DNA from: Natrinema sp. DC36
GTDB taxonomy: Archaea > Halobacteriota > Halobacteria > Halobacteriales > Natrialbaceae
Reading direction: 5' to 3'
DNA: 64,000 bases
Assembly: GCF_020405225.1 (NCBI RefSeq)
Contig: NZ_CP084474.1
Span: forward strand, 124,001 to 188,000
Position 1 is the stretch's first letter. Every line of letters starts with the position of its first letter. Of the stretch, positions 1 through 64,000 are shown piece after piece. The notes under the pieces are model-generated. The model had not been told where the DNA came from. It worked only from the letters and a program-made list of their open reading frames with translations, and made no database searches. Made by a program: the position numbers and the translations under genes.

Positions 1-30
1 ACGTACCATCTCAGAGATGGAATCAAGCAC

Positions 31-582
31 ATGAGCGACGAAATTTCACTGCCAGAACAGCAAGACACGGAGATTCCATACTCGGGAGAGCAGTTCGATG
101 TCCGTCGAGATGTGGTTTCCGGGGCTCACGATCAACTCGAGATCGAGTATCTCGATACCGCCAATGCGGTCGTCGTTATTGCGATGACGCCGGACGATCG
201 GATCATCGTCGTCGAAGAGTGGCGACAGAGTGTCAAACGATTCGATATTGGGCTGCCAGGCGGCCAACTCGAGCCAACTGATGAGACACTAGAAGCAGCA
301 GCCCAGCGTGAACTCCGCGAAGAGACGGGATATGAGACCGACCGTCTAGTTCCAATGCAGTCATTTGATCCTCTCAACAGCCTTCTCAACACGACAATTC
401 ACTTCTTTGTTGCTACAAACTGTCAAAAGGTCGGGGAACCGAATCCAGACGAAGACGAGCGAATTCGAATGCAAACGGAGTCACTTGAAACACTTCGAAC
501 GTGGGTTCGAGATGGGACGATAACCGATATGAAGACTGCAGTCGCACTTCTATATTACTCGGATTTCATCGAAGATCATTAA
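31..582 (+). CDS. Nudix hydrolase, ADP-ribose pyrophosphatase-like
   Basis: A 183-residue protein of the Nudix superfamily, which hydrolyses nucleoside diphosphates linked to another group. The Nudix box is readable at residues 76-101, with the glycine pair, the AA-REL core and the terminal EETGY. The first loop is one residue longer than the textbook spacing, but the metal-binding REL-x-EE residues are intact. The N-terminal third forms the strand-rich part typical of the ADP-ribose pyrophosphatase group, so cleavage of ADP-ribose is the likely but unproven activity. It is cytosolic, with no signal peptide. It converges on the alcohol dehydrogenase, whose stop lies 22 bp away. Family is sure; substrate is inferred. 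Confidence 0.9.
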   Translation: MSDEISLPEQQDTEIPYSGEQFDVRRDVVSGAHDQLEIEYLDTANAVVVIAMTPDDRIIVVEEWRQSVKRFDIGLPGGQLEPTDETLEAAAQRELREETGYETDRLVPMQSFDPLNSLLNTTIHFFVATNCQKVGEPNPDEDERIRMQTESLETLRTWVRDGTITDMKTAVALLYYSDFIEDH

Positions 583-604
583 TTGATACTGTTCCAACAG
601 CAAG

Positions 605-1699
605 TCACGGACCAGGATCGAAGCGAACGACACTTCGAATTCCCTCTCCCGACTCGAGCGCCTCGAACGCGTCGTCGAGTTCGTCGATCTCGTATAAGTC
701 AGTGAGTATTGCGTCCAGATCGAGATCTCCGTTCTGATACATCGTCACGTATTTCGGGATATCTACGTGGGGTTGCGTGAATCCGACGATGTTTCCGATT
801 ACGTCGATGCCGCTGGTGAAGAGTCCGAGGTCGAGTTCGATCGGATCGGAGTCGCTCGTACCGGTGATGACGGCTGTTCCGCCCGGTCCGATCACTTCGA
901 TCGATTGTGTAACGGTTGGTGGGGAGCCGATACACTCGAACGCGTAGTCGACGGAGCCAACGTAATCGTCGATAGCGGTGACGGGATCCGTCGCGGACGC
1001 GTCGATCGTCTTCGTCGCGCCGATCTCTCGCATTGTCGCTAGCGTCTCCGCGTCCAGATCGACGGCGATGATTTCGCCGGCACTCACCGCACTCGCCGCG
1101 AGAATCGCTCCTGCGCCAACGCCACCGCATCCGAAGACGGCGACAGTTTCGCCACTTTCGACCTCTGCGATGTTTGTAACCGCACCGAGGCCCGTCGTTA
1201 CGCCACACCCGAGTAAGGCGCTGATCTCGAATGGCAGCGTCTCGTCGACTGGCACCACCTGTCGCTCGGGGACAACGGCCATGCTGGCAAACGATGACTG
1301 CGCATAAAAGTGATTGACTGGCGTATCCGATCGACTGAGACGGCGAGTTCCGTCCATCATGCGGCCGCGAGTGTCTTTGCGCGCCTGGCAGAGGTAGGAT
1401 TGGCCGCGCTGGCAGTGCTGACAGTCGCCACACGACGGGAGCACCCAGAGGACGACGTGATCACCTGAGTCGACCGTCGTCACGTTGCTTCCGACGGCAT
1501 CGACGACGCCAGCACCTTCGTGACCGAGAACGACGGGAAATTCGGTTCGATCGCTCGTGTACGCGTGATAATCGGTGTGGCAGACGCCGGTTGCGCGTAC
1601 GTCGATCAGGACTTCGTTCGGCTTCGGATCCTTGAGCGTGACGCTTTCAACCGTATGTGTTCCCGGTTCGTGAGTTACCGCAGCGGTTATTTCATGCAT
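605..1699 (-). CDS. Zinc-dependent class III-type alcohol dehydrogenase
   Basis: A 364-residue medium-chain dehydrogenase that interconverts an alcohol and an aldehyde with NAD(H). The catalytic zinc ligand Cys40 with His41 and the GHE motif at 59-61 are present. The structural zinc set Cys90, Cys93, Cys96 and Cys104 is complete. The Rossmann motif VFGCGGVGAG lies near residue 188. Length and motifs fit the class III / S-(hydroxymethyl)glutathione dehydrogenase-like group, but haloarchaea lack glutathione, so the substrate may be an aryl or alkyl alcohol. It is divergent from the ring-hydroxylating oxygenase operon and near an aldehyde dehydrogenase, which fits an alcohol-aldehyde-acid route for an aromatic side chain. 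Confidence 0.93.
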   Translation of the reverse strand: MHEITAAVTHEPGTHTVESVTLKDPKPNEVLIDVRATGVCHTDYHAYTSDRTEFPVVLGHEGAGVVDAVGSNVTTVDSGDHVVLWVLPSCGDCQHCQRGQSYLCQARKDTRGRMMDGTRRLSRSDTPVNHFYAQSSFASMAVVPERQVVPVDETLPFEISALLGCGVTTGLGAVTNIAEVESGETVAVFGCGGVGAGAILAASAVSAGEIIAVDLDAETLATMREIGATKTIDASATDPVTAIDDYVGSVDYAFECIGSPPTVTQSIEVIGPGGTAVITGTSDSDPIELDLGLFTSGIDVIGNIVGFTQPHVDIPKYVTMYQNGDLDLDAILTDLYEIDELDDAFEALESGEGIRSVVRFDPGP

Positions 1700-1858
1700 G
1701 TACTACCACCGTTTACTGTAGCGAGCGGTCAATTCTGGGTTGGTAACCGATCTCACACCTTTGCTTGCAGGCCCAGTGTAATATATCTTGGCACTGGAGG
1801 ATACATATGGGTAAATCATGGGTATATAGATTACAAGTGTGTTTAGACCCCCCAACAG

Positions 1859-1866
1859 TTAAATAC
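1859..1866 (+). promoter_or_regulatory. TATA box of the oxygenase operon
   Basis: The sequence TTAAATAC lies 24-31 nt before the ATG at 1890, the spacing expected when an archaeal transcript starts at or next to the initiator codon. No Shine-Dalgarno-like sequence precedes the ATG. This supports a leaderless transcript and the ATG at 1890 rather than the GTG six bases upstream as the start. Confidence 0.5.
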
Positions 1867-1889
1867 CTCTCACCCGAACAACAGTGTAT

Positions 1890-3287
1890 ATGGTGACAGA
1901 TGACACTCCACCGGAGACGGCACAGGTTCTCCGAGAGGCCAGAGAAACATTAGATGAGGGTCGCTTCCCACTTCAACTGTTTCAAGACGACGACCTGCAC
2001 GCTCTTGAAGTCCAGCGGCTCTTCGGTCAATCGTGGGTATTCATCGGACACGAATCTGAAATTCCCGAACCGGGTGACTACGCTCGCCGATACATTGGTG
2101 ACGATCCATTCATTTTCGTTCGTGACGAGAGTGGAGAGATCAACCTCCTGTTCGACAGTTGCCGACACCGCGGAACACAGGTGTGCCGAGCCGAACAGGG
2201 TAACACGTCCCACTTTAGATGTCCGTACCACGGATGGACCTACAAAAATAACGGTGAGGCCGCCGGAATCCCACAGAAGACCAAAGCCTTCCAAGAACTC
2301 GACCGAGAAGAGCACGGTCTCGCCCATGTTCCACGACTCGAATCCTACGAAGGGCTCGTGTTCGCGTCGATTAACGAAGACGTCCCGTCGCTTGAGGAGT
2401 GGCTAGGTGACTACAAGTGGTACTTGGATATCCAGTTGAAACTCCCCGACGGTGGTATGGAAGTCGTCGGCGAACCTCATCGATGGGTCGTCGATGCCAA
2501 CTGGAAAACCATCGCGGACAATTTCAACGGCGATAGCTACCATACCGCGTGGGCACACGGGTCAGTCGTCGACCTTGAACTCGGCGGCGAAGAGACGGTC
2601 GGCCACGCCGGGACCGGCGATAGCATCGACCACCATATCCATTGTGACGGCCACACAACGAGTATCCGCGGCTTCGAGGACGAAGACGTCTTCCTGACGT
2701 ATCCGGACGAAATCGTCGATGAGCTGTTCTCTGGTGACGATCTCTCCGAGGAACAGTGGCAGGTCGCTCGACAGGCACTCTCGTTTACTGGTGCGATCTT
2801 CCCTAACTTCGGCTTCCTCCACTTCGGAGATACGACGGACGATCCGAACAAGGACGTCGCACCGTTCTTCACGATTCGGAAGTGGCGGCCCCTGGGTCCC
2901 GATCAGATGGAGCTCTGGAGCTGGGGCCTCGTTCCGAAGAACGCGCCGGAATCGTTCAAAGAGCGAATGTACAAGATGTACACCTCGAACTTCGGCCCGA
3001 CCGGGAACTTCGAACAGGACGACGTCCCGATTTGGAAGAGCATCACCGAAGCGGCCGGCGGGCAGTTCGCCCGGAGCCAGAATCTCCAGCTGAACTACCA
3101 GATGGGGCTGGAATGGATGAGCGAGATGGCACTAGACGAGGACTGGGACGGTCCCGGGTTCGCCTATTCGGAGAACTTAGAAGAAGGCGGCATGCGCCTG
3201 TTCCACGAGCAGTGGTATGAGATGCTCGCCGGTAACGACCGGGAAGACGCCCTCGGCACGCCGATGAACGTGGGGGTGGAACGATGA
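1890..3287 (+). CDS. Rieske aromatic ring-hydroxylating oxygenase, alpha subunit
   Basis: A 465-residue catalytic subunit of a Rieske non-haem iron oxygenase. The [2Fe-2S] ligands are Cys91-x-His93 and Cys111-x2-His114. The mononuclear iron site is seen in the block around Asp210-Asn211, with His218 and His223. Length is that of a full alpha subunit. The next gene encodes the matching beta subunit and starts inside its stop codon (ATGA overlap), so the two form an alpha-beta oxygenase of the benzoate/biphenyl type. The ring substrate cannot be read from the sequence. No ferredoxin or reductase gene is adjacent, so electrons must come from proteins encoded elsewhere. Confidence 0.95.
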   Translation: MVTDDTPPETAQVLREARETLDEGRFPLQLFQDDDLHALEVQRLFGQSWVFIGHESEIPEPGDYARRYIGDDPFIFVRDESGEINLLFDSCRHRGTQVCRAEQGNTSHFRCPYHGWTYKNNGEAAGIPQKTKAFQELDREEHGLAHVPRLESYEGLVFASINEDVPSLEEWLGDYKWYLDIQLKLPDGGMEVVGEPHRWVVDANWKTIADNFNGDSYHTAWAHGSVVDLELGGEETVGHAGTGDSIDHHIHCDGHTTSIRGFEDEDVFLTYPDEIVDELFSGDDLSEEQWQVARQALSFTGAIFPNFGFLHFGDTTDDPNKDVAPFFTIRKWRPLGPDQMELWSWGLVPKNAPESFKERMYKMYTSNFGPTGNFEQDDVPIWKSITEAAGGQFARSQNLQLNYQMGLEWMSEMALDEDWDGPGFAYSENLEEGGMRLFHEQWYEMLAGNDREDALGTPMNVGVER

Positions 3288-3808
3288 AACTCAGCGACCG
3301 AGAGGACGAAATCGAAGAACTCCTCGTCGAACGGGACGTCCGGAAGTTCCTCAACCACGAAGCGGAGTTACTCGACACGAGGGAACTCCACGAGTGGTTC
3401 GACCTCATCGCCGAGAATATCACCTACCACATGCCGCGTCGGCTGATGCGGGAGAACACGGCGGACGTCTTTAGCGGCGATAGCTACTACTTCGACGAAA
3501 GCTACGGCTCGCTAAAGGCCCGTGTGATGCGATTCGACTCGGAGTACGCCTGGGCAGAGCGTCCGCCGACGCGGACCGAACGGTACGTGACGAACGTCGT
3601 CGTCACCGACTACGATGACGAGGTGATCGACGTCGAAAGCAATCTCCTCGTCTACGTGAGTCGCGGTGACAGCGAGGAACACGACTTCTACTCGGCCAAG
3701 CGAGAGGACACGCTCCGACGGGACGGCGACTCCTTCGAGATCGTCGACAGGAAGATACTGCTCAACCAAACGATCCTCAGTACGGACAATATCTCTATCT
3801 TCCTATGA
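3284..3808 (+). CDS. Ring-hydroxylating oxygenase, beta (small) subunit
   Basis: A 174-residue protein with the features of the cone-shaped, NTF2-like beta subunit of ring-hydroxylating oxygenases: an acidic helical N-terminus, a HEWFDL-type motif near residue 40, a central segment ending in VTNVVVTDYDD, and a C-terminal strand followed by KILLNQTILS. It has no catalytic residues and supports the hexameric architecture of the alpha subunits. It overlaps the alpha gene by 4 bp and the next gene by 4 bp, so translation of all three is coupled. Confidence 0.9.
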   Translation: MKLSDREDEIEELLVERDVRKFLNHEAELLDTRELHEWFDLIAENITYHMPRRLMRENTADVFSGDSYYFDESYGSLKARVMRFDSEYAWAERPPTRTERYVTNVVVTDYDDEVIDVESNLLVYVSRGDSEEHDFYSAKREDTLRRDGDSFEIVDRKILLNQTILSTDNISIFL

Positions 3809-4275
3809 GTGACCGGACAGCGGACAGTCAGTACGTCGAGATCGCCGACGAGACGGTGTTGCGTGACGGTGAAACGGATATCACCGTTCGCCACATCAAG
3901 ACGCCGAAAGGGGAGCGACTGGAGGTCCGGTCGGCGACCGACGACATTCGGATCGACGCGATGGGACTCGAGAGCCTCTCGTGGCAGGACCAAGAGGTGT
4001 TCGACAAGTTCCTCGGATACGAGTACGAGTTTACGGTCAGTTCGGCGGCAGACGCCGAGGTCGTCGCCGAGTTCGTCATCAGCAACGAGTATGCCGACGT
4101 CGTCGTTCGCGTTCTCGAGACGCCCGACGGCGATCGATGCGTCATCGAGGCACCGAAGAAGCAATTTAACCTTCAGGCGGACGCGACGTGTCTCGAAGCG
4201 CTGGCCGAGCAAGACTACGACATCTTCTCGGCATTTCTGAAGACGCCACACGGACCGGATGGCCACGCCCACTGA
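3805..4275 (+). CDS. Third protein of the oxygenase operon, two tandem copies of one unit
   Basis: A 156-residue acidic cytosolic protein that I do not recognise. It overlaps the beta subunit gene by 4 bp, so it is made together with the oxygenase. Residues 28-70 and 101-145 are two diverged copies of one unit: each begins VR, then TP-x-G-x-R, and ends with LE-x-L, a QD pair and F-x2-FL. There are no cysteine clusters for iron-sulfur binding and no nucleotide-binding motif, so it is not a ferredoxin or reductase. An assembly factor, effector protein or regulatory subunit is possible; this is inference from position only. Confidence 0.85.
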   Translation: MSDRTADSQYVEIADETVLRDGETDITVRHIKTPKGERLEVRSATDDIRIDAMGLESLSWQDQEVFDKFLGYEYEFTVSSAADAEVVAEFVISNEYADVVVRVLETPDGDRCVIEAPKKQFNLQADATCLEALAEQDYDIFSAFLKTPHGPDGHAH

Positions 4276-4304
4276 ACACGATCAACGATACCCCATCAGT
4301 ACAC

Positions 4305-5792
4305 ATGAGCGTAGAACACGATACCGAGACCGAATTCACGATCGATGCGGACTGGAACGATATGTATGTCGGCGGCGAATGGCGCTCTTCGAGCGACCGG
4401 GAGACCATCGAGGTCGAGAACCCGGCAACTCGAGAGGTAGTCAGCGAAGTCCCAGCGGCGACTGACGACGACGTCGACGACGCGTACGCGGCGGCAGTCG
4501 ACGCACAGGAGGAGTGGCGAAATGACCTCCCGCAGGAACGCGGCGAGATCATCGAAGAGGTACAGCGGCTCATCGAGGACAACCACGAGGAACTTACCGA
4601 ACTGCTAGCGATCGAGTCGGGCAGTGCGCGTCCGAAGGCGTCCCGCGAGTTCACGTCGACGGGCGAAATGATGCGCGACGTCGTGACCTACCCGTTCCGG
4701 ATGACGGGCGATCACAGCCAGTCGAAGATCGCCCACAAGGAGAACATCGTTAAACGCGAGCCGATCGGCGTGGTGACCGTCATTTCGCCCTGGAACTTCC
4801 CGTTCCAGCTCTCGCTGCGCGCCGTCGCGCCAGCGATCGCCTTGGGTAACTCAGTCGTACTCAAGCCCGCGACCGAGACGCCGATCAGCGGCGGCCTCCT
4901 CATCGCTCGGCTCTTCGAGGAAGCCGGCCTACCGGACGGCGTCCTGAACGTCGTCACTGGCCACGGCTCGGAGATCGGCGATCACGTCGCGTCGCACCCC
5001 GATCTGTCGGCCGTTGCCTTTACCGGGTCGACACACGTCGGACAGCGCGTTGCGAAAAACGCTGCCGAGCAACTCGCGCTGCCGGCGATGGAGCTCGGCG
5101 GGAATAATCCGCATGTCGTCCTAGACGACGCCGACCTCGAGCAGGCGGTCGACGCGGGGATCTTCGGCTCGTTCATGCATCAGGGCCAGATCTGTATCTC
5201 GATCAATCGCCACCTGGTCCACGGGTCGCTTTACGACGACTACGTCGAGCGGTTCGTCCAACGGGCAGCGGAGCTCCCGGTCGGTGATCCGCTTGACAAC
5301 GAGACGATCGTCGGGCCGATTATCAGCGAATCCGAGCGCGATACGATCCTTGAGTACGTCGAGCAGTCGGTTGAGGACGGTGCAACGCTCGAGCTCGGTG
5401 GGACCGCCGACGGACTGTTCGTCGAGCCGACGGTGCTGTCGGACATGCGAAACGACATGGCTGCAGCGTGTAACGAGCACTTCGGACCGGTCGCACCGAT
5501 TATTCCGTTCGAAACCGACGAGGCGGCCATTGAATTGGCGAACGCAACTAAGTACGGGCTGGCGGCATCGGTCCACTCGACGGATATTTCACGGGCGCGA
5601 ACCGTTGCCGACGAAATCGAGGCCGGAATGGTCCACATCAACGATCAGCCGATTAACAACGAGCCACACGTTCCGTTCGGCGGGACCAAGGCTTCCGGAA
5701 TGGGTCGGTACAACGGTGAGTGGATCATTGATGAGTTCACCGAACCGAAGTGGACCTCGATTCAGCACGAGCCGCGGACCTACTCCTTCTGA
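4305..5792 (+). CDS. Aldehyde dehydrogenase, NAD(P)-dependent
   Basis: A 495-residue aldehyde dehydrogenase oxidising an aldehyde to its acid. The general base Glu263 is in ELGGNNP and the nucleophile Cys297 is in GQICIS; the SPWNFPF cofactor-pocket motif is near residue 162. Length is normal for the family. The frame stays open upstream to 4188, but that part overlaps the preceding gene and is unlike the family, so I take the ATG at 4305, which is 29 bp behind that gene's stop codon. It is in line with the oxygenase operon and is probably cotranscribed. A benzaldehyde- or vanillin-like aldehyde is a plausible substrate given the neighbours. Confidence 0.93.
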   Translation: MSVEHDTETEFTIDADWNDMYVGGEWRSSSDRETIEVENPATREVVSEVPAATDDDVDDAYAAAVDAQEEWRNDLPQERGEIIEEVQRLIEDNHEELTELLAIESGSARPKASREFTSTGEMMRDVVTYPFRMTGDHSQSKIAHKENIVKREPIGVVTVISPWNFPFQLSLRAVAPAIALGNSVVLKPATETPISGGLLIARLFEEAGLPDGVLNVVTGHGSEIGDHVASHPDLSAVAFTGSTHVGQRVAKNAAEQLALPAMELGGNNPHVVLDDADLEQAVDAGIFGSFMHQGQICISINRHLVHGSLYDDYVERFVQRAAELPVGDPLDNETIVGPIISESERDTILEYVEQSVEDGATLELGGTADGLFVEPTVLSDMRNDMAAACNEHFGPVAPIIPFETDEAAIELANATKYGLAASVHSTDISRARTVADEIEAGMVHINDQPINNEPHVPFGGTKASGMGRYNGEWIIDEFTEPKWTSIQHEPRTYSF

Positions 5793-5857
5793 GGGCCAAC
5801 CTCTCGGTTCACACTCGCTAGCGAATCAAACGTCCGGGGTGCTTCGTTCGAGAGCCG

Positions 5858-6562
5858 CTATTCGACCGAGTCCTGAACGGACCGCTTCGTGCGACCGAAG
5901 ACGAGCTCGCCGTGTTCGATCCCGTCGGCGAGTTCCGACGGCAGGTCGTACTCCTCGATGCGGCGCTGTACCTTGTCTTTGGGATATTCTACCCGGTGGA
6001 GGTCGACGCGATTGGTGTTGAGATCGAGCACGGCGTACCCCGCCCGCCAGTCCCCGTCCCGCGGAAGCCCGATGCTTCCTGGATTGACGACGATGCCGTC
6101 GTCGAATTTGGATATTGCTTGCATGTGCGTATGTCCGAGCACCAGGACCGATTCGTCCGAGAGCAGCGATGCGGAGAACTCCTCCGGATACGTGTACTCG
6201 TTCGGCTTGTCCGGTGCACCGTGTGCAACGCGGACGCGCCCGTCGTAGAGTTCGAGTTCGGTCGACAACTCCTCGAGATACGCCAGTGCATCAGTTCCGA
6301 GACGATCGGTCGTCCAGAGAGCGGCGGTTTTCGGAATGTCGTGGAAGTTGTCATGGAACTCACCTAGGACCGCTCGATCGTGATTTCCCTGAATCGACGT
6401 GATGTCGTATTCATGAAACGTCTCGATCACGGCCTCGGGGTCCGGACCGTAGCCAACTATATCCCCCGCGTGGACGTACTCGTTGACGTCAGGCATGTCT
6501 TCGAGCACGGCCGCGAGCGCTGGCATGTTACCGTGAACGTCGCTAATGAGTCCAATCCTCAT
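5858..6562 (-). CDS. Metallophosphoesterase, YfcE/MJ0936-like
   Basis: A 234-residue calcineurin-like phosphoesterase. All dimetal-site motifs are visible: DVHGN at residues 8-12, GDIVGYG near 39, GNHD near 60 and GHTH near 144. The short form without extra domains matches the archaeal/bacterial YfcE and MJ0936 group, which cleaves phosphodiesters in vitro; the natural substrate is unknown. It is convergent with the aldehyde dehydrogenase and has its own promoter region. Confidence 0.92.
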   Translation of the reverse strand: MRIGLISDVHGNMPALAAVLEDMPDVNEYVHAGDIVGYGPDPEAVIETFHEYDITSIQGNHDRAVLGEFHDNFHDIPKTAALWTTDRLGTDALAYLEELSTELELYDGRVRVAHGAPDKPNEYTYPEEFSASLLSDESVLVLGHTHMQAISKFDDGIVVNPGSIGLPRDGDWRAGYAVLDLNTNRVDLHRVEYPKDKVQRRIEEYDLPSELADGIEHGELVFGRTKRSVQDSVE

Positions 6563-6693
6563 ACCCTCCGTTCGACGTGTACCGTTTTCAAAGTTACTCT
6601 AGTATAGTGAGTTGTACTGTCTACCCCAGTTATTAGGATACACTATGGTATGATGACGCTGCTATTTCTTACGAATAACGTTTCATCCCGGTA

Positions 6694-6703
6694 GTTATAA
6701 TAT
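6694..6703 (+). promoter_or_regulatory. TATA box of the split PEP-synthase-like pair
   Basis: An AT-rich TTATAATAT-like box ends 24 bases before the ATG at 6727. That spacing puts the transcription start at or next to the initiator codon, so this transcript is probably leaderless. Confidence 0.45.
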
Positions 6704-6726
6704 CCCTCAGCACGAAGGGTGTTACC

Positions 6727-8631
6727 ATGGGTACGGACAATAGTGAATCGTCAACAGTCGACATGAATCGAGCAAACAGTGCGCGTGAGCGGTTCCCGTA
6801 CGCCGGGGAGGTAGAGCTGCCGGCCGAACTGAACGGCTGGGAGAAGATGTACCCAGAGTACTTCTGCTTCGAACTGACGGACGACCGGACGGACTACGAG
6901 CGCGATCAGTTCTGGTTCTGGGACAAGAAAGACTCGACGGATCCGATTCTGCCGTGGGATATGACGATCAGTGCCCAGGCATGGCAGATTGCGATGGCGC
7001 AGAACACGAGCCGCGTGTTCGCGATTCCGCCGTCAATGGCGGTCGACATTCGTGTGATCGCTGGCTACGTGTACTTCAGCGGCATTCAGGTCGAAGACGA
7101 GGAACTCCTCGAGGACCGCGCTGAGATCTTCACGGAACGAAGCGAATACTACTACGAGAACTACGAGGCGCTCTACAACGGCACATGGTTGCCAGCGGTC
7201 AAAGAGATCGGGAGCAAAATCCAGTCGCTCGAGGTCCCCGAGGAACTCCCAGAGTACGTTCCTGAAGACGTCATCACCGAGGCAAAGGGACAGAGCACCC
7301 GGACTCTGCAGATACTGGAGAATTACAACCGGCTGACTGAACTCGTGCTCGAAGGCTGGCAGCGACACTTCGAGTTTCTCTACCTCGCATACTTGGCGTA
7401 CATGCAGTTCACGGAGACCTGTCGCGAGCTCTTCCCGAACATCTCCGACGATGCGATCGGGAAGATGGTCTCCGCAGTCGAGGCGGACGTTTTCCGGCCG
7501 GATCAGGAACTCGACAAGCTCGCCCAAAACGCAGTCGATCTGGGCGGTGACGTTCCCGAAATCGTCAAATCGGATGCGGAGCCCGACGAGAAAATCGACC
7601 GATTACGGGAGAGCGAGGACGGACAGGCGTTCATGGAATTGTTTGAGGACGCCAAAGATCCCTGGTTCTACATGACCTACGGCGATGGCTTCCACAGTCA
7701 CAAGGGATCGTGGATCGACGACCTCGAAGCCCCGTTCAACCATCTCAAGACGAAGGTCGAACGGCTCGAGGACGGCGAACCGCTCGGACGCGACTTCGAT
7801 AAACTACAGGCAGAGCGCGACGAGATCGTCGACGAGTACCGCCAGTACCTCGACTCGAGCGAGCAGGAACAGTTTGATCATGCGTACGAGACCTGTATGT
7901 CGATCTACGAGTACGCCGAAAACCACCAGTTCTGGATCGAGAACTGGCTCCACACAATCGTCTTCGGCAAGATGCGTGAGTTCGGTCAGCTGGCCGTCAA
8001 CCATGGACTGCTGGCCGACGCTGACGACATCTTCCTCTTCGACCGATTCGAAGTCGCAGAGCTTCTCGAAGAGACGTGCAACACGTGGGCGCTCGGACGC
8101 GGAGCCTTCGTCTCTGAGCGATGGCAGTCCCGGGTCGAGGAGCGGCGCGAGATTTTCGAGGGGGCTCAGGACTGGGATCCGTCGCCCGCGCTCGGAAACC
8201 CACCTGAAACCGTTACTGATCCGCTCATGCAGATGCTGTGGGGAATCACGACCGAGAAGGTCAACGACTGGCTCGACGTCGAGTCCGACGACGGAGATGG
8301 TTCCGAACTCAACGGGTTCGGCTCTTCGTCCGGGCAAGTCGAAGGCAGGGCTCGCGTCGTCAGCGACGCGAAAGACATCAGCAAGTTAGAAGAAGACGAG
8401 ATTCTCGTCGCGTCCCTCACGGATCCCGCGTGGGCACCAGTGTTCCCGCGAGCGAAGGGTGCGGTCACTGACGACGGCGGAATTACGAGCCACGCTGCGA
8501 TCGTCTGTCGCGAGTACGGACTGCCCGCTGTAACTGGCACTGGACACGCGACGTCGGCGATCGATACCGGTGATCTGGTCCGCCTCGACGGAGAAAGCGG
8601 CGAGGTCGAGATTCTCGAGAAAGCAACGTGA
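6727..8631 (+). CDS. PEP-synthase-like protein with phosphohistidine domain; resembles phenylphosphate synthase subunit 1
   Basis: A 634-residue protein (about 72 kDa). The C-terminus carries the swivelling phosphohistidine domain of PEP-utilising enzymes: GGITSHAAIV, with His589 as phosphate acceptor, then REYGLPAV. The N-terminal 500 residues are acidic, helical and rich in Trp/Tyr, with no ATP-grasp fold and no C-terminal PEP-binding barrel. The ATP-grasp half is in the next gene. This division equals that of phenylphosphate synthase, where a ~70-kDa subunit with the phosphorylated His works with a ~40-kDa ATP-binding subunit. Rifampin phosphotransferase-like or other dikinase-like enzymes are alternatives. 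The oxygenase neighbourhood favours an aromatic substrate. Confidence 0.85.
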   Translation: MGTDNSESSTVDMNRANSARERFPYAGEVELPAELNGWEKMYPEYFCFELTDDRTDYERDQFWFWDKKDSTDPILPWDMTISAQAWQIAMAQNTSRVFAIPPSMAVDIRVIAGYVYFSGIQVEDEELLEDRAEIFTERSEYYYENYEALYNGTWLPAVKEIGSKIQSLEVPEELPEYVPEDVITEAKGQSTRTLQILENYNRLTELVLEGWQRHFEFLYLAYLAYMQFTETCRELFPNISDDAIGKMVSAVEADVFRPDQELDKLAQNAVDLGGDVPEIVKSDAEPDEKIDRLRESEDGQAFMELFEDAKDPWFYMTYGDGFHSHKGSWIDDLEAPFNHLKTKVERLEDGEPLGRDFDKLQAERDEIVDEYRQYLDSSEQEQFDHAYETCMSIYEYAENHQFWIENWLHTIVFGKMREFGQLAVNHGLLADADDIFLFDRFEVAELLEETCNTWALGRGAFVSERWQSRVEERREIFEGAQDWDPSPALGNPPETVTDPLMQMLWGITTEKVNDWLDVESDDGDGSELNGFGSSSGQVEGRARVVSDAKDISKLEEDEILVASLTDPAWAPVFPRAKGAVTDDGGITSHAAIVCREYGLPAVTGTGHATSAIDTGDLVRLDGESGEVEILEKAT

Positions 8632-8657
8632 ACAGGACACTAACATACGAGTAACCA

Positions 8658-9746
8658 ATGACTGATTCAACGTACATTCTGTATTTCGAGGAGCCGGCAT
8701 GCAACAAGGACAGCGTCCCGCTCGTCGGGGGTAAGAACGCATCACTCGGTGAGCTAATGGAGGTAGATGAGTCTGTACAGGTGCCGCCTGGCTTCGCTGT
8801 AACGACGGAGTTTTACGAAACGTTCATCGACGAACGCAATCTTGACAAATACATCCCCGAGCGACTTGCGGACGTTGACTTCGACGACGATACGTCCGTT
8901 GCAGCAGCCAGCGAGGATATCCGAGCGTGTATCGAGGAGGCGTCGTTTCCGCCCGCTCTCGACGAGGCGTTAGCGTCCGCGTGGGAGCAGTTACAGGAAC
9001 GAAATCGGTCGAACGAGCTTGAGGTCGCCGTTCGCTCGTCGGCGACGGCGGAGGATCTCCCCGATGCCTCGTTCGCCGGGCAACAGGACACGTACCTCAA
9101 CGTTCGCGAACTCGGCCAAGTAAAGCGACGCACGAAAGAGTGCATGGCGAGCCTGTTCACCGCTCGTGCAATCTCGTACCGAGAGGAGAACAGGTTCGAT
9201 CACGACGAAGTCTTGATCAGCGTTGGCATTCAGAAGATGGTCGAAGCGCGGTCGTCCGGCGTGATGTTTACGGTCAACCCCGCGAACGGAGACCGATCGA
9301 AAGTTCGGATCGAATCCAACTGGGGACTCGGCGAGTCAGTCGTGAGCGGGAAAGTAACGCCAGACAGCTTTCTCGTCGACAAGCCGGTTTACAAGATCGT
9401 TGACCGGAACATCACCAAGAAAAGCGTCATGACGGTTCCGACTGATACTGGCATTGAAGAGATTTCCGTCGATGAAGATCGGAAGGACGTCCCGTCTCTT
9501 ACCGCTAACGAAATCATTGATCTTACGGATGTTGCGAAAGCGATCGAACGACATTACGGTGAGCCACAGGACATCGAGTGGGCGATCAGAGAAACTGGTG
9601 ACGAGACACAGCTGTATATCCTCCAGAGTCGACCAGAAACGACCTGGAACGACACTAAACACGACGAGACAAAGTCAGAGTCCCCCTCGGAATCAGAGAA
9701 ACAAGGGAATAAGAGCACGGCAGCGAGCATTCTCGATCGACTCTGA
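8658..9746 (+). CDS. PEP/pyruvate-binding ATP-grasp subunit; resembles phenylphosphate synthase subunit 2
   Basis: A 362-residue protein equal to the N-terminal ATP-grasp domain of PEP synthase standing alone. Visible landmarks are VGGKNASLGEL near residues 24-34, the RSSATAED-LPDASFAGQQ block near 126-144, and the closing LQSRPETTW near residue 326. The last 30 residues are a charged, low-complexity tail. It presumably binds ATP and passes phosphate to His589 of the upstream protein, 26 bp away in the same operon. The lack of a phosphohistidine domain here and its presence next door show a split enzyme rather than a truncation. Confidence 0.88.
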   Translation: MTDSTYILYFEEPACNKDSVPLVGGKNASLGELMEVDESVQVPPGFAVTTEFYETFIDERNLDKYIPERLADVDFDDDTSVAAASEDIRACIEEASFPPALDEALASAWEQLQERNRSNELEVAVRSSATAEDLPDASFAGQQDTYLNVRELGQVKRRTKECMASLFTARAISYREENRFDHDEVLISVGIQKMVEARSSGVMFTVNPANGDRSKVRIESNWGLGESVVSGKVTPDSFLVDKPVYKIVDRNITKKSVMTVPTDTGIEEISVDEDRKDVPSLTANEIIDLTDVAKAIERHYGEPQDIEWAIRETGDETQLYILQSRPETTWNDTKHDETKSESPSESEKQGNKSTAASILDRL

Positions 9747-9782
9747 CGGAGTATAACCCTAATTATCGTTTTTAGATACTAT

Positions 9783-9862
9783 TTCTGTATTAGAAATATC
9801 TGGTGTCGAACAAGCGCGATCAACGATTCATAATTGGATGTAGAAAGTTAATCTACAGCCTA
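9783..9862 (+). pseudogene. Fragment of an IS6-type transposase gene
   Basis: About 80 bp align with the N-terminal coding part of the intact IS6-like transposase at 22027 (the stretch coding for SVLEIFGVERARSTVHNWV), with several substitutions and an in-frame stop. Nothing else of that element remains here. It marks a decayed insertion just behind the PEP-synthase-like operon. Confidence 0.65.
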
Positions 9863-9887
9863 CGAACAGAAAACAGCCGGGCTCACC

Positions 9888-10230
9888 GTCGGTCTGCGAG
9901 ATGTCGAACACCGGGGCGGGCTTGACCCGACGAGGCCTTTTGACCACTCTTTGGGCGGTGTCTCGTCGTAGTTACAGTCGCTTTGGTTGTGGTAACTCGA
10001 CAAATGTTCGCACTTCGGGCACTGTTTCACGATGATTAGGGCCCAGATCCAGATGGCCTGTTCACCTTTCTGGACGTACCGATCGAAATCGTTCCGCCAA
10101 GTGGAGTTTGATCAGGAGCGAATTTTGAGAGGAATAGTCGTGGAAGCAACTCTGGACGTCGAGCCACTCCTGAGTTCCTCGCTGGCCTGCGCGTCGTCGA
10201 CCTCGTACGTGCTCGCACTGTTCGAGGGCC
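9888..10230 (-). pseudogene. Remnant of an ArdC-like antirestriction/metallopeptidase gene
   Basis: The minus strand is a decayed copy of the N-terminal half of the ArdC-like gene at 14486-15423. It retains EWLDVQS-FHDYS near 10170 and, further along, segments matching WIWAPI, ECE and the VGFRPAPVFDIS part, but in different frames with many losses. The zinc-binding C-terminal half is missing. It is non-coding now. Confidence 0.6.
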
Positions 10231-10261
10231 ATCGATCGAGTAGCCACCTTCCTCGAGTGGA

Positions 10262-10440
10262 GTCGGTGCTGCTGGTGACTCGCACTGATCGTTGAACGCA
10301 TCACGACGATTTCGCTCCTGGCCACAGTTTCGGCAGCGCCAGTATCGTGTCCGGTACTCGTGGCCGTCGGTAAGATTAATTTCGTATGGTGTCGGTTCCT
10401 TACTTGGAAGCCACTCATCGATCGCGATCAGTTCGTGTCC
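10262..10440 (-). pseudogene. Fragment of a small haloarchaeal zinc-finger protein
   Basis: An open minus-strand stretch without a start codon reads LIAIDEWLPSKEPTPYEI, then a strand-forming part with YWRCRNCGQERNRRD. The CxxC looks like half of a zinc ribbon. It runs directly into the ArdC-like remnant. I do not know the parent family. The opposite-strand frames here contain one hydrophobic stretch but no convincing gene. Confidence 0.35.
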
Positions 10441-10783
10441 ATTCAGTCAAGCAATGTCACCGGAATACCTCTGCTCTTGGCCACTGGTGTCATTGCAGTC
10501 ATGGTGGTGGTCCTAGTGTTGCTCGCGCTGGATCGGTCGATCTGTACTCATGGATACTCTCGAGGCACATGTCGTCGCGTCTTACCCGTCAGGCGCGAAA
10601 AAACAACTCAGATTTCAGATCAGGTACTCGGTGGTGGAGAGATTTTCTGTATAGAGATCTCAGTTCCAATTTGTTCGAAGTAGCACCCCGTGACCGTTCA
10701 TTACCTCGCGGAATCAGTCCTGTCCCCCGCTGAGGGATATCCTTAAGCAGGACGATAACAAAGATTGGAAATACGAAGTTGCG

Positions 10784-11047
10784 ATGAACGGTCTCTCTGA
10801 TCCACGGCCACCGCTTCCAGAGTGGATAGTGAATGCATACGATGTTCTTTGTACTCACAGTCTCAACTCCGCTAAGCATGAAAACGTCCAGTCGATCCCT
10901 CGAGAGCAAGCGCTCGAGGTTCTCCACAAGAGCGATGAACTGGCCCTCGAACCCGTGGATGCGAGCCATGCACTTACTCGGTTGCTCGAGCGAGGATACT
11001 TCTATGAGGTTGACGGCGAGCTTCGTGTAACGATGCCGGAAGACTGA
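10784..11047 (+). CDS. Small winged-helix-like protein, unknown
   Basis: An 87-residue acidic protein. Residues 40-80 predict as helix-turn-helix plus wing (REQALEVL, ASHALTRLLERGYFYEVDGELRV), the shape of many small haloarchaeal wHTH proteins. The ATG at 10784 follows a TTAAGC box by about 40 bp. No operon partner is close. It could be a transcription regulator; the family is not recognised. Confidence 0.6.
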   Translation: MNGLSDPRPPLPEWIVNAYDVLCTHSLNSAKHENVQSIPREQALEVLHKSDELALEPVDASHALTRLLERGYFYEVDGELRVTMPED

Positions 11048-11116
11048 CTCGTGGTCCGGTTCGAGACTCACCTGTTCACTACACCTGCGTATTGATCGCT
11101 GTAAACAGTCGTTTGC

Positions 11117-11230
11117 TTAATCTTGCGGTTCGCCACAATTGTACGACTCGACGAGAGGTGTCGCACAGGTCTCGCAGTCCACCGTGCCACAGTTCAGACA
11201 CTGCTTGCATTCCTGTATAGATCCAATCAT
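11117..11230 (-). CDS. Possible cysteine-rich zinc-finger microprotein
   Basis: A 37-residue open frame starting at an ATG and reading MIGSIQECKQCLNCGTVDCE then TCATPLVESYNCGEPQD. Seven cysteines, four of them in CxxC-like pairs, resemble the CPxCG-related zinc-finger microproteins common in haloarchaea. An AT-rich box (AATATTCATTC) lies upstream on the minus strand. It is in the same direction as, and 37 bp downstream of, the 54-aa gene before it. It may equally be a leftover of a larger gene. Confidence 0.4.
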   Translation of the reverse strand: MIGSIQECKQCLNCGTVDCETCATPLVESYNCGEPQD

Positions 11231-11267
11231 ATTTATCCCTATTTGAATGAATATTTAGAATTATCGC

Positions 11268-11432
11268 TCATTCGAGTTGCCAAATCTGAATTTCCCAATT
11301 CGGATGGTCAGTTGTCGATTGGATCCGTAGGCTGCCTTCTATCTCGACATCGTTAGTTTCTGCTTCTTCTAAGATCGCTTGGAGAGCGGAACGAAGCGAT
11401 TCACTATCGTCAATTGACTGGTTATCCGCCAT
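11268..11432 (-). CDS. Small protein cotranscribed with a HalOD1 gene
   Basis: A 54-residue frame from the ATG at 11432, reading MADNQSIDDSESLRSALQAI and ending IWQLE. It starts 8 bp after the stop of the HalOD1 gene in the same direction, so the two form an operon. An N-terminal helix followed by two strands is predicted. No family is recognised. Coupling and sensible amino-acid content support it as a gene. Confidence 0.55.
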   Translation of the reverse strand: MADNQSIDDSESLRSALQAILEEAETNDVEIEGSLRIQSTTDHPNWEIQIWQLE

Positions 11433-11440
11433 GACGTGTG

Positions 11441-11743
11441 TTACAGGTCGACTGTACTGCTGCTCTCCGATCCTTCTACCTGAGATACGTGAACGTAGTT
11501 GGCGGTCACTGCGACGCGATACGTTGTATAGGTGAATTCCAGATACACGTCGTCTTGATCCGCCTCATCACTGGAGTGGGGATGAAAGAGACTGTTCAGG
11601 GCATCAAGGTCGATATATTCATAGAGCGGATCCAACTCAATCGGATCACGATTTGCTGCCTCTGCAACAGCAGCTATGACTGTTTGGCTGACAGGGTCAT
11701 CCTCACTACACGTATATTTGACAGGGGAATCTGTGCTTGACAT
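11441..11743 (-). CDS. HalOD1 output-domain protein
   Basis: A 100-residue protein with the HalOD1 pattern: a helix VIAAVAEAANRDPIELDPLY, then the IDLDALNSLF motif, then strands forming the C-terminal sheet. HalOD1 is a halobacterial output domain attached to sensory proteins or, as here, standing alone. It is proposed to act in signal output, but its biochemistry is unknown. It is the first gene of a two-gene operon. Three other HalOD1-type proteins occur at 13100 and 14281 and as this copy's relatives in haloarchaeal accessory DNA. Confidence 0.85.
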   Translation of the reverse strand: MSSTDSPVKYTCSEDDPVSQTVIAAVAEAANRDPIELDPLYEYIDLDALNSLFHPHSSDEADQDDVYLEFTYTTYRVAVTANYVHVSQVEGSESSSTVDL

Positions 11744-12115
11744 CTATTTCCTATTGACCACTCCACACGTGTGAGTCTCCGTAGTCAGTGTCTACGTGTT
11801 TAAGTCTCATTCTACGTTCCTCTTCCTCCTCGTCCTCCTCTCCTTGAGCGTCACCTCCATGTTAACCACACTCTGTCCTACGGAATCCGAGCAATTCACA
11901 CGTCTCTCTCCACTCCCGCAATATCGTCTTCGTCTCTCCCCCAACGTACCAATGTACTACCCTCCCGCGAGGGTGTTATAGAACGATCTGCTCAATACAT
12001 GTGCGAACTGAACGCGAGAGTCTTCTTCGATCCGGATGAAAATAGGGCACGTTGGTCAGCGCTGTGGTTGGAGTCGTTACCCTCGTGACGAGTTCGTCTC
12101 AAATCGGATGCCGAT
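11744..12115. other. Gene-free stretch with a dispersed-repeat fragment
   Basis: No credible gene is seen over about 370 bp; the plus strand is pyrimidine-rich (TCCTCTTCCTCCTCG). At 12001 it holds GTGCGAACTGAAC, the same 13-mer that closes the long intergenic repeats near 29.9 and 37.4 kb. Confidence 0.5.
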
Positions 12116-12772
12116 TTACTGTTCAACGAGTCCTAATCCCTGTACTGTCGGAAGGTTCCAGTCACGAGTGACCGCAGCTAACCGCGTTAGCACGGTAACG
12201 ACCGCGCATATTCCGGCAGCGGTACTCCCAGAGACGCCGCCGACCCCCGCTAGAAAGTATGTGCTTCCGCCCAGCACCGCACAACTCGCGTAGAAATCAT
12301 CGAAGAGGATAAACGGGGATTGATCCAGAAGGATATCGGCAAACGCACCACCACCGACTGCATTAATCGTTGCAATAGCGACGATACTAAATACTGAAAC
12401 GCCCGCTTCGGTGGCGACGATGGCACCGGTCGTCGTAAACGCGGCGAGCCCGATAGCGTCCGCGACGAGCGTGATCGGATGCGTATCTGGAGACGTAAGG
12501 ACGACACTCAGTGCGATCGCTAAGCCGACTCCGAGCAGTCCTAGAGTGATTTCGATCGGGGACTGAAGCGCTAACGGAACTCGCGCCACGAGGAGATCGC
12601 GCGTCACTCCGCCAGCGAATGCCATCGCCAGCCCGACGACAGTAATTCCGAGCAGGTCGAATTCCTCACGGATCGCCTTCGATGATCCGACGAGAGCGAA
12701 CGCGAGTAAGCCGATCGTATTCATCACCGCGAACGGATCGCCGACCAATACTCCGAGTAGGTCCTGCCCCAT
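12116..12772 (-). CDS. TRIC-type (UPF0126/YicG) cation channel protein
   Basis: A 218-residue integral membrane protein made of two repeats of three helices, as in the prokaryotic TRIC family (formerly UPF0126). Landmarks are GLLAFALVGSSKAIRE near residue 22 and AFAGGVTRDLL near 51 in repeat 1, with their counterparts AFTTTGAIVATEAG and AVGGGAFADILL in repeat 2. Such proteins form homotrimeric monovalent-cation channels. The length is complete. It stands alone. Confidence 0.92.
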   Translation of the reverse strand: MGQDLLGVLVGDPFAVMNTIGLLAFALVGSSKAIREEFDLLGITVVGLAMAFAGGVTRDLLVARVPLALQSPIEITLGLLGVGLAIALSVVLTSPDTHPITLVADAIGLAAFTTTGAIVATEAGVSVFSIVAIATINAVGGGAFADILLDQSPFILFDDFYASCAVLGGSTYFLAGVGGVSGSTAAGICAVVTVLTRLAAVTRDWNLPTVQGLGLVEQ

Positions 12773-13099
12773 TGGTCGCTCCTATGAGAACGAGTCCCTT
12801 GAGTCCTCCGAGACTCCGGTCCCGTCTCGATCCACGGCCTGTCACGTGTGTTATCAGTACGGTCTCTAGTGAACGGCAACTACGTGTGCTTATCGAGCAA
12901 CGAGGATTCTATCAAACCCAAGCTATTTCCACGGAAGCGTGATAAGTAAAAGGCGCGAATTCAGCACGAACTCATATTTGGTTAACGCGGATTATGGTCT
13001 ATTAACGTTCTTGAATATGATCAGAAAAGTGAGCAACAGGACTATTCAGTCAGAAAAAATGTCAATAAACTCCTCCATTTCTGTGCTGAAGCCTCAAAA
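12773..13099. other. Gene-free stretch
   Basis: About 330 bp without a plausible gene. It becomes AT-rich after 12950. A degenerate GGCAACTACGTGTGC sequence at about 12877 belongs to the dispersed repeat family with GTAACTACGTGTGCGAACTG. Confidence 0.45.
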
Positions 13100-13345
13100 T
13101 CAGAACTCTCCCTGAAGTGATTCTACCTCAACCTCCCCATCTTGTATTACTATCTCGAAACCTGCATATTGGAATAGCACTTGGATGTTCGTTTCGGATT
13201 CATTGAATAGTGTATTCAATGCGTCTGGGTCTATAGCGTCGTATAGCGGAGGAAGGTCCAGTGGGTTACTGTCGGTTGCTTCTGCTACGGCTTCGGTTAC
13301 TGCGTTTACTGGTGGTTTGTTCTGTATCAAGTTCGGTGTCATCAC
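13100..13345 (-). CDS. HalOD1 output-domain protein
   Basis: An 81-residue stand-alone HalOD1 domain: helix VTEAVAEATDSNPLDLPPLY, motif AIDPDALNTLF, then strands IQVLFQYAGFEIVI. The spacing equals the copy at 11441. It lies 67 bp downstream of the HTH_10 regulator in the same direction and may share its transcript. Confidence 0.85.
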   Translation of the reverse strand: MMTPNLIQNKPPVNAVTEAVAEATDSNPLDLPPLYDAIDPDALNTLFNESETNIQVLFQYAGFEIVIQDGEVEVESLQGEF

Positions 13346-13412
13346 TTGATAGTCGAACGTCGGTGTCTGTATTTCATCGGCCTCACCCTCTCCGGGGTTT
13401 ATATGGTCTCCC

Positions 13413-14072
13413 TTAGGCTAATGTATTGAGAAGCAGTGCTTGCTGTCCACGCCGAAGCCGAGTTGACAGAGCGGATGTAGAGATGCAGAGTTCCTCAGCG
13501 ATCTCATCCATTGTTGTTTCCCTCGGTACATTGAAATAGCCTTTTTCAAGAGCAGTAAGAAGAGCCTCCTTTTGCCCGGTCGTAATACCGTATCGGCTTT
13601 CAAGGCCCCCATCCTTCTTTACCGATTTTTCTTTATAGAGGTTAAGCAATTCAAATCGTCGATTCCGTTCAAGACAAGCCTTTCGCAAATGAGCAACTGC
13701 ATCGCGTGACGGAAATCGAGCTAAAAGTTCTTCCTTGTTAGCCGTCGCAGTAAGACGAATAATCGTTATATCGTGTTCTACAGAAACCGTATGGATTGTT
13801 TGGTGTTGCCCCTCATCTGATAGCCTTAGCCCATACAAACGTTTCTCTGGCAATTTTGTTAGACAATCATAGGTATCAATCGTTGGATCTATAGTGAGTG
13901 TACTTTCATATTTTTCAAAGTCGTCGCCCATTGCCCATACAATTATCTTCCACGGTTCATCCCCTGCCGAACGGATATCCTCAAAAAGAAGCTCCATATC
14001 TGGAACACTTTCTAGAGAAACTTGCCCCAGCGGAGGACTTATTTCCACCCTCCCTATGAGGACCATCACCAT
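13413..14072 (-). CDS. Bacterio-opsin activator-type HTH_10 regulator
   Basis: A 219-residue transcription regulator. The C-terminus (about residues 160-215) is the HTH_10 domain: YGITTGQKEALLTALEKGYF, then RETTMDEIAEELCISTSALS. The N-terminal 150 residues are the divergent strand-rich part seen in Bat-like proteins and lack PAS or GAF motifs. It is close to two HalOD1 genes, a partnership typical of haloarchaeal signalling. Codon use is AT-richer than in the metabolic block, suggesting transfer. Confidence 0.88.
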   Translation of the reverse strand: MVMVLIGRVEISPPLGQVSLESVPDMELLFEDIRSAGDEPWKIIVWAMGDDFEKYESTLTIDPTIDTYDCLTKLPEKRLYGLRLSDEGQHQTIHTVSVEHDITIIRLTATANKEELLARFPSRDAVAHLRKACLERNRRFELLNLYKEKSVKKDGGLESRYGITTGQKEALLTALEKGYFNVPRETTMDEIAEELCISTSALSTRLRRGQQALLLNTLA

Positions 14073-14280
14073 TTAACTGTGTCTTCTTTATGGATATAGC
14101 TTTCCCAACCCCAATAGAAAATGTGGAGTTTTTGTGGGTGGAATATGTGTGCGATTTAAATTACTTGATGCCAGATAAACTAACTGCGATATCGTTAGCC
14201 TCTTGGTAACACTATTACCTATACTGAGCGATTAGTGGTATAAAAACCATCAAAGGAAAATAAATTTCAACAGGTCTAGT

Positions 14281-14493
14281 CTACAGATTCGTGAGGATCC
14301 GTACGTCGGACCGTGTGACGAGGACACGAAATTCTCCGACCGAGAATCTAATCTCGAGGTCATCGTTCGCCGAGTTCACGAGTTGCTTGAGTGCTTCGAC
14401 GTCGATCACCCGTTGCAGTTGATACTCGTCACGACCGAGTCCCTCCGTTTCGAGCGCATCGACGATTTCGAAGAGGAGGTGCCGATTACTCAT
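14281..14493 (-). CDS. HalOD1-type small protein
   Basis: A 70-residue protein with the HalOD1 outline (helix LLFEIVDALE, motif VIDVEALKQLV, strands LEIRFSVGEFRVLV). Its start overlaps the end of the ArdC-like gene by 8 bp, so it is translated after that gene in one operon. Such coupling of a HalOD1 domain to an antirestriction-type gene is uncommon. Confidence 0.75.
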   Translation of the reverse strand: MSNRHLLFEIVDALETEGLGRDEYQLQRVIDVEALKQLVNSANDDLEIRFSVGEFRVLVTRSDVRILTNL

Positions 14494-15423
14494 CTATGAT
14501 CACCTCGTCGACGACATCGATAATCTCCGCAGCGGTCGAACTGATCCGCTCGAGTCGATCGAGAATGACCTCTGACTCTTCGCCCTCCCATGCAGCGAGG
14601 TAGAATGCCGACCCACTCGTGTCCAGCCCGAAATACCGACCAACGATGTAGCCGACCGCTTCCGCCTCGAGTTCGCGTTTCGAGCGTTCGGTCTCGTCGT
14701 CGATGTCACCGTGTAAGAGTGCGTGGGCGTACTCGTGGACGGTCGTTACGGCAAGGTCGGCGGTGTTCTCACGATCCTGGACCTCGATTAGTGGTTGCTC
14801 TGCAGGAGAGCGGTACTGACACACGCCTTTGGCATCTCCGTGAGGCCACTCCGCTGGAGAAACGACCTCGGCTTCCACTTCAAGCATCGAAGCCCCCCAA
14901 GAAGCGCTGGCACCAGTTCGTCAGCTTCTCCGGTCGCCTCCGTCTCGAGTTCGGGCAGTGGCTCTCCCTCTGTCTGAGAAATGTCGAAGACTGGCGCTGG
15001 CCGAAAGCCGACAAGTCCTTTCGACCAGTCTTCGGGTGATGTCTCGTTGTACTCACAGTCGCTTCGTTCGTGGTACGACGGCGAGTTTTCGCACTCGGGG
15101 CACTGCTTTGCGATGATCGGTGCCCAGATCCAGATAGCACTCTCGCCCTCTTCCACATACCGGTCGAATTCGTTTTGCCACGTTCGATAGCCGGCAACGT
15201 GAGTTGCGTGCGGACACTGGCGTGTGATCAGCAGCGTGTTTCGGTAGGAGTAGTCATGGAAGTGACTCTGCACATCGAGCCACTCCTGGAACTGCTCACT
15301 CGAGACTGCGTCATCAACCTCGTCGACGAGGTCGTCAACCCAGGCTTCCATTGTACTGTGCATCTCGTCACGTCTGGTGTCCGAATCATCGAAGGACACC
15401 TGCGAACAGTCGCTCGTAGTCAT
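14486..15423 (-). pseudogene. ArdC-like antirestriction protein / zinc metallopeptidase, interrupted by a frameshift
   Basis: Two frames make one gene. The 5' part (15423 down to about 14895) encodes EWLDVQSHFHDYSYRNTLLI and a segment with cysteine pairs (CPEC, CEYNE) and VGFRPAPVFDIS, the ssDNA-binding-like N-terminal region of ArdC. The 3' part (14887-14486) encodes the peptidase domain with VHEYAHALLHG (HExxH) and a downstream glutamate helix ELEAEAVGYIVG. The frames meet at a run of six G (minus strand) near 14897-14902. One base lost or gained there would restore a protein of about 310 residues. Either this is an inactive gene, a phase-variable tract, or a sequencing error. ArdC proteins protect incoming DNA during transfer. 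Confidence 0.8.
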
Positions 15424-15542
15424 CGTTCTTGGCGATGGACGCTCCGTTCTGGAACGCCCCTCACCCCTTTGGGGGAAGAAAAACACACTCGAGGGAGCGC
15501 CCGATCAGCTCCGTTACAGGTGTCTCATCCAGGTTGTGACGA

Positions 15543-16493
15543 TCAGGTTTCAGCTTCAATCTCGACTAAGTCGTCTCGCCGACTGCGGAGCGTGTTCGGT
15601 GATGTTCCTGCGATATCGGCGATCCGTTGTTGCGAGAGACAGAATCCGACTCGCTGGGCAGCGAGATAGAGACAACCCGCTGCGACGCCACTCGGCCGGC
15701 AGCCGATCGTCATTCCGCGTTCGCGTGCCGTCTGTGCGAGCTCGAGTGCTCGTCGACGAACCTGATCTGGGACCTCGAGTTCTGTCGCAAGCCTCGGAAT
15801 GCGATCTATTGTTGCAATCGGCTGTGTTGGTAACTCGAGTTCGACGTTCATCGCATTGTAGGCGTTGGTGAGTCTCTGCTGATCACAGCGCGCACAGGCT
15901 GTGACTTCTGCCCGTGATCGTCCGAGTCCGTTACACCGAGCTGTTGCGTAGACACTGGCTGCAGCCACTGCCTCGAGCGATCGTCCGCGACAGAGCTGTT
16001 CAGACTGTGCAGTTCGGAACAGCGAACACGCCTGATCCCGGATACTCTGTGCGAGGCCGAGACTTGCGACGATTCGACGGATTTCACCGAGTCCATAGGC
16101 GAGGTTCCGTTCAGCTTTCGACTGCCACTGGGCACGGGACTGTTCGCGACGCAACCGGTTCAATTGTCGACGCTTCGTGCTCGAGAGGGTGTTTCCATGT
16201 CCGTCTTGCGTGTACCCGATCTCGGTGGAAAGGCCTCGATCGTGGCGTGTCGGTGTCAGCGGGGCACCGGTCCGTCTCTTGGATCCCTGTTCGTCATGTC
16301 GGCCCCAGTCTGGTCCTCGGTCTAGTTTGGTGTCCTCAAGGATGAGTCCACAGTCCTCACAGATCGTTTCGCGGTCAGTCGTTCGAACGCTGCCGCCACA
16401 ATCTGGACAGCTAGTTGTAGTCGTCTGAACGCTGTCGTCAAACGTCGTCGTGTAGATGTCTCTCGTTGCCATCGATAACTCCGAAGAGGACAA
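15543..16493 (-). CDS. tfb: Transcription initiation factor IIB (TFB)
   Basis: A 316-residue archaeal TFB. The N-terminal zinc ribbon has Cys29, Cys32, Cys45 and Cys48. The B-finger region follows (GPDWGRHDE, RRTGAPLT). Two cyclin-like repeats cover about residues 120-205 and 215-305, the second with GVAAGCLYLAAQ. It recruits RNA polymerase to TBP-TATA complexes. Haloarchaea carry several TFBs, and extra copies in accessory DNA are common. This copy lies next to the ArdC-like/HalOD1 operon and could tune transcription of the surrounding region. An internal ATG at 16472 could also serve as start. Confidence 0.95.
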   Translation of the reverse strand: MSSSELSMATRDIYTTTFDDSVQTTTTSCPDCGGSVRTTDRETICEDCGLILEDTKLDRGPDWGRHDEQGSKRRTGAPLTPTRHDRGLSTEIGYTQDGHGNTLSSTKRRQLNRLRREQSRAQWQSKAERNLAYGLGEIRRIVASLGLAQSIRDQACSLFRTAQSEQLCRGRSLEAVAAASVYATARCNGLGRSRAEVTACARCDQQRLTNAYNAMNVELELPTQPIATIDRIPRLATELEVPDQVRRRALELAQTARERGMTIGCRPSGVAAGCLYLAAQRVGFCLSQQRIADIAGTSPNTLRSRRDDLVEIEAET

Positions 16494-16631
16494 CTGATCT
16501 GCCCCTTCACCGCTACTGGGGCGATAAACACCACTAGTTGATTCTAGAGTCCAGTAGAAGGGTCCGTGGTATCGGTGCCAAATTTCAGGCGGCTTCCCCC
16601 AATTGACACACTATGCGAGGGGAGGGGCTCT

Positions 16632-16654
16632 AACGCCGGTCTCTGGCCGGCGTT
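16632..16654. repeat. Inverted repeat (8-bp arms)
   Basis: AACGCCGG and CCGGCGTT face each other over seven bases, about 140 bp upstream of tfb and 67 bp past the original end of the decayed gene on the minus strand. It could form a hairpin in RNA; role unknown. Confidence 0.4.
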
Positions 16655-16720
16655 TCTCGAGAGATCGGACCCCCAGCGGTACGCTTACTCACAGCCAGCA
16701 ACCAGTACTGAGGGAAACAC

Positions 16721-16971
16721 TCACGCGGTTTCGGTGACGACCTCGGTACTGGCCTTGAAGGTCACCGCTCACGTCGACCGCGTCTCGGCGATCTCCCGGC
16801 ATTGCTCGAGTGAGAGGTCGTCGTGCTCAAGGACTTGGCGGGACACTTGGACGAACTTCGGAATGTCGTCGCAGGCACTCACCACCGCTTTCGTCTTGTT
16901 GCAGTCGTAGAAGTCAGCTGCACGTTCGATTGCGTCTCGTTGATATGCGTAGTCTCAGTCCTGATTCGCAT
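16721..16971 (-). pseudogene. Small haloarchaeal hypothetical gene, broken by a frameshift and a nonsense codon
   Basis: The start reads MRIRTE, then a +1 shift near 16955 is needed to continue YAYQRDAIERAADFYDCNKT and on to VLEHDDLSLEQCREIAETRS. A TGA at 16769-16771 stops it, although the frame then continues AVTFKASTEVVTETA to a second TGA at 16721. The continuous sense on both sides of each lesion shows a decayed gene of about 83 residues. I recall this as a common haloarchaeal small-protein family (helical, RDAIERAA...NKTKAV) of unknown function. Confidence 0.6.
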
Positions 16972-17205
16972 ACTCGTACACACGACCCCCGAAATCCTAG
17001 CTTTTTGGCTCACTGAACAACCTATTTCGGTCCAAACATCGGAACGTATCGGCTATCCAGATACGAACGGCGGCTCGAACAACGGATCGACTCGAGATAT
17101 GCACACGACGAGTCGCAGTTCGTGTGCATATTTGGGGAACGGGATTTGTCGACGTGGAACCAGGCAGTTGGATCGAAACGGTGCTTCACCGTCTTCTATT
17201 CACTC

Positions 17206-17329
17206 GGCTCTGTTGAAATACTTCAGCGTTGACATTGAGAAGAGCTACTCTCCCCTCCGGATTTCGTCGATCCGGTTAGAAACTAGCCTCTCAGCAAATC
17301 GCCAGACGTGAAGAGGTTTCAACAGAGCC
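17206..17329. mobile_element. 124-bp MITE with 8-bp target duplication
   Basis: It starts GGCTCTGTTGAAA and ends TTTCAACAGAGCC, matching the ends of the IS5-like element at 46117. It is flanked on both sides by ATTCACTC (17198-17205 and 17330-17337), a perfect 8-bp target-site duplication. The interior has no coding sequence. It is therefore a recent non-autonomous insertion mobilised by that transposase. A diverged second copy is at 59079-59199. Confidence 0.88.
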
Positions 17330-17337
17330 ATTCACTC

Positions 17338-17465
17338 AAAAATTGGCTGAACACGCCAGTAACTACATGTGCGAACTGAACGAAATATCTCGGTGCCCTT
17401 CTTGGGTTAGCTGCCGTGTCGGAGACTGGGCACGGTTGTCACTATATAGGTAAAGTGAAAACCTA
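17338..17465. repeat. Dispersed-repeat fragment GTAACTACATGTGCGAACTG
   Basis: Next to the MITE, about 17360-17385, lies GTAACTACATGTGCGAACTGAACGAAAT in pieces shared with 34164 (GTAACTACGTGTGCGAACTG). It is one end of the repeat family discussed in the findings. No gene is seen in this gap. Confidence 0.5.
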
Positions 17466-18005
17466 TTAGGAGAATTGAGACCGGTGCTGATCGAATTTGT
17501 CACGGATTGCTTCAAGGGCTGGGTAGCCATCGCGCTGCCAGTAGACAAATGCTAATCCAGCAAGCACGAACTCCGCCACGAAGTACAACTCAGAGATGGG
17601 ATTAAACAGATGGTCTAGTACAGTTGGAAAATTAACTGAGAAGAGTGGCCACAGGAGAGAATGTGCGCTCGCATTCGGGTCCCAGAGAACTTCCGTTGCA
17701 TCGGTCAATGCGTGAGCGAGTGCGCCGATGCCGAAGGCGATGGCGTATTCGTCGCGCCTGTGATGGCGAGCAACGAGGAAGAATCCGATTATGATGAGTC
17801 CAAGAATAACAATAGAGTGTGTTAAGCCCCTTCCTGAATGGATGATATCTAGTACCCACGCAAGAGGTTTATCCACGAGGTCTGGAAACTGAGTTCCGAC
17901 GGCGAGGAAACAGAGCGGGAGAACCGCAGGCGAATCGTCGAGACGTGCCTGCGTTGAATACCGATAGAGCAAATACCCGATCGCTGCATGTCCAAGAGGC
18001 CACAT
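17466..18005 (-). CDS. DUF457-type membrane-bound metal-dependent hydrolase
   Basis: A 179-residue membrane protein starting MWPLGHAAIGYLLY. The N-terminal GHAAIGYL, then FPDLVDKP near residue 60, the GLTHS motif near residue 80 and ALAHALTD near residue 112 form the histidine/aspartate set of the YdjM/DUF457 family of membrane-embedded metal-dependent hydrolases. Four or five helices are predicted. Substrate unknown. Confidence 0.88.
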   Translation of the reverse strand: MWPLGHAAIGYLLYRYSTQARLDDSPAVLPLCFLAVGTQFPDLVDKPLAWVLDIIHSGRGLTHSIVILGLIIIGFFLVARHHRRDEYAIAFGIGALAHALTDATEVLWDPNASAHSLLWPLFSVNFPTVLDHLFNPISELYFVAEFVLAGLAFVYWQRDGYPALEAIRDKFDQHRSQFS

Positions 18006-18176
18006 TAGTTAAGGAAACAAGGGACAACGGGTAAAACGATGCTACCAGTATCGCCATTCGAGATGGGGCAGCCAATTTTAATACGGCTATGAATATCGCA
18101 TAGCTACCAGTCGGATGATTTGTGAGTTTAGTATCTAAACTGGCTTAGCTCCGTAGCGTTCTGAGTGAACCGTTTG

Positions 18177-19346
18177 TTAGATGCCTGATGTAGTGAACTG
18201 ACTATTGCGGAAATCAGTGTTAAGCTGGTTCGTCATCGATAGGGGCTCCCAGAGGAGGATGGTCGCCGCCCCGACGACGAGAACAACACCACCGACACCC
18301 AGTGCGAATAGCGGAGAGACGACATCGGATATGACGCCACTCCCGAGTTGAAATGGGACAACGGCGAGGCCGCTGACCATCGCCATCGCGCTCAGAACGG
18401 TGGCGCGACCGAGCGTCTCTACGTGATCGTTGATGTACTGTCCGGCGAACGATCGTGTGACGTCCGAGACTCCTCGGATCAGGAGGAAAGTCGGAAGGGC
18501 GAGCATCGGCAGAAGGTACATTCCGATCAACGCGCCACCAACAGCGAACGGGAGGACGACAAACCACATTCGCAGTCCGATCGTCTCTCTGATTGTCCCC
18601 GTATAGTAGTTGAGGACTGCGCCGACGAGACTATACGCTGCATAGAACCATCCCAGCAAGGCTTCGACTTGCGATTGCGGGATGCCGAGGTCGAGAACCA
18701 CCGTCTCGAAAATCGGCTGGAGAAAGACGAACACGAGGTACGTGACCGCGGCGTATAGAACGTAGTAGTAGAGCAAGAACGCTCGCAGACGACGGCGAGC
18801 GAGGACCTCCTTCACGATACGAACTGTTTGGCGGAGACTCAACTCTTCGGTAGCCGCTTCCTTGTACGTCTCTGGTTCGTCGAGCGTGAGCAGTACTACA
18901 ACCCCGAGACTCGTCACGCCCGCGGCGATGAACCACGGATACGAGAGATCAATGCTTCCAAGATACCCACCAAGAATCGCCGCAACGGCACCGACGGCCA
19001 ATGCCGCCGACTCTCCGTGTCCTCGAACGCGAGCGAATTCATCTTCTGAAAGGTCGTCGGTGAGAGTATCGTAGAGCCATGCGTCTTCGCTCCCGGACCG
19101 GAAATTATAGCCCAGTGACCAGCAGACGTAAAGGCCCGCCAGCGGGAGAAACGAGTTCGACAAACCGATACCGAGGAGGGTCAGAGATATGAGTGATGTC
19201 CCGATGAGGTGACTATTACGTCGGCCAACGCGATCACCAACGTAGCCCGTCGGTATCTCCCCGAACAACGTTGTCAGGTTGTAGAGCGCCTCCAGAATCG
19301 CAATCTGTGTGAACGAAAGTCCCTGTGCCAGAAAAAAGAGGTACAT
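18177..19346 (-). CDS. Major facilitator superfamily transporter, N-terminus possibly short
   Basis: A 389-residue MFS carrier. The A-motif between helices 2 and 3 reads GYVGDRVGRRNSHL near residues 35-48. About eleven hydrophobic helices follow. The family pattern PI-YLFFLAQGLSFTQI begins with the end of helix 1, so the first 10-25 residues are missing from this start. In frame, upstream codons read DKGGRVLSPI back to a TAA with no ATG, GTG or TTG. Either it begins with helix 1 shortened, uses a rare start, or the 5' end is damaged. Substrate unknown; relatives are drug/sugar-like exporters. Confidence 0.85.
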   Translation of the reverse strand: MYLFFLAQGLSFTQIAILEALYNLTTLFGEIPTGYVGDRVGRRNSHLIGTSLISLTLLGIGLSNSFLPLAGLYVCWSLGYNFRSGSEDAWLYDTLTDDLSEDEFARVRGHGESAALAVGAVAAILGGYLGSIDLSYPWFIAAGVTSLGVVVLLTLDEPETYKEAATEELSLRQTVRIVKEVLARRRLRAFLLYYYVLYAAVTYLVFVFLQPIFETVVLDLGIPQSQVEALLGWFYAAYSLVGAVLNYYTGTIRETIGLRMWFVVLPFAVGGALIGMYLLPMLALPTFLLIRGVSDVTRSFAGQYINDHVETLGRATVLSAMAMVSGLAVVPFQLGSGVISDVVSPLFALGVGGVVLVVGAATILLWEPLSMTNQLNTDFRNSQFTTSGI

Positions 19347-19399
19347 GATGGGCGATAGAACTCGACCGCCTTTGTCGACTTATATATGTAATATTTTAG

Positions 19400-19880
19400 A
19401 ATGTTTCCGGAGATAGCCCCCCCGAGGCCATCACCTGCACCACTTGCCATACGTGTACTGGCAAACGAAGAGTTGGCTAGTATATCCTGTTATTACGGTA
19501 CAACCCCTCGAGCACATATCTCGGAATATTTTGCCGGTACACTCGCTCGATCAATCGCTCTGGGATATCGCCGGTCGATGACTGGTGAGTGATCGATGCG
19601 CGCACTGTACTTACCGTTCGACCATAATCTAATCTCTTCCCTTCTAAGCAGACTCGACAACACTCATTATCGAGGTTCCATCCTCTCCTACTAATGGAGC
19701 AGCACCGTTGTGCTGTCTCAAATCGGCCAACCTGACTTTTCGATAGCGCGGCGCGCGCTCTGCGCGCCGCACAATTGTCCTGCCCCCTTAGGGGCACCTA
19801 CCGTAGGGGTACCCGACAACCCCGATACCCGAACCAACCGCTGAAACAGCTAAATTTTCGCGTTTCCGCCGCTATTTCAG
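19400..19880. other. Gene-poor stretch rich in palindromes, likely insertion-sequence debris
   Basis: No convincing gene. It contains CTGTACTTACCG at 19605-19616. A perfect 9-bp stem, GCGGCGCGC/GCGCGCCGC with a 5-nt loop, lies at 19748-19770. A small palindrome CCTACCGTAGG lies near 19797, and 9-bp arms CCGCTGAAA/TTTCAGCGG are at 19838-19846 and 19875-19883. Clustered hairpins of this kind are typical of IS200/IS605-type ends, but no transposase remains. Confidence 0.5.
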
Positions 19881-19884
19881 CGGT

Positions 19885-20150
19885 TTAAATCGTACTTGAA
19901 TCGAATCCATCGGCGTATTGATCTTCCCACTTTTGCCGGGCCTCGAGCTTGCGCTGGCCACGAGCGGTGATTGTGTAGTAATTCGTTCGCCGGTCAAATT
20001 GGCCTTTCTCGACGAGACCCTTGTTGACGACTTCGTCAAGGTTGAGATACAACCGGCCGTGGTGGATCTCTGTCGCGTAATACTTCTCGAGTTCGTCCTT
20101 GATTGCAAAGCCATGTGGTTCGTCTTGGCCGGCAATCGCTCGTCTCTAAC
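19885..20150 (-). pseudogene. PadR-like regulator, N-terminus lost
   Basis: The minus strand reads AIAGQDEPHGFAIKDELEKY, then HHGRLYLNLDEVVNKGLVEK, then FDRRTNYYTITARGQRKLEA and ends YADGFDSSTI. It aligns along its length with the PadR proteins at 23457, 32508 and 50798. The first dozen residues (helix 1, xRDLLYVIAG) are replaced by a stop-containing sequence (TTGAGTTAG), so it lacks a start. It is a truncated fourth PadR gene of the window. Confidence 0.75.
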
Positions 20151-20316
20151 TCAACAGTCCCTACATCCTCTCTGAGGGTCGAACAGCGCTCTTTCGAAGT
20201 GCTGTCCACTCCGGAAATCGAGTCAATCGAATCTCAGCGTCTCTTCCTGACAGAAGTAACAGTCGCACTTCTCGAACGGAGCCCCTCAACGCGTTCGGCA
20301 ATGCCTCCACCTACTG

Positions 20317-20742
20317 CTACTCCCACAACATCTCGATGCGCTCCTCGATGTGGTCAAGGACGAGGCGGCTCACGTCGCGGTGGTCGTCCGGCCACTGAGC
20401 GTTCTCCGCGTCGGTGCGGCTAGCGGCCGGTGGTGGATGGAAGTGATCCCGTGAGTTGTGTGCGTTTGGGTGCCGATCCCATCGACACTTCCACGCCCCG
20501 TCCCGTCGCTCCTCCTGGTAGTGAAAGTTGAAGTCGTCGTTGCGATACCAGCGAATCTCAAAGCGAGCAGACGCCTCGTTCGGATAGTAGTCGCCTGACA
20601 GCTCGACGCCGAGGTGCAGCTTCCCCTCCTTGACGATCTCCGCCGACTCGAACATGCGACGCCCAACGAATCGGGAACGCATTCGCTCTAACATCGACCG
20701 GTCTATCGGTGCGGGACTCGCACCGTCATCCGCTGGCACCAT
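20317..20742 (-). CDS. TumE-like (DUF6516) toxin of a type II toxin-antitoxin pair
   Basis: A 141-residue protein from the ATG at 20742, one base behind the upstream stop codon. The central strands (LHLGVELSGDYYPNEASARF, FEIRWYRNDDFNFHYQ) and the late RWDRHPNAHNSRDHFHPPP motif match the DUF6516/TumE family, seen in archaea and bacteria beside an HTH antitoxin. The histidine-rich loop near residues 95-112 is the conserved part. Family members are annotated as toxins; the target is not known to me. Confidence 0.75.
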   Translation of the reverse strand: MVPADDGASPAPIDRSMLERMRSRFVGRRMFESAEIVKEGKLHLGVELSGDYYPNEASARFEIRWYRNDDFNFHYQEERRDGAWKCRWDRHPNAHNSRDHFHPPPAASRTDAENAQWPDDHRDVSRLVLDHIEERIEMLWE

Positions 20743-20743
20743 C

Positions 20744-21262
20744 TCAGCTATGCGATGGGGCCGTCGAGCCGGCGGCCTTTCTCCTGGCGCGTTCGTGTAG
20801 GCGACGCTCCTCAATGATAGTGGCCCAATCACCGAGTTCCACGTACACATCGTCAATCCGCTCCGCGTCGAACTCGAGGACATCGACCTCGGCGGGCGAG
20901 TCGACCCCATATTCGCCGCGGTACTCCTCGATCCGGTCGGTCAACTCCGACACGCGGGCCTGCAACTCGTCGACAGTGTTCTCCCGCGCCAGCTTGTTGA
21001 CTCGCCGCCACTCGAAATAGTCGTTGTTGCGCTCGTACCTGACCGGCCGGCCCTCATGCCGAATAACAATACCGAGGTCGGCGTAGAAGGACAGGTGTGT
21101 CCGTGCCGACTCCCCCGAGCAGTCTGCTCGCTTGGCGATCTCGGCGGCCGTCATCGGCTCTCGAGCGTGTAACACCGCACCGTACACGCGCTGCTTTGTG
21201 TCCTCGCCTTCGAACGGTCTATCGAACGGGGGCGGGCCGTCGTGACGGACATCGTCTGTCAT
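20744..21262 (-). CDS. HTH protein paired with the TumE-like gene (probable antitoxin)
   Basis: A 172-residue protein from the ATG at 21262 (MTDDVRHDG). Residues 20-85 form a winged helix (KQRVYGAVLHAREPMTAAEI, ADCSGESARTHLSFYADLGI). Residues 95-150 are a charged helical part with a likely coiled coil (VSELTDRIEEYRGEYG). It matches haloarchaeal DUF7342-type HTH proteins. It is directly followed by the toxin-like gene, the standard antitoxin-first order, so it likely neutralises the toxin and represses the operon. Confidence 0.78.
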   Translation of the reverse strand: MTDDVRHDGPPPFDRPFEGEDTKQRVYGAVLHAREPMTAAEIAKRADCSGESARTHLSFYADLGIVIRHEGRPVRYERNNDYFEWRRVNKLARENTVDELQARVSELTDRIEEYRGEYGVDSPAEVDVLEFDAERIDDVYVELGDWATIIEERRLHERARRKAAGSTAPSHS

Positions 21263-21418
21263 ACTCCTACTAACGGGGTTGGCACACATATTTCTTCCTC
21301 TGGGAAAAATATATCGCTCAAAGTCATAGGCACTCGCCGTGCACCCCAACCGTCTTCGACCCCACGCTCGCCGCCACCCACGCCATCGTGTTCTAAATCT
21401 CGATCGTCATGGGGAGGA

Positions 21419-21562
21419 TCAATCCTCCTCGGTGTTGCTGTCTGCGCTGAGTCCGTCGTAGGGCAGTATCTGTTCCTCGCTATCCCCGTCTCCGACGGGC
21501 GGCTGTCGAGAGAGGGGGACGTCTTCGTCGAATGTGTGTTCGTATACGTCTAGGAGTGGCAT
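21419..21562 (-). CDS. Possible short acidic protein
   Basis: A 47-residue frame from the ATG at 21562: MPLLDVYEHTFDEDVPLSRQ, then an acidic tail. It has the residue balance of haloarchaeal proteins and its own direction matches the pair downstream, but there is no recognised family or promoter. Weakly supported. Confidence 0.35.
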   Translation of the reverse strand: MPLLDVYEHTFDEDVPLSRQPPVGDGDSEEQILPYDGLSADSNTEED

Positions 21563-21693
21563 GATGATCAGTCTTGGAGAGCGCGTATTGCTTGTACACG
21601 CTCCCTCCACCCCTCTGAGGGGATGAGCAACACCACGGTTGATCGCGTCGGAAGCACAGAGGGCTACAGAGAACCCAAGTAATACAATTGAGA

Positions 21694-21750
21694 GGCTCTG
21701 TTGAAATCCTTAGAACATGATCGGTTTGGCACCCTCTGCGGTAAGTACAG
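21694..21750. repeat. 57-bp element end: IS-type terminus joined to CGGTAAGTACAG
   Basis: It starts GGCTCTGTTGAAATCCT and ends CGGTAAGTACAG (the reverse of CTGTACTTACCG). The whole 57 bp recurs at 54236-54291 with about ten changes. Past CGGTAAGTACAG the sequence matches the region upstream of the 303-aa gene at 28863-29774, while in that second place the other side of the motif is different. Confidence 0.7.
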
Positions 21751-21854
21751 GGGGCACAAAGATCGTTTGTAATCGGAGAGTCAAATTCTGATGCAGAGAG
21801 GAAGTGGAGAGATAATACACTTTTCCGGCTGACCAGCGAAGTACCAATCAACGA

Positions 21855-21976
21855 ATGGACGACCGATTCAGTCGATGGCTGCTCCTCTCAGGAGATCGGT
21901 TCAGCGTCGCCACTGGGATACTCTTCACCATGGTTGTGGTGGTGCTTATATCTCTCTTCTCCCGGTTCGCCACGCG
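21855..21976 (+). pseudogene. 5' fragment of a duplicated membrane-protein gene
   Basis: Starts MDDRFSRWLLLSGDRFSVAT and goes on for about 40 codons, nearly identical to the start of the 303-aa protein at 28863-29774, which is on the opposite strand. About 100 bp upstream is shared too. It is cut at 21976/21977 by the end of the IS6-like element. The inverted arrangement shows a duplication or inversion followed by deletion next to the insertion. Confidence 0.85.
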
Positions 21977-22666
21977 GTGTTCAGATAAGGATTGAAGAGT
22001 GAGGCGTAGCGTTTTCTGAGTGATCTATGCCCGAAAACGCTAGCCTCAACGGTAGTATCGACCAACTCGACTTAGATTTTGTGGAGCGAGAAGCGACACC
22101 GCGACTGCTGATGAAGCTGAGTATTCAATTGCATCTGGCAGGGCTATCACTTTCGAATACTGTCTCTGTTCTTGAGATATTCGGTGTCGAACGGGCTCGA
22201 TCAACCGTACATAATTGGGTTCACAAGGCTGATTTACAGCCCGAAGATGGGCGGTCACCGGATCACGTTGCGGTCGATGAGACTGTGATCCAGCTCAATG
22301 ATGAGCAGTATTGGCTGTATGCCGCTGTCGATCCACAGACCAACAAGCTACTGCATACAAAGCTGAGACCTACCACAACGAAGGTACTCGCTCATTCGTT
22401 TCTCACCGAACTCAGCGAGAAACACGACGTTGATGACGCCGTGTTTCTCGTCGATGGCTCACATTCATTACAAAATGCGTGTCATCGACATGGCTTCGAT
22501 TTCAGATACGAAAAACATGGAAATCGGAATGCTGTCGAACGTGTCTTTAGAGAAATAAAACGGCGAACTATCTGTTTCTCAAACTGTTTTAGCAACGCCG
22601 AAGCAGAGACAGCCGACGATTGGCTGAGATCGTTCAGCTTCGCATGGAATCAGCTTATCTGAACAC
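21977..22666. mobile_element. IS6-like insertion sequence, 690 bp
   Basis: Bounded by perfect 13-bp inverted ends GTGTTCAGATAAG / CTTATCTGAACAC with a single transposase gene inside. The flanks (GCCACGCG left, GATGGTTC right) do not match, so there is no target duplication. For an IS6-type element this implies replicative rearrangement or recombination since insertion, in line with the truncated gene on its left. Confidence 0.88.
22027..22662 (+). CDS. IS6-family-like transposase
   Basis: A 211-residue DDE transposase. An N-terminal HTH (LSNTVSVLEIFGVERARSTV) precedes the catalytic core: first Asp in VAVDETV, second in FLVDGSH, and Glu in AVERVFREIKRR. Length is full for the short haloarchaeal members. 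The gene ends 4 bp from the right terminal repeat tip. Decayed fragments of relatives are at 9783 and 28570. Confidence 0.92.
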   Translation: MPENASLNGSIDQLDLDFVEREATPRLLMKLSIQLHLAGLSLSNTVSVLEIFGVERARSTVHNWVHKADLQPEDGRSPDHVAVDETVIQLNDEQYWLYAAVDPQTNKLLHTKLRPTTTKVLAHSFLTELSEKHDVDDAVFLVDGSHSLQNACHRHGFDFRYEKHGNRNAVERVFREIKRRTICFSNCFSNAEAETADDWLRSFSFAWNQLI

Positions 22667-22717
22667 GATGGTTCAGTACGCACGTGTAGTGACCACATCA
22701 AGGTTCATTTGGATGTA

Positions 22718-22966
22718 CTACTGATAGACTGTGTCTCGAGTATCGAGCTCCAGTACTCGAAGTTCGTTCTGTTCTGTGACCCAATCGATAATTGCTCGTC
22801 GTTTCCCAATGCGGAGCGAATACTCATCTCGTCCCTTGAGCGGTTTGAGATGACGGTCTGGATTCTCTCTGGCCTCAGTCAACTTCGATCGAATTCGATC
22901 CTCGATATCGTTTGGAAGAGATTGCAGTTCCTTCTCCACATCAGGATGCAACAACACCGTCGCCAT
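22718..22966 (-). CDS. RelE/ParE-superfamily toxin
   Basis: An 82-residue protein with the RelE fold signature: N-terminal helices (PDVEKELQSLPNDIEDRIRS) and then the strands LKPLKGRDEYSLRIGKRRAI and DWVTEQNELRVLEL. The YSLRIG-RRAI stretch is diagnostic. Members cleave ribosome-bound mRNA. It follows its probable antitoxin by 6 bp, in antitoxin-first order. Confidence 0.88.
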   Translation of the reverse strand: MATVLLHPDVEKELQSLPNDIEDRIRSKLTEARENPDRHLKPLKGRDEYSLRIGKRRAIIDWVTEQNELRVLELDTRDTVYQ

Positions 22967-22972
22967 ATATTG

Positions 22973-23293
22973 CTACAATTCCTCCCACTCGGTAGACTCC
23001 TTCCTTGAGTCAACAGTTTCGGCAGTACTAGAATCCAGTTCAGGGGCGACCTTTGCCCACCATCCCACAGCTCTCGCACCGAGCTTTTTACGGCTTACGA
23101 GCCCCTTCTCGTCCATCTCCTCGAGCCGATTTCGGACTCCTTCAGGGGTGATTTGCTTTCCAAACCGCCGAAGACCGTCAGCAACTTCCGGCGCTGTGAG
23201 GACTGGATCATCCTCGTAGTCGAATACTTTGAGGATATCTTGTTCGGTAACAGATTCCTCAAATCGGCCCGCGTCATCGCGTCCTTGGCTCAT
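22973..23293 (-). CDS. Winged-helix protein, probable antitoxin of the RelE-type toxin
   Basis: A 106-residue protein from the ATG at 23293 (MSQGRDDAGRFEESV). Residues 15-70 are a winged HTH (TEQDILKVFDYEDDPVLTAP, EGVRNRLEEMDEKGLVSRKK). The C-terminal 30 residues are acidic and disordered, as in antitoxins that wrap the toxin. The RelE partner starts 6 bp downstream. This wHTH-type antitoxin differs from the RHH/AbrB antitoxins usually paired with RelE but is frequent in haloarchaea. In-frame upstream codons lack family support, so the inner ATG is chosen. Confidence 0.8.
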   Translation of the reverse strand: MSQGRDDAGRFEESVTEQDILKVFDYEDDPVLTAPEVADGLRRFGKQITPEGVRNRLEEMDEKGLVSRKKLGARAVGWWAKVAPELDSSTAETVDSRKESTEWEEL

Positions 23294-23456
23294 GGTCCTA
23301 CTGACATGGTGGTCGCACATAACCGTTTGGTTCGTGCAAACCGGATCAATTGAGCTTGATAGATATCCACTGGTCAATATGCATACGTAGTTACTGAATC
23401 GTCCGGTTCAGTTTCAATCATAGTTCTGAATAAAGAAACCGTGCTACTATCTACTG

Positions 23457-23756
23457 CTATACCTCTTCGACGTACTGACTCTCCCACTCACGGCGAGTTT
23501 CAAGTTCTCGATACCCCCGATCAGTGATCGTATATGAATTCGTCCGTTTGTCGAGTGAGCCTTTCTCAACCAGCCCTTTCTCGACGAGCGTATCGAGATT
23601 GGGGTAGAGTCGTCCGTGGTTGATTTCTGCTTCGTAGTAGTTTTGGAGTTCATCTTTTATCGCCAAGCCATGAGGCTCTTCATGGCCAGCAATGACGTAC
23701 AGCAAGTCGCGTTGGAAGGCAGTTAGATCGTACATGAGAATGAATTTCTCGCTCAC
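23457..23756 (-). CDS. PadR-family transcription regulator, copy 1
   Basis: A 99-residue PadR regulator: FQRDLLYVIAGHEEPHGLAI, then INHGRLYPNLDTLVEKGLVE and RTNSYTITDRGYRELETRRE. It has the winged helix without the long C-terminal dimer helix, as is usual in haloarchaea. Nearly identical to the copy at 32508. It is last in a three-gene unit with a 58-aa protein and a zinc finger. PadR proteins often repress neighbouring exporters, and the ABC operon starting at 25114 lies upstream. Confidence 0.92.
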   Translation of the reverse strand: MSEKFILMYDLTAFQRDLLYVIAGHEEPHGLAIKDELQNYYEAEINHGRLYPNLDTLVEKGLVEKGSLDKRTNSYTITDRGYRELETRREWESQYVEEV

Positions 23757-23807
23757 AAGAATAAAACTGTCCGTTTATAGTGGGGTTCTGTCGACGATCT
23801 TCCGTGA

Positions 23808-23984
23808 TCAGCGCTGGATCTCGACTGGATCTTTCGCCAATAGATATGCGTCTGGATTTCCTTCTTCATGGACACAGAGCCCCGCTCGAGTAAACGCTAC
23901 CGCCAATCGTGGCGCATGGCCAGCAGGGGCTGGAATGTGACCGTGTTCAAGGCCGTGAGCTGGAAGAACGAATTCAGATTTCAT
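23808..23984 (-). CDS. 58-residue conserved cassette protein, copy 1
   Basis: A frame from the ATG at 23984 reads MKSEFVLPAHGLEHGHIPAP, then AGHAPRLAVAFTRAGLCVHE and ends DPVEIQR. It is preserved in copy 2 at 32859 with almost only silent or mild changes, which supports selection as protein. Four histidines and one cysteine in the first 45 residues could bind a metal; that is a guess. No family recognised. Confidence 0.65.
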   Translation of the reverse strand: MKSEFVLPAHGLEHGHIPAPAGHAPRLAVAFTRAGLCVHEEGNPDAYLLAKDPVEIQR

Positions 23985-24039
23985 TGGATCATTTCTTGGA
24001 GAGACTACTCCTGGTCAGAGGAGCCTACAATGAGAATTG

Positions 24040-24183
24040 TCACGTCTCTTCTGCTGACTCGCCGTCTGAGATCTCGGCGTAGGTCATACAGGTGGGACAT
24101 CCGTGGACGTTATTCTCATCGACGGCGAAGACACGGACGAAGGTTGAGGTAACGTGACTTCCACAGTTGGAACATTCAGGCAT
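24040..24183 (-). CDS. DUF7563-like zinc-finger microprotein, copy 1
   Basis: A 47-residue protein from the ATG at 24183: MPECSNCGSHVTSTFVRVFA, then the second pair CPTCMTYAEI. CxxC pairs at residues 4-7 and about 30-33 make one zinc site. This layout matches the haloarchaeal single-zinc-finger microproteins (DUF7563-like: MPxCxNCGxxVT). It is first gene of the cassette. Copy 2 is at 33091. Confidence 0.75.
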   Translation of the reverse strand: MPECSNCGSHVTSTFVRVFAVDENNVHGCPTCMTYAEISDGESAEET

Positions 24184-24301
24184 ATTGATTGGTTAGTTTC
24201 GATGTTTAGGATTCAGAATCCTTGAGTGTTACGTAGTTTCCCTGTACTTATCGAATTGGCTCCTCCAGCTTCAGACTTCGTTCTGGAATAAAGAACTCGT
24301 T

Positions 24302-25114
24302 TTACGAACTCTCGTCAGTAGCCTCGGTCGTGACCTCCAGAAAGACATCTTCGAGAGTGCTCTCTGCACCGGTTTCCATGCGGTCTTTGAGTTCTGTGGG
24401 TGGGCCTTCTGCTACGAGTTCGCCGTCGTAAAGGATACCGACAGTAGTAGCGATCTGTTCTACGACGGGGAGGATGTGCGTTGAGAGGAATATGGTAGTG
24501 CCATTAGACGCCAGTGCAGTTATCGTCTCACGGACTGTGCGGGCGGCACGCGGATCAAGCCCTGACGTCGGCTCGTCAAGAAATGCGACGTCGGGTTCGT
24601 GCATAATCGCTTGGATCAGGCCTGTTTTCTGACGCATCCCTTTCGAGTACGTGACGATCCGTTCGTCGGCAGCGTCAGTCAATTCAAAGCGGTCGAGTAG
24701 TGTCGTGATCCGATCTTCAATGGTGGTCGGATCCATCCCTCGTAATCCACCGTGGTATTCGAGTTGCTCACGAGCTGTGAACTCCTCGTGTATCGGCGGT
24801 GATTCTGGCAAATACCCGATGTGCTGGATGAGTGCTTCACGGTTAGTGATCGACGCACCGGCGACGCGCCCAGAGCCACTCGTTGGCGGCAGTAACGCTG
24901 TTAACATCCGGATCGTGGTCGTCTTCCCCGCGCCGTTCGGACCGAGAAAGCCATACACCGTCCCGCGTTCGACTGTGAGATCGAGCCCGTTGACTGCCCT
25001 CGTTGTACCGTACTCTTTCGTCAGATCATCGGTGACGATCGCTAATTGATCAGCAGGTCTGGACTCGGTTGTTTGTTCGTTTGTCATCTCTGTCTCAGGT
25101 ATGTTGTCACTCAT
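24302..25114 (-). CDS. ABC transporter ATP-binding protein
   Basis: A 270-residue ATPase: Walker A GPNGAGKTTT at about residues 58-67, signature YSKGMRQ near 155, Walker B AFLDEPTSGLDPRA near 173, and the switch His in FLSTHILPVVEQ. The layout matches ABC-2-type export systems. It follows the permease gene by 10 bp and forms a two-gene operon with it. It is a clear paralogue of the ATPase at 42062, sharing the STHILPVV segment and the ESTLEDVFLEVT C-terminus. Confidence 0.93.
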   Translation of the reverse strand: MSDNIPETEMTNEQTTESRPADQLAIVTDDLTKEYGTTRAVNGLDLTVERGTVYGFLGPNGAGKTTTIRMLTALLPPTSGSGRVAGASITNREALIQHIGYLPESPPIHEEFTAREQLEYHGGLRGMDPTTIEDRITTLLDRFELTDAADERIVTYSKGMRQKTGLIQAIMHEPDVAFLDEPTSGLDPRAARTVRETITALASNGTTIFLSTHILPVVEQIATTVGILYDGELVAEGPPTELKDRMETGAESTLEDVFLEVTTEATDESS

Positions 25115-25124
25115 AGTTCTGGAA

Positions 25125-26759
25125 TCACCGGAGTTGATAGCCGTCGAATCGCTTAACAGCTATTTGGAAGACGACTTTTGTAACCGCAGCGGCGAGAAGC
25201 AGCGTGAGAAGAAGGGAACTGATCTGGACGATGAGTGGTGGCACTCCGAGTGTTGCGATGGGCTCGTACACGAACGGAGAGTTGCCGAGGAAGGCCGGTG
25301 TGATTGGGAGCAATACGATAAGAAAGATCACACCAATCCGCAAGAATCCATTCCGCCCGTACTCAGCATAAATCGGAACGTCAGTGAAGAAAAACGGGGT
25401 GGAAACTAAGTCAGAGCGTTGAACCCCCAACCCAATGACGAGTGCAACTGATGTGGTACACGCACACGAGACAACGCCGACGACGGTAATCAAGATTGTC
25501 TGCACGGTCCCGACAACGCTCACCAAGCCGATCGGAGCAGTTACGAGTACAACGAGTGGAGCACCACCAAGAATTGCAGAGAGGAACAACCCAGCGACGA
25601 AGTTCCGCCCACTAACTGTCGTGAGCAGCATCGGAAACGTTCGGTACTCCGTTCCAACTGGGTCAGAAGCAAAGGCGATACCGGCTGCCATACCGAGCGA
25701 AATTGCAATGGCCAACAGGAAACCGTTCGGGCCTCCGAAGAGGAGTAACGGAAATCCCACTACACCGAAGAACACCAATACGTACCCAGTCATTAGTAGA
25801 CCGCGTAGAACACGTCGTTCCATGAGCCAACGCTCCCTAGCAACGGTGAGGACAGGCTTCGAGAGATGGTCCCCAAGAAGACGCTCCATCCATCCCTCAT
25901 TGACGAGAGAATGAGAACCGTGGGTTCTCGATGAACTCACGGGTTCGCTTTCCCAAACTCGACACGCAAGTATAGTCGCCCCAGCTACAAGGAGTGGAAG
26001 CACAGGAACAAGGATACCGAGTGCGCCCACTGCGTGACGTATCGATCCATATGCCACATCACCGCCACCTATGAGCGCCAGATCGACGAACCATGCCAGT
26101 GGTAACGCTCCAAATACGGCGATCAGCGGGGCAACCGATATCGATACTTCTTGGAGAACCATTGCACCAAGGACGAGTGGAATCCAACCGAACACAATCA
26201 GCAAATCCCTGTAGAAGCGTGCTCGTACGAGTCGCAGTGCAACTAGTCGAGCCGCGAGTCTACCTGTCATCCCGAGAGCAACGGCGAGAGCCGCCATGGA
26301 GGATATCGCTATGATAATTGTGAGCGCGACTGTAGGTGACCGGAGCCCAACAGCAGTTCCGACCGCGAGTCCAAGCGTTGGCAGGGTGAGCGTGAGAATC
26401 AGTCGAGTATAGACGAATCCGAGGAGTCCAAGGGCAGCCGCTCTTGGACGAACCGTCGTCAGCAGTAGATCAGGATCCAACTGCTCAAATCGAGCATGTG
26501 TGTACTGTGAGCTTCGCCACACCATCCAAGCAAATGCGCCACTCACGAGGAGACTGAGCGTAGCGTACGGAAGGTGCTTCCCGGAGGTGAGGTCACGTCC
26601 TAGTGAGTGAGCGAGCCATCCGAGGACAAGTGTGATCACGACGACCACACCCAGTAAGACGGGTCGTCCCGTTACCGGATTCCCGAACTCACGATGATGG
26701 CGTGTCCACTCTGCTCGTGAAATCTGCAGCCCCAACTGAAGTTCCTTACGAACACTCAT
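25125..26759 (-). CDS. ABC exporter membrane subunit (12-helix type)
   Basis: A 544-residue membrane protein of about twelve to fourteen helices with short loops, of the large ABC-2-like permease type. It starts with an amphipathic MSVRKELQLGLQISRAEWTR stretch. A matching protein of the same length, with the same partner ATPase, is encoded at 42808-44442. The exported substrate is unknown. The PadR cassette just downstream hints at inducible export of a toxic or membrane-active compound. Confidence 0.88.
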   Translation of the reverse strand: MSVRKELQLGLQISRAEWTRHHREFGNPVTGRPVLLGVVVVITLVLGWLAHSLGRDLTSGKHLPYATLSLLVSGAFAWMVWRSSQYTHARFEQLDPDLLLTTVRPRAAALGLLGFVYTRLILTLTLPTLGLAVGTAVGLRSPTVALTIIIAISSMAALAVALGMTGRLAARLVALRLVRARFYRDLLIVFGWIPLVLGAMVLQEVSISVAPLIAVFGALPLAWFVDLALIGGGDVAYGSIRHAVGALGILVPVLPLLVAGATILACRVWESEPVSSSRTHGSHSLVNEGWMERLLGDHLSKPVLTVARERWLMERRVLRGLLMTGYVLVFFGVVGFPLLLFGGPNGFLLAIAISLGMAAGIAFASDPVGTEYRTFPMLLTTVSGRNFVAGLFLSAILGGAPLVVLVTAPIGLVSVVGTVQTILITVVGVVSCACTTSVALVIGLGVQRSDLVSTPFFFTDVPIYAEYGRNGFLRIGVIFLIVLLPITPAFLGNSPFVYEPIATLGVPPLIVQISSLLLTLLLAAAVTKVVFQIAVKRFDGYQLR

Positions 26760-26934
26760 CTAATGCTCTCATGTTGTGTATTTAGATTGCGATCTTTCGA
26801 GTATGGTTACTGGTAATACATAGTACTCGTGTTTCATACTCTGCTCTAATATAATCGCTCCAATGGCATCACCATCATGAATACCGTCTGGATAGAATGA
26901 CTAGGACAACGGTTGAGTTGGCTATAAACGACTG

Positions 26935-27264
26935 CTACCACTCCTCTCCTGTAGGCTGTTCGTGGACAGGGTCCGACGTCGTCTCATCTCCCCGGATTAC
27001 GAAGTACGCAATCAAAAGGACAATTCCTATTGGGAAGAACAGAAACATCATCCCACCAATACTGAGTGCCCATGCGAGTTCGCTGTTTTCCCGCTTCGAC
27101 GCGTCCTTGTACACCCAGTAGGCAATAGCGATCCCGATGATTAGGAGGACTATTGAAGAGACGAGAGAAATCATTACGAACGTCCCCTCGTCAAAGGGCA
27201 ACTCGTCACTTGTCTCTGTTTGGAGTACGGTAAGTGATGATAATAATTGGAACACTACGACCAC
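26935..27264 (-). CDS. Small two-helix membrane protein
   Basis: A 109-residue protein. Hydrophobic helices are at about residues 32-52 (ISLVSSIVLLIIGIAIAYWV) and 66-90 (LSIGGMMFLFFPIGIVLLIA), joined by the basic YKDASKRENSE loop. The helix-YKDA-helix pattern is common in haloarchaeal membrane proteins next to transporters. Function unknown. Confidence 0.75.
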   Translation of the reverse strand: MVVVFQLLSSLTVLQTETSDELPFDEGTFVMISLVSSIVLLIIGIAIAYWVYKDASKRENSELAWALSIGGMMFLFFPIGIVLLIAYFVIRGDETTSDPVHEQPTGEEW

Positions 27265-27490
27265 CTGATCTGGATCGCTAGTTGATTGTGCAGCGGAACA
27301 TTGTTGTCTACCGTACCAATCTGCTTGGCATTACGTGATTTGCTGTCTTCCATGTGCAGTAGCTGTACTCGAATATCAAGTCAGAATGATAAATACCTTC
27401 TGGTTCAAGTCACATTATTAATATAATATGGGTCCGAATAGGCGCATTAGGACGCTTAATAGTTCCATGGTGGCAATTAAAATATTACTT

Positions 27491-28321
27491 CTAATTCTGT
27501 GACTTACTGAGATCAAGTGGCCCAGCAACCTCACCATAGAGTAACGAATTAAAAATTGTACTTAATGTATAATAGGCAATAAATCCGGCAAAAACAACAC
27601 TCATCGAGGTAACAAGCGCGAGGGGGCTGGCAGCGACAAAGAGAAGGACAATGGCACCACCAACAATAGTGGCGAACATTGCGACACCAACAAACCAGAA
27701 TACAAGAAGACAAAGTACTGACTCTTTGAGAAAAGCAGCACTTCTCTGAATCGCACTACGTAGTGAGGTTGTTGGTTCGAAGATAAGAATTGGGACAACA
27801 AAAATAGTTCCAGCAGCCCAAATGATGTTCATCACAAACGTAATGAATTGAATTATTACGTTCACGGATTCTGTGAAAGCACCAAGTCTCGTAACCCAAT
27901 CAAGAACTACAAAGATAGTGATTATACTCGCCCAGACGATGGCGTAACTGACTAACGAGACCAGACGATTACGAACTTGTTCAATTGCTTGGGAAAGCGG
28001 GTGGAGAACGCCAAGTTCAGTAGCGAGTACATAGCCAGCGATCGTTCCGTTCAACAAAATTGTCGTGACGGACATGAAAAAGTAAGAAAGAATAATTATT
28101 GCCATAAATACTGATTCGTTTGTGGAGGGTGTGACCAAGAATGCAATAGCGAATATTCCTGCAAACAACCCTATTGAAAGTCCAATTTGCAATAATGTGA
28201 GACAGAGTATGACAGGATGGACGACCTCAAAGCGGAGACTATGACGAGTGTACACCCAGCCCTTTCGGAGCTGACCCCATGGTCGTTGTAGCGCGATCTT
28301 TGATCGAATCCCGAAACCCAT
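27491..28321 (-). CDS. DUF6159-like membrane protein
   Basis: A 276-residue protein with six predicted helices. The C-terminal half has VPILIFEPTTSLRSAIQRSA followed by a hydrophobic pair, a pattern I know from the DUF6159 family of membrane proteins. AT-rich and rich in Ile and Phe compared with its neighbours, consistent with transfer. Role unknown. Confidence 0.75.
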   Translation of the reverse strand: MGFGIRSKIALQRPWGQLRKGWVYTRHSLRFEVVHPVILCLTLLQIGLSIGLFAGIFAIAFLVTPSTNESVFMAIIILSYFFMSVTTILLNGTIAGYVLATELGVLHPLSQAIEQVRNRLVSLVSYAIVWASIITIFVVLDWVTRLGAFTESVNVIIQFITFVMNIIWAAGTIFVVPILIFEPTTSLRSAIQRSAAFLKESVLCLLVFWFVGVAMFATIVGGAIVLLFVAASPLALVTSMSVVFAGFIAYYTLSTIFNSLLYGEVAGPLDLSKSQN

Positions 28322-28862
28322 ACGTCTTCCCTGTTGTGTCTGTGTTTATAGTCTTCATTGTTTTAAGCAATTACAGCGGACTCGAGTCAACTACCCCATC
28401 CTACTTCGCTCACCATGACGGGTTCGCTCGTTGAGGGTGGGGCTTGTCCATGAACTCGGCCTCGAACCCATCTGGATGGGCGTTGAAAAACGATCTACCA
28501 ACTCATTCGTTCACTGGCTTTCCCATGGCTGTTCGACACAAGATGATCGTCAGGGAATGGCTCCACTCCGTCGACGGAGGCTCCGATTTCGATACGAAAG
28601 ACATGGAAATCGGGCACTGTAGAAAGTATCTTTCGTGAGATAAACGATGTACTTCTCGTTCTCAAGCTGCTTCGGGGGTATCAGAGAACGATTCTTATAG
28701 CGTTTCTTTCACCCCATTCGCACTGAACTGTCCGTTCACTACACGTGCTTACTGGTCGAAATCCGTGTTATTACCCAACTGATGTCTTCTCTCTTGGTAA
28801 GCGTGATACAACTAACTTGTCCTCTCGTATGGCGACGAAATCAATCCCAGTCGCGGTTGTTA
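28322..28862. other. Insertion-sequence debris
   Basis: No intact gene. The stretch from about 28570 to 28680 matches, on the plus strand, the 3' half of the IS6-like transposase at 22027 (the part coding for DFRYEKHGNRNAVERVFREI) with frameshifts. At 28385-28450 CAACTACCCCATCC and GGGTGGGGCTTG resemble an IS200/IS605-type end. GTTCACTACACGTGC near 28734 is another member of the dispersed repeat family. Confidence 0.6.
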
Positions 28863-29774
28863 CTACGTCATGAATGGGGTGATTGACGCGATATTCTGGG
28901 CCACTGTTGCTACCCGGAGGACAAACGCTATCAGGAGCGCAAGAGGGATGAGGCCGATCACAACCGTCAGGAACATGGAAACGAATACCGTTGGCATAGG
29001 GGCAGCCGCCGTGGGAAAGGTAGCGAGCTGGATGAGTAACGCGACTGGGAGAGAGATAGCCAGCACACCGACGTACAGAAGCGAGCGAGAGAGCTTCGCG
29101 AGTTCCTCCTTCATGAACGCGGTTGTAAAGTACTGTCGAGCAATATCGAGATTCTTCAAATCCGCGCTCAAGCCATCGAGCGTAGAGAGTAACTGTTCAT
29201 GCTCATCCCCCTCGTAAGCCGATTCAAGCTGATGACATTCATGAATGTGGGTCGCGTATTCGATACCGAGGAGGGGAACGATCACCGAAGAGAGCTTATC
29301 CGATCCCGTCCCGAGTTCCTCGCTAATCTGGGCACATTCCTCCGGTAGCTCATCGACAAGGTGGGTATCCGGTTCACTGCTCGAGTCGGGAAGAAATTCC
29401 GCGAGCGAACCGGCGCGTTCTTGGGTCTGCTGAAGGAGCTGTTGCAGGAAGTCGGCTGGATCGGTCGGTGGTGCCGGCTGGTCAAGTGCTGCCTGCCGAT
29501 AGTCGTCTGATTGGTCGATCTCGTCTCGGAGCGACCCCGGCGACTCCAGTTCCTGGGAGAGAATCACCTGATTGATCGCGACCACAAGGGTGATGAGCGT
29601 GATATTCCCCCCGATCAATGCGCTCGCGATATAGATCAACGGCGTGAGATTGCGGATGGCGAACCGGGAGAAGAGAGGGATAAGCACCACCACAGCCATG
29701 GTGAAGAGTATCCCAGTGGCGACTCTGAACCGATCCCCTGAGAGGAGCAACCATCGACTGAATCGGTCGTCCAT
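28863..29774 (-). CDS. Membrane protein with central acidic domain, unknown family
   Basis: A 303-residue protein. Two helices near residues 16-70, then a cytoplasmic acidic, Gln-rich helical domain (about 75-215), and two C-terminal helices at about 220-290. I do not recognise it. Two fragments of the same family exist in the window: the first 40 codons at 21855-21976, and a diverged C-terminal part at 51259-51525. So this gene family takes part repeatedly in rearrangements here. Confidence 0.75.
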   Translation of the reverse strand: MDDRFSRWLLLSGDRFRVATGILFTMAVVVLIPLFSRFAIRNLTPLIYIASALIGGNITLITLVVAINQVILSQELESPGSLRDEIDQSDDYRQAALDQPAPPTDPADFLQQLLQQTQERAGSLAEFLPDSSSEPDTHLVDELPEECAQISEELGTGSDKLSSVIVPLLGIEYATHIHECHQLESAYEGDEHEQLLSTLDGLSADLKNLDIARQYFTTAFMKEELAKLSRSLLYVGVLAISLPVALLIQLATFPTAAAPMPTVFVSMFLTVVIGLIPLALLIAFVLRVATVAQNIASITPFMT

Positions 29775-29880
29775 TCGTTGATTGGTACTTCGTCGGTTAG
29801 CCGGAAAAGGTGTGGTGCCTGCTCCACCGTCTCTCTGTATCAGGATTTGATTCTCCGACTATGAACGATCTTTGTGCCCC

Positions 29881-29975
29881 CTGTACTTACCGAAGCTACT
29901 CACCACATCGAGAGGGGTTCTCACCAACTGATTTGATGTGCAACAGTCGCTCAGTAGGTGTGCGAACCTAACGCA
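29881..29975. repeat. Intergenic repeat ii, copy A
   Basis: Begins CTGTACTTACCGAAGC, continues ACTCACCACATCGAG and ends GGTGTGCGAACCTAAC. Two other copies lie at 37050-37140 and 37419-37507. The sequences before CTGTACTTACCG differ in all three, while the following 80 bp stay alike. Confidence 0.75.
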
Positions 29976-30083
29976 GACCCTTCTGTCAACTATCATCATC
30001 TTAGTCAAACGGGTTGAGGCATCATTGCTTCGGGGCCGAACTGGAGAAAGCTCAAGGCACTAAAGACCTACATTCGAAACGGG

Positions 30084-30785
30084 ATGAAGGTATTCTCGTC
30101 GGCTGATGCTCAGAAACGTGGAGTTCTCGCTATCGTTCTCGTCTCGGCCACATTCGTCTTCCTCTACCTATCGCTTCGACGATACGCACCGTTCGTCTTT
30201 CATCCCGATGAACTCCGCGTGTGGATAGATCAGTTCGGCATTCTCGCGCCAGCCGTCTTCGTGCTCGTCCAGATCGTGCAGGTCATCGTCGCGCCGATTC
30301 CGGGGCAGGTCGTCGCGCTCGCCAGCGGCTACCTCTTCGGTTCGGTGGCCGGCACGGTCTACAGCATCACTGGTGTTCTCATAGGGAGCGCAGTCGCGTT
30401 CATGCTCGCAAACCGGTACGGTCGTACGTTTGTCGAAGAGGTACTCCACGAGGATGTTGTTGTTCGCTTCGACGAGTTCGTCGACCGGGTCGGATTTCTG
30501 GGCCTCCTCACGTTCGTCGTCATCCCCGGGATCCCGGACGACGCTGTTTGCTTTCTCGCTGGACTCACTAAGTGGCAGCTCCGGACGTTCATGGTCGCTA
30601 TCACTATCGGACGCCTCCCAGCGTACATTCTTACCGTCTACGCTGGCGGCGAACTAGCAAGCGGCAATTTCCTCGAAGGGGGGGTGATTATCGGGTGCCT
30701 GATCGTCACCTCCGCCATCGGTTACTATAAACGTGAAGCGATACGAGATCTAGTAGGTCACCTGCGGGAGCACACGCCGTTCTGA
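30084..30785 (+). CDS. TVP38/TMEM64 (VTT-domain) membrane protein
   Basis: A 233-residue membrane protein. The VTT/SNARE-associated domain covers about residues 60-190 with the typical QVIVAPIPGQVVALASGYLF stretch, then GTVYSITGVLIGSAVAFMLA and RFGRTFVEE-like sequence, and the later VIPGIPDDAVCFLAGLTKW. Relatives (YdjX/Z, DedA-like) are linked to lipid scrambling and membrane integrity. Six helices predicted. Length is full. Confidence 0.92.
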   Translation: MKVFSSADAQKRGVLAIVLVSATFVFLYLSLRRYAPFVFHPDELRVWIDQFGILAPAVFVLVQIVQVIVAPIPGQVVALASGYLFGSVAGTVYSITGVLIGSAVAFMLANRYGRTFVEEVLHEDVVVRFDEFVDRVGFLGLLTFVVIPGIPDDAVCFLAGLTKWQLRTFMVAITIGRLPAYILTVYAGGELASGNFLEGGVIIGCLIVTSAIGYYKREAIRDLVGHLREHTPF

Positions 30786-31355
30786 CTTACAAACGAGCAA
30801 CCAATCACGTCGCTGATCTCCCAAGTTATACTTCTTCTTCGTCATCCGCTGGCGATCCTACGTTGCTCTCGGAGGCGAAAGGTATGGCATCATGCTGTAT
30901 CCGAAACGCACTCGGAACAGGCACGTGTAGAGCCCAATCTGCTGACTAGATGCTCTGTATCTTACACGCGGTTTGTACCACATCTCTGAGAATTAAAAGC
31001 TAACCACGATATATGCATACCCTGTACTGAGCGATCTAACTTGGTCGCATTTGCAGATGACCCTGTGCGAGGTACGCGCGTTGGATACCGCAGAGGCACT
31101 GAGAACAGTCACCAACGGAGGATTTCAACAAAGCCGCCTATTCTGTCTGACTGATTCGGCTACAGAACCGTTCAGGGAAGACGGCTCTGTTGAATCCGCA
31201 GATGGAAACGGGATAGGCGAAGCTCACAGGTGTGAGCGAAGCGGAAGAAGAGAATGTGCCTAAACCCCTCTTCCGCATCGAACTGGTATCGACACCAAGT
31301 GAAGATACAAGGCGAAATGCTAACAACAATCGGAGCCGAACATTTTCGCATAGAA
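30786..31355. other. Gene-poor gap holding two IS-type ends facing outward
   Basis: Between the TVP38-like and PAP2 genes I see no complete gene. The minus strand at 30825-30945 retains an open 3' fragment without start (ADWALHVPVPSAFRIQHDAI ending DDEEEV). CTGTACTGAGCG is at 31022-31033. An R-type end GGATTTCAACAAAGCC finishes at 31135 and an L-type end GGCTCTGTTGAA starts at 31183, just 47 bp apart. Confidence 0.6.
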
Positions 31356-32276
31356 ATGCTCAGCGATGACCGTGGAGTCGGAATTAGCGAGGCACTTCAC
31401 GGGTTGGCACATGACCCGGTTCTCGTTTTCTTTTCGCTGTTGACCCAGATCGCTGATGTCTGGTTTCTCTTTTTGCTGGGCGGCGTACACTATATCGTCG
31501 GCGACAAGTTCCTGAAGTGGGGGATCGACCGGCGACGTGGTCTGTTCGTTCTCGGACTCTTACTGACCTACGTTGCTCTCGTCGGAGTGCTCAAGCAGAC
31601 TTTCATGGTCCCGCGACCGCCGGGAGCAGGTACTCCACCGGACATTCAATGGATTCCGTCTGCACTTCAAGGGGTGTTCGCTAGTATTTCGACGGGAGAT
31701 GGATATGGGTTTCCGAGCGGCCACGCCCTCGGAAGTACGCTGGTGTGGGGTGGATTCGCGCTCGTTGTCGGAAAAGAGAAACTTTCGCGTGCGTGGCTCG
31801 CCCTTGCAAGCGTCGTAATAATCATCGTCTCGCTTTCGAGAGTCATCTTGGGGGTTCACTACCTTGTTGACGTCGTAGTCGGAGTCGGTATCGGAATCGT
31901 AGTTCTGGGAGCACTCTACAAGGTCACTGATCACGGTACTGCCCCTGGCCGAGTACTCGTGTTCGCCGTGGGTATCGGAATTCTGGGATTGATTCAGGGA
32001 GTGACCTTTGATAGCGTAGCTGCAGCCGGGAGCGTTGTTGGTGCGTGGATCGCTTGGCGTGCCGTCGGTGATTTGACGCCAGCTCACCCATCGAATCGCC
32101 CAGAGGTTGTTGCCAGTCTCGCCATCTTCGGACTCGCTGGCGGCTTCTTCGCGCTCTTGTACACCCTCAAACCGTCGTTGCTGGTCACGTTTTTCGGCGC
32201 TACTATCGCCGTCGGCGGTGTCGTTGGTGCACCGCTGGTTGGTAATCGACTCGTCGAGCGGTCGGGAGAACGGTAG
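31356..32276 (+). CDS. PAP2-superfamily membrane phosphatase
   Basis: A 306-residue membrane protein from the ATG at 31356. The three phosphatase motifs are KQTFMVPRP, PSGHA and SRVILGVHYLVDVVVG, in order. The N-terminal half follows inositol phosphorylceramide synthase/PAP2-like topology with six helices, and the C-terminus adds four more. It would dephosphorylate a lipid phosphate or pyrophosphate at the outer face. The frame is open to 31254 but the upstream part is unlike the family. Confidence 0.9.
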   Translation: MLSDDRGVGISEALHGLAHDPVLVFFSLLTQIADVWFLFLLGGVHYIVGDKFLKWGIDRRRGLFVLGLLLTYVALVGVLKQTFMVPRPPGAGTPPDIQWIPSALQGVFASISTGDGYGFPSGHALGSTLVWGGFALVVGKEKLSRAWLALASVVIIIVSLSRVILGVHYLVDVVVGVGIGIVVLGALYKVTDHGTAPGRVLVFAVGIGILGLIQGVTFDSVAAAGSVVGAWIAWRAVGDLTPAHPSNRPEVVASLAIFGLAGGFFALLYTLKPSLLVTFFGATIAVGGVVGAPLVGNRLVERSGER

Positions 32277-32507
32277 ACATATTCGATGTTTCGTGGTACC
32301 GTCAGTTCATCCCGAGGGAATCGTTCGTGCTGATCTCACGCTCTGGATACAACCGGTCGTTCTTGACAGCTATCGGTGGGATCAATTTCGGCTCCGTTAC
32401 CTACTTCGTCTGTACTTGCCGCGAGTTTCACACCTAACTCTGAATAAAGAAACTGTACTACCAACTACTGTTATTGTGAGAAATGAGAATGAGCCAATCA
32501 AATCTGC

Positions 32508-32807
32508 CTATACGTCTTCGATGTACTGACTCTCCCACTCATGGCGGGCCTTAAGTTCTCTATATCCCCGATCAGTGATCGTATATGAATTCGTCCGTTT
32601 GTCGAGTGAGCCTTTCTCAACCAGCCCTTTTTCGACGAGCGTATCGAGATTTGGGTAGAGCCGTCCGTGGTTAATCTTTGTTTCGTAGTAGTTTTGGAGT
32701 TCATCTTTTATCGCCAAGCCATGAGGCTCTTTATGGCCAGCAATGACGTACAGCAAGTCGCGTTGGAAGGCTGTTAGATCATGCATGGGTGTGAATTTCT
32801 CGCTCAC
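32508..32807 (-). CDS. PadR-family transcription regulator, copy 2
   Basis: A 99-residue PadR winged-helix protein with about ten substitutions against copy 1 at 23457 (for example HKEPHG for HEEPHG). The DNA-contact helix region INHGRLYPNLDTLVEKGLVE is unchanged, so both probably bind similar operators. Same gene order as copy 1. No exporter lies next to this copy. Confidence 0.92.
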   Translation of the reverse strand: MSEKFTPMHDLTAFQRDLLYVIAGHKEPHGLAIKDELQNYYETKINHGRLYPNLDTLVEKGLVEKGSLDKRTNSYTITDRGYRELKARHEWESQYIEDV

Positions 32808-32858
32808 AAGAATAAAACTGCTCGTTTAGAGTGAGACTCTATCGACGATCTTCCGCGA

Positions 32859-33035
32859 TCAGCACTGAATCTCGACTGGATCTTCTGCCAGTAGATATGC
32901 GTCTGGATTTCCTTCTTCATGAACACAGAGCCCCGCTTGAGTAAACGCCACTGCCAATCGTGGTGCATGTCCAGCAGGAGCGGGGATGTGACCGTGTTCA
33001 AGGCCGTGAGCTGGAAGAACGAATTCAGATACCAT
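32859..33035 (-). CDS. 58-residue conserved cassette protein, copy 2
   Basis: Frame from the ATG at 33035, reading MVSEFVLPAHGLEHGHIPAP and ending DPVEIQC. It has the same length as the copy at 23808 with four amino-acid changes, while DNA between the genes has drifted more. The histidine-rich head is unchanged. Confidence 0.65.
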   Translation of the reverse strand: MVSEFVLPAHGLEHGHIPAPAGHAPRLAVAFTQAGLCVHEEGNPDAYLLAEDPVEIQC

Positions 33036-33090
33036 AGGATTGTTTCTTGGAGAGACTACTTCTGGTCATAGGAGCCTACAATGAGAATTG

Positions 33091-33234
33091 TCACGGCTCT
33101 CCTGCTGACTCGCCATCTGAAATCTCGGCGTAGGTCATACAGGAGGGACATCCGTGGATGTTATTCTCATCAACGGCAAAGACACGGACGAACGTTGAGG
33201 TAACGTGACTTCCACAGTTGGAACATTCAGGCAT
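33091..33234 (-). CDS. DUF7563-like zinc-finger microprotein, copy 2
   Basis: A 47-residue protein from the ATG at 33234, nearly identical to the one at 24040, with both CxxC pairs kept (CSNC and CPSC). It is the promoter-proximal gene of the cassette. Confidence 0.75.
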   Translation of the reverse strand: MPECSNCGSHVTSTFVRVFAVDENNIHGCPSCMTYAEISDGESAGEP

Positions 33235-33400
33235 ATTGATTTGTTCGTTTCGATGTTTAGGATTTAGCATCCTTGAGTGTTACGTAGTTTCCCTGTGCTG
33301 AGCGGTAACTACAGATGCATACTGAATAGACATATCTGAAAACTACCAATCTCTCAATTGGGAACACCAATTGGAGTCAGTTTCCAATCAATCGTGCAGG

Positions 33401-33979
33401 CTAGTTTCCTTCGATTGCGTCGATAACCATCGCGGCAGCCACTATCGGTTCCCGTGGGACAGAACTGGTATCTTCGATATTGACGTCGTACCGGTCTTTC
33501 ATCGAGAGTTGGCCGGAGATCGTTCCCACGTGCCCGCCGTCGGCGTCGGTAATCTCGTAGTGGTGTGGGATCAGATTACCCAATAGTCCCCTGCGGAATA
33601 GGCCCACAAACTTACGAGAGGAAATCTCCGCCAGTTCAGCATCGGTCTCGGGATCGCGGATCGTCCAACTTGCACCCTTAATCTGTTCGAGAATGGAGTA
33701 CTCGTGATCGAGGACGACGATGTCCTCACCGCTTCGGGCCTCCGTCAGGACGTACTGGCCCTCGTAGTCTCGGATCTGCTGAGCGTTTACCGTGAACACA
33801 TCTTCGCCGTTCTGGTCGAAGAATGGGAACTCCTCTTTGAGTTTGAACGTCTCTTGCTTCCCCTGAAGGACCGTATTGCCGCTGTCGTCCTTCGCTGTGT
33901 ACTTGTTTCGTACCAAGCTCTGTTCGACGGTGTAATGATCGGACGACAGGTTAAGTCCCTGGATATCGTATTGTCCCAT
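33401..33979 (-). CDS. LURP-one-related (LOR) domain protein
   Basis: A 192-residue protein from the ATG at 33979 (MGQYDIQGL). It has the twelve-strand LOR/tubby-like pattern: VEQSLVRNKYTAKDDSGNTV, then LKEEFPFFDQNGEDVFTVNA, IRDPETDAELAEI and the final IAAAMVIDAIEGN helix in family position. Related to phospholipid scramblase folds and binds membranes in other organisms. Next to PAP2 and small membrane proteins, a lipid-linked role is plausible. An upstream in-frame ATG adds 12 residues. Confidence 0.85.
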   Translation of the reverse strand: MGQYDIQGLNLSSDHYTVEQSLVRNKYTAKDDSGNTVLQGKQETFKLKEEFPFFDQNGEDVFTVNAQQIRDYEGQYVLTEARSGEDIVVLDHEYSILEQIKGASWTIRDPETDAELAEISSRKFVGLFRRGLLGNLIPHHYEITDADGGHVGTISGQLSMKDRYDVNIEDTSSVPREPIVAAAMVIDAIEGN

Positions 33980-34105
33980 AGACAAATTGATGACTCGGAG
34001 TGGGAAGAAGTACACGGCTTCGGAAGATGAGTGATAATGAACAGGCCGAACTCACTGATAATTAGATCCTGGCGGATCTGCAATATTGATCGGTGCATGC
34101 TTCAC

Positions 34106-34200
34106 CTGTACTGAGCGATCCGTGAGTCCCCTATACTGAACGATAGGTCGTCACCTCTACTGACGGTAACTACGTGTGCGAACTGGCCGAAATAGGACTC
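34106..34200. repeat. Three clustered CTGTACTGA-type motifs and GTAACTACGTGTGCGAACTG
   Basis: CTGTACTGAGCG (34106), CTATACTGAACG (34131) and CTCTACTGACGG (34155) occur at 24-25 bp spacing, the last running into GTAACTACGTGTGCGAACTG. This is the densest cluster of the dispersed motif in the window, directly in front of a small membrane-protein gene. Confidence 0.7.
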
Positions 34201-34254
34201 TGAACTGTTCCTGTCGAACGGCAGTTATTTCACTTGAAACAGACTAATAAGGTT

Positions 34255-34461
34255 ATGGAACTTCGCAAATTGGTCTCTGCTCAGCTCCCTATAGCAGTGG
34301 TAGCCTCAATCGCAATCGCCGCTTACAACCTCTATACTGGTGAAATAACTACTCTGGTGCCACTTGTTATTGACTTTCTCATAAACACGGTCCTGCTCAT
34401 CGTCGCCTTCGTCGGGGCCGATATGGTTTGGAATCGGATGTTTGATAAAGACGGTGTGTGA
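34255..34461 (+). CDS. Small two-helix membrane protein
   Basis: A 68-residue protein from the ATG at 34255. Helices at about 10-28 (LPIAVVASIAIAAYNLY) and 35-58 (VPLVIDFLINTVLLIVAFVG) with a short basic tail. Unknown function. Five bases after its stop begins CTGTACTGAACG, the motif found behind several such genes. Confidence 0.65.
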   Translation: MELRKLVSAQLPIAVVASIAIAAYNLYTGEITTLVPLVIDFLINTVLLIVAFVGADMVWNRMFDKDGV

Positions 34462-34655
34462 GTGGCCTGTACTGAACGATCCGTGGGTTCTCTGTACTGA
34501 CCATAGCAACCCGAAATCTATCACTTGTTAAGGATTTCAACAGAGCTGCTCCATTAAAATCCTCAGGGAGTTATCTGTTCATCTCTCGATCGTCCGCCGC
34601 GACCCGCCGGATGTCCTCCATCACGTTGTCAAACTGGAATTCGAATATACAGTCG

Positions 34656-36371
34656 TTATTGGTCTGGACCCTGCCAGCGAGCCACCTCGCCTGTTGCGCC
34701 GTTAAGAGTTGCAAAAATAATTACTTCATCGCCGTCTGAATCGACGGCCGTCTGGAGTGTTGTCTCTGCTGACACAGCCTCGGCGGCACCAATCGACCCA
34801 GCGTAGTCGGCAAACGATCCAGGGGCCTCAGTCGGTTGTACAACGAGGACTTCTGCCATCGTCTCTTCAACAATCTCGACAGAGAGGCTTCCAAAGTCGC
34901 CAGCATTTGGCGGTTCGTACTCGAAGGAGAGTGCGTCTTCCGGAACGACCACTTCGTCGGTCAGTTCGTCACTGGGAACTCCAACGGTATCGAGTTGGCC
35001 GATCGCATCATCGTCGGTAACTGCAAACACAGTCACTTCGTCGTCTTCGTCGGGATCGACTTGGACAGGGACACCGTCCCCAGCGCTAATCGTGCTGTTC
35101 GTCCTGGTAACTTCGTTTTCCCCCCAAGACCCGGCTTCGACACGGAGCCCTGTTGCGTCCGTGTCTTCTGTGACTTGCACCCAGAGCTGCGGGAGACGTT
35201 GCCCGGTCGCCGGCTGGTACCAGTATTCAAGCGCATCGAGTGGAACAAGCTCCCGCGCTTCTTCGGGTGTAATTTCTTCCCGCTCGTCGCTACCAGCTCC
35301 GTCACTCATGGTCCCGATCTCTTCTACGTCGTACGTCCCGTGTGCGATGGCGCGATCGTCATCGACATCCACTGTGGCATCGACTGCCGCCGATCCGAAC
35401 GTCGTCTCAACAGTTGTTTGCCTGTCTTCGCTGAGTTCGTCGGCAGTCAGAGCAAACCGAGAGTCGATGGTTGCTGTCTCCGCGTCGACCTCAATAGCAG
35501 TTACAACGTCTTCGCCTACTGCTGGTTCGAACTGTAGCTCGTCGCCGGTGAAAGCTGTGACATCGTCAAGAGTATATTCACCTTCATGAACCGGACCAAT
35601 CGTTCCAAAGATAATGTCGCCCTCACCGGCCTGTTCGAGTAGCCACGTAGCAGTTTCGTGTTCTTCGGTGATCTGGGGCCGGTCATTATCGTCAGTTTCG
35701 GCTATTCGTTCCAGTTGATCGTCGTCGGGCGCAGCCAACACTGTTGTTTCGCTGATCGCCACTACTAGGGTGTCTTCAACCTGCTCAGGAACGTCGGTCG
35801 GTTCGTAGCGATCGAACCCGTGGACGGTGCCGGATTGTTCGTAGGTGGCCGCAAATGGGGTTGAATCGTCGGTAAGTCGTTCGTTTAACTCCTCGACGTC
35901 AAACGCTCCTGTAAGCACAACGGCTTCGTTGACAGCGAGCAGTTCGTCAGCCTCCGACTGCGTCGCCGTTTCCGGATCGACAACAGCAGACAGGTTGGTA
36001 CTCGCTAGCGAAAGCACAGACAGGCCGACAGCTGAACCACCGACCTCGGACGGAAACGTCATCAGCGGATCGTCGATCGAGTCGTCCAGAGAGAAACCTC
36101 CCCCGCCCACTTCGCTGCTTGTGTCGAGGCTGGCGTACGAAAATAGTACAGAGTCGTCGTCCAGAAGCCAGTCCGCATACGCGGGGAGTGACTCCACATC
36201 ATCCGTTGTCTCGTCCGTTGTGGGTCCGTCGTCTACTTCACTGTCGTCGCCGCCGTCAGCCGCGTTGAGACAGCCAGCAAGTGCAACTGACCCCGCACCG
36301 ATGCTCAGCAGTACCGCGCGTCGGCTTCGACTCTCGGATTCGGATGTTGAGGGCTCATATTCGGGGGGCAT
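34656..36371 (-). CDS. Large secreted lipoprotein, unknown
   Basis: A 571-residue protein from the ATG at 36371. It has a twin-arginine-type signal (SRSRRAVLLSIGAGSVALAG) with lipobox LAGC, so it is exported folded and anchored by a lipid. After it comes an acidic, Thr/Asp-rich linker and a long body of repeated strand-rich segments without known motifs. Residues 370-460 and 480-550 each hold a RVEAG/VEIVEE-type strand block followed by TVFAVT or IIFATL, hinting at two similar domains. Function unknown. Confidence 0.8.
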   Translation of the reverse strand: MPPEYEPSTSESESRSRRAVLLSIGAGSVALAGCLNAADGGDDSEVDDGPTTDETTDDVESLPAYADWLLDDDSVLFSYASLDTSSEVGGGGFSLDDSIDDPLMTFPSEVGGSAVGLSVLSLASTNLSAVVDPETATQSEADELLAVNEAVVLTGAFDVEELNERLTDDSTPFAATYEQSGTVHGFDRYEPTDVPEQVEDTLVVAISETTVLAAPDDDQLERIAETDDNDRPQITEEHETATWLLEQAGEGDIIFGTIGPVHEGEYTLDDVTAFTGDELQFEPAVGEDVVTAIEVDAETATIDSRFALTADELSEDRQTTVETTFGSAAVDATVDVDDDRAIAHGTYDVEEIGTMSDGAGSDEREEITPEEARELVPLDALEYWYQPATGQRLPQLWVQVTEDTDATGLRVEAGSWGENEVTRTNSTISAGDGVPVQVDPDEDDEVTVFAVTDDDAIGQLDTVGVPSDELTDEVVVPEDALSFEYEPPNAGDFGSLSVEIVEETMAEVLVVQPTEAPGSFADYAGSIGAAEAVSAETTLQTAVDSDGDEVIIFATLNGATGEVARWQGPDQ

Positions 36372-36451
36372 ACTGGTATTTTCTATTTCAGTGAAATATA
36401 GTATCTTCGAAACCACCTAGTGTGGAGAGGCTCGGGTTGGTTCGACAACTA

Positions 36452-36670
36452 CTATTCAGGAGGAGAATTCGGTCCCACTTTCGGTAAATCACGACGATTA
36501 GCAAGGGAGTACAACAATACGACAAAACCGGCTGTCGGCACGATGATTCCAGGTTCGTACTTAAGGGGCTGTTTGAGGCTGAGCCGCTTGGCGTCGTATC
36601 GCACGAGCGGCCAGGCGGACAGTTGTAGAGAGGTGACGAGAACCAGCAGCAAGACAACGAGGTCAGACAT
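36452..36670 (-). CDS. Small two-helix membrane protein
   Basis: A 72-residue protein: helix 1 VVLLLVLVTSLQLSAWPLV, a basic loop YDAKRLSLKQPLKYEP, helix 2 IIVPTAGFVVLLYSLA. It is upstream of and codirectional with the lipoprotein gene. Unknown function. Confidence 0.6.
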   Translation of the reverse strand: MSDLVVLLLVLVTSLQLSAWPLVRYDAKRLSLKQPLKYEPGIIVPTAGFVVLLYSLANRRDLPKVGPNSPPE

Positions 36671-36843
36671 TAGACTTCGGCTCCCTGTTACAGAATCGTC
36701 TATCGATGAATTGTAACTTTATGACTATCGGCTCTGTTGAAATCTCTTCTTTAGATATATTCTCCTCTAAAATAGCGTTTCGCTGAAGACTGCGAATTGC
36801 CAATCGGCAAAACATTTATTTTCACATCTGGCCCCTCTTTCAT

Positions 36844-37032
36844 ATGGAAAGTCGATGGCTCCTATTGGGTTTCGGCCTGCTATTTGGAGCCTTGCTTATC
36901 GTGCATATCTATCAGGGAAATTCAGTCCAAGCTCTAATCGCGGTCGTTTTCACAATATTCGGTCTCGGTGGCTTTTGGTGGAACACAACTCACGAAAACA
37001 CGATTGAAACGAGATTTTCACTGTCTGACTAA
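36844..37032 (+). CDS. 62-residue two-helix membrane protein, copy 1
   Basis: MESRWLLLGFGLLFGALLIV begins the first helix and VVFTIFGLGGFWWN the second; the tail NTIETRFSLSD is charged. A homologue at 54309 has about 65 percent of residues alike, including GFWWN-THENTIETRF, and both lie beside GGCTCTGTTGAAA ends. A TTTATTTTC box sits 25-30 bp before the ATG. Function unknown. Confidence 0.75.
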   Translation: MESRWLLLGFGLLFGALLIVHIYQGNSVQALIAVVFTIFGLGGFWWNTTHENTIETRFSLSD

Positions 37033-37049
37033 CGTGCGATTCTGACCGT

Positions 37050-37140
37050 CTGTAATTACCGAAGCGACTCACCACATCAAGGGGAGCTCTCACCAGCCGA
37101 TTTGGAGTGAAACAGCCGTTAGGGAGGTATGCGAACTTAT
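37050..37140. repeat. Intergenic repeat ii, copy B
   Basis: Begins CTGTAATTACCGAAGC, continues with ACTCACCACATCAAGG and ends GGTATGCGAAC. It starts 17 bp after the stop of the 62-residue gene. Confidence 0.75.
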
Positions 37141-37193
37141 CGGATTTTCACCGACCGCAAACGTTATACCGGTATAGAAGTTATTATTCTGAT

Positions 37194-37409
37194 ATGTATG
37201 GAACTGTTCGGGATTCGCTTGAAGACTGGTATAATCCGAGTATTCAGTCTGCGGTGATTGTCTTGATGGGTTCGAGTTTTAGCCTCTTTCTGTTCCTCAA
37301 CAGTCCCGATTTTACGAACCCGTACTACGTTTTCGGAGTCGGAGTGATGGGCTTCGCAATCGTCTTTGCGGCGCTTATGCTCATTTCTGTGCTACTGAAG
37401 CGCCGATAG
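37194..37409 (+). CDS. Small two-helix membrane protein
   Basis: A 71-residue protein from the ATG at 37194: helix 1 SAVIVLMGSSFSLFLFLN and helix 2 VFGVGVMGFAIVFAALMLI, with the basic end LLKRR. It lies between two copies of repeat ii, so it looks like a single-gene cassette. Unknown function. Confidence 0.65.
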   Translation: MYGTVRDSLEDWYNPSIQSAVIVLMGSSFSLFLFLNSPDFTNPYYVFGVGVMGFAIVFAALMLISVLLKRR

Positions 37410-37418
37410 ACTACTACC

Positions 37419-37507
37419 CTGTACTTACCGAAGCGATCACCACATCGAGGGGAGTTCTCACCAGCGGGTTCCGAGTGAAACAGCCGCTCAGTAGGTGTGC
37501 GAACTGA
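37419..37507. repeat. Intergenic repeat ii, copy C
   Basis: Begins CTGTACTTACCGAAGC 9 bp behind the preceding stop codon and ends GGTGTGCGAACTGAAC. It is closest to copy A at 29881. Confidence 0.75.
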
Positions 37508-37560
37508 ACATTGCTCCGTGTTCGGTACGTTTTATCCTATTCCGCGCTAATATTTGAGCT

Positions 37561-38073
37561 ATGGTTTCCCGCCACTGGCTGTATTTCGGTGGATTCGTAA
37601 TCACTGGAATCCTGCTGATCGGTGCTACTCTGATGGGAATCGTGGACAGTCTATCAGCCCTCTCAGGTAGTGTACCCACTAGTGAGGAGTTCATTCTGAT
37701 AGCAATGCTCGGGGCAGCCGCTGAATGGGTGATGATCGTCCTTGTCCTCGGGTTAGTCGCAATGGTCTTTCTCGCTGCGACAGTTATCTCTGTCCTCCGA
37801 ACCGCGTCTCTTCCCCGCGACGATAGACTGGTCTCAATCGTCGAATGGGTTGAACAGAGGTACCCGGTCCTCCGTCGATTCGATGTCACGGAAAAGGTCA
37901 GCCCGACAACCGAGGATCGACGACAGCAACTCAAAGACCAGTATATCTCCGGTGAGATCAATGATGCCGAATTTGAACGGGAGATGGAGCAGCTGATGAA
38001 CGACGCCGCATCAACGGAGGAGTCACAGTCCGGAACCGAGACAACAATCGAAACCGATGACAAATCACGATGA
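37561..38073 (+). CDS. SHOCT-domain membrane protein
   Basis: A 170-residue protein with two or three N-terminal helices (about 5-27, 50-80) and a C-terminal SHOCT motif at about 118-142: QQLKDQYISGEINDAEFERE. SHOCT is a short helical oligomerisation motif. Its promoter lies between repeat ii copy C and the ATG (TTTTATCC). Function unknown. Confidence 0.8.
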   Translation: MVSRHWLYFGGFVITGILLIGATLMGIVDSLSALSGSVPTSEEFILIAMLGAAAEWVMIVLVLGLVAMVFLAATVISVLRTASLPRDDRLVSIVEWVEQRYPVLRRFDVTEKVSPTTEDRRQQLKDQYISGEINDAEFEREMEQLMNDAASTEESQSGTETTIETDDKSR

Positions 38074-38302
38074 CTATAACCTCTGCATTGGTCCGTTAGC
38101 AGGTTGTCTCAACAAGGGACAGTTTTACTCCTCCTGATGTATAATAAATAAGACCATCGGTGCATATGACAGAGTTGAACTCTCTGTTGACCGAGTCTGG
38201 TGTTCTCTGATGAGCAGTTATTCAGTCTGTCAAACACTCATGTCGCTGAATGAATGGATGCGATTCTTCCACGATTTGCTTCAATAGAAACCGTCAACCG
38301 CG

Positions 38303-38596
38303 TCATTCGTCCGCCGATACCGGTTCGCCGTCTTTCATATGCCATTCGAGTTCAACTTCTAACTCGGCCTCGTCGTCGGTGACCTCGTACTCGACCTCCA
38401 GTTCGAAGTGCTCTGGAACCGCCACCGTGAAGCCGTTCTCTCCTTCGATGTCGATTGTCCCATTCTCGACACCATCAGCAACTTCACGGAGAATCCCCGC
38501 ACCCTCTGTCCGACTCATCACCCGCTCTCCTTCATGCTCCGTCTCATCATCTTCCGATTCCGCTTCGGTCTCGGATTCTTCTTTGTCGTTTGGCAT
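38303..38596 (-). CDS. Amphi-Trp domain protein
   Basis: A 97-residue protein from the ATG at 38596 (MPNDKEESE). After an acidic head, residues 28-92 carry the amphi-Trp pattern: SRTEGAGILREVADGVENGT, then VAVPEHFELEVEYEVTDDEA and LEVELEWHM. A small haloarchaeal domain of unknown function. Confidence 0.82.
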   Translation of the reverse strand: MPNDKEESETEAESEDDETEHEGERVMSRTEGAGILREVADGVENGTIDIEGENGFTVAVPEHFELEVEYEVTDDEAELEVELEWHMKDGEPVSADE

Positions 38597-38740
38597 ACCG
38601 GACCTACAACGGCTCCCAATAAAATATCTCGGTCTATATCTCCGCCTAGTTTGATCGGCGGTAGTCACCACTTCTATCGAGACATCACCAGGAGGATCCT
38701 TACTGTATTAAGTGGTGAGTGTATGTTCTATATTGACTGC

Positions 38741-39562
38741 TTAGAGTGATCGGTCGATGTTGTGACTGAGACAAGCGATAGTGAGTTCACGGAACTGCTT
38801 CCACCAGCGTCGTGAGCGAACGAATGCACCGTACTTCCGCTTGAGCGTTGAGTTGACTGCCTCAGATTGACTTCGTTGTCCGTAGAGATTAGCGTCTAAG
38901 CGTGCGTTCCATGCCCGATGAAGTGACGCGAACTCACGATGTTTGATCAGTGGACGAACCTCGTATTGACGGGCAAGTCGCCTGATTTTCTGATCGTCGT
39001 AGCCTTTGTCATCAAGCAGAATATCGATACTCTCGGGATTGCGCTTGATCAACGACGGGGCGATCTGGCTATCGTGTTTTCGTGTCGTCGTCACGTGTAG
39101 GTCGAGGATCGCGTTCACTTTCGTATCGACCAGCAGCGTCACTTTGAGCTGCTGAATCGTGAGCTCAGCCCGTTTCGTGTAGTGTTTCGAGACGTGACTG
39201 CGGTCGAATCCTGACGCATCAATCCCAACAACGCCGGCTGTCGGAAGTAACGTCGCTGAGAGAGTCAATAAGATACGCCACACAACCATGTCAAGTCGAT
39301 TGAACGCCTTACAGAGCGTTGATGGCATAGGAAGCTCGGCTAACCCGAGAACACGACGGATACGTGGCATTTCGATCAGTTCGTCAAGTAGGCCACGGTC
39401 GGTTGTGTTCTTTCGAACTTTGAGACACAGCAGAACAACGTGCTGCGGGAGCGTATAGCGGTGTTTGGAGAACTTCGAGGAGTATCGAGAGACGACGCGG
39501 CGTGCCAGATGGAGCGCCTTCTCAGTAAACCGGAGAATCTGCGACTTCGGGAGGGCCTTCAT
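38741..39562 (-). CDS. IS5-like transposase, copy 1
   Basis: A 273-residue DDE transposase, nearly identical to the one at 46169. Catalytic residues are seen in VVGIDASGFDR, ILLDDKGYDDQK and the late SQSEAVNSTLKRKYG. The head MKALPKSQILRFTEKALHLA is typical of a haloarchaeal IS5/IS4-superfamily group. Apparently intact. Its right-hand terminus with the partner gene seen in copy 2 is missing here. Confidence 0.92.
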   Translation of the reverse strand: MKALPKSQILRFTEKALHLARRVVSRYSSKFSKHRYTLPQHVVLLCLKVRKNTTDRGLLDELIEMPRIRRVLGLAELPMPSTLCKAFNRLDMVVWRILLTLSATLLPTAGVVGIDASGFDRSHVSKHYTKRAELTIQQLKVTLLVDTKVNAILDLHVTTTRKHDSQIAPSLIKRNPESIDILLDDKGYDDQKIRRLARQYEVRPLIKHREFASLHRAWNARLDANLYGQRSQSEAVNSTLKRKYGAFVRSRRWWKQFRELTIACLSHNIDRSL

Positions 39563-39765
39563 CTCGTGTAATTACAGGACGAATATGTAACTCTTTGAGG
39601 ATTTCAACAGAGCCTGTGGTTTACAGTAGCTATGGCCGTAGTCGGCGTTATAGCTGGGATTTGGTCTCTGGTTGGACAGTACCAAGCGATAACTACTCAC
39701 CCTGTACTGAACAGCGATTCCAGAAATTCCACCGTTGCAACTATCTTCATCTAATTAGGAATCGC

Positions 39766-40071
39766 TCAGACCCCACTATCGGTGCCAGTACCGAAAAGAT
39801 CCGACGGATCACTTGTTTCAGTATTCAGTTCCTCGAGTTTACTACTCTTGATTTTTCCTTCTAAGTACCAGTTCCCAAGCGTTGAAATGGCGTAATAGTC
39901 ACTCCGATCCTCATCTTTGTGAATTAGTCCATTACTGTTTAATACTCGCACACGGCGTTTCACTTGTGAGTACGAGACTGGCGTGTCAAGATTTGCATGG
40001 ATAACTTTTGGCGGGGCGGCAACATCAGTCTCACCAAGCCACTCCAGTATTGCATCATCAACCTTCGTCAT
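39766..40071 (-). CDS. Phage phiH1 repressor-like winged-helix protein
   Basis: A 101-residue protein from the ATG at 40071 (MTKVDDAILEWLGE). The winged helix reads DTPVSYSQVKRRVRVLNSNG, then LIHKDEDRSDYYAISTLGNW, the pattern of small phiH1-repressor-like haloarchaeal regulators. It diverges from the four-gene ABC operon, and a perfect inverted repeat lies between them, so it is the likely regulator of that operon. Confidence 0.8.
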   Translation of the reverse strand: MTKVDDAILEWLGETDVAAPPKVIHANLDTPVSYSQVKRRVRVLNSNGLIHKDEDRSDYYAISTLGNWYLEGKIKSSKLEELNTETSDPSDLFGTGTDSGV

Positions 40072-40176
40072 CCACGACACTAACGGTCGCATCTCTTACG
40101 ACTAGTTTGTAGTGACGTATAATTATATCGTTGGGTAGCTTATCAAGGTCTATTATACATCTGGATAGTGCTATTT

Positions 40177-40205
40177 CTTGTCAATTCGCGATTAAAATTG
40201 ACAAG
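40177..40205. promoter_or_regulatory. Perfect 10-bp inverted repeat, probable operator
   Basis: CTTGTCAATT (40177-40186) and AATTGACAAG (40196-40205) face each other over nine bases. The repeat ends where the TATA-like GTATATGTATC of the ABC operon begins, covering the BRE position. The divergent gene encodes a winged-helix protein. The geometry fits a dimeric regulator controlling TFB access. Confidence 0.72.
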
Positions 40206-40246
40206 GTATATGTATCTAGTTCCACAAGGACGGACTGATCAAAACT

Positions 40247-41167
40247 GTGCCCGCAATTGAGTTATCAAACGTGACGAAACGATACGGTAACGACACGGCT
40301 CTGGATGGAGTCGGTCTCACCGTTGAACAAGGCGAAATTTATGGCTTTCTTGGACCGAACGGTGCAGGCAAGTCTACAACAATCAATCTCCTTCTTGATT
40401 TTATTCGCCCGACAACAGGTGATGTTCGGGTATTTGATCTGGATGCTCGGACCAACAGTCTCGAAATCCGTAACCGAAGTGGTATCCTTCCCGAAGGGGT
40501 CGAACTGTATGATCGTTTGACTGGCCGTCAACACCTCGAGTTCGCTATTGAATCAAAACGAGCTGACGATGATCCCGACGCGCTTTTGGAGCGCGTTGGT
40601 ATTGCAGATGCAGCCACTCAGAAAGTTGGTGGGTACTCGAAAGGGATGGCTCAACGGTTGGCACTTGCTGCCGCATTGGTTGGAAATCCAGAATTATTGA
40701 TTTTGGATGAGCCGTCAACAGGTCTTGACCCCGCTGGGGCTCACGACATGCGCGAGATTATCCGCGATGAACGTGACCGCGGTGCAACGATATTCTTCTC
40801 ATCACATATCCTTGGCCAGGTAGAAGCAGTCTGCGATCGTGTTGGGATTCTTCGAGATGGGCAGATGGTTGCAGAAGATACAGTAGAAGGACTTCGTGAC
40901 TCTACCTCGTCACAAACGCAACTTCGCATAACGCTTGATCAGACTCCCTCAGATCCATCGGCAGCTCGAACAGCTATCGAATCGATAGACGGCGTTTCGT
41001 CGGTTTCAGCACAGGGTACGACGCTTACCGTTTCCTGTGACGATCGCGCAAAGACTACCGTCCTGCGAACAATCGAAGATCAGGGCGTAGCCGTCGAGAA
41101 CTTCGAAACTGACGAATCCTCGCTTGAAGACCTGTTCATGTCCTATACAACGGAGGCATCCCTATGA
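40247..41167 (+). CDS. ABC transporter ATP-binding protein
   Basis: A 306-residue ATPase starting at GTG. Walker A GPNGAGKSTT near residue 36, signature YSKGMAQ near 128, Walker B LLILDEPSTGLDPAGA near 148, switch His in FFSSHILGQVEAVCDRVG. A C-terminal domain of about 80 residues (DQTPSDPSAARTAI, then VAVENFETDESSLEDLF) is of the NatA/BcrA type. It overlaps the next gene by 4 bp (ATGA). Confidence 0.93.
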   Translation: MPAIELSNVTKRYGNDTALDGVGLTVEQGEIYGFLGPNGAGKSTTINLLLDFIRPTTGDVRVFDLDARTNSLEIRNRSGILPEGVELYDRLTGRQHLEFAIESKRADDDPDALLERVGIADAATQKVGGYSKGMAQRLALAAALVGNPELLILDEPSTGLDPAGAHDMREIIRDERDRGATIFFSSHILGQVEAVCDRVGILRDGQMVAEDTVEGLRDSTSSQTQLRITLDQTPSDPSAARTAIESIDGVSSVSAQGTTLTVSCDDRAKTTVLRTIEDQGVAVENFETDESSLEDLFMSYTTEASL

Positions 41168-42015
41168 GTACGCTCGCTGTTGCGAAGAAAGACTTTCAAG
41201 ATGCGATCCGATCGCGGGCACTAATCGTCATTACTGGAATATTTGCCCTCCTTACTGGAGGTGGCGCATTCCTTTCCTCATGGGCGGGTGAAATACTTGA
41301 GGTCGGTGATGAACAAACAACACTTGATCTCCTCCTTGCACTCCAAACGCCAGCGAGCTTTATCGTACCGATTATCGCTCTCTTGATCGGCTATGGTGCG
41401 ATCGCTCGTGAGCGAGAGAGTGGGAGTCTCAAGTTCCTCCTTGGATTGCCTCACACCCGACGGGATGTCGTCTTCGGGAAAGTCCTTGGACGAACAGCCG
41501 TCGTAGCTGTCTCGATCATGATTGGATTTGCCGTTGGTATGATCGCTATCTTTGCATTCACCGGATCGGTGTCTCCGGTCGATTACATTGCGTTTATGGC
41601 AGTGACAATCTTGTTTGGGTTCGTCTACGTCTGTATTGGTGTGGGGATCTCTGCGATGACGCGTTCAACGACTCGAGCGGCAATTGGCGGGTTCGGACTC
41701 CTCGGATTATTCTGGCTGCTTTGGGGATTTATTGGTCAAATAGCATTGTATGCTACGACTGGCTCAATCATGGTTGACCAGATTCCTGGCTGGTACATTA
41801 CCTTTGTCTCGCTCCCACCAGGAGCCGCATACGGGTTGGCCACTAGCGTCGTCCTTGGTGGAAACCCGCTTAGCGGTTCTTTCGGGACAGGGGGAATGAT
41901 GGATGGAATATCTACGATTGCCACAGAGCCTTGGTTTGGGTTTGTGATGCTTGCACTGTGGGCATTCGTTCCACTCATCCTTGGCCTTCTGCGCTTCGAT
42001 CGTGTTGATCTCTAA
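41164..42015 (+). CDS. ABC-2-type permease (ABC2_membrane-like)
   Basis: A 283-residue permease with six helices. It contains the RERESGSLKFLLGLPHTRRD loop typical of NosY/ABC-2 permeases and the G-x-G-ISAMTRSTTRA motif. It is translationally coupled to its ATPase. The substrate is unknown; relatives export drugs, lantibiotics or copper-enzyme maturation factors. Confidence 0.92.
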   Translation: MSTLAVAKKDFQDAIRSRALIVITGIFALLTGGGAFLSSWAGEILEVGDEQTTLDLLLALQTPASFIVPIIALLIGYGAIARERESGSLKFLLGLPHTRRDVVFGKVLGRTAVVAVSIMIGFAVGMIAIFAFTGSVSPVDYIAFMAVTILFGFVYVCIGVGISAMTRSTTRAAIGGFGLLGLFWLLWGFIGQIALYATTGSIMVDQIPGWYITFVSLPPGAAYGLATSVVLGGNPLSGSFGTGGMMDGISTIATEPWFGFVMLALWAFVPLILGLLRFDRVDL

Positions 42016-42061
42016 CTATGGGGTAGTTCACTGGATATAATAGCTGCAAATCCAATAATAC

Positions 42062-42808
42062 ATGGCTGCAATCACAGCAACCGATCTCACGAAGCACTTC
42101 AGAAATCAAACCGCCGTATCTCAACTCAATCTTGCAGTCCCTGAAGGCTCCGTTTACGGCTTTCTCGGTCCAAACGGAGCAGGAAAGACCACGACAATGC
42201 GAATGCTGACTGGGCTTCTTCAGCCGACAAGTGGGAACGGGACGATTATGGAACAATCGATCCACGATCGACGCGCACTTGTCCAATACATTGGGTACCT
42301 GCCAGAAACACCACCGCTCTACGACGAGCTCACTGGTCGAGAGCAACTCGATTACGTCGCTGACCTCCGCAACATCTCGGAGAAACAAGCGGCCGACAAA
42401 ATCGACACTCATCTCGACACGTTCGACCTTGCAAGCGATGCTGCGAGACGAATTGACGGCTACTCGAAGGGAATGCGCCAGAAACTCGCGTATATCCAAA
42501 CGATCCTTCACAACCCAGATGTCGTGTTTCTCGACGAACCGACCAGCGGACTCGACCCACGTGCAGCGAGAATTCTCCGAGACCATATCCGCCAGCTCAC
42601 CGACGACGGAACAACGGTGTTCCTCTCAACACACATTCTGCCAGTCGTCGACGAACTCGCGGACATCGTGGGCGTGCTCAATGACGGGCGGCTTGTCGCC
42701 GAAGGGACTCCTAACGGGCTGAAAGATCGCGCAGAATCCGAGAGCCAAAACACACTCGAGGACGTATTTCTTGATGTAACGAGCAGCCCCCGACACGGGT
42801 TCGATTGA
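42062..42808 (+). CDS. ABC transporter ATP-binding protein, second system
   Basis: A 248-residue ATPase: Walker A GPNGAGKTTT, signature YSKGMRQ, Walker B VFLDEPTSGLDPRA, and FLSTHILPVVDEL. It is much closer to the ATPase at 24302 than to the one 1 kb upstream. It follows the first permease by 46 bp and overlaps the next gene (TGATG). Confidence 0.93.
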   Translation: MAAITATDLTKHFRNQTAVSQLNLAVPEGSVYGFLGPNGAGKTTTMRMLTGLLQPTSGNGTIMEQSIHDRRALVQYIGYLPETPPLYDELTGREQLDYVADLRNISEKQAADKIDTHLDTFDLASDAARRIDGYSKGMRQKLAYIQTILHNPDVVFLDEPTSGLDPRAARILRDHIRQLTDDGTTVFLSTHILPVVDELADIVGVLNDGRLVAEGTPNGLKDRAESESQNTLEDVFLDVTSSPRHGFD

Positions 42809-44442
42809 TGACTGGGCTTCGGGATGATTTTCGAGATGGTTGGCGAATCGCACGTGTTGAAGTCCGGCGGAGTATCCGCTGGTACTTCCAGCAACCACGG
42901 GCAAAAATCAGCCTTGCACTGTTGTTACTCGTCTTCGGGTCCATATTCCTCTTCGGCGTTGTTCCTGCAGCGTATGCACTTGGGACGACCGTTCGGATCG
43001 AACACCAATTTCCGCTGCTGACGGCGCTTCGGCAGCAGATGACGGTCCTGATAGGAGGAGTAATAGTGTTATTCGCCTTCCGGACGATCGAACGCCTCGC
43101 GCACATCGACGGCGAAGACCTCATGCTGACGACGACTACTCCCCGGGCGGTCGTAGTCGGGCTGTTGACCGCAGAATCAATACGGCTCCTGCTCTGGCTT
43201 GGCCTCCCTACACTCCTGGTGGTGGCAGTATTCGCCATTGGTGCACAGACTCCAGTGATAGCTGTCACTGTCCCTCTTGGGATCGCACCAGTGCTTGCAT
43301 TTGCAGCAGTTACTGGATATTTTCTCGGGATCAGTACGCTGTATGGCGGCCGATATGTTCCCCTGTCCTCGTCGCTTAAGACGATTCTGTATCCGCTCGG
43401 CTTCGTAATAGTTATCGTCGGGTCACAGGTAGTGCCACGGCTGGCGTTCGACGGAGATCTCCCATTCTCGCTCGCGCCGATAGGACAAGCGCTACTGCAG
43501 TCACCCTTCGCTTCCTACGCAGATATCTTCCTTCTCGGCACCCCAGTTGCTCGACCACTTTCGCTCACTACTGTTGTGGTCCTCGGTGTACTCCTCGTGA
43601 GTATTCCAGCTGGATTCACCGTTTCTGGCCGTCTCGCAACGCGCTTCTGGACGACCAACACGAGCAATCGCATTACCTCATCGGACAACCCAGCCAAAGT
43701 GACACCGACGAATGTTCCACGCCCGTTTGCGTGGTGGGAGTCCGGACGTATCGCATGGCACTATCTCCGCTCGGGCCTGCGGTCACCACAGCAGTTTATC
43801 CATATGGCGTTTCTTCTGTTCGCATTCGCCCCAATTATCACATCACTCCTCGAGTCACCAGATTTAGTCTCTCTCTTCGCGCTTGGGGGCAGCATCATCT
43901 TTGGAGCGCTGCTCGCAGGCTCAGCGTTCGGGTTGAATCCTTTCGGTGACGAACAACGTGTACTTCCGTTGCTGTTACTGACTGCAACGCTCCCGAAGCA
44001 GTTTGTTCGTGGGCGGCTCGTCGCAGGGCTTACTCTGTGTCTCCCGTTTGCCATCGTCATCCCAGTCGTTATCGCAGTGCTTGGTCCCCAATCCATCATA
44101 GATACAACTGTGTTCATAATTGTGGGTCTCGTAATCGCTGTAGTCAGTGCGACATGGGCGATCGGACTCGGGACGATGTTTCCACGATACGAGTCAAGGA
44201 CAATGTACGGCGTTGAGACCGTAGTACCGTCGTTTCTCGTCCTCTTCGGCCACAATGCAGTGGTCGGTCTTCTTAGTCTTATCAGCCTCGTGCTGACGGG
44301 GATTCTCCTCAATCATAGAGGATCAGTTGGTGGACTAGTGCTAGGCGTAATCGGAGTTATCCTCCTCATCCTATTGGGAACGGCACTTGGTGCATATGTG
44401 TATGCCGTTCGCCAGTATCGGACCTATGCTCTCGAGAGATGA
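42808..44442 (+). CDS. ABC exporter membrane subunit, second system
   Basis: A 544-residue protein of about twelve or more helices, equal in length and outline to the permease at 25125. It starts at the ATG overlapping the previous stop codon. With the ATPase at 42062 it makes a paralogue of the 24.3-26.8 kb system. Confidence 0.88.
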   Translation: MTGLRDDFRDGWRIARVEVRRSIRWYFQQPRAKISLALLLLVFGSIFLFGVVPAAYALGTTVRIEHQFPLLTALRQQMTVLIGGVIVLFAFRTIERLAHIDGEDLMLTTTTPRAVVVGLLTAESIRLLLWLGLPTLLVVAVFAIGAQTPVIAVTVPLGIAPVLAFAAVTGYFLGISTLYGGRYVPLSSSLKTILYPLGFVIVIVGSQVVPRLAFDGDLPFSLAPIGQALLQSPFASYADIFLLGTPVARPLSLTTVVVLGVLLVSIPAGFTVSGRLATRFWTTNTSNRITSSDNPAKVTPTNVPRPFAWWESGRIAWHYLRSGLRSPQQFIHMAFLLFAFAPIITSLLESPDLVSLFALGGSIIFGALLAGSAFGLNPFGDEQRVLPLLLLTATLPKQFVRGRLVAGLTLCLPFAIVIPVVIAVLGPQSIIDTTVFIIVGLVIAVVSATWAIGLGTMFPRYESRTMYGVETVVPSFLVLFGHNAVVGLLSLISLVLTGILLNHRGSVGGLVLGVIGVILLILLGTALGAYVYAVRQYRTYALER

Positions 44443-44779
44443 TCTGATACGGTCTTGGATTACGTAAGGGAACTACCTTCCTCAAGCGAGAGTGTGTTTC
44501 CTCGCTGCATCATCCATCACGTCAATGAATTGGCATATAGTGCCGGATCAATCCCGTGACTGAAGTCATGGGCTTTCTCCCTGCATTCCTGTGAAATTTC
44601 TGGCCAAAAACAGGAGGCTCATGCGGCAGGGAGAAGGGGTCATAGAATAATTCACAAGGCCTTCTTTTTCGCCCCATTTGGACTGAACTATCCGTTCACT
44701 GTATGTGTGAATGGCTCGTCGGCAACAGAACGGTTATCTATCGAAGGAAACTATACACAGGAAAACAGTAATCTATCGT
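44443..44779. other. Hairpin-rich IS200/IS605-type debris
   Basis: No gene. CCCGTGACT/AGTCATGGG forms a hairpin at 44553-44572, and TTCTCCCTGC (44575-44584) pairs with GCAGGGAGAA (44626-44635). Such nested hairpins are typical of IS200/IS605-group ends. CCGTTCACTGTATGTGTG at about 44690 belongs to the dispersed repeat family. Confidence 0.55.
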
Positions 44780-45019
44780 ATGGATACCGAAGATCCCCTC
44801 ATACGTGCTGATGGGTGGTTCTGGCATCTATCCAACGTCATCCTTGGTCCCGCTGTCCTTCTTGCCACTGTTCTGTACGTCCCGCCGGGAACCCATTCAC
44901 TGAATCTGATTATAGCCGGTGTGGACCCGTTCTATCTCCTTGTTCCCCTCTCGCTACTATACACCTGCTGGTGTATACGTGACCTGTTGAGGTGGTATGA
45001 GGGAGACGTGGTGTTGTGA
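44780..45019 (+). CDS. Small two-helix membrane protein
   Basis: A 79-residue protein from the ATG at 44780. Helix 1 NVILGPAVLLATVLYV, helix 2 FYLLVPLSLLYTCWCI, then the acidic tail LLRWYEGDVVL. CTGCACTTACCG begins 17 bp after its stop. Unknown function. Confidence 0.65.
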   Translation: MDTEDPLIRADGWFWHLSNVILGPAVLLATVLYVPPGTHSLNLIIAGVDPFYLLVPLSLLYTCWCIRDLLRWYEGDVVL

Positions 45020-45390
45020 TTCGCCACTTCTATCATCTGCACTTACCGTTCGCGGGTAGTCATAGAGAAGGTGGTGAACTGTTCTATGACACCCTCGCAG
45101 GGAGAGTAAACGAGAACGTCGCTCCCTCGGGGAGTTCTTGGAGAAGCGTGTGCCAACTGGCGTTGAAGGGCATATAAGAGGGTTATTCAGCAGACGGACT
45201 AAACCATGCTCACAGAGGTAGCAGCGAGTGCACTACGGAATAGTGGATCGCTCGTAGAATGACTTGTCTGCAATCGAGCCGACTCTGTGCTCTCTCGGAG
45301 TAGTTGTGTTGGTGCAATCTGCTGCCCCACTATTTTGATTTAGGACCGGAAATACCAATAGTCTCCTGTGTATTTGTGCGGATACCGCTG
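45020..45390. other. Gap without a recognisable gene
   Basis: Apart from CTGCACTTACCG at 45037 nothing coding is seen over about 370 bp. The sequence just before 45391 looks like the original upstream region of the truncated Fic gene. Confidence 0.4.
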
Positions 45391-45507
45391 ATGGAGCGAG
45401 AGGACTTCGATGATACGGCACCCGGTGAAATCGTTCCCACGACGACCCCGAAGGGGACGTATTCGGCGTTCCGGCCTGACCCGCTTCCCCTCCTCAATCA
45501 GCACTGA
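45391..45507 (+). pseudogene. N-terminal fragment of a Fic-family gene
   Basis: A 38-residue frame: MEREDFDDTAPGEIVPTTTP, then KGTYSAFRPDPLPLL. The APGxxVPTTxPxGTYxAFxPDPLP pattern is the start of haloarchaeal Fic proteins, whose AMP-transferase domain would follow. Here it stops after 38 codons where insertion-sequence material begins, so the Fic domain has been removed. Confidence 0.65.
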
Positions 45508-45526
45508 GAGAGTGAACTACCCTACC

Positions 45527-46108
45527 CTATCGTTCGCCTGACGGCTCGCGCTTGAGGGGTTGGCTTCCTGCTTCCACGACGCGCTTTGCAGAGACGGACG
45601 TATCCACAGGGAGCGCAGTCTCCACAGGCGTTGATTCGGAGTGTCCCACTCCTACTTTCGTGATACCGCGAGAAAGGGTATTCCATGCAGCATTCGCGTC
45701 CCTATCCGCCGTGAAACCACAGGCGGGACAGGAGTGCTCGCGCACAACGGCTTATCGGTCGAAACGCCGCACGACGCGCATTCCTTCGTCGTTCCCGCCG
45801 GTTCGACGGCGACGAAGTGCGTCCCGTTCCACTCCCACTTGTATTCGAGTAGAGAGAGGAACGTTCGTCACGCGGCGGACGCCGTGTTTCGACTGTTCGA
45901 CGGAGATTCGAGCATTTCCTTCACGTTCAGGTCTTCGACCGCCACGAGGTCGTACTCCCGACGTAGTATGCCGAGAGCTTGTGAAGGAAGCCCTGACGCT
46001 TTCGTTACAGGTCGGCGTGGCACTCCGCGACCCGACGGCGTTGCTTCTCGTAGTTGGTTCGAGATGAAGGCCTTGTCAAGTTTGCCTTCGAAGGGTTTCA
46101 GGGGTTAT
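45527..46108 (-). pseudogene. TnpB (IS200/IS605-type) remnant
   Basis: The minus strand keeps the C-terminal half of a TnpB-like nuclease in several frames: VAVEDLNVKEML-like catalytic context near 45920, then NGTHFVAVEPAGT near 45810, and the zinc finger HSCPACGFTADRDANAAWN (45745-45650). Frameshifts separate the parts and the N-terminus is absent. The IS5-like element at 46117 inserted next to it. Confidence 0.75.
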
Positions 46109-46168
46109 GAATTTCTGGCTCTGTTGAAATCCTCAGAGAGTTACATGTTCGCCGTGTAATCCTACGAG

Positions 46169-46990
46169 ATGAAGGCCCTCCCGAAGTCGCAGATTCTCCG
46201 GTTTACTGAGAAGGCGATCCATCTGGCGCGTCGAGCGGTCTCTCGATACTCCTCGAAATTTTCCAAACACCGCTACACACTTCCTCAGCACGTTGTTCTG
46301 CTGTGTCTCAAAGTTCGAAAGAACACAACCTATCGTGGCCTGCTTGATGAGCTGATCGAGATGCCACGTATCCGTCGTGTTATCGGACTAGCTGAACTTC
46401 CTACGCCATCAACGCTCTGTAAGGCGTTCAATCGACTTGACATGGCTGTCTGGCGTGTCATGTTGACTCTCTCAGCGACGTTACTTCCGACGAGCGGCGT
46501 TGTTGGGATTGATGCGTCAGGGTTCGACCGCAGTCACGCTTCGAAACACTATACGAAACGCGCTGAACTCACGATTCAACAGCTCAAAGTGACACTACTG
46601 GTCGATGCGAAGGTGAATGCAATTCTCGATCTCCATGTGACGACGACACGAAAACACGATAGCCAGATCGCCCCGTCGTTGATCAAGCGCAATCCCGAGA
46701 GTATCGATATTCTGCTTGATGACAAAGGCTACGACGATCAGAAAATTAGACGACTTGCCCATCATCACGAGATTCGCCCACTGGTCAAGCATCGTGAGTT
46801 CACATCGCTCCACAAGGCATGGAACACTCGCTTAGACACTGATCTCTATGGCCAGCGGAGTCAGTCCGAGACCGTCAACTCGACACTCAAGCGAAAGTAC
46901 GGTGCGTTCGTCCGGTCACGACGCTGGTGGAAACAGTTTCGTGAACTCACTATCGCCTGTCTTACTCATAACGTAGATCGATCACTCTGA
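46169..46990 (+). CDS. IS5-like transposase, copy 2
   Basis: A 273-residue DDE transposase, starting 52 bp from the left tip. First Asp in VVGIDASGFDR, second in ILLDDKGYDDQK, with the conserved TVNSTLKRKYGAFVRSRRWW late block. It differs from copy 1 at about twenty positions, so the two are not a very recent duplication. Confidence 0.93.
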   Translation: MKALPKSQILRFTEKAIHLARRAVSRYSSKFSKHRYTLPQHVVLLCLKVRKNTTYRGLLDELIEMPRIRRVIGLAELPTPSTLCKAFNRLDMAVWRVMLTLSATLLPTSGVVGIDASGFDRSHASKHYTKRAELTIQQLKVTLLVDAKVNAILDLHVTTTRKHDSQIAPSLIKRNPESIDILLDDKGYDDQKIRRLAHHHEIRPLVKHREFTSLHKAWNTRLDTDLYGQRSQSETVNSTLKRKYGAFVRSRRWWKQFRELTIACLTHNVDRSL

Positions 46991-47008
46991 ACGGTCAATA
47001 CAAGAGAG

Positions 47009-47185
47009 CTATTCACTAACGATGTTCTCGATAATGGCGGTTCCTGCGACGTAGACAGGGAGCATGAACAGAATCATCAGAACAGGAATCACGATGAACA
47101 CAGGTGTATTCCCATCCCCTGTTTCGTAAACAAGCGCAGCTAACAGAAACGCAATCAGAGCTAGGAGCAATTCAGTGCGATCCAT
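47009..47185 (-). CDS. Passenger gene of the IS5-like element: 58-residue membrane protein
   Basis: From the ATG at 47185: MDRTELLLALIAFLLAALVY, then ETGDGNTPVF and helix 2 IVIPVLMILFMLPVYVAG. Two helices with a short acidic loop. It is on the strand opposite to the transposase and 18 bp from its end, within the target duplication. No family recognised. Passenger genes are rare in IS5-type elements. Confidence 0.65.
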   Translation of the reverse strand: MDRTELLLALIAFLLAALVYETGDGNTPVFIVIPVLMILFMLPVYVAGTAIIENIVSE

Positions 47186-47301
47186 ATCGGCACAACAGTA
47201 TCGAGCTGTGTTATGATTTCGGTGTGTACGCAGTTTTCGTGACCGGCTGTTTCAGACAAAAATGTGTCTGAAGAATAGGATTTCAACAGAGCCGAATTTC
47301 T

Positions 47302-47709
47302 CTATTGGGGAGATCCGGATCCAGCCTCAAGTGAGGTAACTGGTTCTTCGTAGTCTGTTTCTCCGCACCAGTAGCAGTTGTCTAGGCGGCAGTCACTCAT
47401 GGTTACTGCATCACAGTTCTGGCATTGATCCAGTTCTTCCTCGAGGCCTATATCCTCTTCTGGGATGACGGTGGTGATTGAGTCATTATCTGAGACAAGA
47501 AAGACAGCACTGGTTTCTTGGTTCCAGAGTTCTCGGTTGTAGCCTCCAGAGAGGTTGATTCGGACACTGTTATCGATGTGTTTCTTCTTTCGATCCTCAG
47601 AAAGTTGGATCCGCATAGTCCAGCGGAGTTTTACGTGTTCTGTGATTCGGTAATCCTTCCCGTTCTTGTTGATGTAGTTAATCGGTTTATCATCCTCTTG
47701 GTGACTCAA
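47302..47709 (-). CDS. Zinc-finger-containing hypothetical protein
   Basis: A 135-residue protein. The N-terminal half is basic with strands (INYINKNGKDYRITEHVKLR). The C-terminal half has CQNCDAVTMSDC and CYWCGE, likely one zinc site. The stop codon is the first codon after the 8-bp duplication of the adjacent IS5-like element, so the insertion just spared the gene. AGG/AGA and AT-ending codons are unusually frequent, pointing to foreign origin. Confidence 0.65.
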   Translation of the reverse strand: MSHQEDDKPINYINKNGKDYRITEHVKLRWTMRIQLSEDRKKKHIDNSVRINLSGGYNRELWNQETSAVFLVSDNDSITTVIPEEDIGLEEELDQCQNCDAVTMSDCRLDNCYWCGETDYEEPVTSLEAGSGSPQ

Positions 47710-47824
47710 GAAACTCTATAGTATAATTTTCAAAACCTGCTTTTAAAACTCATCTCCGAGGAGAGGCTCACCGGTAGAACCAAGAGGTTCTTCCACACTT
47801 TCTACTGGAAAGAGGTTCTCTCTG

Positions 47825-48241
47825 ATGGAAGTACCAGACCAACTACTGTGCCTGTTCAGCACCCAACTGAAGGAAGAGGACGGTAATTATATCATCGAAG
47901 TACCAGCTCGAGAGATTTCTAAAGGTCAAGTGGAACCTGGCCAAATCCATCGTGTAGCGGTAATCCAGACCCAGACCTCAAAGACGGAAGATCGATCTCA
48001 CCAGCAGAGCCGGGTACAAGATGAAAGCGAACCTAAGCCACCTGTTGAGGAAGGTGAGCAGCGAACTGTTGTCATCGAGGATCTCGGTGATCAAGGTGAT
48101 GGGATTACTCGGGTCGAACGTGGCTATGTTATCATCGTCCCAGGCACCGAACCAAGCGAACGGGTAACAATCAAAATCAAAAACATCCGTGACAACGTCG
48201 CCTTCGGAGAAGTCATTAAGCGGTACGACAACCACGAATAA
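47825..48241 (+). CDS. TRAM-domain protein
   Basis: A 138-residue protein with an N-terminal strand region (ISKGQVEPGQIHRVAVIQ), an acidic linker, and a C-terminal TRAM domain (about residues 78-135): VVIEDLGDQGDGITRVERGY, then VIIVPGTEPSERVTIKIKNI. TRAM is an OB-like RNA-binding fold; stand-alone archaeal TRAM proteins act as RNA chaperones. Confidence 0.88.
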   Translation: MEVPDQLLCLFSTQLKEEDGNYIIEVPAREISKGQVEPGQIHRVAVIQTQTSKTEDRSHQQSRVQDESEPKPPVEEGEQRTVVIEDLGDQGDGITRVERGYVIIVPGTEPSERVTIKIKNIRDNVAFGEVIKRYDNHE

Positions 48242-48273
48242 TCGTCATTCGAAAACGGTGGTCCTCTCGTCGA

Positions 48274-48942
48274 TTATTGACCCTGATTTCGGGCACCCTC
48301 CTCGTGAGGCTGGACGACCACGAATCCATCTGAGCCAGTAAACTCCATCTGTATTGCTTCCCCGGATGTCTGGCCGATTTCAAATGTCTTGTTTGCGGTG
48401 ACCGATGGCGAAAGGTTGGTGCTCCATGCAACGGTTGCATCCGGATCGGTGAAGACGGGTGGTGTCACCACCAATGGATCCCCGTGAGTCGAGATCGCTA
48501 TCTCGCCAGGGCCAGTGAGGGAGACGTTCGTCAGCCCGCCCGCGGGCACTCCCAAGAGACTGCCAATCGTGTTAATTTCGTAGTCGATGGTGGACTCAAA
48601 CGCAAGGACGTCGTTCCCATTGACCGAGATCGACTCATCCTCATCAAGTTCAAGGACCTGGATTTTCTTGCCCTGCTCAGCGATGTAGAGATGACCGCTT
48701 CCCTCGGCCTCCATGACCGGTGTCCCTTCACTGCTTACTGCATCTTTTACGAAACCGGTGATACCGCCTTCGGGCGACGACTTCCCCGTGAAGGTAACGT
48801 CGCCAGTATATGCGATCATTGAGCCGGCTTTGATCATCACCTCTCCATCAAGAGGGATGTCTAGAAGCCGCTTGTTTTCTTTCTGGAATCCCTCTCCTCC
48901 TTCCATCGGGGCATTAGATTTTGAAAACCCATCTAGTTTCAT
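48274..48942 (-). CDS. AIM24/TRAP-like family protein
   Basis: A 222-residue protein of the AIM24 family, a beta-rich fold with internal repeats. Landmarks: LDIPLDGEVMIKAGSMIAYT, GDVTFTGKSS, LYIAEQGKKIQVLELDEDES and the closing TGSDGFVVVQP. Cytosolic; role unknown in prokaryotes. The start at 48942 fits the family; an upstream ATG at 48978 is possible and has a TATA-like AAGTATAAC about 25 bp before it. Confidence 0.85.
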   Translation of the reverse strand: MKLDGFSKSNAPMEGGEGFQKENKRLLDIPLDGEVMIKAGSMIAYTGDVTFTGKSSPEGGITGFVKDAVSSEGTPVMEAEGSGHLYIAEQGKKIQVLELDEDESISVNGNDVLAFESTIDYEINTIGSLLGVPAGGLTNVSLTGPGEIAISTHGDPLVVTPPVFTDPDATVAWSTNLSPSVTANKTFEIGQTSGEAIQMEFTGSDGFVVVQPHEEGARNQGQ

Positions 48943-49140
48943 GGAAATAAAGGGTCGTTTTATGGACGACTCATGCATACTGTCAGCGGGTTATACTTGA
49001 AAGTAGGGTCCAGTAGATGGCGTGATTTCTTTCTTCAAAAATGCTCGCGAAACCCGCGGCAAGTATAGGAGGTGTACATATTGTTCTGTCAGATGATCTA
49101 CTCTCAGAAAAGCTTTATATGTAGAAACTCTAATAGTAGT

Positions 49141-49344
49141 ATGGCTACTGCTGAAACGACAGAACTGGGGAATCTCGCCTACCTAATACTCACGTTAATT
49201 GGTGCCGTGATGCTCGCAAACGGCGTCTATATGTTCATCGGTCCCGAGACGTATCTTGCAACAGCTATCGGATTTGTGGTCGGAGGGTGTGTTTTCTTTG
49301 CGTCAATGCTACTCTATTACCGAATCTACCTCCAAAATAACTGA
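49141..49344 (+). CDS. Small two-helix membrane protein
   Basis: A 67-residue protein from the ATG at 49141: helix 1 LAYLILTLIGAVMLANGVYM, helix 2 AIGFVVGGCVFFASMLLYY. A TTTATATG box lies about 25 bp upstream. CTGTAGTTACCG starts 11 bp behind its stop, followed at once by the inverse CTCAGTACAG. Function unknown. Confidence 0.65.
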   Translation: MATAETTELGNLAYLILTLIGAVMLANGVYMFIGPETYLATAIGFVVGGCVFFASMLLYYRIYLQNN

Positions 49345-49397
49345 TAAGTTCGCATCTGTAGTTACCGCTCAGTACAGAACGTGATTCCACCACTATT

Positions 49398-49598
49398 TCA
49401 ATACGCAAACACCGCTACGAACCCGAATATAACTAACATCACACCAACGAACCGCATGGACCAGACGCCTCCTTTCGTGGGGGTCGGGTCGCTAGCGTGA
49501 AAATTCCGTATTCGAGCTAAGGTCTCTGGAAATAACAGAAATGGGACGCCAAGAGCCGCTACAAGAAGACCAGCACCAAGACTTTCCAGAGACACCAT
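49398..49598 (-). CDS. DUF6199-like small membrane protein
   Basis: A 66-residue protein from the ATG at 49598 (MVSLESLGAGLLVAALGVPF). Two helices separated by LLFPETLARIRNFHASDPTP, a layout like the DUF6199 family of small membrane proteins. The frame is open further upstream without likely coding content. Function unknown. Confidence 0.6.
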   Translation of the reverse strand: MVSLESLGAGLLVAALGVPFLLFPETLARIRNFHASDPTPTKGGVWSMRFVGVMLVIFGFVAVFAY

Positions 49599-49738
49599 CT
49601 TGGGTCGGAATTTGGCATGGTTGGCCATAAACATTCTGACACCGTGTCGTGTTAGATTCGCGAACAGAGCAGCATCGTAAGTACTCACAGCCCCGAATCC
49701 CCGAAAGTTATTCCTTGACAGACACCTATCACCATAGT

Positions 49739-50131
49739 ATGAAAACGGTTCAGTCAAGCCAAATGGGGCAATTAATCTTCTTTGTATCGCTTGCTACAAT
49801 GGCTTTCCTCAGTGCAATACGTCTCATTCAGTATGACTCAGTTCCGTGGAAATTGGTCGCGGTATTTGCTATCGGAACTGCTCTACTCGTTGGACCTGTT
49901 TCATGGACTGCCCGGAATCGGCTTCCTGAGGAGCGCCGTGAGAATCTTGTTTATATCGCAGCTGCCATCGCACTACTCTGCGCTCCAGTCATACTTGGCC
50001 TTGGACTTATCTTTGATAACCTGATGCTTTTTATTGATGCTGGTGCACTCGGCAGTATCGTGGGCTTTGCAGTCGCATTACTTGTCGAGCAGCTAATTGT
50101 TCCTAAGCGGCTTCATGGGTCCGCTCAATAG
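49739..50131 (+). CDS. Four-helix membrane protein, unknown
   Basis: A 130-residue protein from the ATG at 49739 with helices near 9-27, 38-55, 70-92 and 96-120 (IDAGALGSIVGFAVALLVEQ). The loop SWTARNRLPEERRENLVY is basic. No family recognised. Confidence 0.65.
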   Translation: MKTVQSSQMGQLIFFVSLATMAFLSAIRLIQYDSVPWKLVAVFAIGTALLVGPVSWTARNRLPEERRENLVYIAAAIALLCAPVILGLGLIFDNLMLFIDAGALGSIVGFAVALLVEQLIVPKRLHGSAQ

Positions 50132-50282
50132 ACAGATGCAGTCCCCAAATCGGGCGTTTCAGCTCCGTATCTGATTCTGAATAAGAACTCGAATTACCAA
50201 CTGATAATTTCGTGACCGGGACACCCGAAGGTGTAACTGGTCAGATGGAGAGTAACAGAATCTCTATGAGCCAGTCTGCTCT

Positions 50283-50612
50283 TTACCGTTCAGGGACTCC
50301 GTAATCGACGTGAACGGTCGGCGTACTCGGTGACTCCGGTGCCTCCACACCATTCCAATCTACAAGGTGAATGTTTGCTAACTCACCAGAGAACCGGAAC
50401 CGCTGCACATTAGAATCAATTGAACCCTCTACTGCTGAATCCGTGACAATCGTAGCTTCCTCAAGTGGATTATCAGCCATCATTTCGATCTTATCAGCAA
50501 CTGCGATCTCAAAATTCGAGGGTACACCACGACCAACAATCGTTACAAGGTTCGGTAGTTGTCTATCATCTGCTGAACTGCTTTCGTTTTCTGCTTGAGT
50601 ATCGCGTGTCAT
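50283..50612 (-). CDS. Haloarchaeal hypothetical protein, beta-sandwich-like
   Basis: A 109-residue protein. After a disordered acidic head it reads LVTIVGRGVPSNFEIAVADK, then VEGSIDSNVQRFRFSGELAN and IHLVDWNGVEAPE. The EGxxxxxxxRFRFSGELxxxxLxDWNG pattern recurs in haloarchaeal proteins of unknown function. Monocistronic. Confidence 0.6.
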   Translation of the reverse strand: MTRDTQAENESSSADDRQLPNLVTIVGRGVPSNFEIAVADKIEMMADNPLEEATIVTDSAVEGSIDSNVQRFRFSGELANIHLVDWNGVEAPESPSTPTVHVDYGVPER

Positions 50613-50797
50613 ACCCCGACAACTCGAGTATCTCCGTATAAGCTTTCTTGTCGGAAAAACAGTAGGATGATGAGAAATTCTAGAATCCTAAAATGCGGAG
50701 ACAACAGAACGGATTTTGGAACCTTTTCTGTACTGTAAGACCCGGGAAAAGCATGTACAAGGGTGATAACAATTAGTCTGGTAAGTGGGAATGACGT

Positions 50798-51073
50798 ATG
50801 GACAATCTGACCGGCTTCCAACGCGATCTCCTGTACGTGATCGCTGGGAGTGACGAGCCCTCAGGCCAAGACGTGAAAGATGAGGTAGAGCAGTACTATA
50901 ACAGCGAAATTAACCATGGCCGGCTCTATCCTAACCTCGACACACTTGTCAACCAAGAGTTAGTCGAAAAAGGGCAGCTGGACCGGCGGACAAATTACTA
51001 CGCTATTACGGATGCTGGACAAGAGGAGATTGAGGACCGCCGTGAATGGGAAGAACAGTACATTGATCTCTAA
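50798..51073 (+). CDS. PadR-family transcription regulator, third copy
   Basis: A 91-residue PadR protein: MDNLTGFQRDLLYVIAGSDE, EINHGRLYPNLDTLVNQELV, DRRTNYYAITDAGQEEIEDR. It is a more distant relative of the two cassette copies (about 65 percent alike by eye). It is not accompanied by the 58-aa and zinc-finger genes. Confidence 0.92.
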   Translation: MDNLTGFQRDLLYVIAGSDEPSGQDVKDEVEQYYNSEINHGRLYPNLDTLVNQELVEKGQLDRRTNYYAITDAGQEEIEDRREWEEQYIDL

Positions 51074-51258
51074 GAACCTCTTGTCTTGTGAAGTGGCGAA
51101 TGACTCTATTTCACCCATCTGCCGTGATATAAAAATATCTCACCATTACACTTGTGAACATAACGTAGCGTATCCTGTCCGCTTGATGGTCATTGTGGGT
51201 GTGGTGATGACAGTGTAGAAATTCACCGCAATCATAATTTATACAGATAGGACTAAAG

Positions 51259-51525
51259 TTATCGACTGTGATTAAATGTTTCTCCCTGATCGTCATCCGG
51301 ATGTCGCGCGTCAAAGGGACCTATGAAGAGCGTTGACCGTGACAACGCTGCCAGCCGGAATACGTAGGAGATAAGCAGTACAAATGGAGTAAGTGCGATT
51401 GATACCGCTCCACTGACGAACAGAAGTTGCTTTTCAAAGCCAAATATCTGTCCGGGAAAGACAGATGGAGTGTAAATTTGAGCCGTGCAGTACGTGATGA
51501 GGATAGCTGGCAAGCCAGTATACAA
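51259..51525 (-). pseudogene. C-terminal fragment of the 303-residue membrane-protein family
   Basis: Reads YTGLPAILITYCTAQIYTPS, then a second helix ALTPFVLLISYVFRLAALSR and an acidic tail. It aligns with the last 70 residues of the protein at 28863-29774 (YVGVLAISLPVAL..., LIPLALLIAFVLRVATVAQN). The rest of the gene has been replaced by insertion-sequence debris upstream. Confidence 0.6.
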
Positions 51526-51529
51526 GAGT

Positions 51530-51780
51530 GCCTCGGAGGGATTGCACCTTCTCCGAGATCGTAAACCGTAGTACTGCCGAGACCATTTCGAATCTCAACA
51601 GCCTTCCCCAAGTTCGGAAGGTGCGACGGCAAGCATCGGGGGCCGTGGACGCCCCGACCGTGACCCACGACGCCGTTTGAGGCTATCAGACCGATGGTGT
51701 CGCGGGAGTATCCGACTAATCCACGGGAAGCCTCGGGGCTTGACCCCGAGGCGGTTCACTTGGAAATTCGTGCTAAGTAT
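51530..51780. mobile_element. IS200/IS605-type end with hairpin, remnant
   Basis: A 9-bp stem GCCTCGGGG/CCCCGAGGC lies at 51730-51752, followed by GGTTCAC, as at the right ends of haloarchaeal TnpB-only elements. No readable transposase or TnpB frame remains. It borders the truncated gene at 51259. Confidence 0.5.
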
Positions 51781-51860
51781 AGGCCGTAGGCTTACTACTC
51801 AGTGTGGGGCAGAGATATCTCAGTTGTTCTGGAATTGCAGGCGTCAACATAACAGTCGGA

Positions 51861-52880
51861 TCATCGAAACGCTCGAATACCAAACGCTGACACTGATACG
51901 CCGCCAATTACGACCGGCATCCAGTAGATTGCACCGCGGAAAATGAGCACAGCCGCGGTGATCGCCGACGCCTCAATGCCGGTAATTGGGACGAGTAACG
52001 CCACGAACGCAGCCTCAATAGCCGCGAGCCCACCTGGAAGCGGAGTTGACCCGGCAAGGTTCGCCAATGGAATCACGAACAAGAGTACATACGGTGGCAC
52101 GCTGTAGCCAAGCGCGGCGAACGCGGCCATGAGCGCCGCCGTCTGAAAGAGCCAGCCACACAGCGACAGGCCGACGACGGTGGCAAGTCGCCACCGATCC
52201 GTCGCCACGCGTTCGATGTTCTCGAAGAACCGCCCCATCCGGTCGGCGATGTCTTCCTCGAGGGTCTCGGACTCGAAGCGCTCGAGCCTGAGCTTACTGA
52301 GTCGGGGTGCGATGATGCCGGGAAGCCGGTCGATGATCGTTTGGTGGTACCGCCACACCAGCACCATGACGATAACAATCACCGCGATTAGCGCGACTGC
52401 CGAGCCGACGGCCGTTGCGAGGCGGTCACCAAGTGCGGTGGTAGTCGCGTAGTAGCTGACGCCGACGAAAATAAGTGAAATGGACGGAACAACGTTGAGA
52501 ACGTCGACGGTCGCAATGCCGACGAGACCGGTTTCGTAGCGGGAATCGGAGACTTTCGAAATGAGTAGTGCCGCGACCGGTTCGCCGCCCGCCTGCCCAA
52601 ACGGGGTGACGTTGTTCGCAAAGACGGCACCGGCGTAGACGAAGAACGACGTGCCAGCCGTGATGTCGACGCCAAGAGTGGCGAGAACAGTGCGTAACAT
52701 CAGACTCCAGGCAGCCAGCCAGCAGAGCGCGAGTAGGAAGGTCACGGTGACCAGCGACAGATCCGCCGACAACAACGAGTCAATAACGTTCTGTGCTCCC
52801 ACTACAAATAACAGGATAGTAAAGACTGCGAGCGCTCCGAGAGCACCGATAAGAACTGCGTGTCGGTCTCGCTCGCTCAT
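51861..52880 (-). CDS. UPF0104/LPG-synthase-type flippase-like membrane protein
   Basis: A 339-residue protein with about eight helices. It has the AglD/MprF-flippase pattern: SLMLRTVLATLGVDI near residue 62, NNVTPFGQAGGEPVAALLIS near 90 and the late LAGSTPLPGGLAAIEAAFVALL, where PxPGGxGxxE is the family hallmark. Such proteins flip or transfer lipids; AglD acts in archaeal N-glycosylation. Complete length. Confidence 0.9.
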   Translation of the reverse strand: MSERDRHAVLIGALGALAVFTILLFVVGAQNVIDSLLSADLSLVTVTFLLALCWLAAWSLMLRTVLATLGVDITAGTSFFVYAGAVFANNVTPFGQAGGEPVAALLISKVSDSRYETGLVGIATVDVLNVVPSISLIFVGVSYYATTTALGDRLATAVGSAVALIAVIVIVMVLVWRYHQTIIDRLPGIIAPRLSKLRLERFESETLEEDIADRMGRFFENIERVATDRWRLATVVGLSLCGWLFQTAALMAAFAALGYSVPPYVLLFVIPLANLAGSTPLPGGLAAIEAAFVALLVPITGIEASAITAAVLIFRGAIYWMPVVIGGVSVSAFGIRAFR

Positions 52881-53068
52881 AATAGATACGGATCACTTAG
52901 AAACTTGAATGGTTTGATTGCATCCAATCGTGGAGTGGGCAGATTGCGCCGGGAATCCTCGTTTTGATTTCTCATTTCGATGGATCTCTACTTGCTTTTG
53001 AGAGTGTATTGTCTCACGTAATATGACAGGAGATAAAGGGGAATGCTGCTCAATGTAGGCGAATCATT

Positions 53069-53340
53069 GTGGGGAAACTTCGTAGACAGTCATGTTCTCG
53101 CACTCTCGGATCGTTGCAGGCTTATCTGGTCAGCGAACGACGGTCCCCAACCATCATCGTCGCGGGGCTCACTACCCTACTTGAAATTTGGATCGGGGTA
53201 GCACCGTATGTCCTCGGTGTTACTCGAGAACTGGTCATCGGGACCAACAGTATTGCCGGGGGCCCTTATCGTGGTCCTCTCTCTAACTGGAGTGAACGGA
53301 AGCTTTCAGACGTCGAAGGTGTCGAATATCATATCAACAG
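53069..53340 (+). pseudogene. SPW-repeat-like membrane protein remnant
   Basis: Reads TLGSLQAYLVSERRSPTIIV, then AGLTTLLEIWIGVAPYVLGV and NSIAGG. After a run of five G at 53258 a one-base shift continues ALIVVLSLTGVNGS. The W-x-GVAPYVLG motif and the distance to the second helix suit the SPW-repeat family. The frame break and missing C-terminus suggest decay. Uncertain. Confidence 0.4.
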
Positions 53341-53457
53341 GCATGTAGCACCCGTGAACATCATACGGGGACGGCCATAAGACCGCTAAGCGAACGGGAC
53401 GATGATTGATATGGCGCGCACATCGCGTTCTGATCCGAGAGAAGCGTACTTTCGTTG

Positions 53458-54135
53458 TTAGTCGTTGGTCCTGCTCGGCTTCGCTTCGTCGGTGGAGATG
53501 TCGGCATCCATACCGCGATGGTTTGCGTCACCGAACCCACCGCTGAGCACGCGCGTCAGTGCGTCTTCGACATTTTCATCAAGGTCGACGATCTCGCTGG
53601 GTTCGACTTCGACGACGTAGCCCGTCGTGATGTTCGGCGAGGTGGGCAAGAATAAGACTTCACGGCCGTCGTCAGTCACCTTGCCGGTCTTGAAGGCCGT
53701 CATCCGTAGCCCTTCCCAGGTCTCGATCTTGACCGGCTTCTGGAGCGATTCCTGCTCGCCGAAGGCCGTCTCAGCGACCATCTTCGAGGCGTTGTAGACG
53801 AGTCGGATCACGGGCACCTGATTCGCCAGGTTGTCGACGAGTCGTTCGACCAGCCCACCGATGGTCGTCCGCATAAGATACCCGGTCGAAAATATCAGGA
53901 TGGCAAACACAGTCAGCGCGGTGATTACGCGGAGAAATCGGGCCATTTGCTCGCGTGTTTGCTCAGCCGACGCGCTTGAGCCCGAAATGAGCGTCTCGAG
54001 TGTGTCGGCGTTAAGAATTAGCCCCGGTGTCAGACCGGCGGCCAGTCCATAGAGCCAATAGATAACGTAGAGCGTGATGAGAATGGGACCGAGGACGACG
54101 ATCCCACTTGCAAAATCCCGTTTCCACGATGCCAT
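53458..54135 (-). CDS. DUF502 family membrane protein
   Basis: A 225-residue protein with two N-terminal helices (about 8-30 and 68-90), the linker TTIGGLVERLVDNLANQVPV, then the conserved IRLVYNASKMVAE and the beta-rich soluble part with FLPTSPNITTGYVVEVEPSE. This is the full DUF502 layout. Function unknown; members are common in archaea and plants. Confidence 0.92.
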   Translation of the reverse strand: MASWKRDFASGIVVLGPILITLYVIYWLYGLAAGLTPGLILNADTLETLISGSSASAEQTREQMARFLRVITALTVFAILIFSTGYLMRTTIGGLVERLVDNLANQVPVIRLVYNASKMVAETAFGEQESLQKPVKIETWEGLRMTAFKTGKVTDDGREVLFLPTSPNITTGYVVEVEPSEIVDLDENVEDALTRVLSGGFGDANHRGMDADISTDEAKPSRTND

Positions 54136-54235
54136 GTCCTGAAACTCACACTACTGGCTAATGAGCCCTTCTCTTTCTCGTATTTCCGTCAATAGTAACA
54201 CTCAGTTCCGTCTGACAGAGACGTTTGAAGTCGTC

Positions 54236-54291
54236 GGCTCTGTTGAAAAGCTTAGAATATGATAGGTTGGCCCCCTCTGCGGTAAGTACAG
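54236..54291. repeat. 56-bp element end, second copy
   Basis: GGCTCTGTTGAAA through CGGTAAGTACAG, matching 21694-21750. Past the motif it runs into the 3' end of the 62-residue gene; the homologous gene at 36844 has repeat ii at this point instead. Confidence 0.7.
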
Positions 54292-54308
54292 ACAGTCAGA
54301 GTATCACG

Positions 54309-54497
54309 TTAGCCAGACCGTGAAAATCTCGTTTCAATCGTATTTTCGTGAGTTGAGTTCCACCAGAAGCCACTGAGACCGAAGACGGTCTGAACGACTG
54401 CGATGGCGGCTATTAGGGCCTTTCCTTGGTAGATGGCCCCGATCGTTACCCCCGTAAAGAGCAGGCCGTATCCCAAGAGAAGCCAACGATTGTCCAT
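54309..54497 (-). CDS. 62-residue two-helix membrane protein, copy 2
   Basis: MDNRWLLLGYGLLFTGVTIG, second helix VQTVFGLSGFWWN, tail NTIETRFSRSG. Homologue of the gene at 36844, including the non-coding stretch after the stop. An IS6-like element sits 5 bp upstream of its start codon and has probably removed or replaced the promoter. Confidence 0.75.
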   Translation of the reverse strand: MDNRWLLLGYGLLFTGVTIGAIYQGKALIAAIAVVQTVFGLSGFWWNSTHENTIETRFSRSG

Positions 54498-54502
54498 ATT
54501 GG

Positions 54503-55242
54503 CACTGTCTAGTTGAGCCAGTTTGAGAAGTGAGCAGGTCGTACTGTTGAGTTGGTTGATGCTCGCAGACCTGCTCAGCGAGAGCTACGAGGCGGATTTA
54601 GAAGAATCTTGGGAGAACGAGCGGACGGCGACGCCCGTCAGGGCGTTCGCCGTCCGCCTCCATCAGACCGGTTGTTCGCTTCGAGAGACAACAACGATTC
54701 TCGCTGAATTAGGCGTTGAACGCTCTCACGGTGCGGTTTGGAACTGGGTACATCGACTGGCTGACAGCGGACGCGACCCGCCGACGGCATCGCCGTCGCG
54801 GGTCGCTGTTGACGAGACTGCTGTCAAGATTAACGGCGAATGGTCTTGGCTGTACGCTGCAATAGACATCGAGACAAAGTTGATTCTCGATGTCGCGTTA
54901 TTTGGTCGGCACGGTACCGATCCGGCAGCTGCGTTTCTGCATGGACTCCGCGAGAAACACGATCTCTCAGATGCTGAGTTTCTCGTCGATCAATTCGGCT
55001 ATCGGACTGCCCTCTCTCGATTAGGATTAAGCGGTCGGACCAACTATACCGAGCGAAACCTGATCGAAAAGTGGTTTCACACCCTCAAAATGCGGATCGA
55101 CCGCTTCCATAATTCATGGGTAGGCAGTCGGACGAGCGTTCGAGAGTGGCTTGAACAATTCGTGCATTACTACAATCACCAGAGACCGCATCAATCTCTC
55201 GGAGGAAAAACGCCGGTTGAGAAGGTGCAGAACTAGACAGTG
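54503..55242. mobile_element. IS6-like element, second type, 740 bp
   Basis: Bounded by CACTGTCTAGTT / AACTAGACAGTG (12 bp inverted). No target duplication is obvious (CATATTGG left, ACTCCATA right). A single transposase gene fills it. Confidence 0.82.
54559..55236 (+). CDS. IS6-like DDE transposase
   Basis: A 225-residue transposase from the ATG at 54559 (MLADLLSESYE). HTH: CSLRETTTILAELGVERSHG. Catalytic Asp in VAVDETAVK, Asp in FLVDQFGYR, Glu in NLIEKWFHTLKMR. The end YNHQRPHQSLGGKTP is typical of the superfamily. A longer start at 54523 (TTG) is possible. Intact. Confidence 0.9.
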   Translation: MLADLLSESYEADLEESWENERTATPVRAFAVRLHQTGCSLRETTTILAELGVERSHGAVWNWVHRLADSGRDPPTASPSRVAVDETAVKINGEWSWLYAAIDIETKLILDVALFGRHGTDPAAAFLHGLREKHDLSDAEFLVDQFGYRTALSRLGLSGRTNYTERNLIEKWFHTLKMRIDRFHNSWVGSRTSVREWLEQFVHYYNHQRPHQSLGGKTPVEKVQN

Positions 55243-55372
55243 ACTCCATATTATTAATATCACGACCTACCCCATTACTGTTTCGACGATAGTACGTTCG
55301 CACCTTCAGTGAGCGGCTGTTTCATACTATGCTATATCTGGAAAATAGAATGTCAATAGAGCCGCAGGTTCC

Positions 55373-57805
55373 TCATTCATCCTCTGGGAGCAGCGCCCGG
55401 GTCGAATTAGTGACGACCAGCAAGCTGCTCGTACCCATCGCAAGTGCGGCGAAGAGCGGATTCAAGAGGCCAAGCACGGCTAAAGGAATTGCGATGGCGT
55501 TGTAACAGAATGCCCACCCAATATTCCCTTTTACGCGTCGGTTCGTCGCTTGAGCGAGATCGAAGACGGTTTCGACAGACGAGAGATCATCGTCGACGAG
55601 GGCGACGTCCGCGGCATCGGCGGCCATCGCGGTACCACCACCGAGCGCGATGCCGAGATCAGCGGCGGCTAACGCCGGTGCGTCGTTGGTGCCATCACCG
55701 ATCATGACTGTTCGCCCAGCCCTGTTGAACCGTTTGACAGTCTCAGCTTTTCCTTCCGGAGGGACGCCTGCAAACACCTCGTCGACGGCAGCATGCTCAC
55801 GAAAACTCTCCGCCGCTCGAGCGTCGTCTCCGGTGAGTACAATGACCTCCCTTTCGCCACTCGAAATCGCGGTCAGCGTCTCATCCCAATTCGCTCGCAG
55901 TTCGTCACCGACGACGATAACACCCTTGGCAGTCCCGTCGCGACCGACAGCAACCGGAACCCGACCCGTTTCGCGGCTGTCGGCAATATACTCGGCAACG
56001 CCCGCGGGAACGTCCCAGCCGTGATCACGGAAGAGATTTGGGTGGCCGACGAGGATCTTGTCTCCGTCTACGACACCCGTAACGCCGGTCCGGTGACTGT
56101 CAAAGGATTCGACGCGGTCGTCTGCCGAACTGGTGTTCGAGACGGATTCGGCTGTGCCGCCGTCAGAGACCGTCCGTTCGGCGGCAATCGCTTCCCCAAC
56201 TGGATGTGACGACCTCCCCTCGAGGAGCGCAGCCTTTTCGAATAAGTCCGCCTTCAGGTCGGTGTTGGCGACAGTCATCTCACCCGTCGTCAGTGTGCCT
56301 GTCTTGTCGAAAATGACAGTGTCCGCGTCGCGGATTCGCTCGAACACGCTGTCGTCGAAGACGACAATTGAGCGCTCTAGCGCGTCACGGATCCCCGCGG
56401 CAACTGCGAGCGGTGTCGCCAATCCGAGTGCACAGGGACAGGAAACGATTAACACCGTGAGGCCGACAAGAAGGGCAGAGACTCCGTTACCGAGCAGGAG
56501 ATACACACCTGTGACGATAACTGCAAGGACGAGAACAACCGGCACGAAAATCGTCGCCAGTTTGTCCGCGAGTTTCTGAATACCATGGGAGCCACTCTGG
56601 AGGTCCCAGACGAGTTCGGCGATCCGATCGAGGCTGTTCGTTGCGTTCTCTCCGACACGGACGGTTACCGCACCATTGGTCACCATTGAGCCGCCGACTA
56701 CGGTATCGCCATTAGTTTTCTGTACAGGAAGGGATTCGCCAGTAACAATTGCTTCGTCGACAGCTGCGTCGCTATTGATAACTTCACCATCGACGGGGAT
56801 TCGTTCTCCAGGCCGGACAAGCACACGGTCACTAACCTCGAGTTCATCGACTGTGACATCTTCGTATTCACCATCCTCACAAATTCGACGGACTTCATCG
56901 ACTTGGATGGATGTGAGATCAGAGAGGCGCTCAGTTGCCTGTTGCTTGATTGTCGACTCATAATAATTTCCTGCCGTGACAATGACGATAATAGCGACTG
57001 TAACATCATAATAAATGTGTTCACCGCCAAATACGATTGAGAGCGTACTGTAAACGTACGCGCTCATGGCTGCAATCGCGATGAGCAGATCCATATTCGG
57101 AGACCGCGTCCGAACGCTAACGTATGCCCCCTGCAGGATCGGCTTTCCCGTTATAGCCAGAATAATTGTCGTGAGTGCCGCGATAACGACGTAAAACGGC
57201 GTGGCAACGGAACTCGCGAGAGCTGTTTCGAAGAACTCTGCGGTACGATCATCATAAAATAGTCCGCCAAAATATGTCGGATAAATAATAACAAGATACT
57301 GTAGCATCACCGACATGCCCATAAGGACGCCGACAGCAACTCGCCCCATCTCCCAATCGTTTGCCCTTCGGCGACTGAATGCATCGTCGCGGGAGTATGC
57401 ACTATAGCCGAGTCCACTTATCTCGTCTTGAAGATCTGCTTCTGAGACAATATTTGGATCATGATCGATTCGAACTGTATCGGTGATATAACTCGACTTC
57501 GCATCACTGACACCCTCAACTGCGGTTGCAGCTGACTCGATGAACGCCTCGCAGGTTGCACAATGCATCCCGTCGACTTCCAGAAACGTTGCTTCATGGT
57601 CTGGCGGGGTTTCCCGATTAGACTGTGATTCGTCTCGAGTACGACGAACATCTTCTGCCTCGATATCGTCAATGTCGCCGAGTGCGTTATAGACATCGCG
57701 ACAACCGAGACAACAAAATGGGTTCCCATCATCGACAATATCGCTCCCTTCTACGGGGAGGTCGCAGAGTTTGCAGCCGGTTTCGGTCGTACTATTGTTG
57801 GTCAT
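55373..57805 (-). CDS. Copper-type P1B ATPase (heavy-metal translocating)
   Basis: An 810-residue P-type ATPase. N-terminal extra metal site with Cys11, Cys14, Cys31, Cys32 and Cys35; then a heavy-metal-associated domain with MHCATC (Cys82, Cys85). Membrane metal site SCPCALG, phosphorylation site DKTGTLT, hinge MIGDGTNDAPALAAADLGIA, and the HP-locus in GRSSHPVGEAIA. The layout equals the FixI/CcoI/CtpA group, which moves Cu(I) outward, often for cytochrome oxidase assembly. It overlaps no gene, and the next gene upstream is its partner at 57815. Confidence 0.95.
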   Translation of the reverse strand: MTNNSTTETGCKLCDLPVEGSDIVDDGNPFCCLGCRDVYNALGDIDDIEAEDVRRTRDESQSNRETPPDHEATFLEVDGMHCATCEAFIESAATAVEGVSDAKSSYITDTVRIDHDPNIVSEADLQDEISGLGYSAYSRDDAFSRRRANDWEMGRVAVGVLMGMSVMLQYLVIIYPTYFGGLFYDDRTAEFFETALASSVATPFYVVIAALTTIILAITGKPILQGAYVSVRTRSPNMDLLIAIAAMSAYVYSTLSIVFGGEHIYYDVTVAIIVIVTAGNYYESTIKQQATERLSDLTSIQVDEVRRICEDGEYEDVTVDELEVSDRVLVRPGERIPVDGEVINSDAAVDEAIVTGESLPVQKTNGDTVVGGSMVTNGAVTVRVGENATNSLDRIAELVWDLQSGSHGIQKLADKLATIFVPVVLVLAVIVTGVYLLLGNGVSALLVGLTVLIVSCPCALGLATPLAVAAGIRDALERSIVVFDDSVFERIRDADTVIFDKTGTLTTGEMTVANTDLKADLFEKAALLEGRSSHPVGEAIAAERTVSDGGTAESVSNTSSADDRVESFDSHRTGVTGVVDGDKILVGHPNLFRDHGWDVPAGVAEYIADSRETGRVPVAVGRDGTAKGVIVVGDELRANWDETLTAISSGEREVIVLTGDDARAAESFREHAAVDEVFAGVPPEGKAETVKRFNRAGRTVMIGDGTNDAPALAAADLGIALGGGTAMAADAADVALVDDDLSSVETVFDLAQATNRRVKGNIGWAFCYNAIAIPLAVLGLLNPLFAALAMGTSSLLVVTNSTRALLPEDE

Positions 57806-57814
57806 TTTAGTCTA

Positions 57815-58615
57815 TTATGTGTTCGAGTTGGCATTCACACTTGCTATCTCAAGTCCGTCGTAAAACGGTAATCCAGGGTGTGGCAGGTGAATACCTAGGC
57901 TCATCAACCCATGGGCAAGCAGGACATATCCGAGGACGACGAACGCAACTCCAAGCAGTCGATGCACTCGTTGGCGGTGAACCACGTCGACGGCGTCGAT
58001 GACAGTTCCATATGCGAAGACGGCAGGAATTGTTCCGAGTCCAAGTGCGCCAAGTGCAAGTGCGCCGCCGGCAGGTGAGCCAATTGCAAACGCGTACAGA
58101 AACGCTGGATAAAGGATTGGGCATGGTAGCAGTCCATGAACTGCACCGAGTCCGACAATACCCGGACTGTTCGCAAGACGATCAACGCGTGTCGCAAGCC
58201 AGCTCGATATGCGCTCAAGTCCAGGCAAGTGAATACCACCGGTTGTTCTGCCCAGTAAATAATATATTCCAATGATCATGACGAGGCCACCAATGACTAA
58301 ACCGACACCGCCGCGGACGAACTCAACAAGAGACGAGAACGAGGCGGTCGTCACGAACAACGTACTGCCGAGTGCGCCAAACACTGCGCCAAGAAGAGTG
58401 TAACTCAACGTTCGCCCGATATTGAACAGTGCATGTTGACGCACTTCATAGGTTGTGAGATGGCTTTTTCGACCGATGTTTGATGTGCCGTCATCCATCT
58501 GGCTTGCATAAATGGTGACGAGTGGGCCACACATTCCGATACAGTGTGCTCCAGCGAGGATACCGATCGCGAGAAATAATAGCACATCAATGCCAAGGAG
58601 TGAGAAAGGATCCAT
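57815..58615 (-). CDS. Sulfite exporter TauE/SafE (UreH-like) family protein
   Basis: A 266-residue membrane protein: GAHCIGMCGPLVTIY near residue 22, six or seven helices, and GAVHGLLPCPILYPAFLYA near 157. Both the HCIGMCGP and HGLLPCP motifs are hallmarks of the TauE/SafE/UreH2-like group that accompanies copper ATPases in cbb3-type oxidase clusters. The ATPase gene starts 9 bp downstream, so they form an operon, probably for copper delivery or export. Confidence 0.92.
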   Translation of the reverse strand: MDPFSLLGIDVLLFLAIGILAGAHCIGMCGPLVTIYASQMDDGTSNIGRKSHLTTYEVRQHALFNIGRTLSYTLLGAVFGALGSTLFVTTASFSSLVEFVRGGVGLVIGGLVMIIGIYYLLGRTTGGIHLPGLERISSWLATRVDRLANSPGIVGLGAVHGLLPCPILYPAFLYAFAIGSPAGGALALGALGLGTIPAVFAYGTVIDAVDVVHRQRVHRLLGVAFVVLGYVLLAHGLMSLGIHLPHPGLPFYDGLEIASVNANSNT

Positions 58616-59454
58616 ACCTATATAATTAGCAAGTGGTACTGGTCAAACTATCTACTCCAAGTGGTAATGGATTTCGACTCAGCTCCATCAGGTCTTTCTC
58701 GTGAAGTATTCCTGAATTGCGTTTCAGCCAGTGATACGACCATTGTTGTTATATTTGACAACCGTGATAAATTCCACCACTTATTTAATAAGACACGTTG
58801 ATGAGTGGCTGGAGTTACACCAAATACTTAGTTGGTATATTATTCATAGTTATGGTACGACAGTCGAAATCCCTCCACAGTCATGGCAGTTAAGAAGTGG
58901 ATTTGATAGAGAAAAGCTACAGATCATCTACACTTCTATAGTGAGGGTACGGAATTCCACTCCGAAATATTGTAACTGATTAATGACCTGCCGACGTGAT
59001 GTTGAGACCAACGATGCCAATCACACCAATGAATGAAAATTAAAGAAAGATAACTAGTTTGCCAAACAAGATCATCCAGGTCTGTTGAAATCCTCTTCAC
59101 GCCTCACGATTTGCCAAGAAGCCCGGTTCCAATCGGATCCGCGAAAACCAGTGAAAAGAGTCGCTCTCCCCAATGCCACTTCTGAAGGATTTCAATACCT
59201 CTGAGACTTCTCCCCCAACTGTTCGGGATGAAGTTCCTGCTCAATCCCCGTTGACGCAACCACGTTTTTCTATTACTCTTCTTCTGAATCGGTTGGATTA
59301 GCAGGTCCGGCCCCAATTGCGTTTAGCTCTCCGTTGAGTTCTGCAATCAACTGACCGGTCGGACTCTCGAGGTTAATTATAAGGCTGTTACAGTTCCACC
59401 TACAAATCTGAACCGGATTTATTCGGATAGCCCTATATCATTCGTACGTGAGAT
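58616..59454. other. Gap of 840 bp with a MITE relic and fragments
   Basis: A short frame from the ATG at 58667 (MDFDSAPSGLSREVFLNCVS) ends after 44 codons; another frame then reads RHVDEWLELHQILSWYI, so a small gene may have been split by a frameshift. A minus-strand 3' fragment without start (LESPTGQLIAELNGELNAIG) ends near 59274. The diverged MITE copy is at 59079-59199. Nothing else is seen. Confidence 0.4.
59079..59199. mobile_element. Degenerate copy of the 124-bp MITE
   Basis: In reverse orientation it aligns with 17206-17329 over its length: TGTTGAAATCCTCTTCACG, then CGATTTGC, CGGATC, AGTCGCTCTCCCCAATG and GAAGGATTTCAA all have counterparts. The tips are mutated (GGTCTG, AATACC) and no duplication flanks it, so it is an old insertion. 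Confidence 0.7.
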
Positions 59455-59619
59455 ATGGATATGAGCCAAACAGTTTACCCTGATCAACAGACCGCTAAAA
59501 TTATGATCATGGTCGTCGGTCTTCAAATTTCAGTACTTGGTGTTCAATTTTCTGATTATCTGTTATTACTAGGGGCCGCTCTCACATTTTCCGTAGTTGT
59601 GGAACAGGCCCTGTTTTAG
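59455..59619 (+). CDS. Small two-helix membrane protein
   Basis: A 54-residue frame from the ATG at 59455: MDMSQTVYPDQQTAKIMIMV, then VGLQISVLGVQF and LLLLGAALTFSVVVEQAL. An AT-rich CCTATATCATT box lies about 25 bp before the ATG. Unknown function. Confidence 0.55.
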   Translation: MDMSQTVYPDQQTAKIMIMVVGLQISVLGVQFSDYLLLLGAALTFSVVVEQALF

Positions 59620-59712
59620 ATAGGTACATCTGTGCACTATCTTCTAATATTTGATAAAAGGCATCCTCTTCCCCCAAATATAAAGACTTCTCCAACTCAT
59701 CTAACAATTGTA

Positions 59713-59925
59713 ATGAGATATCCCACCCTTCGCAGTCCAAAAGGATTTGGAGACATATTCCTAATCCTCCTCGGATTTATTGCTCTACTTTGGATTGCCA
59801 TCCAAGCATTCGATAATATACACGCTCGTCGCATCTATGTACTTGGAGCATTCACCATGCTTGGTTGGGCAGGTTGGGCGATATTATCGATACTCGAAGT
59901 CAGTACAGAGGAGAGAGACAAATAG
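59713..59925 (+). CDS. Small two-helix membrane protein
   Basis: A 70-residue protein from the ATG at 59713: basic head MRYPTLRSPKGFG, helix IFLILLGFIALLWIAIQAF, helix VLGAFTMLGWAGWAILSIL. It is 22 bp upstream of the zinc-ribbon gene and may share its transcript. Confidence 0.6.
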   Translation: MRYPTLRSPKGFGDIFLILLGFIALLWIAIQAFDNIHARRIYVLGAFTMLGWAGWAILSILEVSTEERDK

Positions 59926-59947
59926 AACCGATTCTGCTTTGAATTTT

Positions 59948-60103
59948 ATGAGAGTTAAGCCGACTCTGTGTCCCCGATGCGGTGTTCGCAATTCACATCA
60001 ATCCTTCTTCACAACTGGTGGTGGGTGGCGAATTTCTCATTATTACTGCGACAACTGTGGCCAGCGATACAATCCATATATGGATCGGTTTGAGAGACTA
60101 TGA
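59948..60103 (+). CDS. Zinc-ribbon microprotein
   Basis: A 51-residue protein from the ATG at 59948. CPRCGVRNSH and YYCDNCGQRYNPYMDRFERL supply two CxxC knuckles spaced as in a zinc ribbon (transposon/TFIIS-like). It is likely cytosolic and nucleic-acid or protein binding. No family name recognised. Confidence 0.6.
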   Translation: MRVKPTLCPRCGVRNSHQSFFTTGGGWRISHYYCDNCGQRYNPYMDRFERL

Positions 60104-60149
60104 ACAACGAGACATGCCATTTATGAGCATGTCTTTGCTTTTGTGACGT

Positions 60150-60644
60150 ATGACTGTTTATGAAAGCGATCTCCCCGGCGTCGGGAAGAAGTTTGAGGTC
60201 GAACTCGACGACGGCGAGCGGCTTGTCATTGTGACTCATAACACAGGGAAGCGGGAGGTGTATTTGAAAGCGGACGCGGACGCGGACAGCGAGAGGGTAT
60301 TCGATGCCTCAGATCGGCTCGCGCGAAAAATCGGTACAATTCTAGAAGGGGCATACTTCCAGCCGGTGCAGGCCGAACAGGTGGAGACAATGCTCTCTGA
60401 CGATACCTACCTCGAGTGGTACGGCGTCTCCGAAACCGCCGAAGTGGCCGGCCAGACTCTCGCCGAAGCGGACATCCGCGATAGGACAGGCGTCTCTGTC
60501 GTCGCCATTCAGCGCGGCGAGGAGTTGATCTCGCCGCCGACGCCGGAGACGGTCCTCGAGGTCGGTGACACACTGGTCGTCATCGGCGACCGCGAGGACT
60601 GCGCCCAGTTCGAGGAACTGCTCGGAGCTGGACTCAAAGAATGA
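60150..60644 (+). CDS. TrkA-C domain regulatory subunit of a cation-proton antiporter (KhtT-like)
   Basis: A 164-residue protein. N-terminal part (VYESDLPGVGKKFEVELDDG) as in KhtT. Residues 88-162 form a TrkA-C (RCK-C) domain: YGVSETAEVAGQTLAEADIR, VVAIQRGEELISPPTPETVL, EVGDTLVVIGDREDCAQFEE. It gates the antiporter encoded 34 bp downstream in response to a ligand. Confidence 0.92.
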   Translation: MTVYESDLPGVGKKFEVELDDGERLVIVTHNTGKREVYLKADADADSERVFDASDRLARKIGTILEGAYFQPVQAEQVETMLSDDTYLEWYGVSETAEVAGQTLAEADIRDRTGVSVVAIQRGEELISPPTPETVLEVGDTLVVIGDREDCAQFEELLGAGLKE

Positions 60645-60678
60645 TCGTGACGAACGTTCCTTCCAAGGGTGAGAGCTA

Positions 60679-62010
60679 ATGGCAACTGAGACGGCGCTCG
60701 TCGACGTTGGAATTCTCTTTACTGCAGTCGCTCTCGCTGGCGTCCTCTCGGGTCGAATCAATCAGTCGGTTATCCCCTTTTATATCATCGTCGGCGTCTT
60801 GGTGGGATCGAACGTACTGGGGGAACTCCCCGCGCTCGCCGGCAGCGAGGTCGGGATCGGTGGGGTTGCCGTCACTGTTCCCGAGGTGACGGTTGGGGGC
60901 ATCGATCTCCTGGGCGCAGTCGGTGGACTCGCACTCGGTGAAACCGACTTCATCGTCGTCGGCGCGGAGATCGGGATCGTCCTCCTCCTGTTCTTCCTTG
61001 GTCTCGAGTTCAATTTAAACCGGTTGATCGCGAGTAAGGACCGGATTGGCAAAGCGGGGTCTGTCGATCTCGTCATAAACTTCGGTATCGGATTGGTCTT
61101 CGGGTATCTCATCTTCGGGAGCCTCCTCGCGGCTTTCCTGACAGCGGGAATTGTCTACATCTCCTCGAGCGCGATCATCACGAAATCACTGCTCGATCTG
61201 GGCTGGATCGCCAACGACGAGTCCGAACCGATGCTCGGCACGCTCGTCTTCGAGGACCTGTTCATCGCGGTCTATCTGGCGATCGCGTCCGCACTGGTAC
61301 TGGGCGGCGGTGACATCGGGGAAGCGGCGGGACAGATCGGAATCGCGGTCGCGGTCATCGTCGCACTGCTCGCGCTGGTCACCTACGGCACCGGCTTCTT
61401 CCAGGTGTTTCTCGACGTCGACAGCAACGAGTTCCTGGTCGTCCGCGCACTCGGGGTCACGATCCTCGTAGCCGGCATCGCGTACGCGCTGGGGGTCAGC
61501 GAGGCCGTCGCCGCCTTCTTCGTCGGGATGGCCTTCTCCTCGACCGATCACGTCCACGACCTCGAGCGGCTGCTCGAGCCCCTGCGAGACGCGTTCGCAG
61601 CAATCTTCTTCTTCTGGATCGGGCTCGTCACCGATCCTGGGCTGTTCACGCTCTCGATTCTCGGGATGATCGTCGCCGCCGTGATCGTCACGACGCCGAC
61701 GAAGATCGTGAGCGGCTACCTCGGTGGGCGGCTGTACGGCCTCGACGACCGCCGATCGCTCCGAGTCGGCTTCGGCATGGCCACCCGCGGCGAGTTCTCA
61801 CTGATCATCGCGAGTCTTGCTCTCTCTGGGGCTGGGAGCAGCATGGCAGCAGAGACCGCGCAGACGATCTACGCCTTTACGGTCGGTTATGTTCTCGTTA
61901 TGAGTATTCTTGGAACGTCGCTCATGCAATACTCGAACCAGATCGAACCCATCGCTGTCTCGCTGTTCGAACGGGCCCGTAGCGGAACGACACGGCCGAC
62001 CGATCAATAA
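60679..62010 (+). CDS. CPA2-type cation-proton antiporter (KhtU/KefB-like)
   Basis: A 443-residue antiporter with about thirteen helices. Visible: GLEFNLNRLI near residue 111, SSSAIITKSLLDLGW near 155 and FEDLFIAVYLAIASALVLGG near 190, the region of the ion-binding Asp, then FSSTDHVHDLERLLEPLRDA near 280. It lacks the C-terminal NAD-binding domain because regulation is by the separate upstream subunit. Probably K+ (or Na+)/H+ exchange. Confidence 0.93.
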   Translation: MATETALVDVGILFTAVALAGVLSGRINQSVIPFYIIVGVLVGSNVLGELPALAGSEVGIGGVAVTVPEVTVGGIDLLGAVGGLALGETDFIVVGAEIGIVLLLFFLGLEFNLNRLIASKDRIGKAGSVDLVINFGIGLVFGYLIFGSLLAAFLTAGIVYISSSAIITKSLLDLGWIANDESEPMLGTLVFEDLFIAVYLAIASALVLGGGDIGEAAGQIGIAVAVIVALLALVTYGTGFFQVFLDVDSNEFLVVRALGVTILVAGIAYALGVSEAVAAFFVGMAFSSTDHVHDLERLLEPLRDAFAAIFFFWIGLVTDPGLFTLSILGMIVAAVIVTTPTKIVSGYLGGRLYGLDDRRSLRVGFGMATRGEFSLIIASLALSGAGSSMAAETAQTIYAFTVGYVLVMSILGTSLMQYSNQIEPIAVSLFERARSGTTRPTDQ

Positions 62011-62084
62011 GAGTCGAACGACGAACTCGAGTTAGAATTAAGTGCAGAAGTCTGATATAATACGGTGGTTTCAACGGATAGAAC

Positions 62085-62516
62085 TCATGCCCGAGCGACC
62101 AAAACGGAGGTCGTTACCGATTCGAGAACGTCCTCTGTCGTGCTACCGAAGAGTTGTTCGGTGAGGGTCGAATCCTCGCTTTCCCCGACTACGATAAGGT
62201 CAATCTCATTATCAGCGCTATACTGGCGTATTGCGTCTTCCGGAAATCCTTCGAGAACGGCTCGTTCGGACGTAACGCCGGCTTTATCAGCCATCTTTTC
62301 GGACTGATCGAGTGCCTCTTTCGCTTCCTCATCGAGTGTTTCGCTGAGATCATCCGCAATATCCCCAACACCGGATGCGGACATCTCCGTTCCGACATCC
62401 ACTACGTATAGGATATGCGCCGTAGCTCCCATACTCGATGCAATCTCCATTCCGTGATCCAATGCTGTTTCGCTCGCAGCAGATCCATCCGTCGGGATCA
62501 GGATGTTACGGTACAC
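62085..62516 (-). CDS. Universal stress protein (UspA family)
   Basis: A 143-residue protein with the N-terminal YRNILIPTDGSAASETAL and the ATP-site motif VVGESEDSTLTEQLFGSTTE, the G-x2-G-x9-GS pattern slightly altered (VGES for VGSH). Complete. Monocistronic and convergent with the antiporter. Confidence 0.92.
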   Translation of the reverse strand: MYRNILIPTDGSAASETALDHGMEIASSMGATAHILYVVDVGTEMSASGVGDIADDLSETLDEEAKEALDQSEKMADKAGVTSERAVLEGFPEDAIRQYSADNEIDLIVVGESEDSTLTEQLFGSTTEDVLESVTTSVLVARA

Positions 62517-62772
62517 GCCAATTTACTACTGGACGAACGGCAAAAAACGTAGTGTGAGTCTGATCTGATGGATACCCCCCTCGATGAATAATTGAACTCA
62601 GAGGGGCTTCTGGGGCCCTTTTGAACTCCCTTTATATTCTGAATTTGCTCAACAGCGTGCGGAATTTACGAGAGTCGTTGTCTTCTATGGAACTGTCTGG
62701 GAACCCCCCCCCTTTCAGACACACCCTCGATTAACGTTAGAACTAACAAGCAAGCTAACGTTGGTGTGAGCA

Positions 62773-62934
62773 ATGCCGAAGCGAACCACGACGAGGGTCT
62801 CCCAGAACAGTAACGGCCAGTACCAAGTGACGATCCCAAAGGCGATGGGCGACGCCCTCGACCTTGCTGGCGAGGACGTCGAATGGGATATCGTCTCGTC
62901 GACGAAACTCGCTCTCGAGAAAGCTGATGAGTAG
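62773..62934 (+). CDS. AbrB/SpoVT-like DNA-binding microprotein
   Basis: A 53-residue swapped-hairpin protein: MPKRTTTRVSQNSNGQYQVT, then IPKAMGDALDLAGEDVEWDI. It overlaps the serine-recombinase gene by 8 bp (ATGAGTAG), so translation is coupled. It may regulate the recombinase or help it bind DNA. Confidence 0.8.
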   Translation: MPKRTTTRVSQNSNGQYQVTIPKAMGDALDLAGEDVEWDIVSSTKLALEKADE

Positions 62935-63619
62935 AGCCGCCGCGTTCATCCGCAAGTCGCAAGGGAGTGACGATGACGTCTCCCTTGAGTTGCAGCGCGA
63001 ACGTGTCCCGGAGTTCGCGGAGCAGTTGGCCGACGAGATCGACGTGATCGACCTCGGCATTCATACCGGATTCAGCGTACATATGAAAGCCGCCAACGAG
63101 GAACGGATCGACGCGAACCCGGAAATAAAGACATTACTCGAGGCACTCTGCGGCGGTGAATACGACTACCTCGTCGCATGGGACGATACGCGCCTGGCCC
63201 GTGACCAATTCTACTGGGAACTAAAACGGGCGGCTGTCCTCGGCGACTGTCTGTTCGAGTTTGTCGAGGACCCACCGGTGGACGAACTCACCTTTCGAGT
63301 CCAGAGAGCCGTCGAGAGCGACGTCAAACGCCGGGAGATAAAGAAATCCCAGGCCGCGATGGATGCCCGTGAACAGCGTGGGGACGACCACGGACGTCCG
63401 CCCTTCGGCCTCTGCTACGACGAGGACGGCAGACGGTGGATCCCCGATCGCGAGAGTGGGGAGTTCGCGACCGCCCTCGAAGTGATCCGACTTCGAGAAA
63501 CTGGCCGTTCATGGAGAAAAATTGCTGACGAAACGGGTGTGAACCGATCAACCGCCCGCGGAATCTACGATCGGCGAGACCGCTACCTCGAAGAAGCCGA
63601 AACCGGAATAGTAGCATAA
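62927..63619 (+). CDS. Serine recombinase (resolvase/PinE-type)
   Basis: A 230-residue recombinase. The catalytic Ser is in AAFIRKSQGS (about residue 11), LELQRE follows, and the arginine motif is DDTRLARDQFYWE near residue 92. The C-terminal domain (about 140-215) holds the connecting helix and a HTH: VIRLRETGRSWRKIADETGV and NRSTARGIYDRR. The start at 62927 matches the family; frames open upstream lack similarity. It may act in inversion, resolution or integration. Confidence 0.9.
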   Translation: MSRAAAFIRKSQGSDDDVSLELQRERVPEFAEQLADEIDVIDLGIHTGFSVHMKAANEERIDANPEIKTLLEALCGGEYDYLVAWDDTRLARDQFYWELKRAAVLGDCLFEFVEDPPVDELTFRVQRAVESDVKRREIKKSQAAMDAREQRGDDHGRPPFGLCYDEDGRRWIPDRESGEFATALEVIRLRETGRSWRKIADETGVNRSTARGIYDRRDRYLEEAETGIVA

Positions 63620-64000
63620 TCACGATTTGCTTGGCCTCTCGAGTCAAGGTCAACGCCTAGGCAACCATGAACGACACCGGAAGGGAATACCCCTCCCGGT
63701 GGCCGATCGAAGCGAGCGGTGTTGTGCGGGACTGTCATTCGCTGCGTCTTGTCGCCGGTCGCGCTCTTACCATGAACACGGGGTGGGTGTTGGTGGGTGC
63801 TTCTGGCCTTCGACCAGCACAACGTGGTCGGATTCGAGAGCAAGTAGGACCTACTTGCATGAGACTGTGACACTCAGCACGACACTATGAAAAACCGTGT
63901 ACTATTACGGTTTGGCCTATTTCGAGGTCGATCGTACCGAAGACAGTGATCTCAGATCTGTCTCGTAGAATGGGTCTGTTCTACAGTGGGTGCTATTGAA
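63620..64000. other. Right edge: palindromes, no clear gene
   Basis: No convincing gene in 380 bp on either strand. Two strong inverted repeats are present: GCAAGTAGGACCTACTTGC at 63840-63858 (9-bp arms around one base) and AAACCGT/ACGGTTT at 63892-63913. Confidence 0.5.

Follow-up and report, generated by a model that had tools for sequence, protein, structure and literature searches.

An IS5-family clade of haloarchaea that appears to carry exchangeable passenger genes

The window analysed here is a stretch of 64,000 nucleotides from Natrinema sp. DC36 (contig NZ_CP084474.1, positions 124,001 to 188,000). At 46117-47293, on the plus strand, lies a 1177-bp IS5-family element that holds a transposase gene and, on the reverse strand, a gene for a 58-aa protein (Table 1). 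The left end GGCTCTGTTGAAATCCT (46117-46133) and the right end AGGATTTCAACAGAGCC (47277-47293), 17 bp each, are inverted repeats without a mismatch, and GAATTTCT stands on each side, so that the boundaries proposed in the initial annotation, 17-bp inverted ends and an 8-bp duplication, both proved exact. The transposase scored 208.7 bits with the NCBIfam model NF033579 (transpos_IS5_2, cutoff 140), which satisfies the criterion of an IS5 family DDE transposase, and the criterion of terminal inverted repeats with a short target duplication was met as well (17 bp and 8 bp). The 58-residue two-helix gene described in the opposite direction was also recovered, with an ATG start and two helices predicted by AlphaFold2. 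In the adjoining segment 45522-46067, frames resembling fragments of TnpB-type (IS200/IS605 OrfB) proteins were seen by eye only, and the insertion may lie next to a degraded tnpB.

Table 1 Features of the passenger-carrying element, the second copy and the likely cassette (window positions).
Feature	Position	Strand	Evidence or remark
Complete passenger-carrying IS5-family element	46117-47293	+	Perfect 17-bp inverted repeats, 8-bp target duplication
Target duplication GAATTTCT, left copy	46109-46116		Flanks the focal element
Target duplication GAATTTCT, right copy	47294-47301		Flanks the focal element
Left end, 52 bp, inverted repeat to start codon	46117-46168	+	59 closed copies share this spacing; the sixtieth has 53 bp
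IS5-family transposase, 273 aa	46169-46990	+	NF033579 E 1.3e-61; PF01609
Conserved junction after the stop codon (ACGGTCAATACAAG), bounding the passenger slot on the left	46991-47006	+	Alignment of 60 copies
Passenger gene, 58-aa two-helix membrane protein	47009-47185	-	Relatives, dN/dS, AlphaFold2 two-helix model (pLDDT 93)
Type A right end with some 67 conserved bp, bounding the passenger slot on the right	47227-47293	+	End profile E 3.8e-19
Second copy, transposase and several small genes, no target duplication	36730-39614	-	End searches, end profile
Transposase of the second copy, 91% identical	38741-39562	-	Comparison with the focal transposase group
Type A right end of the second copy	36730-36796	-	End profile E 1.3e-11; 2 mismatches within 17 bp
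62-aa small membrane protein gene	36844-37032	+	Paralogue at 54309-54497, 69% identity
71-aa small membrane protein gene (100 aa from upstream GTG at 37107)	37194-37409	+	ORF
170-aa membrane protein, weak SHOCT match	37561-38073	+	Profile match
122-aa Amphi-Trp domain protein	38303-38671	-	PF20068 E 1.4e-12
Inner half of a type A end between two genes (border remnant)	37105-37135	-	End profile E 0.005, positions 2-32 of 68
Inner half of a type A end between two genes (border remnant)	37470-37503	-	End profile E 4e-4, positions 2-35 of 68
Likely transposase-less cassette of the same end family (no own transposase), no target duplication	54236-55363		End-like 54236-54252, type A end 55297-55363

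The second copy in the window has an exact left end at 39598-39614. Because its flanking 8-mers differ (TGACTATC versus TGTGGTTT), its right border is less certain and its extent only probable. The four small genes that had been noted between its transposase and position 36730 are present, with products of 62, 71-100, 170 and 122 aa. The DNA at 37127-37424 is 97% identical to a stretch of a genome of the same genus. A repeat of about 90 bp at 37417-37506, which overlaps an inner type A half-end, was found dispersed in the window genome and its relatives at 76-89% identity. The likely cassette at 54236-55363 encloses a 62-aa gene (54309-54497, minus strand) and a transposase gene (54523-55236), assigned to the IS6 type by eye from its likeness to the transposase of L158. 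A 124-bp MITE with the same ends and the duplication ATTCACTC lies at 17206-17329, and a similar 124-bp unit lies elsewhere in the same genome (G000:C1:1985036-1985159).

We then surveyed 391 evenly drawn haloarchaeal genomes, and the transposase was detected at E <= 1e-60 in 202 of them, about half. In a whole-phylum sample, matches above 55% identity were confined to the window's own order. The flanks of about 125 transposase copies were read, and a copy was regarded as closed when a left end, a right end and an 8-bp target duplication were all found. Sixty distinct copies qualified, with exact duplications in 59 and one mismatch in the remaining one (L153). The closed copies have a constant left part (52 bp) and transposase, with 302 to 3145 bp between the stop codon and the right end. 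A further 64 entries, about half of the copies and including a few repeats of closed copies and cut-off contigs, lacked a target duplication by which to close them, and none of these 64 showed a right end with up to 2 mismatches within 200 bp of the stop codon. As a control, sister IS5 groups of the same class were treated by the same procedure and showed only 22-32 bp after the stop codon, with a total length of 935-979 bp (n = 7), compared to 302-1137 bp after the stop codon for the focal group under that procedure (n = 13). The 60 focal transposases were monophyletic against 27 sister sequences in a FastTree phylogeny (support 0.93). The statement that IS5-type elements normally carry the transposase only was upheld for the sister groups and failed for the focal clade, where a passenger is the rule; the compact layout, usual in IS5 without being strictly defining, is not met here. 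Judged from the sequences, a passenger is practically always present among the copies read and mostly varies among them. With 391 genomes sampled and only matches above about 78% identity listed, copies without a passenger may still exist elsewhere in the clade.

The comparison of other haloarchaeal copies between stop codon and right end, for which the initial annotation had called, gave 55 distinct contents among the 60 closed copies, unrelated to each other by blastn clustering. Its suggestion that cargo exchange may be usual in this family was borne out, with nearly every closed copy holding a different content. The sequences of the copies remain alike until about 13 bp past the stop codon (GGTCAATACAG) and match again over the last 50-68 bp, where two types of right end were distinguished, type A in 49 and type B in 11 closed copies (the type of L183 and L211 may be misassigned, a short motif having been used). 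The same ends were also found without a transposase. A cassette in the window's own genome (L010, G000:C2:204007-204722) is 716 bp long, with a 155-aa lipoprotein-like gene and the duplication GATGGTTT. Since the left arm of such cassettes ends in a similar GGTCAGTACAG motif, the slot border appears to be shared with them. A further transposase-less cassette at G000:C3:247999-248649, flanked by AAGTGAGT/AAGCGAGT, holds by eye a relative of pyridoxamine-phosphate oxidases.

The contents turn over faster than the transposase. Thirty transposase pairs with 93-97% DNA identity had no passenger in common, and two copies from different taxonomic families (L216 and L217) agree over the left 939 bp (99.8%) and the right 60 bp (100%) around unrelated insides of about 0.77 and 2.33 kb. 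Passengers have also moved between transposase lineages and hosts. The ilvD content of L154 recurs in contig C60 of genome G231 with 87.6% identity over 2 kb, with transposases just 73-75% identical, and L164 and L172 share a passenger (94% at the amino acid level) with transposases 87% identical and right ends of type A and type B, respectively. The same G231 contig holds a closed 3463-bp element with an acyl-CoA dehydrogenase gene, which by its amino-terminal sequence is the gene found beside a truncated copy in the window's own genome (C2:37275-39806). The acyl-CoA dehydrogenase and ilvD passengers lie there in two clade elements in direct tandem, 17 bp apart (L276:429-7276). Within the pairs L151/L152, L168/L169 and L186/L188 the same passenger was found at different sites, with target duplications that enclose the whole unit (no transposition assay). 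For the threonine synthase of L191, the genome's own main chromosome has a counterpart with 88% identity and no IS ends, a sign that passengers originate from chromosomal genes.

The anatomy, the universality among the copies read, the turnover and the passenger transfer between lineages and hosts, all read off DNA comparisons, together with the transposase-less cassettes, lead us to regard the group as a clade of passenger-carrying insertion sequences ('transporter IS'). We hold it to be highly probable that it represents a self-mobile IS5-family element with a built-in exchangeable passenger slot. The transposase would recognise the left end (the 17-bp repeat within 52 bp) and the right end (the same repeat within about 65 bp) and would cut or copy everything between them, producing the 8-bp target duplication. 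The transposase and left end form one fixed block and the right end another. The passenger, usually one complete gene and sometimes two or more, fills the space from the junction, some 13 bp past the stop codon, to the right end; in the focal copy it is the 58-aa two-helix membrane protein. From the target duplications and near-identical copies we infer that the elements are active now, no transposition having been observed.

That passengers enter when transposition makes use of a right end lying farther off, in an adjacent element or cassette, and are swapped by recombination between copies, is an inference to which we give an even chance. In L114, a complete type A end at 9-76 bp after the stop codon is followed by 701 bp and then by a type B end with the target duplication outside, a layout that would be expected if transposition had used the distal right end and taken along the intervening gene. 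End remnants were also found inside L122, L147 and L213. A different account, with a nearly even chance of being correct, is that swapping proceeds mainly by homologous recombination between copies, with one crossover on the left in the transposase gene and the other on the right in or outside the right end, and not by capture through a distal end. It would explain the identical outer parts of L216 and L217 around different insides, and the direct tandem of L276 would be a crossover substrate, but it does not account for the complete inner right end retained in L114 or the partial inner ends of the second window copy, L122, L147 and L213, and the initial entry of a chromosomal gene would still require another step. 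Capture of all passengers through a distal right end was set aside, as most junctions show no inner end. Since most copies have no internal right-end remnant at the junction, recombination between copies or another route must be common, and we infer that recombination probably does much of the swapping, with the L276 tandem pair as a ready substrate. In two genomes (G065 and G068), several copies (L130-L135 and L144) share a 319-bp content and a 57-aa passenger, and their target duplications are mostly absent. A wrong delimitation of these unclosed copies was considered; the repeated appearance of a single right flank (TATGTACCTTAA) after several distinct left flanks fits and suggests recombination between copies.

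Most slots of the closed copies contain one dominant frame, on either strand, and a few hold two or more genes. The passengers identified by Pfam are full-length known genes. Among the enzymes were a dihydroxy-acid dehydratase (ILVD_EDD, IlvD; L154), a threonine synthase (PALP; L191), a hexapeptide acetyltransferase (Mac/Hexapep; L098), an LMW phosphatase (LMWPc; L155), FMN_dh (L161), GST (L209), RibD_C (L211), a methyltransferase (L204) and an abhydrolase with HTH_10 (L190). We found also a PAS/histidine kinase (L192), a periplasmic binding protein with an oxidoreductase (L197), a formate/nitrite transporter with TrkA_C (L217), RDD (L153) and SnoaL (L201). A clean 3152-bp clade member of the window's own genome (L084:2679-5830, that is G000:C3:236678-239829), with the duplication GAACGATT, carries a transposase and a 622-aa multicopper oxidase. 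Two contents include nested transposases, one IS6-like and one IS66. Pfam gave no match for ten small contents, nearly all membrane proteins. Of the distinct contents of up to 170 aa, 27 of 39 had at least two predicted membrane helices, whereas among 25 annotated small CDS taken from two haloarchaeal plasmids only 2 did (Fisher p = 1.5e-6). The bias is no more than indicative, because it rests on a simple hydropathy score, a frame chosen by length and a small background; for some small passengers, which frame is the gene was judged by length. A 2357-bp unit (L211:2114-4470) has weak ends of the focal family, the duplication GCAAACGC, a TnpB-like frame of 349 aa and a 170-aa membrane protein.

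For the 58-aa gene, a six-frame genome search found relatives in 39 of the 391 genomes of the class, with zero internal stops, compared to two loci only in a scan of the genome contigs. The nearest relative, 91% identical, is from Halalkalirubrum salinum and lies in a 348-bp unit (L043) with both IS ends and the duplication AAACAGAT and no transposase. A Natronomonas gomsonensis copy (74%) has no such IS ends, and the main contig of the window genome carries a 49% relative. The window copy and the Halalkalirubrum cassette copy differ at 2, 3 and 12 sites at codon positions 1, 2 and 3, which corresponds to dN 0.040 and dS 0.347 (dN/dS about 0.12). Residues M1, R3, T4, D24, P43 and Y45 are common to the 11 aligned members, one of which (L203) is a distant candidate with 30% identity. 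The AlphaFold2 model places helices at residues 3-22 and 29-56 (pLDDT 93). Among 32 homologue loci scanned, a transposase of the focal group was found only at the window's own locus, so that no element combining it with the 58-aa gene was seen elsewhere among them, and just one homologue came from the plasmid collection. The frame is missing from every other one of the 60 closed copies, and no Pfam family was matched at cutoff. Evidence for a promoter conserved upstream of the family was unconvincing; the window copy and L043 share the bases before the start codon, and the others diverge. By these patterns, the frame is a real gene under purifying selection, beyond a chance frame, and a haloarchaeal gene that is also found free in chromosomes and in a transposase-less cassette. 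As a best guess of low confidence, we infer that its product is a membrane-embedded hairpin that modulates an envelope process. Two decayed copies in the same genome, with internally deleted transposases (G000:C2:61856-62848 and G000:C4:76440-77418), both retain a reverse-oriented 57-aa two-helix frame in a layout like that of the focal element.

The small membrane-protein passengers might instead be selfish maintenance modules, such as growth-inhibiting hairpins or proteins that exclude viruses or other elements, and so stabilise the element in its host. We regard this as unlikely: the strong bias toward small two-helix proteins and the predicted hairpin of the 58-aa protein would fit, and Hlac_3088, the published passenger of a haloarchaeal transposon, was proposed to hinder virus attachment (PMC10544981), but no partner antitoxin gene is present in the 300-bp slot, relatives of the 58-aa gene exist as lone chromosomal genes and the larger passengers are metabolic. 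It is very improbable that the right-hand genes serve accessory functions in transposition, as regulators or in immunity, and are not unrelated passengers. Content is always present, and the excess of small contents with at least two helices (27/39 versus 2/25) gives a hint of a shared role; against this, 60 copies hold 55 unrelated contents, with biosynthetic enzymes and transporters among them, and closed sister IS5 copies do without any content. Scarcely tenable is the reading of the 58-aa frame as neutral filler between transposase and right end, since, although frames this short arise by chance, no Pfam family was matched and the frame is absent from all other closed copies, it has stop-free relatives in 39 genomes, conserved residues such as R3, T4, D24, P43 and Y45, a dN far below dS between two mobile copies, and full-length known enzymes in the same slot of other copies. 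The initial annotation had stated that the frame would be filler if all other copies lacked it; the other closed copies do lack it, and the inference to filler failed, given complete other genes at that place and a frame conserved outside the element.

The preferred reading remains that of a self-mobile IS5-family element with an exchangeable passenger slot. A broader one, which we advance only tentatively and would not expect to hold in full, is that the IS5 clade and the transposase-less cassettes, with their standard borders (the GGTCAATACAG junction and a 65-bp right end), may constitute a haloarchaeal transposon-based gene-cassette system, by which single genes, above all those of small two-helix membrane proteins, would be routinely loaded, swapped and spread class-wide in an integron-like manner. 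A benefit of the passengers to the host is inferred. Haloarchaea are known for heavy gene exchange. Detected in about half of the haloarchaeal genomes that were sampled, the clade would be a widespread vehicle, each copy bearing host genes of its own, with those of biosynthetic enzymes and transporters among them, and it offers a concrete, testable route for single-gene transfer between haloarchaea. It may also serve as a marker for recently moved genes, as a source of uncharacterised small membrane proteins and possibly as a delivery tool in archaeal genetics.

According to a study from 2019 on integrated elements of archaea, no composite DNA transposons bearing diverse passenger genes had been detected there (PMC6563490). 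The criterion of a composite transposon is not met by the elements described here, as every closed unit contains a single transposase of the group and a single pair of ends. No description of an IS clade with passengers as the rule was found in the open-access literature searched, and a prior note in the subscription literature or ISfinder is possible. The passenger concept itself is already known; what appears undescribed is that an entire clade, and an archaeal one, should have a passenger slot that is exchangeable and seemingly obligatory. The RefSeq IS5-like elements ISHla2 (Halorubrum lacusprofundi) and ISHxa2 (Halopiger xanaduensis) have transposases 92-93% identical to the focal one and the same left end, and the CDS next downstream (174 bp and 711 bp) is in each case annotated as a hypothetical protein. 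Unlike in our reading, both are annotated as plain IS5-like transposases, with the adjacent genes not assigned to the element. Hlac_3088, a passenger gene of a Halorubrum lacusprofundi transposon, was reported as an isolated case (PMC10544981), and one clade copy carries a surface-protein gene that fits its description, the identity of the two loci being unconfirmed. The likeness of the exchange to that of integron gene cassettes is only analogous, attC and an integron integrase being no part of the evidence. The criterion of mobile insertion cassettes, IS ends round a gene without transposase, is met by the 348-bp Halalkalirubrum unit and the 716-bp unit of the window's own genome and is not applicable to 46117-47293; unlike in such cassettes, autonomous elements and cassettes here share one kind of passenger, with the 58-aa gene in both forms. 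A close parallel in kind is given by transporter insertion sequences (tIS), defined as IS copies with passenger genes (ISsaga, PMC3129680; IS6 review, PMC7986276). Like these, the focal clade has one transposase, one pair of ends and genes unrelated to transposition, and the criterion of a transposition-unrelated gene inside the IS ends is met by the full-length enzymes and transporters within closed elements. Described tIS are single members within a family, such as ISDsp3 in IS6, whereas in the present clade, of archaeal host and IS5 family, all closed copies carry passengers, which vary by copy.
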